The notes beneath the pieces are model-generated. The model did no database searches. It saw only the letters and a list, made by a program, of their open reading frames with translations, and was not told where the DNA came from. Positions 1 to 26,394 of a stretch of 26,394 nt of DNA are shown in pieces. A program made the position numbers and the translations under genes. Position 1 is the stretch's first letter. Every line of letters starts with the position of its first letter. This DNA comes from a virus. The stretch covers positions 1-26,394 of IMG/VR virus record IMGVR_UViG_3300042475_003908. The stretch is one strand, 5' to 3'.

Positions 1-921
1 CAACAAGCGGGCTTTGGCTTCCCCACCAACGGCCTCTGCCCATTTCCCCACCAGATCAAGCAATGCAAATTGCTTGGCCAACAGAGCGTTGTCTTCAGGG
101 GGTGGGGCTACGGTCGCCACGGTCACCTCATCGGTGATGATGTCAAAGTCATCGAACACTGTGTCAAAGATGAAGTCACGAAGCGCGGGGCAAGTTGCTT
201 TGGCTTTGCACCAGTGGCATTGCTTCGCCCCTGGGTTGAGAGGGGCGTCAACGTCTGTTGCTGCCACCGCAGCTGGCTTAACACAGCTCCCGAAGTCCAG
301 CAGGTCAGCCAAAGAGATGACGTGCTCACTGGTGTGCTGCAGACGTGGTTGGTGGATGGTCAGGCGCACTGTCTCAATGTCATAAAACAAGTTCACCAGT
401 TCGTAGGCGCCCAGAGCGTAAAGCATTAGCTGCTCGTTGTCCCCTGCGTCCACCCGCACCCCTCTGCCGTATTTCAGATCGTCAACGTTAAGCTCTTTCC
501 GATCGGGGAACACCACGATCGCGTCACTGGTGCCGAAGCTATCTGGCTCACCGGAATAGACGGAGAAGTCTACCCGTTGCTCAACCATCAACACGCCGCC
601 ACCTTTGGTCTTGGAAGTGATCGCGTCAACATACTCCTGAACATAATCGGCCATCTCTTCCGTGACTTCCCACGAGCTAGACGTCTGCTTGTCACGGCTT
701 AAGACTTTGATGATCCGGCCTAGATACGCCGTAGCGTTTAGCCCTTCGTTCAGGCACAGCGCCGCGAGTTCGTGCGCTGCTGTGCCTTCGTCTGCGTATT
801 CAGAGGAGGTGTCAGGGAACCCTGCTTCCTCTCTCACAGAGCCAGGGCAACGCATCCACCGGTGCGCACCACTTGGTGACAAGCGCGAGTGTCCTGTCTG
901 GTCGGTTGGGGTATGTTCCAT
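1..921 (-). CDS. DUF2800-type PD-(D/E)XK nuclease with likely Fe-S cysteines (partial)
   Basis: Translating the minus strand from an ATG at 921 gives an open frame of 307 codons that leaves the left edge, so the C-terminus is missing. Seen: a RecB-family nuclease core with H50 in GTAAHELA, D133 in FGTSDAIVV and D148-L-K150 in VDDLKYGRGV. Four cysteines follow the Cas4/AddB pattern: C25 (RWMRCPGS) near the N-terminus and C235-x2-C238-x5-C244. Known: DUF2800 proteins sit in phage replication modules beside ssDNA-binding, DNA polymerase and VirE genes, and are taken to be recombination exonucleases. Inferred: a 4Fe-4S-stabilised 5'-end-processing nuclease. It begins 14 bases after the upstream gene and is co-transcribed with it. 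The ribosome site is weak (AGAGAA), which suggests translational coupling. Confidence 0.85.
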   Translation of the reverse strand, partial: MEHTPTDQTGHSRLSPSGAHRWMRCPGSVREEAGFPDTSSEYADEGTAAHELAALCLNEGLNATAYLGRIIKVLSRDKQTSSSWEVTEEMADYVQEYVDAITSKTKGGGVLMVEQRVDFSVYSGEPDSFGTSDAIVVFPDRKELNVDDLKYGRGVRVDAGDNEQLMLYALGAYELVNLFYDIETVRLTIHQPRLQHTSEHVISLADLLDFGSCVKPAAVAATDVDAPLNPGAKQCHWCKAKATCPALRDFIFDTVFDDFDIITDEVTVATVAPPPEDNALLAKQFALLDLVGKWAEAVGGEAKARLL

Positions 922-935
922 TGGTTTGGTTTTCT

Positions 936-1340
936 CTAAGCTTCGAGGTGGGATTTGGCCGTTTCAATGAATGGGCCGTATTGCTCTGGCTTCAAGTCAC
1001 GCCCGTTTGCCGCCCCGAAAGCCGCGAGCACGTTTATCAAAAGGTCTTTGCCTTTTTGTGCCGCCAAGTCAGCTGCAGCATCCGCCACGTTTTTGTAAGA
1101 GAACAAAGTCCACCCGCACTCCTCTGCCGTAGCTGCAGGTGCTGCAGGTGCTGCAGGTGCTGCAGGTGCTGCAGGTGCTGCAGGTGCTGCAGGTGCGGGG
1201 GTTGCCTTTGCTACTTTAGCAGGCTCTACTGCTTTGACTGGTTGCGCCACCGTTTGCAATTTGTGGGGGGTGGTGCCAATGTTGTTGACGAACTCAACAA
1301 GCGCCTCAAGCGTTGGCAAGGTTACAGTGATCTGGTACAT
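936..1340 (-). CDS. Small phage protein with Ala/Pro linker, 134 aa (replication-module associated)
   Basis: The start at 1340 is chosen because AAGGAAC lies just upstream. Longer readings of the frame would run through the promoter at 1398-1426. The N-terminal part (MYQITVTLPTLEALVEFVNN) looks like a short beta-alpha segment. It is followed by an Ala-Pro-Ala linker made by seven identical 9-base repeats, then a C-terminal helical domain (roughly residues 84-134) with KGKDLLINVLAAFGAANGR and LKPEQYGPFIETAKSHL. That C-terminal pattern (helix, 'FGA', 'L.PEQY..F') is common in small phage proteins placed directly before DUF2800 nucleases, often mis-annotated as 'rRNA biogenesis protein Rrp5'. 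Their function is unknown; a role with the nuclease or ssDNA-binding protein is inferred from position only. Confidence 0.75.
   Translation of the reverse strand: MYQITVTLPTLEALVEFVNNIGTTPHKLQTVAQPVKAVEPAKVAKATPAPAAPAAPAAPAAPAAPAAPAATAEECGWTLFSYKNVADAAADLAAQKGKDLLINVLAAFGAANGRDLKPEQYGPFIETAKSHLEA
1132..1194. repeat. Seven perfect tandem copies of a 9-base repeat
   Basis: The unit GCTGCAGGT (plus strand) occurs seven times without a mismatch, in frame inside the minus-strand gene at 936-1340. It encodes the Ala-Pro-Ala linker. The complete lack of synonymous change points to recent expansion by slippage, so copy number may vary between relatives. Confidence 0.97.
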
Positions 1341-1397
1341 TCGTTGTTCCTTTTTGCGAATATGTTTTAGGTTAGCTTTATTCCTAACTCCCTGTGC

Positions 1398-1426
1398 AAT
1401 ATGCCGCGAGTTTTTAAAGTTGTCAA
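1398..1426 (-). promoter_or_regulatory. Sigma70-like promoter for the nuclease operon
   Basis: On the minus strand TTGACA (1426-1421), a 17-base spacer and CATATT (1403-1398) form a near-consensus promoter. Transcription would start near 1391, giving a leader of about 50 bases. The -35 lies in the palindrome GTTGACAAC (1419-1427), which recurs at the -35 of the 6500-6528 promoter. A GTTAG...CTAAC inverted repeat at 1371-1388 lies in the leader and could be an operator or small hairpin. Confidence 0.7.
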
Positions 1427-1487
1427 CCCCTTTTGATACGCTAACGCTAAAATTTTTATTCCATCGGTGGCCAACACAAGTAAGCCC

Positions 1488-1517
1488 TTGACGGCGCATA
1501 TGGTTTTCCTTTATTCT
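1488..1517 (+). promoter_or_regulatory. Possible promoter for the 1561 regulator
   Basis: TTGACG (1488-1493) is followed after 18 bases by TATTCT (1512-1517), about 45 bases before the ATG at 1561. It is divergent from the promoter at 1398-1426, with about 60 bases between the two -35 boxes. That interval contains TTAGCG repeated in tandem on the minus strand (near 1438-1450). The -10 box is only moderate. Confidence 0.45.
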
Positions 1518-1560
1518 TTAGCTTAAAGATACTGCTTTGCGCTATTTTGCTGGGGATTCT

Positions 1561-1815
1561 ATGGATAAGTTCAAACAATGGATGCGGGAATCGAGCGCGA
1601 GCCAGAAAGCGGCTGTCGCGGATGGCGCTTCGACCTCAATGATCTATCTCTACCAGCTGGCTGCTGGCACGCGCGAAGCAGGTGCTGCCCTGGCGGGTAG
1701 GCTTGAGGCCGCTTTCAAGAAATGGGAGCCCAAGCGAGGCATCACCCGTGGTGATCTAAGCTCTGTGTGCTCTGAATGCCCCTACTTCAAGCGTTGCAAA
1801 GGAAAGTCTAAATGA
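1561..1815 (+). CDS. YdaS/Cro-like HTH regulator with C-terminal cysteine tail, 84 aa
   Basis: The ATG at 1561 is preferred over an upstream TTG at 1537 because GGGG lies at a suitable distance and the conserved fold starts there. Residues about 4-52 (FKQWMRESSASQKAAVADGA, then STSMIYLYQLAAGTREAG) read as a small helix-turn-helix of the Cro/YdaS type. These act as DNA-binding repressors in lambdoid and other phages. The tail SSVCSECPYFKRCKG has a C-x2-C-x5-C arrangement, which could bind a metal. It is divergent from the nuclease operon, so it may repress both divergent promoters. It overlaps the next gene by four bases (ATGA). Confidence 0.65.
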   Translation: MDKFKQWMRESSASQKAAVADGASTSMIYLYQLAAGTREAGAALAGRLEAAFKKWEPKRGITRGDLSSVCSECPYFKRCKGKSK

Positions 1816-2177
1816 GCAATATCCTAGCCTTGGGCATGTGCCCTGACCATTTACGCCAGCTTGGTTCGGGGATCAAGATCAGGGGGCTAGGCCCACTGGT
1901 GGCCACAACGCCAGAAGAAGCCGCGCAGCGCAGGGAATCGGATGACCCTATGGATCGTGATCCTTTTGCGGGGGCGTATTCCGCCATTCAAAAAGCCTTT
2001 ATCCAAGAGATCGTGGAGCTTTTAGAGCTTGATGGCACGGGGGAAGAGCACTGCACCATGTGCGAAGCGGCTAACTACCAAGAGGGTTTGGACACAGTCT
2101 GCATCGACAGCGCGTGTGACCAAGAGTTGATGCTAGCCCGGGCCTGCGGCGCTCTGCCCAGTAGCGCGTTGAACTAG
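1812..2177 (+). CDS. Hypothetical protein, Cys-containing, 121 aa
   Basis: The start codon overlaps the stop of the HTH gene (ATGA), a normal sign of translational coupling in an operon. The family is not recognised. Seen: an acidic protein with four cysteines in the C-terminal third (HCTMCEAANYQEG, then VCIDSACDQE), in two Cys pairs that could form a small zinc site, and a central amphipathic helix (FIQEIVELLELDG). No catalytic motif is visible. It sits between two regulatory genes, upstream of a separate promoter, so a regulatory or adaptor role is possible but unproven. Confidence 0.6.
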   Translation: MSNILALGMCPDHLRQLGSGIKIRGLGPLVATTPEEAAQRRESDDPMDRDPFAGAYSAIQKAFIQEIVELLELDGTGEEHCTMCEAANYQEGLDTVCIDSACDQELMLARACGALPSSALN

Positions 2178-2187
2178 ATTAAGGGGC

Positions 2188-2216
2188 TTGACGTTTAGAA
2201 AAGCTGCGCATATCTT
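2188..2216 (+). promoter_or_regulatory. Sigma70-like promoter for the AlpA-like/primase unit
   Basis: TTGACG (2188-2193), exactly 17 bases, then TATCTT (2211-2216). Transcription would start near 2223, about 42 bases before the ATG at 2265. It separates the AlpA-like and primase-helicase genes from the two genes before them. Confidence 0.65.
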
Positions 2217-2264
2217 AGCAGAACTTTGCAACTCTTTGCCTCTCTTGACCAGAAAGATCGGTTT

Positions 2265-2522
2265 ATGTCTGGGCCTAACGCCATCACTGTGTTGTTGTTT
2301 ATTGGTGAAGTTTCCAAGATAACCAGGTTATCCCGGCGCACTATCCAAAAGTACGTGGATACTGGCCAATTCCCCCCACCCTTCAAAATTGGCAACCGCA
2401 ACGCTTGGCTTGAGAGCACGGTGCTGGATTGGGTTACCGCGCAGTCTAAAAAGCAACGGGTGCCGGTGTTGACGCCAGGGCTGGCGCCAATCTTGAAGGA
2501 TGGGGATTCTTATGAGCCATGA
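2265..2522 (+). CDS. AlpA/MerR-like HTH DNA-binding protein, 85 aa
   Basis: The ATG at 2265 is preferred over an in-frame TTG at 2226, which falls at the predicted transcription start. AGAAAG lies upstream. Residues about 13-55 (IGEVSKITRLSRRTIQKYVD, then FPPPFKIG and AWLESTVLDWV) match the winged HTH_17/AlpA pattern: HTH, a 'G.FP.P.K.G' wing and a 'W..s.V..W' helix. Family members act as excisionases or transcription activators of phage and plasmid genes. Here it directly precedes, and overlaps by 11 bases, the primase-helicase gene. A regulator or accessory replication-initiation protein is therefore more likely than an excisionase, since no integrase is seen. Confidence 0.75.
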   Translation: MSGPNAITVLLFIGEVSKITRLSRRTIQKYVDTGQFPPPFKIGNRNAWLESTVLDWVTAQSKKQRVPVLTPGLAPILKDGDSYEP

Positions 2523-4878
2523 AGCTTACCGCTTAGCCCGCGCTCTTGAGCCGCTGGTCTATCGTTGCCGCACTGACGTTACTGCTAGAAAGTCGCGGAC
2601 GCAAGGCATGGGGAGCATGTTGTGGACTAGGGAGGCCATCACCGCCGGCCGCTTAGCCGCGCATGTTGAGGGGCGCATTGGGCGCGGTGTGTGCCCTATC
2701 CGCGAAGGGGAGAGCGTGTGCCAAGTCGCGGTGTTCGATCTTGATGACCACAAGGGTGACACGCCTGTTGATGTGATGCTGGGCACGGCGCGTAAGATCA
2801 GTGACCGCTTGTTCTTTGAAGGCCTGCATGCCCACGCTTTCACGTCTTCAGGGGGCAAGGGCATCCACCTCTACCTGATGTGGGATTTGCCCCAAGACGC
2901 TTACTCTGTGCGCAGGTTCCTGTTTGATGTACTGGCGGGTTGTGGTTTTAAGAGCGGCACAGGTGGGGTTAACGCTGGGGAGATAGAAGTGTTCCCCAAG
3001 CAAGACCAGGTGCCTATGGGCGGCTTTGGCTCGCAGTTTATCCTGCCTCTGTTCAACGCCAGCGTGCCTCTTGATCTAAGCGCAGGGCAGCGCCTAGATC
3101 GTGAGGCGGTCTGCCGCGATGACTTCTGGGTAGCGTCTGCACCGGTGCCTGTGCTGACCAAGGTGGTGCGGTTGCCCCGCGCTATCTCTTCCACGGGGGA
3201 ATGGGTCAAGTACGTGGAGTACATGACGGCGGTTGATCCTGACTGTGGGTATGATGATTGGTTCCGCATTGCTCAAGGGTTGCACTTTGAGAGCGAGGGT
3301 TCAGAGGATGCGTTCATGGCGTGGGATGATTGGTCATCTTCAGGGGGCAGCTACCCTGGCACGGAAGCTCTTTACGCTAAATGGCTGTCGATCCGTGGGG
3401 ATTCTCCTGACCCTGTGACTGGTCAATCCATCATTGTGATCGCGCGCAAGCATAGCTACGGCGGGGATTACGCGGCGGACTTTGACAATGAAGTCGATCT
3501 GACTGCGTTTGAACAGCTGACCACTAGGTTTGAGGGTGGGGAGGTGTATGTTGACGCTGGGGCTACGGGGACTGGGGTTGGCGCTGGGGTTGGCGCTGGG
3601 GTTGGCGCTGGGGTTGTAGGGGGTGGTGCTAATGTTATCGCGGCGGCCAATGCGGCCAACGCTGCTTCGGCCGCGGCGGCTAGAGTCTTCACCTCATTGC
3701 CTAGGGTCAAGCGCAACAAGAACGCGGAGATTGAGGCGGTCAAAGAGAATGTGTTCGCGTTCCTCAACCGTCCTGATCTGACGAAGTGTGACCTGCGCTT
3801 TGACGCTTTCCGTGCGGAGATTGTGATGCGCACAGAGAGCGGCTGGCGTGCCTTTGGTGATGACGATTACTTTGAGTTGGCGATGCGGTTGGAGAAGGAC
3901 TGGGGCTTCCGCTCTATCCCCAAAGAGCTGATCCGTGACGCTGTGTCTATGGTTGCCAATGTGAATCGTTTCGATAGCGCGGTGCATTGGTTGGAGAGCC
4001 TACCGGCGTGGGATGGACAGCCTCGCATTGATTCTTTCTTCCCCGTGTACTTGAGCGCGGAAGACAACGCCTACACCCGTTCAGTGGGTTCTTATTTGTG
4101 GACGGGCTTGGCGGCAAGGGTGTTGTCCCCTGGTTGCCAGCTTGACATGGTGCCGATTCTGGAAGGGGCGCAGGGCGCGCGCAAAACCTCTGCGGTCAAG
4201 GCTCTCGTTCCCACCCCTGAACAATATTGCGTTATTTCTTTTGGGGAAAAAGATGACGATTTAGCCAGGAAAATGCGTGGCCGCTTGGTGGCGGAGATCG
4301 GGGAGTTGCGGGGATTGCACACCCGTGAACTCGAAACGATTAAGGAATTTATCACCAGGACGGACGAGCTATGGGTCCCGAAATTCAAAGAGTTCGGCGC
4401 CAGCTTTGCTAGGCGTTTAATGTTCATTGGAACCACGAACCAGGATGAGATTCTGGCAGACGAAACGGGCAACCGTAGGTGGCTACCCGTGCACGTTGGG
4501 TTGTGTGACGTTGACGCCATCGTGCGGGATCGTGTGCAGTTGTGGGCGGAGGCAAGGCTTAGATACCAACAGAATGGGGTTGAGTTCAAGACGGCAGAAA
4601 CATTGGCAGCAGCGGTGCACGAACATTACCTTGTGCAAGATTCATGGGGGGATGTTCTTGACGCTTGGCTGTACGCGCCAGGGCTTGATGGGGTGGTTCC
4701 TTTCTCGCTTGAGTATCTGCGCATCCACGATGTTTTGAGGGATGTTTTTGCCTTTGATACCAAGCAGGTGAAACGGACAGATGAATTGAGGTTGGGCAAA
4801 TTGCTTAGGGCGCGGGGGTATAGCAAGCGGGTAAGGCGCATTGAAGGGCGCAACGTGAAAGCATGGGTTAAAGACTAG
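2512..4878 (+). CDS. Primase (AEP)-PriCT-2-VirE/SF3-like helicase fusion, 788 aa
   Basis: The ATG at 2512 is chosen over 2500 because GGGG sits at proper spacing there, while at 2500 the AAGG abuts the start. Residues about 40-215 form an archaeo-eukaryotic primase core: metal-binding FDLDD (75-79), the SSGGKGIHL motif with H119, and EVFPKQDQ (159-166). Residues about 230-320 resemble PriCT-2 (YDDWFRIAQGL, DDWSSSGGSYPG). A Gly/Ala/Val linker (about 350-392) follows. Residues about 480-670 form a VirE-family P-loop ATPase: GAQGARKTS (552-560), VAEIGEL (593-599) and FIGTTNQDEILADETGNRRW (638-657). Such fusions lay primers and unwind DNA at phage forks. Together with the left-edge nuclease it forms the replication module. 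The primase active site and the ATPase motifs look intact. Confidence 0.9.
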   Translation: MSHEAYRLARALEPLVYRCRTDVTARKSRTQGMGSMLWTREAITAGRLAAHVEGRIGRGVCPIREGESVCQVAVFDLDDHKGDTPVDVMLGTARKISDRLFFEGLHAHAFTSSGGKGIHLYLMWDLPQDAYSVRRFLFDVLAGCGFKSGTGGVNAGEIEVFPKQDQVPMGGFGSQFILPLFNASVPLDLSAGQRLDREAVCRDDFWVASAPVPVLTKVVRLPRAISSTGEWVKYVEYMTAVDPDCGYDDWFRIAQGLHFESEGSEDAFMAWDDWSSSGGSYPGTEALYAKWLSIRGDSPDPVTGQSIIVIARKHSYGGDYAADFDNEVDLTAFEQLTTRFEGGEVYVDAGATGTGVGAGVGAGVGAGVVGGGANVIAAANAANAASAAAARVFTSLPRVKRNKNAEIEAVKENVFAFLNRPDLTKCDLRFDAFRAEIVMRTESGWRAFGDDDYFELAMRLEKDWGFRSIPKELIRDAVSMVANVNRFDSAVHWLESLPAWDGQPRIDSFFPVYLSAEDNAYTRSVGSYLWTGLAARVLSPGCQLDMVPILEGAQGARKTSAVKALVPTPEQYCVISFGEKDDDLARKMRGRLVAEIGELRGLHTRELETIKEFITRTDELWVPKFKEFGASFARRLMFIGTTNQDEILADETGNRRWLPVHVGLCDVDAIVRDRVQLWAEARLRYQQNGVEFKTAETLAAAVHEHYLVQDSWGDVLDAWLYAPGLDGVVPFSLEYLRIHDVLRDVFAFDTKQVKRTDELRLGKLLRARGYSKRVRRIEGRNVKAWVKD
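3574..3616. repeat. 12-base tandem repeat in the primase-helicase linker
   Basis: GGGGTTGGCGCT occurs three times without mismatch (3574-3609), with a partial fourth copy. It encodes a Val-Gly-Ala-Gly linker between the primase/PriCT half and the helicase half, and is followed by Ala/Asn-rich codons. A flexible tether of variable length is the simplest reading. Confidence 0.95.
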
Positions 4879-4900
4879 AGGGGTTAGAGGGCGTTGGAGA

Positions 4901-4932
4901 GCGGGGGCTTGCGCACGATGCACCATCCCCGC
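4901..4932. terminator. Weak hairpin between convergent operons
   Basis: GCGGGG (4901-4906) pairs with CCCCGC (4927-4932) across a 20-base loop, in the 72-base gap between the convergent primase-helicase gene and the small-gene operon. There is no clear T-run on either strand. It may act as a weak bidirectional stop, but the call is tentative. Confidence 0.25.
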
Positions 4933-4950
4933 CCGTTGCGTTTAATGCGT

Positions 4951-5115
4951 TTAGTTTGGTTGCTGCTGTTGTGCCCTTAAGTCTTTCAACATCTTTTCGA
5001 GCTGTGCAGCGACAGAACGGGATTCCCCCGCCGCCGTGTCTACCAACCATTGATAAAGATCGGGGGGTAGGCGCAACGAGGTTTGCATCTTAAGGGCTTT
5101 GGGTGTTCTAGCCAT
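4951..5115 (-). CDS. Arc-type ribbon-helix-helix DNA-binding protein, 54 aa
   Basis: The ATG at 5115 is taken as start; in-frame ATGs at 5142 and 5157 are alternatives, giving 63 or 68 residues. Residues 9-17 (KMQTSLRLP) form the typical RHH beta strand. They are followed by helix PDLYQWLVDTAAG and a second helix beginning at SRSVAAQLEKMLKDL, the Arc/MetJ pattern with a conserved Ser at the second helix cap. These proteins bind DNA as dimers and usually repress their own operon. It is the last gene of the minus-strand cassette and overlaps the previous gene by 8 bases. Its likely target is the repeat-rich region at 6500-6600, but that is inference. Confidence 0.75.
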   Translation of the reverse strand: MARTPKALKMQTSLRLPPDLYQWLVDTAAGESRSVAAQLEKMLKDLRAQQQQPN

Positions 5116-5392
5116 CGCGCGATCTTTTTGCTTCGGGTTCATAAATTTCTGTTTCAAATTTTGCTACCAACCTTTTTAGATCATTCACTTCCTTTTTTAG
5201 GTCGTCCACTTCATCCAGCAAGGCATCCTGATTTTCCTTTAAATCTTCATGTTCTTGCAGTAGGTGCGCCAATGTATCCACGAGGTCACTAAGATGGATC
5301 GGGCGGTGCCCCGCCATCAAGATTCGGTCGTCTTCATGGGGTATGTGCAACAGGTTCAGCGTGTTTTCGCATAGGTCATGTAATACGGTCAT
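5108..5392 (-). CDS. Hypothetical coiled-coil protein, 94 aa
   Basis: The ATG at 5392 is preceded by AGAAAGACAAGACA, a leader shared exactly with the gene at 5424-5645. The family is not recognised. The C-terminal half (about residues 45-82) is a strongly charged heptad helix (HEDLKENQDALLDEVDDLKK, then EVNDLKRLVAKFE), consistent with a parallel coiled coil and therefore oligomerisation. The N-terminal half has HDLCENTLNLLHIP and is globular or helical. Small acidic coiled-coil proteins in early phage operons often bind host proteins; that is only a possibility here. Confidence 0.6.
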   Translation of the reverse strand: MTVLHDLCENTLNLLHIPHEDDRILMAGHRPIHLSDLVDTLAHLLQEHEDLKENQDALLDEVDDLKKEVNDLKRLVAKFETEIYEPEAKRSRDG

Positions 5393-5415
5393 TGTCTTGT
5401 CTTTCTATGGTTAGG
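5390..5415 (-). repeat. Reiterated translation leader, copy 1
   Basis: The 26 bases from the ATG of the gene at 5108-5392 back through its AGAAAG ribosome site and CCTAACCATAG are identical to 5643-5668, at the start of the gene at 5424-5645. Confidence 0.9.
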
Positions 5416-5423
5416 GATTAGGG

Positions 5424-5645
5424 CTATAACCATTGCAAACGGTATTTAAAACAGTTGTGCGTTAAGGTTTTACGCGTGCGCTTAGGCTTAGAATCGCGCC
5501 ACCAGCTGTAGGTGGCCGCATGTTGTGTTTCCTCTTTGTCGTAATAGATGGCAACATCCATTAATTTAGCCCGCTGCTTTTCAGGGTAATATTGAAGCGT
5601 TGCAGCGTCGGTTGTGGGTACGTGTTTGGCGTAAAGTGTTGGCAT
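5424..5645 (-). CDS. Hypothetical basic protein, 73 aa
   Basis: The ATG at 5645 follows AGAAAGACAAGACA, identical to the leader of the next gene downstream. The family is not recognised. Seen: a basic C-terminus (RDSKPKRTRKTLTHNCFKYR) and an aromatic middle (YYDKEETQHAATYSWW), so nucleic-acid binding is possible. No signal peptide or membrane segment is visible. It is the fourth of six co-directional small genes, a setting typical of early accessory phage proteins. Confidence 0.55.
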   Translation of the reverse strand: MPTLYAKHVPTTDAATLQYYPEKQRAKLMDVAIYYDKEETQHAATYSWWRDSKPKRTRKTLTHNCFKYRLQWL

Positions 5646-5668
5646 TGTCTTGTCTTTCTATGGTTAGG
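5643..5668 (-). repeat. Reiterated translation leader, copy 2
   Basis: It is identical over 26 bases to 5390-5415 and covers the ATG, ribosome site and the stop codon of the preceding gene (TAA at 5664-5666). Confidence 0.9.
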
Positions 5669-5867
5669 CGTTGTGGGTAGGGATAAAACTTTGTTCATGG
5701 GCGGCCAACATGGTGGGGGTTAACGCCCCTTTCAACGCCGCGTCCACCAGGTGCAGGCCAATGCTTTGGCAACCAAACAAAGTGATTGCCTCTGCCAAAC
5801 GGCTTTGGATAGCCGTGTACTCTGCGGCCTTGTTGATGGAATTTTTAAAAGCTGTTGCGTTGCGCAT
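5664..5867 (-). CDS. Hypothetical small protein, 67 aa
   Basis: The ATG at 5867 is preceded by AAGGACGACCACC, a good ribosome site. The family is not recognised. The sequence is largely helical (AFKNSINKAAEYTAIQSRLA, then HLVDAALKGALTPTMLAAHE) with a single Cys. No motif suggests an activity. Its 3' end lies inside the repeated leader of the next gene. The 88-base gap before it holds a G/T-rich TTAGGGATTAGGG stretch on the plus strand, also seen at 5411-5423. Confidence 0.55.
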   Translation of the reverse strand: MRNATAFKNSINKAAEYTAIQSRLAEAITLFGCQSIGLHLVDAALKGALTPTMLAAHEQSFIPTHNA

Positions 5868-5955
5868 GGTGGTCGTCCTTGGTTTAGGGATTAGGGGTTG
5901 GGTTTAGGTTTAATGGTTGCGTATTGGTACCATAACCAAGAATAGTTAACATCCC

Positions 5956-6111
5956 CTAAAGACTGTTTTTGTCGCTGTTGGCTTGAGGCTCTGGGGGCAA
6001 TCTGTTGTCGGGGATCACCATGAACGCTGTCATGAAGATGGTGAACATGATGGCCAGACCTAGCGCGAATTGCCAAAGCTTTGGATGGGTGAATTGATCT
6101 TGATTTTGCAT
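5956..6111 (-). CDS. Small single-pass membrane protein, 51 aa
   Basis: The ATG at 6111 is preferred over an upstream start at 6156 because AAAGGACTAACCACT precedes it and the longer version would overlap the previous gene. Residues about 13-30 (FALGLAIMFTIFMTAFMV) form one hydrophobic helix, preceded by a short polar N-terminus (MQNQDQFTHPKLWQ) and followed by a Pro-rich tail. The layout fits a one-pass inner-membrane peptide. It is too far from the virion genes to be called a holin. Superinfection exclusion or host membrane modulation is possible for such an early membrane peptide, but nothing in the sequence proves it. Confidence 0.6.
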   Translation of the reverse strand: MQNQDQFTHPKLWQFALGLAIMFTIFMTAFMVIPDNRLPPEPQANSDKNSL

Positions 6112-6145
6112 AGTGGTTAGTCCTTTGTGATGGGGGTTAAAGGGG

Positions 6146-6436
6146 TCAAACGTCACACCGCGCCCAAACAGAGCCGTCAGGGCAGGTCAAAAGATTGCCA
6201 ACATCTTCTAAATAATGAGAACGAAACTCTACCGCTGCAGCCTCAAAACTGGGGTAATGGCTAAAATCACCAACCCAACCAATAGGATCAAACTCACGAT
6301 CTTCTAACGTGGCGTCTGCCATTTCGTCATAATAGTTGAATAGCGTTTCGAATTGTTCTCTGGTAATGCCGCTGTACTGCTGTAAATTTTTGCAAAGTAA
6401 CCACGCTTGGCCAGCACTCAAAATTTCGATGATCAT
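6146..6436 (-). CDS. Hypothetical acidic phage protein, 96 aa
   Basis: The ATG at 6436 follows AAGGAAAAATAAA, and the promoter at 6500-6528 lies 64 bases upstream, so this is the first gene of the cassette. Residues about 26-75 (LFNYYDEMADATLED, FDPIGWVGDFSHYPSFEAAA) resemble a small family common in unrelated phages. Its pattern is 'LF.Y.eE.e.dt....EfDpi.....yseY.sleea...y', and its function is unknown. The protein is acidic. Being first in an early operon with a strong promoter suggests an immediate-early role. Confidence 0.6.
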   Translation of the reverse strand: MIIEILSAGQAWLLCKNLQQYSGITREQFETLFNYYDEMADATLEDREFDPIGWVGDFSHYPSFEAAAVEFRSHYLEDVGNLLTCPDGSVWARCDV

Positions 6437-6499
6437 TTTTATTTTTCCTTGTTTTATTTATTGGTTAGAGAGCCTAAGACCTTAAGCCTTATTGATAGC

Positions 6500-6528
6500 A
6501 GTATGGTAGCAAATTGGTACGTTGTCAA
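6500..6528 (-). promoter_or_regulatory. Strong sigma70-like promoter for the small-gene cassette
   Basis: On the minus strand TTGACA (6528-6523), exactly 17 bases, then CATACT (6505-6500). The -35 is embedded in GTTGACAAC (6521-6529), the same 9-base palindrome found at the nuclease-operon promoter. The TTTTACGTG repeats lie directly upstream of the -35. Confidence 0.7.
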
Positions 6529-6530
6529 CT

Positions 6531-6589
6531 GTAAAATTTTACGTGCTGTTTTTTACGTGCAATTTTTTACGTGTGTTATTTTTTACGTA
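6531..6589. repeat. Palindrome and spaced TTTTACGTG iteron-like repeats
   Basis: GTAAAATTTTAC (6531-6542) is a perfect 12-base palindrome. TTTTACGTG occurs at 6537-6545, 6551-6559 and 6565-6573, with a final TTTTACGTA at 6581-6589. Start-to-start distances are 14, 14 and 16 bases. Regular spacing upstream of a promoter suggests cooperative protein binding, either an operator array or origin iterons. Confidence 0.85.
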
Positions 6590-6688
6590 ATACCCTAGTT
6601 TGGCGTTTTTGCTTCTCTTCTTTACCCTTCTTTTTGGGCTTAGGGTAGTTTGCGGGATGCCTTATGCACTGCGCGTTTTGGGATAGCA

Positions 6689-6804
6689 CTACCCTTACTA
6701 CCCTTCTTTTGGTTAAAGTAGATATATATTTGTCCCCGGCTCCCCAAAAAGTTGAATAGCATCTGTGGGGTATTTAATGGGGTTTTTACGGGTAGCAAGG
6801 GTAG
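6689..6804. repeat. 15-base inverted repeat flanking an 86-base segment
   Basis: CTACCCTTACTACCC (6689-6703) and GGGTAGCAAGGGTAG (6790-6804) are complementary at 14 of 15 bases. Each arm is itself two tandem CTACCC units. Further single units lie at 6624, 6643 and 6858-6874. The enclosed segment includes an AT-rich tract. Confidence 0.8.
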
Positions 6805-6880
6805 TTTTCCCCCCTTTTTTGCCGATATGTGGTTGTAATTTATAAGTTTTTTTTGTTACCCTTGGGATGGGTAGTCGGGG

Positions 6881-7276
6881 GTGGGCGCATACGATTATCT
6901 TTTATTGCTATTTACACGCAAAAAGTTTTGTGCTAGGCGCGTTGCCCGCGTCACTGGTGGCCAATTCTCCCCTTGCGTTGGGCATGAGATTGGGTTAGAA
7001 CAAAACGCAATGGGGGTTGTGCGTATGCTGGTTAAGCGGCAAATTCTGGTTGGTGAAAAGGGCAGGGCAGGCCAAGACCACCATGCGGCACGGTTGAGCG
7101 ATGAAGAGGTTGAGGAAATGCGAACGTTGTACGAGGATGGGCTAGGAACCTACAGCACGCTGGCAAAGCGTTTTGGCGTGGCTAAGAGCACAGTGGCCTA
7201 TATTTGCCAATACGCTAGGCGCAACGCCATCCCTCGCACGATCACCGTGGTTGTTAAGCAAGCGGGGCAGGCATGA
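6881..7276 (+). CDS. HTH DNA-binding protein upstream of terminase, up to 131 aa
   Basis: The C-terminal part (GQDHHAARLSDEEVEEMRTL, then YSTLAKRFGVAKSTVAYICQ) is a clear resolvase/HTH_23-type helix-turn-helix, with the 'a.Ls..ev..mr.lye.G' lead-in frequent in small phage proteins. The start is uncertain. A GTG at 6881 gives 131 residues; ATGs at 7010 and 7025 give 88 or 83 residues and keep the HTH. No start has a strong ribosome site. The gene overlaps the small terminase by four bases (ATGA). It may regulate the virion operon from the adjacent control region or help terminase recognise DNA. Confidence 0.65.
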   Translation: MGAYDYLLLLFTRKKFCARRVARVTGGQFSPCVGHEIGLEQNAMGVVRMLVKRQILVGEKGRAGQDHHAARLSDEEVEEMRTLYEDGLGTYSTLAKRFGVAKSTVAYICQYARRNAIPRTITVVVKQAGQA

Positions 7277-7800
7277 CAAGCGAACAACGCAAACCCGTGT
7301 ACTACTCGCATGAGCTGTTTGATCGTATCTGCCAGCGCATATCAGAGGGCACCAGCCTAACGGCTATCTGCCGTGAGCCTGGAATGCCAACGCCACCCAC
7401 GGTGCATCGTTGGATCAGCAACGATCCCGCGTTGGCTGATTGCTACGTGCAAGCGGTTAAGGCTAGGGCGGAATTGATCTTTGATGAAATTCTTGAGATT
7501 ACCGATGACGCCCGCAACGATTGGATGGAAAAGCAGCTGGAAAACGGCAAAGTGATTGAGGTGCTGAACAAAGAACACGTTCAACGCTCTAAGCTTCGCG
7601 TTGACGCACGGAAATGGGTGCTAGGATGCATGAACCCCGCGCAGTATGGAAACTTCACAAGGCAAGAGCTAACAGGCCGTGACGGTGCGCCCCTGCACCC
7701 CACGGTGCCAGTTAGCGACGCACAACTAGCCGCCGCGCTTAACGCCTTGGTAAAACCGCCCGCCGCTGAACAGGATGCGGATGTTAGCGACCTCTTTTAG
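7273..7800 (+). CDS. terS: Terminase small subunit, 175 aa
   Basis: The N-terminal half (DRICQRISEGTSLTAICRE, then TPPTVHRWI) is the HTH of phage small terminases that bind the packaging site. The middle (AVKARAELIFDEILEITDDA) and LRVDARKWVLGCMNPAQYG match the oligomerisation part of the same family, common in proteobacterial phages. Small terminases form rings that recognise the genome and hand it to the ATPase subunit. The gene couples to the HTH gene (ATGA) and overlaps the large subunit by about 20 bases. The acidic C-terminus DADVSDLF probably contacts the large subunit. Confidence 0.85.
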   Translation: MTSEQRKPVYYSHELFDRICQRISEGTSLTAICREPGMPTPPTVHRWISNDPALADCYVQAVKARAELIFDEILEITDDARNDWMEKQLENGKVIEVLNKEHVQRSKLRVDARKWVLGCMNPAQYGNFTRQELTGRDGAPLHPTVPVSDAQLAAALNALVKPPAAEQDADVSDLF

Positions 7801-9373
7801 CCCTGAACAAGTCGCGGCATTCACACCCCAACAACGCGCAGAGGCCTTGCGGTTGATCCACTTGCGCGGGGGAATTAAGCCTTGGTATCCATTGCCTGGC
7901 CCTCAAACCATGGCCTATCAGAGCCAAGCGGATATTATCGGCTTTGGTGGTGCTGCTGGTGGCGGTAAGACCGATTTGATGTGCGGCAAAATCCTTACGC
8001 AGCACCAAGTAGGGATGATCTTAAGGCGCGAGGGAACGCAGCTAACGGGCATTGTGGACCGTCTGACCAGTTTGCTTAAGGGCAGGGATGGTTACAATGG
8101 GCAAGAAAAGATTTGGCGGCTCCCTGGCGGCCAGCAAATTGAGTTTGGATCGGTGCCCAACCCTGGCGATGAAACGAAATACCAAGGCCGCCCGCATGAC
8201 TTCCTAGGCTTTGACGAAGCGACCAATTTCTTAGAGGCGACCGTGCGCTTCCTGTTGGGTTGGTTGCGGTCCACTGACCCCAAGCAACGCTGCCAAGCCT
8301 TGCTGACGTTCAACCCACCAACAACCGCTGAAGGGCGTTGGATCATTCCGTTCTTTGCCCCTTGGCTTGATCCCCAATACCCTAAGCCCGCCGCTCCAGG
8401 TGAGGTGCGCTGGTGCGCGTCTATCAACGGTAAGGATCGCTGGGTGGCCGATAACCGCAGCTTTGTGCTTGATGGTGATGAAATTTGCTATGATTTTGAT
8501 CCTAAAGCGTACAAGCCAGAGGATGTTATCCTGCCGCTATCTCGCACGTTCATCCCCTCTCGCGTGTCGGACAACCCCCACCTGTTCGGCACTGGCTACA
8601 TGCGCACGCTGCAGGCCTTGCCTGAACCCTTGCGTTCGCAAATGCTGTATGGTGATTTCCAAGCGGGCATTGAAGACGACCCCTGGCAGGTTATCCCTAC
8701 CACGTGGGTGCAGTTGGCGATGGATCGATGGAAGGAACCAGCACGCAAAGCTCCGATGCAGTCCGTAGGATGTGACGTGGCGCGTGGGGGTAAGGACAAC
8801 ACGATCATCGCCCGCCTGCATGAGGATAATTGGTTTGATATGCCATTGGTTTACACGGGCGCACAAACCCCTGACGGCCCAGCAATCATGGGGCTAATCA
8901 TGGCCGCAACACGCGACAACGCGGTGCAGCATATCGATGTAATAGGGGTGGGGGCATCGCCCTATGACTTTTTGAGCAAAGCACGGCAACCCGTGGTAGG
9001 TGTGAACGTGAGCGAAGCCGCAGTAGGAACGGATCAATCTGGCCGCCTAAGGTTCAAGAATCAGCGTTCACAGTTGTGGTGGCGCATGCGGGAAGAGTTA
9101 GACCCCAACAACAACACTGGCCTGACCCTGCCCCCATCCAAAGAGCTACTTGCAGACCTCACTGCCCCTAAATGGGAATTGAAAGGATCGACAATTTACG
9201 TGGAAAGTAGGGAAGAGATTGTCAACCGTATTCGCAGGTCACCAGACTGGGCGACTGCCTACATTCTAGCCCTTATCCGCACGCCTAAAATTCAACATTT
9301 AACGGGCATGGGCACGGGTGGGCATTCAACGCCACAAGTCAACTATGATCCGTACGCAAGTTTAGATCACTAA
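7781..9373 (+). CDS. terL: Terminase large subunit (packaging ATPase-nuclease), 530 aa
   Basis: The ATG at 7781 is preferred to 7775 because AGGA (7772-7775) sits five bases before it. The ATPase half has Walker A GGAAGGGKT (56-64), Walker B FLGFDE (141-146) with catalytic E146, and a coupling motif TFNPP (176-180). The nuclease half starts near residue 325 with GCDVARGGKDNT (D332) and IDVIGVGASPYDF (D386), the RNase-H-fold acids. It translocates DNA into the procapsid and cuts it. The length is normal for the family, and all visible catalytic residues are present. The mode of packaging cannot be told from this window. Confidence 0.95.
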   Translation: MLATSFSPEQVAAFTPQQRAEALRLIHLRGGIKPWYPLPGPQTMAYQSQADIIGFGGAAGGGKTDLMCGKILTQHQVGMILRREGTQLTGIVDRLTSLLKGRDGYNGQEKIWRLPGGQQIEFGSVPNPGDETKYQGRPHDFLGFDEATNFLEATVRFLLGWLRSTDPKQRCQALLTFNPPTTAEGRWIIPFFAPWLDPQYPKPAAPGEVRWCASINGKDRWVADNRSFVLDGDEICYDFDPKAYKPEDVILPLSRTFIPSRVSDNPHLFGTGYMRTLQALPEPLRSQMLYGDFQAGIEDDPWQVIPTTWVQLAMDRWKEPARKAPMQSVGCDVARGGKDNTIIARLHEDNWFDMPLVYTGAQTPDGPAIMGLIMAATRDNAVQHIDVIGVGASPYDFLSKARQPVVGVNVSEAAVGTDQSGRLRFKNQRSQLWWRMREELDPNNNTGLTLPPSKELLADLTAPKWELKGSTIYVESREEIVNRIRRSPDWATAYILALIRTPKIQHLTGMGTGGHSTPQVNYDPYASLDH

Positions 9374-9388
9374 AGAAAGGCGCGAGAT

Positions 9389-9739
9389 ATGTGCGGTTTT
9401 GTGGATAGCATTGCAGATGCTGTTGGGGGTGGTGGCGGTGGCGGCCTTTTGGGCGGCCTTGTCGGTGGTGTTGTAGGGGCTTTGTTGGGTAGACCCGCGA
9501 TGCAGCAGCCAGATACCAGTGCATTAGAGGCTAGGGCGCAGGCCAATGCGGACCGCGCTTACCAACAGGCAGACGAAGCTAAGAACAGGGCGAATGCCAA
9601 ATCCCCGAATGTGCGAAATCTGCTTGCAGAGAACATTCAAGCCGCGTTGGGCGGTTCAAGTTCTACCATGTTGACTGGCCCGCAGGGGGTAGACCCTAAA
9701 AAACTTGCACTAGGCCAAAACACCCTCTTGGGGCAATAA
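9389..9739 (+). CDS. Glycine-zipper N-terminal virion-associated protein, 116 aa
   Basis: AAAGAAAGGCGCGAGAT precedes the ATG. Residues about 13-34 form a Gly-rich hydrophobic stretch (GGGGGGGLLGGLVGGVVGAL), a glycine-zipper segment able to insert in or oligomerise on membranes. The rest is an Ala/Gln/Asn-rich helix (ALEARAQANADRAYQQADEA) and a polar tail. Similar small proteins lie between terminase and portal in many podoviruses and are poorly characterised. A minor virion or ejection protein is a reasonable guess from position and composition. Confidence 0.6.
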   Translation: MCGFVDSIADAVGGGGGGGLLGGLVGGVVGALLGRPAMQQPDTSALEARAQANADRAYQQADEAKNRANAKSPNVRNLLAENIQAALGGSSSTMLTGPQGVDPKKLALGQNTLLGQ

Positions 9740-9742
9740 CGC

Positions 9743-11422
9743 ATGGGTGGTTACACCTCCAGCTTCAAAGAACGTGACGATATGTGGCGCCGCTGGACGG
9801 CATTGCAGACGGAACGCGCCAGTTGGGTGGACCATTGGAAAGAAATATCATCGTATATCTTGCCCCGTTCAGGGCAGTTTGTGGTAAGCGATGCCAATAA
9901 GGGCACCCGCAAACACAACAACATCTACGATAGCACTGGCACCAGAGCGTTGCGCGTTTTAGCAGCAGGGCTAATGGGCGGCGCGACTTCGCCAGCCCGC
10001 CCATGGTTCAGGCTCGCCACCCCCAACACTGACCTTATGGGCAGCGCGGCGGTGCAAGTCTGGCTATCGCAAGTGACCCGCATCTTGTTGGATGTGTTCT
10101 CTAAATCCAATACCTACCGCGTGCTACACACCATGTACGAAGAACTTGGTGCATACGGCACCGCTTGCGCCATCGTGGTTGACGACTTCAAAACAGGCAT
10201 AAGGCTGGTACCACTAACCGCTGGCGAGTATTGCTTGGCGACCGACTTCAACGGGGATGTGACCACGGTATACCGCGAGCTGCAAGTTTCGGTAGGCGCG
10301 ATGGTTAAAGAATTTGGCTACAGCAACTGTTCGGATGCGGTAAAAAACATGCACAGCAGGGGCAACCTGGATGCATGGGTTAAGATCATCCACGTGATAG
10401 AGCCGCGCTATGACCGCAATCCTAACATGAAGGACCAGGCCAACATGCCTTGGCGTTCAGTGTACATGGAAAGCGGGGCGAACCAAAGCAAGTTTCTGCG
10501 CGATGGGGGTTTTAACAGCTTCCGCGTGTTGGCTCCCCGCTGGGCGGTAAGCGGTGGGGATATATACGGCAACTCCCCTGGGATGGAAGCATTGGGGGAT
10601 ATTAAACAGCTCCAGCACCAACAGTTGCGCAAAGCGGAAGCCATTGACTATAGCACCAGGCCGCCCCTACAAGCGCCGACAAGCCTTAAGAACCAAGACG
10701 TGAGCCGCCTACCTGGTGGCATAACCTACATTGATTCGGCCAGCGCCAGCACTGGTGTGCGCACCATGTTCGAAACAACGCTGAACCTCCAGCACCTGTT
10801 GATGGACATTCAAGACGTTAGGCAACGGATCAACCAGACGTTCTACACCGATTTGTTTTTGATGTTGTCGGGGCAAGACGTGGCGCGTATGACCGCGACA
10901 GAGGTGGCAGAAAGGCATGAAGAGAAGCTTCTCATGCTAGGCCCCGTGCTAGAACGCCTGCACAACGAGCTACTCGATCCTTTGGTATCCATGACCTTTG
11001 AACGGATGATGGAAATAGGGCAGCTGCCCCCGCCCCCTAAGGAATTGGAAGGGGTTGATCTTAATGTTGATTTTGTGTCGATGCTGGCGCAGGCGCAACG
11101 CTCTGTCGCCACCAATTCTGTGGATCGCTTTGTCAACAACTTAGGGGCCATCGCCTCTATGAAGCCTAACATCTTGGACAAATTCGATGAAGACAAATGG
11201 GCGGACAAATACGCCGATATGTTGGGCATTGATCCTGAAATGATTGTCGCAGAGGACAAGGTTAAAGCCGTGCGTGACGAGCGCGCACAGCAACAGAAGA
11301 TGGCGCAGCAGGCCGCTATGGCCGAAAGCGCGTCTAAGACGGCTAAGAATTTAGCAACATCACCCACCAACCAGGGCAACGCGCTTACCGATGCGACCGG
11401 CGCGTTCAGCGGTTACACTTAG
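9743..11422 (+). CDS. Portal (head-to-tail connecting) protein, 559 aa
   Basis: It matches the T7 gp8/PF12236 connector family: an N-terminal helix with RWTALQTERASWVDHWKEIS, the signature DSTGTRALRVLAAGLMGG followed by TSPARPWF, and a central YGNSPGMEALGDIKQLQ. Near the C-terminus come the crown helices (TATEVAERHEEKLLMLGPVL, then RLHNELLDPLV). Twelve copies form the portal ring through which DNA enters and leaves and to which the tail adaptor binds. The length fits the family. A Gln/Ala-rich C-terminus (about 500-540) is probably flexible. It lies right after the glycine-zipper gene in the virion operon. Confidence 0.92.
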   Translation: MGGYTSSFKERDDMWRRWTALQTERASWVDHWKEISSYILPRSGQFVVSDANKGTRKHNNIYDSTGTRALRVLAAGLMGGATSPARPWFRLATPNTDLMGSAAVQVWLSQVTRILLDVFSKSNTYRVLHTMYEELGAYGTACAIVVDDFKTGIRLVPLTAGEYCLATDFNGDVTTVYRELQVSVGAMVKEFGYSNCSDAVKNMHSRGNLDAWVKIIHVIEPRYDRNPNMKDQANMPWRSVYMESGANQSKFLRDGGFNSFRVLAPRWAVSGGDIYGNSPGMEALGDIKQLQHQQLRKAEAIDYSTRPPLQAPTSLKNQDVSRLPGGITYIDSASASTGVRTMFETTLNLQHLLMDIQDVRQRINQTFYTDLFLMLSGQDVARMTATEVAERHEEKLLMLGPVLERLHNELLDPLVSMTFERMMEIGQLPPPPKELEGVDLNVDFVSMLAQAQRSVATNSVDRFVNNLGAIASMKPNILDKFDEDKWADKYADMLGIDPEMIVAEDKVKAVRDERAQQQKMAQQAAMAESASKTAKNLATSPTNQGNALTDATGAFSGYT

Positions 11423-11434
11423 AAAGTTTGAATT

Positions 11435-11935
11435 ATGGCGAATCTTACTATACAAGGCGTTGCGGGGCTATATACACCAAGCACCAACAATCTAGTTGGG
11501 CTTCTTGGCGTGGACGGCAAAGAATACCTTATCCCAGTGTCTGCAGCTTTCGCGCCCACACTAGTTGTCGCTGCGCAAACGATCACCACAGCGACCATCA
11601 ACGGGGGCACCATCAACAACACCACAATTGGCGCGACAACCCGCAACACCATCGCTGGTACCCAACTATCGGTGACAGGAACTGATATATCTGGTACCCC
11701 TGGCAACGGTACCGCCAACACAGGTTCGGGGCGTGCGGCTATCGCGGCGGCGGCCACAACCGTCACCGTCACCAACTCACAGGTTGCGGTTGCTGACCAC
11801 GTCTTAATCCAACCCCGTGCGGTGGGCACGCCTACCAAGTGGGCGGTAGTCACTGCAGCAGGCAGCTTCACAGTTACCGTGGACCTTGCACCTGCTGCTA
11901 CGTGGCCTTTCGATTTTATTGTCATCAAGAACTAG
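11435..11935 (+). CDS. Virion surface/decoration-like hypothetical protein, 166 aa
   Basis: Thr/Asn/Gly/Ala-rich and beta-predicted. A run TITTATINGGTINNTTIGAT followed by TRNTIAGTQLSVTGTDISG resembles the stacked beta-strand repeats of phage decoration and fibre proteins. The N-terminus (MANLTIQGVAGLYTPSTNN) and the C-terminal VTAAGSFTVTVDLAPAATWP are also beta-rich. No domain is recognised. Between portal and capsid genes, a head decoration or neck fibre subunit is the best guess. Confidence 0.6.
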   Translation: MANLTIQGVAGLYTPSTNNLVGLLGVDGKEYLIPVSAAFAPTLVVAAQTITTATINGGTINNTTIGATTRNTIAGTQLSVTGTDISGTPGNGTANTGSGRAAIAAAATTVTVTNSQVAVADHVLIQPRAVGTPTKWAVVTAAGSFTVTVDLAPAATWPFDFIVIKN

Positions 11936-11946
11936 AAAGAAACAAC

Positions 11947-12267
11947 ATGGTAAACATCGCCTACACCCCAGAAGAAACTGCAGACGAGCAAGGCGAAGCT
12001 AAAATTGTCAACTCGAAGTATCCTTACGGCACTTCGCTTTATTTGGATGAGGATACTCTAGCCAAAATTGGCATTGCCAAACTGCCAGAAGTAGGAAGTC
12101 AACTGCGGATGCAAATTTTGGTTACAGTGACCAGTGTTAGCCAAAGGCAAGAAGCAGACGGTGAAACCTGCCAAAATGTTGAACTTCAGGTCACGGATAT
12201 GGAAGTCACAGGGACAGAGGGGCAAGCCAATTCTACCGAACAAGCCAATAAACTGTATGGTTCTTAA
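11947..12267 (+). CDS. Capsid staple-like small protein, 106 aa
   Basis: The ATG at 11947 follows AGAAAGAAACAAC; longer readings of the frame run back through the previous gene and are rejected. The pattern YPYGTSLYLDEDTLAKIGI, KLPEVGSQLRMQILVTVTSV and CQNVELQVTDMEV is shared by a family of short head proteins. They are annotated as capsid staple or stabilising proteins and lie between portal and major capsid in many phages. They bind the capsid surface or bridge capsomers. The assignment is from remembered family pattern; the position agrees. Confidence 0.65.
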   Translation: MVNIAYTPEETADEQGEAKIVNSKYPYGTSLYLDEDTLAKIGIAKLPEVGSQLRMQILVTVTSVSQRQEADGETCQNVELQVTDMEVTGTEGQANSTEQANKLYGS

Positions 12268-12308
12268 GTGGTGGGCATAGAAATTTTAAAGTTTCTTATA
12301 CTCCGCCC

Positions 12309-12632
12309 ATGAGCAGTTACGACCCAACGGATATTCGGGCGACCGAGAAAGTGGAAAGCGATCGTAAAGAGCGCCAACGCCTTACCCAACGCCAAGAAGC
12401 CGATGATTTTAAATGGCTTATGTCTGATCCAAGAGGCCGCCGCGTCATGTGGGGACTTCTTGAAACCGCAGGCATCTATCGTTCTAGCTTCACGGGCAAT
12501 TCGGAAACGTTTTTCCGTGAAGGACAAAGGGTGGTTGGTTTGACTTATCTGAAAAAGATGGTTGAGCATTGCCCTGAAAAATATGCACTAATGACGAAAG
12601 AGAATACCAGTGACAGATCAATCGCAGAATAG
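12309..12632 (+). CDS. Bbp19-like head protein, 107 aa
   Basis: Residues about 32-85 (DDFKWLMSDPRGRRVMWGLL, ETAGIYRSSFTGNSETFFRE, GQRVVGLTYLKKM) match the Bbp19-like phage family, named after Bordetella phage BPP-1. Its exact function is unknown, but it is always found beside scaffold and capsid genes. There is no Shine-Dalgarno-like sequence before the ATG. Instead a TATACT (12297-12302) lies seven bases upstream, which would fit a leaderless or nearly leaderless transcript, though no clear -35 is seen. It overlaps the scaffold gene by 23 bases. Confidence 0.8.
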   Translation: MSSYDPTDIRATEKVESDRKERQRLTQRQEADDFKWLMSDPRGRRVMWGLLETAGIYRSSFTGNSETFFREGQRVVGLTYLKKMVEHCPEKYALMTKENTSDRSIAE

Positions 12633-13263
12633 CGCCGCAATACCCAATGAAGGTGGTTCCCTGCTGGCACCAGGACCCGTGGCCGAAGGGGAAACCTTAG
12701 GCACGGTGGAAGGTGCGCAACCTAATGAAGACGGTTCCAACACTGACGCCGTGAAGACGGAAGAAGGTAAGAAAACGCAAGGTGCTCCCGCAGAGTATAA
12801 GGAGTTCACGTTGGCCGAAGGGCATAAAGTGGACCCTGAAACAATGGGTGAGTTCAAGACGATTGCTAAAGAGCTAAACCTCAACCAAGAGCAGGCGCAA
12901 CGCCTGATTGAGCTTGGGGGAAAGATCGCGGATAAAGCCGCAGGTCCAGGTGAAGCGGCGATCGTTGCAAAAGCGAAAAGTATTTGGGGCGAACTTTCTA
13001 CCGCGGACAAAGAGTTTGGTGGCGATGACCTCGCCGCAAACCTAGCCGCAGCAAAGAAAACCTTGAAGACTTTTGGAACCCCAGAGTTAGGGCAACTGTT
13101 GGAAGATTCTGGTTTGGGCAACCATCCTGAAGTCATCCGGCTTTTCTACCGTGTTGGTAAACAGATCAGTGACGACAAAGTTATCCTTTCCGGCTCTAGG
13201 GCTTCAGGGGGGCTTTCCGCTGCTGATACGCTTTACGGCACAACCTCCAACAAAACACCTTAA
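12610..13263 (+). CDS. Capsid scaffolding protein (Bbp18-like position), 217 aa
   Basis: A GTG start at 12610 follows AAGAGAA; no suitable ATG exists before residue 79. Acidic and Gln/Glu/Ala-rich, with a disordered N-terminal third, then YKEFTLAEGHKVDPETMGEF and LNLNQEQAQRLIELGGKIAD, the typical helical pattern of podovirus scaffolds. It ends with a basic-to-Gly/Ser tail. Scaffold proteins guide capsid assembly and leave before packaging. It stands immediately before the major capsid gene, as expected, and no protease motif is visible. Confidence rests on composition, pattern and position. Confidence 0.8.
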   Translation: MTDQSQNSAAIPNEGGSLLAPGPVAEGETLGTVEGAQPNEDGSNTDAVKTEEGKKTQGAPAEYKEFTLAEGHKVDPETMGEFKTIAKELNLNQEQAQRLIELGGKIADKAAGPGEAAIVAKAKSIWGELSTADKEFGGDDLAANLAAAKKTLKTFGTPELGQLLEDSGLGNHPEVIRLFYRVGKQISDDKVILSGSRASGGLSAADTLYGTTSNKTP

Positions 13264-13274
13264 GGAATTAAAAA

Positions 13275-14315
13275 ATGGCACTTTTCCCTAAAGCAGGTGC
13301 CGTCACCCTGCTAGACTTTGCGAAGTCAATCGACCCTGACGGCAAAACCTCTACTGTTGTTGAACTGTTGAACCAAACAAACGAAATCCTTACGGATATG
13401 GTATTTGTAGAGGGCAACCTTCCTACCGGCCACCGCACCACAATCCGCACTGGATTGCCCACCGCTATCTGGCGGCAGCTTTACGCTGGTGTTCCTGCTT
13501 CCAAATCTGTTAGGGCGCAAGTCGATGACGTGTGCGGCATGTTGGAAACCAGAGCAGAGATCGATAAAGACATCGCTGATCTGAATGGCAACACCTCTGA
13601 ATACCGCCTAAGCGAAGCACAAGCGTTCTTGGAAGCTATGAACCAAGTGTTTTGCCAAACTTTGTGGTACGGTAACTCCGCGATCAACGCAGAACGCTTT
13701 ACAGGTTTTGCCCCCCGCTATTCTTCCTTGTCCGCGGGCAACAGCACCAACATTATCGACGCCGGTGGCACTGGTTCTAACAACACTTCGGTGTGGTTGA
13801 TTGTGTGGGGTAAAAACTCCGTGACTGGTATATTCCCTAAAGGGTCTAAAGCTGGGCTTACCCATGAAGACTTGGGGGTGATCGATGCTTTTGACGCGAG
13901 CAACAACCGCTACCGGGCGTATGCTGACCGTTGGCAGTGGAAAGGTGCAATCTCATTGCGGGATTGGCGCTATGTCGTGCGCATCGCTAATATCAATGTC
14001 ACGGATTTGGCCGCGCAAACAGGTACCCAACTTCCTACCGCTGCAACCGCGCTAATAAAAGTGATGATCCGCGCGATGGCGCGTATCCCTTCGATGAATA
14101 TGGGCACCGCTGTGTTCTACGCCAACCGTACAGTCAAAGAATACTTGGCGATTGCGGCTTTGGATAAGTCCAACAGCGTGCTTAGCATCCAAGACGCGAT
14201 CAACCAGTTCGGCGCAGTTGGGCCAGGCTCTGTCAACAACGGAACAGTTAGGTTTCAAGGGATTCCGGTCCGCACCAGCGATCAGCTCCTGAACACCGAA
14301 GCCCGTGTGGTCTAA
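13275..14315 (+). CDS. Major capsid protein (Bbp17-like HK97 fold), 346 aa
   Basis: TAAGGAATTAAAAA before the ATG is a good ribosome site. The start (ALFPKAGAVTLLDFAKSIDP), the elements LPTGHRTTIRTGLPTAIWRQ and TLWYGNSAINAERFTGFAPR, and DRWQWKGAISLRDWRYVVRI match the BPP-1-type major capsid family. This is an HK97-fold shell protein without an N-terminal delta domain, consistent with the separate scaffold gene just upstream. Length fits the family. The cement gene follows after 26 bases. Confidence 0.9.
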   Translation: MALFPKAGAVTLLDFAKSIDPDGKTSTVVELLNQTNEILTDMVFVEGNLPTGHRTTIRTGLPTAIWRQLYAGVPASKSVRAQVDDVCGMLETRAEIDKDIADLNGNTSEYRLSEAQAFLEAMNQVFCQTLWYGNSAINAERFTGFAPRYSSLSAGNSTNIIDAGGTGSNNTSVWLIVWGKNSVTGIFPKGSKAGLTHEDLGVIDAFDASNNRYRAYADRWQWKGAISLRDWRYVVRIANINVTDLAAQTGTQLPTAATALIKVMIRAMARIPSMNMGTAVFYANRTVKEYLAIAALDKSNSVLSIQDAINQFGAVGPGSVNNGTVRFQGIPVRTSDQLLNTEARVV

Positions 14316-14341
14316 TCCAAGAACTTTGAAAGGAAACTAAA

Positions 14342-14776
14342 ATGGCATATATTGACAGCCAAGAAGTGTTCTCTGTAGCACAAGCAGTAACCGCCATTGG
14401 CGATACTGTATCCACCAACCAACTTGATACTTTGGCCGCCCACGACCAAGGTATTGGGCAAAATGTGACGGTAATTGTGAAGGTCCACACGACTTTCACT
14501 TCGGCGGGCGCGCCCACTGTGCAGGCCGTCCTGCAAACCTCCGCCGATAACTCCACTTGGGTAGATGCAGCGATCGGGCCTGCGTTTGCTCTAGCTGCGC
14601 TAACGGCGGGGACAACCATCTACAGCCAAGAACTACCCAACGGAGTGCTCAGGCGCTACATACGTGTTGCGTACAGGGTCGCTACTGCGGTGTACACTGC
14701 GGGAGCGTTTGATGCCTTTATTGTTAAAGACCCTCAAGTGTACCAATTTGGTGCCTCTGGGTTTGTAGTTCTTTAA
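14342..14776 (+). CDS. Bbp16-like capsid cement protein, 144 aa
   Basis: GAAAGGAAACTAAA precedes the ATG. The sequence DSQEVFSVAQAVTAIGDTVS, IVKVHTTFTSAGAPTVQAVL, QTSADNSTW and LPNGVLRRYIRVAYRVATA has the beta-sandwich pattern of the Bbp16 cementing protein of BPP-1. That protein decorates and stabilises the shell at capsomer junctions. Its position directly after the capsid gene matches BPP-1. Confidence 0.85.
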   Translation: MAYIDSQEVFSVAQAVTAIGDTVSTNQLDTLAAHDQGIGQNVTVIVKVHTTFTSAGAPTVQAVLQTSADNSTWVDAAIGPAFALAALTAGTTIYSQELPNGVLRRYIRVAYRVATAVYTAGAFDAFIVKDPQVYQFGASGFVVL

Positions 14777-14804
14777 TCTCTGGTCTTAGAAAGGTAACAA
14801 TGTT

Positions 14805-15158
14805 ATGGCTAAACATTCCCAAACCGCTACGGAGTTGGAACAGCTGACCCCAGAAGACGTGCTAGACGTGGAAGCACGCATCACGGCAGCGGTAGCCGCC
14901 GCTAAAGCGCAGGCGCTAAACGAAGCGCTAGCTTTAGCGGGGGTCAACACCTCCCCTCCCGCCCCGACTACGGGCATCTATGCCACCAATCCTGTGGTGG
15001 CAAAAATGGCGCGGGAACAATCCCCTAAAAAGCGGGTTGTCGCTTTGACGGCGGGCTACTACGGCGAGCAACTTCGTGAAGAAGGTGACATCTTCGAGGT
15101 GCCCGAAGACGAAGTAAGTTCTTGGTTTGTAAACCATGATGGGCAGGGACTTTTCTAA
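14805..15158 (+). CDS. Small phage head/neck-associated protein, 117 aa
   Basis: GAAAGG precedes the start; an out-of-frame ATG at 14800 is ignored. The N-terminal half is an Ala-rich helix (DVEARITAAVAAAKAQALNE), then a Pro/Thr linker. The C-terminal domain (RVVALTAGYYGEQLREEGDI, FEVPEDEVSSWF) follows a pattern seen in many phage proteins ('v.A...GyY...re.GD.Feipd...'). It is a small beta-barrel-like unit with unknown role near capsid and adaptor genes. A strong terminator follows, so this is the last gene of the head block. Confidence 0.7.
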   Translation: MAKHSQTATELEQLTPEDVLDVEARITAAVAAAKAQALNEALALAGVNTSPPAPTTGIYATNPVVAKMAREQSPKKRVVALTAGYYGEQLREEGDIFEVPEDEVSSWFVNHDGQGLF

Positions 15159-15183
15159 GACCTAAGCCTGTTGAAAAACCCTA

Positions 15184-15218
15184 AAGGGCGGTGGTGCAAG
15201 CCGCCGCCCTTATTTTTT
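15184..15218 (+). terminator. Strong intrinsic terminator between head and tail genes
   Basis: AAGGGCGG (15184-15191) pairs perfectly with CCGCCCTT (15204-15211), with three further inner pairs (one wobble) and a six-base loop. The stem is followed by TATTTTTT. It sits 26 bases after the stop at 15158 and 15 bases before the tail adaptor start, so it should lower tail-gene expression relative to capsid genes. Confidence 0.9.
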
Positions 15219-15232
15219 GAAAGTAGCGTTGC

Positions 15233-15907
15233 ATGGCCAGCGAAGTTGATATTTCCAATTTGGCGCTGTCGCACTTAGGGGATGATGCTACTGTGTCCAG
15301 CCTTAGCCCACCTGAAGGTTCGGCGCAGGCGCAACACTGCGCTACTTTCTATCCTATCGCCAGAGACAGCCTACTTGAGCAACATGACTGGGGATTTGCT
15401 ACTCGCCGTGAAGCATTGGTGGAGTTGTCGATAACCGACCCTACTGGTGAGTGGCAGTTTGCTTACACGTTGCCCAACCTTTGTATCCGCCCGATCGAGA
15501 TTCACCCGCCCGCTACGTTGGGTGCCACTACCCTCACAAGTTACCCAGGATCGACCTTGGCGGCGACCAACACTTTCCTGAACGCAGGGGCGGCCACAGA
15601 TTTCACAGTGGAAACAGACGCGAGCGGCAATAAGATTCTGTGGACGAACCAAGAATCCGCCGCCCTTATGTTTTTGGCTAAGGTCTCCGACACCGGCCGT
15701 TTCTCCCCCCTGTTCACCGACACTTTGACTTGGTATCTGGCGGCGTATCTGGCGGGGCCGGTGCTAAAAGGTGACGTTGGCCGTGCGGAAGCGAAGGGGT
15801 GCATGGCCATAGCGATGCAACTCAAAGGCCAAGCGGTTGCCTCTGACGCCAACCAACGAAGCCGAACCAACGTCACACCCCCAGCGGATTGGATCGCAGG
15901 GCGATGA
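15233..15907 (+). CDS. Tail adaptor (T7 gp11-like tail tubular protein A), 224 aa
   Basis: The N-terminus SEVDISNLALSHLGDDATVS, then HCATFYPIARDSLLEQHDWG and FATRREALVEL, is the standard opening of the podovirus adaptor/gatekeeper family. Twelve copies bind the portal and hold the nozzle. The end (LAAYLAGPVLKGDVGRAEAK) is also family-typical. The ribosome site is weak (GAAAG about 16 bases upstream). It overlaps the nozzle gene by four bases (ATGA). Confidence 0.88.
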   Translation: MASEVDISNLALSHLGDDATVSSLSPPEGSAQAQHCATFYPIARDSLLEQHDWGFATRREALVELSITDPTGEWQFAYTLPNLCIRPIEIHPPATLGATTLTSYPGSTLAATNTFLNAGAATDFTVETDASGNKILWTNQESAALMFLAKVSDTGRFSPLFTDTLTWYLAAYLAGPVLKGDVGRAEAKGCMAIAMQLKGQAVASDANQRSRTNVTPPADWIAGR

Positions 15908-18087
15908 CCAACGTGCGCACCCTCTCTAGGTCTTTTGGTGGTGGTGAAGTCACGCCTGAATTTTTTGGTCGACTAGATGACAGTAAATACCAGACAGGGC
16001 TGGCGTTGTGCCGCAACTTCCTGATCCTACCCCACGGTCCTGCGGCCAATAGGCCGGGCACTACCTTCGTCAGAGAGGTTAAAGACAGCACCAAGCGCAC
16101 CACGCTTATCAACTTCACCTATTCGACCACACAAACCTTTGCGATCGAGATGGGCGCTGGGTGGTTTAGGTTCCACACCAACGGCGCGACCCTGCTCGCT
16201 GGCTCCCCTACCGCGTGGTCATCCGTGACGGCGTATGTTCTAGGGGATTTGGTAAGCTACCTAGGGGTCAACTACTATTGCGTTTTGGCGCACACCAACC
16301 AAACACCCCCCAATGCGACTTACTGGTACGCAATGACTGGGGCGCTGTATGAAATCCCCAACCCATATGTTGAAGCGGACCTGTTCGATATTCATTTCGT
16401 GCAGTCGGCGGATGTGGTCACTATCGTGCACCCCAACTACGCGGTCAGGGAACTGCGCCGTCTAGGGGCGGCAAACTGGCAACTGGTCGCAACATCCTTT
16501 GTGTCGATACTAGCCGCGCCGACAGGGGTGACAGCTACCCCGACAGGGGCGGGGGCAACGTCTTATTCCTACAAAGTCGCGGCGGTGGACAACACAGGGC
16601 TAGAGGAGAGCCTATCAAGCGCGGCGGCCACCTGCACCAACAATCTACTCACCACGGGCAACTATAACACCATAGGTTTTGCTGCAGTGTCAGGGGCAAT
16701 TCGGTACAATGTGTACAAACAATCTAACGGGCTGTACGGGTACATCGGCCAGACGGATGCGTTGACCTTTAGAGACGACAACATTACCGCAGACTTGTCG
16801 AAAACCCCACCGATCGCCAACAACCCCTTCAACGCAGCGGGGGATTACCCTGGGGCGGTGAGTTATTTTGAGCAGCGCCGTACTTTTGGGGGCACAATCA
16901 ACAAGCCCAGCAACATGTGGATGACCCGCAGCGGCACAGAGAGCAACCTTGCAAACGCAATCCCCACTAACGATAGTGATGCTATCAATTTCAAAGTGTT
17001 TGCGCGGGAAGCCAATACCATTCGGCATATCGTTCCTGTGCAGAGTTTGATCCTGCTGACCTCTTCTGCGGAATGGCGAGTAACTTCGGTCAACTCCGAT
17101 GCGATCACCCCCACCTCAATCTCTGTGCGCCCGATGTCCTATATCGGGGCGAACAATGTTCAACCGGTAATCGTCAACAACAACATCATCTACGCCGCCG
17201 CGCGAGGCGGCCACTGGCGGGAACTCGCGTACACCTCCAGCGCAATGGGGTCTTCAGGGTACGTGTCTTCGGACATATCCCTCCGTGCTCCGCATCTATT
17301 TGATGGGTACGATATAACCGCGCAGGCCTTCGCCAAAGCCCCTACCCCCATTGTGTGGGGCGTGTCCTCCAGCGGCAAGTTGCTAGGGCTAACCTACGTC
17401 CCTGAACAACAGATTGGCGCGGTCCACCAACACGACACTGACGGGGTGTTCGAAGCTGTGACCGTGGTAGCTGAGGGCGCGGAAGATGCGGTGTACGTCA
17501 TTGTGAAGCGCACCATTAACGGTTCGGTCAAGCGCTATGTTGAGCGGTTCGCCAGCCGCCGGTTCGCGTCACCTGCTGACAGTTTCTTTGTGGACTGTGG
17601 GGGCACGTACAACGGCGTTCCTGCCACCACCATATCAGGGCTAACTTGGTTGGAAGGGAAAACAGTCAACATCCTAGCGGACGGTGCGGTGCACCCCCAG
17701 CGCGTGGTCACTGGCGGCGCGATCACACTTGACCAAGCGGCGAGTAAGGTGCAGATTGGGCTACCAATCACCGCGGATTTGAAGCTCCTACCTTTGTCTT
17801 TCGAGACTGAAGCTTACGGCCAAGGTCGGCAAAAGAACGTCAACAAGATATGGTTGCGGGTCAATGAATCGAGTGGCATCTCTGCAGGGCCGGCTTTCGA
17901 CCGCCTCGTGCCCGCCAAATTGCGAACCACAGAACTTTACGGTACCCCTGTTGGGCTGCAGACCCGTGAAATTCCTATTGTTCTTAGCCCTGCGTGGGGG
18001 GACAGTGGAACTGTTTGCGTTCGTCAGGAAGACCCCTTACCACTCACGATCGTTTCGATGACCTTGGAGGTGGCAATTGGCTCTTAA
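15904..18087 (+). CDS. Tail nozzle (T7 gp12-like tubular protein B) with CBM and FN3-like inserts, 727 aa
   Basis: The ATG at 15904 overlaps the adaptor stop (ATGA); AGGGCG is close before it. The N-terminus (SRSFGGGEVTPEFFGRLDDS, CRNFLILPHGPAANRPGT) and GDYPGAVSYFEQRRTFGGTI (313-332) are signatures of nozzle proteins, which form a hexameric tube at the tail end. Two insertions stand out. Residues about 104-145 (WSSVTAYVLGDLVSYLGVNY, then the tail of the repeat ending in PPNATYWYAM) resemble a CBM5/12 chitin-binding-type module. Residues about 203-300 are a fibronectin-III-like beta domain (APTGVTATPTGAGATSYSYK). These probably project and touch surface glycans. Confidence 0.9.
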   Translation: MTNVRTLSRSFGGGEVTPEFFGRLDDSKYQTGLALCRNFLILPHGPAANRPGTTFVREVKDSTKRTTLINFTYSTTQTFAIEMGAGWFRFHTNGATLLAGSPTAWSSVTAYVLGDLVSYLGVNYYCVLAHTNQTPPNATYWYAMTGALYEIPNPYVEADLFDIHFVQSADVVTIVHPNYAVRELRRLGAANWQLVATSFVSILAAPTGVTATPTGAGATSYSYKVAAVDNTGLEESLSSAAATCTNNLLTTGNYNTIGFAAVSGAIRYNVYKQSNGLYGYIGQTDALTFRDDNITADLSKTPPIANNPFNAAGDYPGAVSYFEQRRTFGGTINKPSNMWMTRSGTESNLANAIPTNDSDAINFKVFAREANTIRHIVPVQSLILLTSSAEWRVTSVNSDAITPTSISVRPMSYIGANNVQPVIVNNNIIYAAARGGHWRELAYTSSAMGSSGYVSSDISLRAPHLFDGYDITAQAFAKAPTPIVWGVSSSGKLLGLTYVPEQQIGAVHQHDTDGVFEAVTVVAEGAEDAVYVIVKRTINGSVKRYVERFASRRFASPADSFFVDCGGTYNGVPATTISGLTWLEGKTVNILADGAVHPQRVVTGGAITLDQAASKVQIGLPITADLKLLPLSFETEAYGQGRQKNVNKIWLRVNESSGISAGPAFDRLVPAKLRTTELYGTPVGLQTREIPIVLSPAWGDSGTVCVRQEDPLPLTIVSMTLEVAIGS

Positions 18088-18553
18088 CATCCGGAAAATG
18101 GTGGCTTTCGATCTAGGCCAGGTGGTAGACTTGGTGGAAGCATTGACCGATGAAAGCCCTGTCTATAGAGGGAAAAGGTTCAACCGCAAACGTACAACAG
18201 ACTTTGCGACCCACTTTTGTTTTGGCGGCGCCAACGCTTTCGGGTATGTGGCAGAGACAGAAGCAGAAGAGCTTGTGGGGTTTATCGCGGTGCACGTGGG
18301 GGATAGCCCAACTCATGATATTCGCGTGGCTAGGGAGGTGGGGCTTTTTGTGCGCCAAGCATATAGAGGAACCAGTGCAGCGGTGCGCATGATTAAAGCT
18401 GCAGAGCAAGAAGTTTTGCGTTATGATGCAGACGAGTTCTGGCTAGGGGTTAGCACAGGCATTGAGCCTGAAAAGACCACGCGCCTTTTCGAGAAACTTG
18501 GGTTTGAACGCGCCAGTTGGGGTGTTATGAAAGAGGTGAAGAACAATGTGTGA
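18077..18553 (+). CDS. GNAT-family N-acetyltransferase in the virion operon, 158 aa
   Basis: TTG start at 18077 with an ideal GGAGGT (18066-18071) five bases before it, overlapping the nozzle stop. The fold markers are EEADELVGF-like core strand (ELVGFIAVHV), a motif-A region EVGLFVRQAYRGTSAAVRMI with the acetyl-CoA pyrophosphate loop, and a C-terminal FEKLGFERASWGVMKEV. This is the usual GNAT ending. The substrate is unknown. GNAT genes occur next to tail genes in several podoviruses and may modify a virion or host protein, or a host nucleotide. The R/Q-x-x-G-x-A motif is slightly degenerate (YRGTSA). Confidence 0.75.
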   Translation: MALNIRKMVAFDLGQVVDLVEALTDESPVYRGKRFNRKRTTDFATHFCFGGANAFGYVAETEAEELVGFIAVHVGDSPTHDIRVAREVGLFVRQAYRGTSAAVRMIKAAEQEVLRYDADEFWLGVSTGIEPEKTTRLFEKLGFERASWGVMKEVKNNV

Positions 18554-19079
18554 TCCAGCTACCGCAATGATTGGCGTCCAAGCGGCGGGATCGGTGTTCA
18601 GCGCGATGGGCGCGCGTAAGGCAGCTGCGGGGCAGAGAGGCGCCTTAAGAGCGCAAGCGGCACTGGACGACATCAACGCAAAAATATCTCTAATGAACGC
18701 CGAATCTGAACTGATCGCAGGGCAACGCGATGAGCAAAAGGTGCGGCTCAACACCGCGCAAGTCAAAGGCGCCCAGAAAGCCAGTTTCGCAGCTAGCGGC
18801 ATCGCGCTTGACGGCGACCCAACTTCTACCGTCAACAACATTCTCACCACCACAGACACCATGGGCGAGATTGACGCCAACACCGTGGCCGCCAACGCCA
18901 TCCGCAATGCGTGGGGGTACCGCATTGAATCGGTCAACAACACCAACAGAGCGTTGCTGGCGAGAGCGGCAGCAAAAAGCATCAACCCAGATATGGTGAT
19001 GGCCACCAGTTTGATAGGCTCTGCGTCTTCTCTAGCCAAGAATTATTACTCCCTCGACAAAGCAGGAGCGTTTGGCTAA
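18546..19079 (+). CDS. Internal virion core protein, T7 gp14-like, 177 aa
   Basis: Start overlaps the GNAT stop by eight bases. The opening MCDPATAMIGVQAAGSVFSA and the following long helices (ALRAQAALDDINAKISLMNA, KASFAASGIALDGDPTST) match the virion core/gp14 family, which is ejected first and forms an outer-membrane channel. The N-terminal segment is hydrophobic and Ala/Gly-rich, as expected for a membrane-inserting ejection protein. The position before a transglycosylase protein and a giant protein fits the gp14-gp15-gp16 order of T7. Confidence 0.8.
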   Translation: MCDPATAMIGVQAAGSVFSAMGARKAAAGQRGALRAQAALDDINAKISLMNAESELIAGQRDEQKVRLNTAQVKGAQKASFAASGIALDGDPTSTVNNILTTTDTMGEIDANTVAANAIRNAWGYRIESVNNTNRALLARAAAKSINPDMVMATSLIGSASSLAKNYYSLDKAGAFG

Positions 19080-21334
19080 TGGCTGTTAAGGTTCCAAGCT
19101 ATGATAATTTCTCAACCCGACCTTCAGGGGGCGGCACGCCGGGCTTTAGCGACCCAGGCTTCGGCCGCGCGGCCTCTATCGCGGGCGAGCAACAGCAACG
19201 CCTTGGGCAAGCGGTAGAACGGGCGGCGGACACCGCGGTCAGCATAAAAGTTGACGCGCTGGACGAAGTCAATAAGGTGCGCGTTGCGGACGCGGTGAAC
19301 CAAATGCGTGAACGCGCGATGCAACTCACCTACGATCCTAAAGATGGGTTCCTTAACCTCAAAGGCAACAACGCCTTAGAGCGGCCAGACGGTCGGGCGC
19401 TTCCTGACGAATACGGCGGAAGGTTAGACGAAGCGATTGGTAGTATCTCTGGGGGATTAGGGAGCGAAGCCCAGCGGCGGGCGTTCATGGCGCAGGCCAG
19501 CAGCTTCAGGTCGAGCTTCACAGGTGACGTGCAGTCGCACATGCTTAAAGAATTTCGGAACTACAGCCAATCTGTGGCCGATGGGGATTTCAAACTCTCG
19601 ATGCAGGAAGCTGAACTAAACTGGGATAACCCTGACAAAATCGATGCGGCTATCAACGGGGTCAAAGACCTTGAATCCGGCGTAAACTTTGGGGGCATCA
19701 AACAGTCGATCTACCAGAAAGCCAAGCTGACGGGAATGAGCGCCAGCGAAGCGCAAGCTGCCATGAACGAAGCGGAAAGTTCTGTTCACGCCAAAGTTGT
19801 GCAGTCTGCTCTGGTCAACAACAACCCTACCTACGCAACCGCGTACCTTGACAAGAACAAAGCCAACATGACGGCTTCGGATATTCTTAGGGTGCAAGGG
19901 CAGGTCAATCAGAAAATGGACGCGCACCAAGCCATTACCGCTTCCAGCCAAGCAATGAAAGACTACAGCCCGGCGTTCAACCCTACCGACATGGACCGTC
20001 TCATCAACATTGTGCAAGGCATGGAAAGCGGCGGCCGGCGGTTTGGCCAAGATGGTAAACCGCTTACCTCTTCCGCTGGGGCTAAGGGCGAGATGCAGGT
20101 CATGGACACCACCAATTTTAACCCTGGCTTTGGGGTAGAACCCGCTAAGGACGACAGCCTAGACGAACGGAAGCGCGTAGGCACGGATTACTTGACCGCA
20201 ATGGTCAAACGTTATGGAGACGCGCCGAAAGCTTTGGCAGCGTACAATGCGGGGCCAGGTACCGTGGACAACGCGATCGCGGCGGCCGAGAAGGCGGGCA
20301 ACCCTAACGATTGGATGAACCACCTTAAAGAGTTTCAAAGCCCCGCCAGCAATACCGAAACATTAGCGTATGTGGATAAAGGCATGAAGAGTTTCGGAGC
20401 GGGCGCCGGCGCGGCCAAACTCCCCACAGAGGCAGAGTTTATCAACACCGCTGTCGAGAAATTAGGCCCCAACCCCCGTTTGGGAGCAGTGGAAGCTACC
20501 CGCACGCAAGCGGCAGCGCAGTACAAACTCATAGGAGAAGTGCACAAGCAACGTGGAGACGCGGCGCTTGAGGTCGCGCAACAGGAATTGATTGCCAATG
20601 GCGGCAACTTCAACCTGCTCAAGCCTGAAACTGTTAGCAATCTCTCCCGTTATGCGCCCGCAAAATATGATGACGCGATGAAGTTCGCCAAAGCGATTTC
20701 GTCAGACAATGTGGTGACCAACATGGCAGAGTATTCCTGGGCCGTTCAACGCCCAGCAGAATTGGCGGCGATGTCAGAGCCTATCTTCCAACAGTTTTTG
20801 CGAACGAACTTCGACAAAGGCGATCAAGAAAAGATCATCACGCTGCGGGCGGGGTACCTCACAGGCACCAGTGACGACAGCCCCAAAGCGATCAACAATA
20901 CTTTGGTCAACAGCACGCTTAACAATAGGCTGGAATCGTTGGGTATCAACCCCAACCCTAAGAAATCAGACGACCCAGACGGCGTGGAAACGGCGCGTAT
21001 CGGCCAGATTCAAAAATTTGTGAGGGATGAGATTTACGCCCAGCAACAAGCAATAGGGCGCAAGCTCGCGCCAAAAGAAGTGGAGACCGCCATCGACGCC
21101 ATCTTTGCGAAATCAGTGAATATCCAGAAAACATTATTTGGCTACCAAGAATCAACTATATTGGGGGTTAAATTGGGGCAGAAAAACTTTAAGTTACTTG
21201 ATATGACTGTAGACGACATTCCTAAGGCGGATGTAGAAAACATCAAAAAGAAGTTCGCTGAACGAACCAATATCCCCCCTACGGACATGGATATTTTGAG
21301 ATTTTACCGTAAATGGAAGTTAGGTGATGGCTAA
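19079..21334 (+). CDS. Internal virion protein with lytic transglycosylase domain, 751 aa
   Basis: The ATG overlaps the previous stop by one base (TAATG). Residues about 1-300 are polar helices. A lytic transglycosylase (SLT) domain lies near 305-410: GMESGGRRFG with probable catalytic E316, AKGEMQVM and AYNAGPGTVDNA (389-400). The C-terminal 340 residues are helical and unrecognised. Such proteins are packaged, ejected with the genome, and cut peptidoglycan so that the DNA conduit can cross the wall. T7 carries this enzyme on gp16; here it is on the protein at the gp15 position. The gene overlaps the giant gene by eight bases. Confidence 0.88.
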   Translation: MAVKVPSYDNFSTRPSGGGTPGFSDPGFGRAASIAGEQQQRLGQAVERAADTAVSIKVDALDEVNKVRVADAVNQMRERAMQLTYDPKDGFLNLKGNNALERPDGRALPDEYGGRLDEAIGSISGGLGSEAQRRAFMAQASSFRSSFTGDVQSHMLKEFRNYSQSVADGDFKLSMQEAELNWDNPDKIDAAINGVKDLESGVNFGGIKQSIYQKAKLTGMSASEAQAAMNEAESSVHAKVVQSALVNNNPTYATAYLDKNKANMTASDILRVQGQVNQKMDAHQAITASSQAMKDYSPAFNPTDMDRLINIVQGMESGGRRFGQDGKPLTSSAGAKGEMQVMDTTNFNPGFGVEPAKDDSLDERKRVGTDYLTAMVKRYGDAPKALAAYNAGPGTVDNAIAAAEKAGNPNDWMNHLKEFQSPASNTETLAYVDKGMKSFGAGAGAAKLPTEAEFINTAVEKLGPNPRLGAVEATRTQAAAQYKLIGEVHKQRGDAALEVAQQELIANGGNFNLLKPETVSNLSRYAPAKYDDAMKFAKAISSDNVVTNMAEYSWAVQRPAELAAMSEPIFQQFLRTNFDKGDQEKIITLRAGYLTGTSDDSPKAINNTLVNSTLNNRLESLGINPNPKKSDDPDGVETARIGQIQKFVRDEIYAQQQAIGRKLAPKEVETAIDAIFAKSVNIQKTLFGYQESTILGVKLGQKNFKLLDMTVDDIPKADVENIKKKFAERTNIPPTDMDILRFYRKWKLGDG

Positions 21335-24300
21335 TCTTGATGAATTTTCGGACAGTTTTTTTAAACAAGAAGAGGCCGCTGCCGCGACTCTGAAACGGAA
21401 CAGTGCACAGGCTAATCTTGATGAATTTTCGGACAGTTTCTTTAAACAAGAAGAGGCTGCTGCCGCGACCCTAATACGGAACAGTGCGCAGTTGGCGCAG
21501 GGCACCAACCCTGACCAAGAGGCGTCTTTCCAATCGCTCGCCAGCGCGACAGGCACCCCGCTTGAGACAGTCAAAGCTTTGCCGGATGTGGTTAAACAGA
21601 AGGCCACCTCGATGGCCGTTCCTGCAGACGCTATCGCCAAGGGATACCCAAGTCTCTCTAAGTTTCTAGGCCAGCCCAACAACATGGCGATAGCGCATGA
21701 TGATGTAGACAATTTGGCCGGCATTGAGAAACTGATAGGTAAGACTTCGGTCAGCGCGTACCGGCCTTCGTGGGGCGAGCGCGTGCATGATTGGATCGGT
21801 GAAGCGTTCGGTATGCCCGGCCGCGAGCAGGCGCGAGCCACAATGATTCTGACCGCGCGGGATATGGGTTTGACCCCCGCAGAGTTCAGAGCAAAGACTG
21901 GTGGGATGTCTGAAATACCCGATCAGATCGGCAGTAAATTTATCAACAGTGTGAGTTTCGGGCTTATCCCTGACGTGGCGCTCGACCCGCTAACCACGAG
22001 CGGGGGCATTGCGGCGGGTGTTGGGGGCTTAGCTGGGTTCCTTGGTGGTCCTGCTGTTGTTGCCTCAAAAGGGCTAACACGGGCGGGGGCGCTTGGCTTC
22101 ACCAAAGTGGCGGCCACAGACAGTTTTGCGAAAGCTTTGGCGCGTGGCGTGTGGCGGGATGTCATGGTTATGGGCGCTGCCTTTGGGCTAGGGAACATAG
22201 GCGAGGCGATTGATTCCCCAGACATAGCAACCGCCGCCACGGAAACGGCGGCTGCGGTGGGGACTGGGATGCTTCTGGGCGTGGTTAACGCTGTTGGGGC
22301 GCGGGTGCTGCCCGACAACACTTTCGCGCAGTTTATCGCCCGTGCGGTTGGGGTCAACGCCGCAACCGATGAGATTCAAGGCACCAGTCTTACCGACGAA
22401 CGCCCCATCGCGCAGAAAGTTTTCGACTACGGGGTCAACACTTTCTTTTCCCTCAAGGGCGCAGGCCGCGTTCAGGGTGGTTGGTTCAAAGACGCGGCCA
22501 AAGCTGACCTTGCGGTGCAAGACCACGCCACGATCAGCACCCTATCCGAATTAGCGGCAGCGTCCAAGCTTCGTGGCCGAGACCTAGAAAGTTTCAAAAA
22601 CTTTGTCACAGACGCAGCGGAGCAGGAAGGGTTGACTGATCTGTTTGTGAATCCTACTGATCTAGCGCAGGCGGGGGTTGACCCACTTCAGATCGCGGTG
22701 GCGGTGCCATCTCTGCGGGAACCGCTATTGGCCGCGCTGCAAACAGGTACGGACGTGAAAATCCCCGTGGCTGATTTCGTTTCTCACATTGCTGGCAATG
22801 AACTTGGGCAGGCAATGGTCGACCACATGAAAACTGACCCGAATGGCTTCTCCAAAGCCCAAGCGGATAAGTTCACGGCAGAAGAAGGAGAAAGCCTCCG
22901 CGCCGATGTGGAGAAACTGCTTACTGAAAAACAAGGTGACGAAGCGTTCAAAGCCTCTCGCCAAGTGGTGTATGACGGGGTGCTTAAACAATTGCAGGAA
23001 GCTGGGCGGTTCACCAAGGACGTTAACGAGCCGTACGCAACGCTTCTCTCAAATTTTTATTCGGTGCAGGCTTCAAAACTTGGCGTGACCCCAGAAGAAA
23101 TGTTCGCTAGGTATCCTGTGTCGGTGAGTTCGGGAAGCGCGTTCGGCAAGGCCAATACCTTAGAAGAGGGAGCGAAGCCAGAAGACCTCAACCAATTGCA
23201 GTCTTCTCTAAGCTCTGCGGTATCCACGTTAAAACAAGAGAAGGGCACAGGCCAGCAACTGCTAGGCATCTTGAAAAATACCCCAGGTGTTAAGGCTGAA
23301 GAGCTTGCGTGGACGGGGCTTGACACTTTTCTAGCGGGCAAGAAGTCTGTCACCAAGGCAGAGATTGAGAAACACCTAGAAGACAACCAGGTGCAGGTGG
23401 AGGAGATCACCCACCGTAGCGGCGACCCTAGCCAAGACTACACACAATTCTCAAAATACACCCTCCCTGGCGGTGAGAATTACCGCGAAGTCTTGATGAC
23501 CCTACCCCCAAAAGACGGGGAACAGGGCTACAAAAGCTCTCACTTCAAAGAGGCTAATGTTATCGCTCACCTGCGGCTTAATGACCGCGTGGATGCGGAT
23601 GGCAAGCGGGTTTTGTTCGTTGAGGAATTGCAATCGGACTGGCACCAAGAGGGCCGCAAGAAGGGGTACGGTGCGGGGGAAGCAAGCGTTCCTGACGCCC
23701 CATTCAAAAAGAATTGGCACGAGATGGCTTTCCGCCGCGCGGTGCAATTGGCAGTGGAAGAGGGTTACGATAAAGTCGCTTGGACGACAGGGGAGCAACA
23801 AGCAGATCGTTATGACCTAAGCAAACAGGTCGAATCCATCACGGTCCCAATGGTGAACGAGGGCAGCCGCTCCGTGCGCATCAAGAGCAAAGAGGGGGAT
23901 ACCACCTTCAACTTGATGGTGGACAACAACGGAGTGGTAGACAGCTCGTACACCGGTGCGCAATTCCGTGGCAAGACCTTAGACGAAGTGGTCGGTAAGG
24001 ACATGGCCGAAAAGATCATGAAGGCGACCGAACCCACAGAGTTTTCAGGCGAGGGTTTGAAGGTTGGTGGCGCGGGGATGAAAGGGTTCTATGACCAAAT
24101 TTTACGCAAGTACGCGGACACTTTCGGCAAAAAGTTTGGGGCTAAGGTTGGGGAAACAGAGATACCCACAGAGGAAACAGGCACCAAAGTTCATTCCTTA
24201 GAGATCACCCCTGCCATGCGCGATAGCGCGGACAATTTCTCTTTGTTCCAAAAGGTCATCAAGAGACGTGGTTCTTTCAATGTTGAGACCAGCACGATCA

Positions 24301-26394
24301 ATCTTTTCAAGAGCGCTGACCTTTCAACCTTCCTGCATGAGAGCGGTCACTTTTTCTTGGAGACAATGAACAAGATCGCGTTGCTTGAAGACGCGCCTCT
24401 TGAAATCAAAGCGGACATGGACACCACGTTGAAGTGGCTTGGGGTTGACAGCTTGGAAGCTTGGAACGCCAAGTCGCTTGAGCAGCAACGCAACGCGCAT
24501 GAGCAGTTTGCTAGAGGTTTTGAAGCTTTCTTGTTCGAAGGCAAATCCCCAAGCAAAGAGATGGCGGGCGTATTCGCGCGGTTTAGGGATTGGTTGTTGA
24601 GTGTCTACAAGAGCGTGAGCGCGTTGCGCGTTGAGTTGAGTGACGACATGAGAGCGGTGTTCGACCGTATGTTGGCCACTGAAAACGAGATCAAAGACAT
24701 GGAGGCCGAACGCGCTTACGCCCCGTTCTTCAAAAGCGCCGAAGAGGCGGGGATGACGGCGGATGAGTTCAAGGCGTACCACGATTTAGGCCTTGAAGCC
24801 ACGCAGGAAGCGCAGCACCAGCTCGAAGCCCGTAGTCTGCGGGATATGAAGTTCGCGTCCAATGCTAAGAGCAAGGTGCTCAAGACTCTGCAACGGGAAG
24901 TAGCGGCTAAACGCGCGGCGGTAAGACGGGAAGTCACTAAGGAAGTGATGGACGAACCGGTCAACCAGGTACAAACCTTCTTGAAATTTGGTGTTGATCC
25001 TGAAACAGGAACACCGGTTGAGGGGGCGCACAAGCTGTCGATCCCTGAACTTGAAGCGTTGTACGGTGACACACCAGCGTACAAGGCCATCACCGACAAG
25101 TTGGGTTATGGGAAGTACGGCATGTTGGGGGTTGAGAAGGGTGTGCACCCTGACCAAGTGGCCGAAATGTTTGGCTTCTCTTCCGGCGACCACATGATCC
25201 GCACCATACTCGCGGCCGAAGATTCGAAAGTTAAAATCCAAGCTCTGACCGATCAGCGGATGCTGGAGCGGTATGGCGACATCACTTCGCCCGAAGCTCT
25301 TTCAAGGGCGGCGGACGAAGCGATACACAATGAGGTACGGATCAAGTTTGTGGCCACGGAGCTGAACGCCCTGCAAAAAGCTATTGGTGGCCGCAAGATA
25401 CTTGCGGAAGCCGCGCAGAGATACGCCAAAGAGATGATCTCACGCACCCAAGTTCGTGACCTTAGGCCTAGCACCTACACGGCGGCGGAAGCCCGCGCGG
25501 CGCGTAACGCTGAAACTCTCCGCGCTAAAGGGGATTTGCAAGGCGCCGCGATTGAAAAGCGCAACCAACTGGTCAACATGTACGCAGCCAAAGCCACCAG
25601 AGAGGCGCAGGACTACGTTGAGAAAAGCGTGAAATATCTTAGGAAGTTTGATAAAGACAGCATTCGCAAGTCGGTCAACCATGAGTATGTTGACCTTATC
25701 AACACCACGTTAGAACGTTTTTCCCTTAAGACCCAAACGCTCAAAGCCCTCAACAGACAAGCTTCCTTGGTTAAATGGATGGCCGGCCAGAAAGAGCTAG
25801 GGCTGGTGCCTGATATTGCGCCCGATCTGCTCAACGAGGCCTACCGCAAGAACTACAAGGATATGTCGGTGGAGGAGCTGCGGGGGCTTGTGGATTCTGT
25901 GAAGCAGATAGAGCACATGGGAAGGCTTAAGAACAAACTGCTGACCGCCAAAGACAATAGAGACTTTGCGACCACAGTGAACGGCATCGTCTCGTCTATC
26001 CAAGAGAACGCGGGTGGCAGGATCGCAGACAACACCACAAGGGCGGGGACGGGCGCGGCGGCAGAGCGGCTGTTCAACGGGTACCTAGCCTCTCACCGTA
26101 AAGTGGCGAGCTTGGCGCGTGAACTTGATGGGTTCAAAGACGGTGGTCCTGTTTGGGAGACATGGGTTCGCGCCATGAACGAAGCGGGAACAAGCGAAGC
26201 TTCGCGGCGCTCTACCGCTACCAAGAATGTTGGGGAAATTCTCAATCCGATCATGCATCAAGGTCGAATGGGCGGCAAAGGCTTGTACTTTGAAAGTGTT
26301 GGCCGTTCGTTCAACAGAGAAGAGCGCATTGGCCTGGCGCTGAACACAGGGAACGCGAGCAACATGCAACGCCTGCTTGGCGGGGAGCGGTGGA
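21327..26394 (+). CDS. Giant polyvalent-type ejected protein with HESGH zincin site (partial, at least 1689 aa)
   Basis: The frame opens at ATG 21327 and stays open to the right edge, so the true size is larger. The N-terminus is a 27-residue peptide in duplicate. Residues about 200-350 hold Gly/Ala-rich hydrophobic helices that could cross a membrane. Near residues 655-970 is a domain (WTGLDTFLAGKKSVTKAEIE, YTLPGGENYREVLMTLPP, VLFVEELQSDWHQEGRKKGY) known from phage and conjugative-element large polyvalent proteins. Residues about 998-1110 hold STFLHESGHFF (H1004, E1005, H1008) and FARGFEAFLFEGK (E1066), a zincin metallopeptidase pattern. Long helices follow. It is probably packaged and injected with DNA to act on host targets. 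No stop or frameshift is seen. Confidence 0.85.
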   Translation, partial: MANLDEFSDSFFKQEEAAAATLKRNSAQANLDEFSDSFFKQEEAAAATLIRNSAQLAQGTNPDQEASFQSLASATGTPLETVKALPDVVKQKATSMAVPADAIAKGYPSLSKFLGQPNNMAIAHDDVDNLAGIEKLIGKTSVSAYRPSWGERVHDWIGEAFGMPGREQARATMILTARDMGLTPAEFRAKTGGMSEIPDQIGSKFINSVSFGLIPDVALDPLTTSGGIAAGVGGLAGFLGGPAVVASKGLTRAGALGFTKVAATDSFAKALARGVWRDVMVMGAAFGLGNIGEAIDSPDIATAATETAAAVGTGMLLGVVNAVGARVLPDNTFAQFIARAVGVNAATDEIQGTSLTDERPIAQKVFDYGVNTFFSLKGAGRVQGGWFKDAAKADLAVQDHATISTLSELAAASKLRGRDLESFKNFVTDAAEQEGLTDLFVNPTDLAQAGVDPLQIAVAVPSLREPLLAALQTGTDVKIPVADFVSHIAGNELGQAMVDHMKTDPNGFSKAQADKFTAEEGESLRADVEKLLTEKQGDEAFKASRQVVYDGVLKQLQEAGRFTKDVNEPYATLLSNFYSVQASKLGVTPEEMFARYPVSVSSGSAFGKANTLEEGAKPEDLNQLQSSLSSAVSTLKQEKGTGQQLLGILKNTPGVKAEELAWTGLDTFLAGKKSVTKAEIEKHLEDNQVQVEEITHRSGDPSQDYTQFSKYTLPGGENYREVLMTLPPKDGEQGYKSSHFKEANVIAHLRLNDRVDADGKRVLFVEELQSDWHQEGRKKGYGAGEASVPDAPFKKNWHEMAFRRAVQLAVEEGYDKVAWTTGEQQADRYDLSKQVESITVPMVNEGSRSVRIKSKEGDTTFNLMVDNNGVVDSSYTGAQFRGKTLDEVVGKDMAEKIMKATEPTEFSGEGLKVGGAGMKGFYDQILRKYADTFGKKFGAKVGETEIPTEETGTKVHSLEITPAMRDSADNFSLFQKVIKRRGSFNVETSTINLFKSADLSTFLHESGHFFLETMNKIALLEDAPLEIKADMDTTLKWLGVDSLEAWNAKSLEQQRNAHEQFARGFEAFLFEGKSPSKEMAGVFARFRDWLLSVYKSVSALRVELSDDMRAVFDRMLATENEIKDMEAERAYAPFFKSAEEAGMTADEFKAYHDLGLEATQEAQHQLEARSLRDMKFASNAKSKVLKTLQREVAAKRAAVRREVTKEVMDEPVNQVQTFLKFGVDPETGTPVEGAHKLSIPELEALYGDTPAYKAITDKLGYGKYGMLGVEKGVHPDQVAEMFGFSSGDHMIRTILAAEDSKVKIQALTDQRMLERYGDITSPEALSRAADEAIHNEVRIKFVATELNALQKAIGGRKILAEAAQRYAKEMISRTQVRDLRPSTYTAAEARAARNAETLRAKGDLQGAAIEKRNQLVNMYAAKATREAQDYVEKSVKYLRKFDKDSIRKSVNHEYVDLINTTLERFSLKTQTLKALNRQASLVKWMAGQKELGLVPDIAPDLLNEAYRKNYKDMSVEELRGLVDSVKQIEHMGRLKNKLLTAKDNRDFATTVNGIVSSIQENAGGRIADNTTRAGTGAAAERLFNGYLASHRKVASLARELDGFKDGGPVWETWVRAMNEAGTSEASRRSTATKNVGEILNPIMHQGRMGGKGLYFESVGRSFNREERIGLALNTGNASNMQRLLGGERW
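21330..21491 (+). repeat. 81-base tandem duplication at the start of the giant gene
   Basis: Bases 21330-21410 and 21411-21491 are two head-to-tail copies of 27 codons (beginning ANLDEFSDSFFKQEE). They differ at six positions; five are synonymous and one changes Lys to Ile. The duplicate peptide is therefore old enough to have diverged but appears conserved as protein. Confidence 0.97.

Follow-up and report, generated by a model that had tools for sequence, protein, structure and literature searches.

Repeated stop-RBS-start junctions in a small-gene array of a BPP-1-like phage, and a gene present or absent between two junction copies

The closest described precedent for the locus presented here is found in the Cluster I mycobacteriophages Brujita and Island3, where a small orphan gene is present or absent and is bounded by a repeat of about 50 bp (PMC3029335). 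This event was attributed to general recombination, with its direction unresolved, and was likened to the boundary sequences of lambdoid phages (PMC3029335). The latter, as far as they are presented in that citation, are conserved and short, lie at gene boundaries and are able to target the homologous exchange of modules. Start-Associated Sequences (SAS), known from Cluster K mycobacteriophages and Cluster EF Microbacterium phages, are 13 bp long and occur in 10-19 copies with one consensus per cluster (PMC3203893, PMC7302621). In T4-type phages, the repeated intercistronic regulatory segments named PeSLs, each comprising an early promoter and a stem-loop, have been proposed to mediate the shuffling of small genes between T4-like phages (Arbiol 2010, Comeau 2014, both as cited via PMC4503421).

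With Brujita and Island3, the present locus shares the gain or loss of one orphan gene between short repeats. Their repeat covers the upstream gene's 3' end, whereas ours covers a stop-RBS-start junction, found in a BPP-1-like podovirus and accompanied by several related junctions in the same array. To the extent that the lambdoid boundary sequences are described in the citing work, they resemble these junctions as short gene-boundary sequences that are possible exchange targets, but here the repeats are adjacent within one genome and what can be seen is the gain or loss of a gene, not swapping between phages. As with SAS, an identical start-proximal sequence that may include the upstream stop codon precedes different small non-structural genes; unlike SAS, with their 10-19 copies of one consensus, the repeats are 26 and 31 bp long, have two copies each and represent two different sequences, one found twice in 26.4 kb and the other repeated in closely related (sister) contigs. 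The likeness to PeSLs of T4-like phages is conceptual, both being repeated intercistronic segments linked to small-gene shuffling; by the description in the citing work, a PeSL unit holds an early promoter and a stem-loop, and neither was found in the present leaders.

The window, by which we mean the whole 26,394-bp stretch of the virus record analysed, is a fragmentary contig of a BPP-1-like podovirus. Its TerL is 58.8% identical to that of Bordetella phage BPP-1 and 61-62% identical to those of Limnohabitans phage DC33 and phage zth2-2, and further relatives lie in contigs from Achromobacter and Cupriavidus genomes. The order primase, accessory slot, endonuclease-like gene, TerS and TerL is the same in BPP-1; the related TerL and this gene order place the window among the BPP-1-like phages (Rauchvirus). 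The record of phage DC33 (PQ492659.1) is classed in Inoviridae, yet its TerL is 61% identical to that of this tailed phage, and the taxonomy of the record looks wrong. In BPP-1 the accessory slot holds one gene, bbp28. The interval from primase to TerL measures 2,900 bp in the window against 765-2,054 bp in 40 relatives (median over all 41 loci, 1,085 bp); since it exceeds that of all 40 relatives, the array described below sits in an expanded accessory island. Tandem repeats were also observed elsewhere in the window: a 9-bp unit, CTGCAGGTG, at 1115-1213, which codes for Ala/Pro in the minus-strand gene at 936-1499, and an 81-bp duplication (93% identical) at 21329-21490, close to the beginning of a very long ORF, which exceeds 2,200 aa in locus L133.

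Between the primase/helicase and the terminase small subunit, six small minus-strand genes occupy positions 4951-6436:
2500 to 4878, plus strand: primase/helicase, one flank of the island
4951 to 5115, minus strand: gene F, last in the array, 54 aa, weakly ribbon-helix-helix/Arc-like, without the repeated leader
5108 to 5392, minus strand: gene A, 94 aa, coiled-coil-like, orphan in the search for relatives
5424 to 5645, minus strand: gene B, 73 aa, one weak relative in Caulobacter phage CcrPW (33%)
5664 to 5867, minus strand: gene C, 67 aa, orphan in the search for relatives
5956 to 6111, minus strand: gene D, 51 aa, orphan; one hydrophobic stretch resembles a membrane segment
6146 to 6436, minus strand: gene E, first in the array, 96 aa, orphan, found in the sister contigs only
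6500 to 6528, minus strand: promoter-like site TTGACA-17-CATACT (L004 5832-5804), the sole such site at the array head
7273 to 7800, plus strand: terminase small subunit, the other flank, followed by the large subunit at 7775-9373

The array genes are nearly all orphans, the search having returned no relatives beyond the sister contigs except the weak match of the 73-aa gene to CcrPW. That match is full-length, and the matching record region is labelled as terminal sequences of the 308-kb phage. The single promoter-like site at the array head is consistent with one operon; its occurrence does not exceed chance frequency, and promoter- and terminator-like sites were not above shuffled sequences. 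Just upstream of this site (6530-6600), three or four TTTTTTACGTG-like units are spaced about 14 bp apart and may be operators.

The leaders of the array are the following:
5390 to 5415, minus strand: leader A, 26 bp, CCTAACCATAGAAAGACAAGACAATG, preceding the 94-aa gene; exact copy of 5643-5668
5411 to 5423, minus strand: 5' part of leader A (CCCTAATCCCTAA), common to leader C by exact-match count and alignment
5643 to 5668, minus strand: leader B, the identical 26-bp copy, preceding the 73-aa gene
5868 to 5903, minus strand: leader C of the 67-aa gene, with CCCTAATCCCTAA at 5884-5896 and further positions common with A
6108 to 6138, minus strand: leader D, AACCCCCATCACAAAGGACTAACCACTATGC, preceding the 51-aa gene; one copy in the window, site of the cassette gain or loss
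6437 to 6478, minus strand: leader E of the first array gene (...CTCTAACCAATAAATAAAACAAGGAAAAATAAAA), weakly similar to A and B

The preliminary description had reported an identical 26-base translation leader before two unrelated genes, and both points hold: copies A and B match exactly, and the two proteins behind them do not match each other. Chance does not account for the identity, as the 23-base core of the 26-mer found no match in 100 dinucleotide shuffles, with no chance copy expected, and the similarity of the two leaders has a shuffle p of about 0.001. A third copy was absent from the whole 26.4-kb record at up to three mismatches. Both copies terminate precisely at an ATG, that of a 94-aa ORF (5392 to 5108) and that of a 73-aa ORF (5645 to 5424), respectively. 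In leader B, the 26-mer also includes the TAA (5664-5666) that ends the upstream 67-aa gene, making this copy a stop-RBS-start junction and more than a leader.

The same description had noted a 13-base identity between 5411-5423 and 5884-5896. TTAGGGATTAGGG indeed occurs exactly twice, with none expected, and it forms part of a longer similarity, of about 25 bp, between leaders A and C: the leaders of the genes starting at 5392 and 5867 align as CCCTAATCCCT-AACCATAGAAAGAC against CCCTAATCCCTAAACCA-AGGACGAC (shuffle p about 0.001). Leader A is therefore composite in its resemblances, its 3' part being common to B and its 5' part closest to C. The similarity of leader E to A and B (p about 0.015) is not significant once corrected for 15 pairs. 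Outside the window, the 26-mer is carried only by the two sister contigs; its 18-mer core also matches six other contigs, at sites that are no start leaders of related genes and that appear to be chance hits.

These two public contigs bearing the 26-mer (3300042373_001805 and 3300042398_001107) made up the comparison set, and they are 99.8-99.95% identical to the window. Both retain copies A and B, and both contain one extra gene in the array, a 113-aa orphan lying between two copies of leader D. The two AACCCCCATCACAAAGGACTAACCACTATGC copies of the sisters are identical over 31 bp and stand 347 bp apart; in the window only one copy is found, and precisely one unit of leader plus gene, 347 bp long, is missing. 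Since the window joins the upstream flank of one copy to the downstream flank of the other, its junction equals a simple recombinant between the 31-bp copies. Gene gain or loss between boundary repeats has this appearance: a gene flanked by repeats in one allele, a single repeat in the shorter one. The only other indel between window and sisters is 9 bp in the CTGCAGGTG repeat, and of the distinct large indels seen when close relatives among the fetched loci are compared, only the leader D event has a junction repeat longer than 9 bp. The evidence base is one polymorphic cassette, whose direction is not polarised.

The difference could also be an artefact in which assembly collapsed two 31-bp leader copies, the true genome having seven array genes like the sisters. 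The junction does lie inside a perfect 31-bp repeat, and the contigs were assembled from metagenomes at unknown coverage. Common assemblers, however, use k-mers longer than 31, and the identical A/B repeat, whose copies are 253 bp apart, stands uncollapsed in every contig. The long allele is agreed on by the two sister contigs. Another contig (3300042310_000502), which matches the window at 100% identity along 12 kb, has its first base at window position 6108, exactly where the sequence common to both alleles begins. This start suggests an assembly-graph branch where two alleles meet, as expected if both coexist, and from the break point both may be present in the sample of that contig. We regard the collapse as unlikely, though it is the strongest of the alternatives; the probabilities expressed here for rival explanations are judgements and not computed values.

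We consider it probable that junctions have been duplicated and that two copies together serve as direct repeats, allowing single genes to be gained or lost cleanly by homologous recombination. On this reading the island consists of unrelated small genes, probably co-transcribed, with a short stop-RBS-start junction between one gene and the next, and some of these junctions appear to be recent copies of one another (A/B over 26 bp, A/C over about 25 bp, and the 31-bp D pair of the sisters). A junction copy includes the stop of the gene upstream, the ribosome site and the start of the gene that follows, so that recombination between copies would remove or add one gene and one junction and leave the neighbours intact. 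The 347 bp gained or lost between the 31-bp copies would be one such product, the lineage of the window having presumably lost the gene by homologous or annealing recombination. The A/B pair could likewise recombine and remove the 73-aa gene, and new genes entering by recombination at an existing junction would create the leader copies.

The preliminary description had proposed a modular insertion point where small cargo genes are exchanged between leaders, and had pointed to relatives for gene gain or loss bounded by the leader. This idea stands in part. Leaders do bound the gain or loss of a small gene, between sisters and window, at 6108-6138; the event is not at the 26-bp leader, both copies of which persist in both sisters, and replacement of one cargo by another was not seen. 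Wider cargo exchange between leaders is plausible. No recombinase acting at the leader sites was identified. The phage encodes a PD-(D/E)XK exonuclease nearby, and an annealase was looked for beside it and not found. In the window (1-1499) as in another locus (L135:543-2383), this exonuclease (DUF2800) adjoins a 187-190-aa protein with an Ala/Pro tract, and the two are possibly a recombination or repair pair.

Selection, instead of recent copying, could also account for identical leaders if they formed a conserved regulatory element resembling SAS, a site for a phage or host factor controlling the translation of small genes. The copies occupy the exact position of the ribosome site and end at the ATG, a similarity based on CTAACCA is common to A, B, C and, weakly, E, and SAS elements precede genes of different families while avoiding structural genes (PMC3203893). 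On the other hand, SAS number 11-19 per genome, and no more copies of the 26-mer exist in 26 kb at up to three mismatches; a second, different repeated leader (D) occurs in the same array; and 26 bp reaches well past a ribosome site. A conserved RNA structure in the leader, which had been put forward as a check, did not emerge either, as no fold was significant against shuffles and an Rfam search gave no match. A regulatory element appears improbable to us, slightly more so than an assembly collapse. Finally, tandem duplication of leader plus gene followed by gene divergence, for which a precedent could be seen in locus L104, where four of five leader copies have products sharing N-termini, is very improbable here, since the array proteins and the 113-aa insert of the sisters show no similarity to one another, the genes behind A and B accordingly not being paralogues duplicated with their leader, and since DNA identity covers the leader yet stops at the start codon or a few bases from it, contrary to what old divergence would leave.

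The copied junctions can also be compared with those of more distant relatives. A survey of 136 non-redundant related loci turned up four in which unrelated ORFs follow closely matching leaders, namely the window, L045, L101 and L104; leader reuse is thus rare and does not characterise these phages as a whole. Each of the three distant relatives has its own sequence: a 26-bp leader before two unrelated genes in L045, one leader of about 30 bp in L101, shared by three different ORFs that immediately follow the primase, and a leader before five genes in L104, where the shared N-termini occur. A homologous gene of L101 and L104 (62% over 50 aa) has a different leader in each, namely that of its neighbours, which indicates that leaders and genes come apart. 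Leader copies look genome-specific. Leader-like repeats in L091, L048, L123, L074 and L167 were discounted, being repetitive coding DNA, low-complexity sequence or in-frame coding similarity. L091 (10900-11600, minus strand) contains tandem small Gly-rich genes in which a repeated WGxYPYRMVTR tail overlaps the next start. Tentatively, and with doubt, one may go further and imagine that some BPP-1-like phages keep, as a permanent site of recombination, a stop-RBS-start junction peculiar to their genome, the genes between copies being scarless excisable cassettes and the junction being homogenised genome by genome, whatever genes it serves.

The proposed process is already known in kind and is here described in a new phage group, the BPP-1-like phages. 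The small genes of phages are mostly orphans, and their entry to and exit from genomes are rarely seen. Near-identical sisters that differ by one leader-plus-gene unit make leader recombination a testable route of accessory-gene turnover, and leader repeats flag candidate cassette genes, such as the 73-aa gene between A and B.
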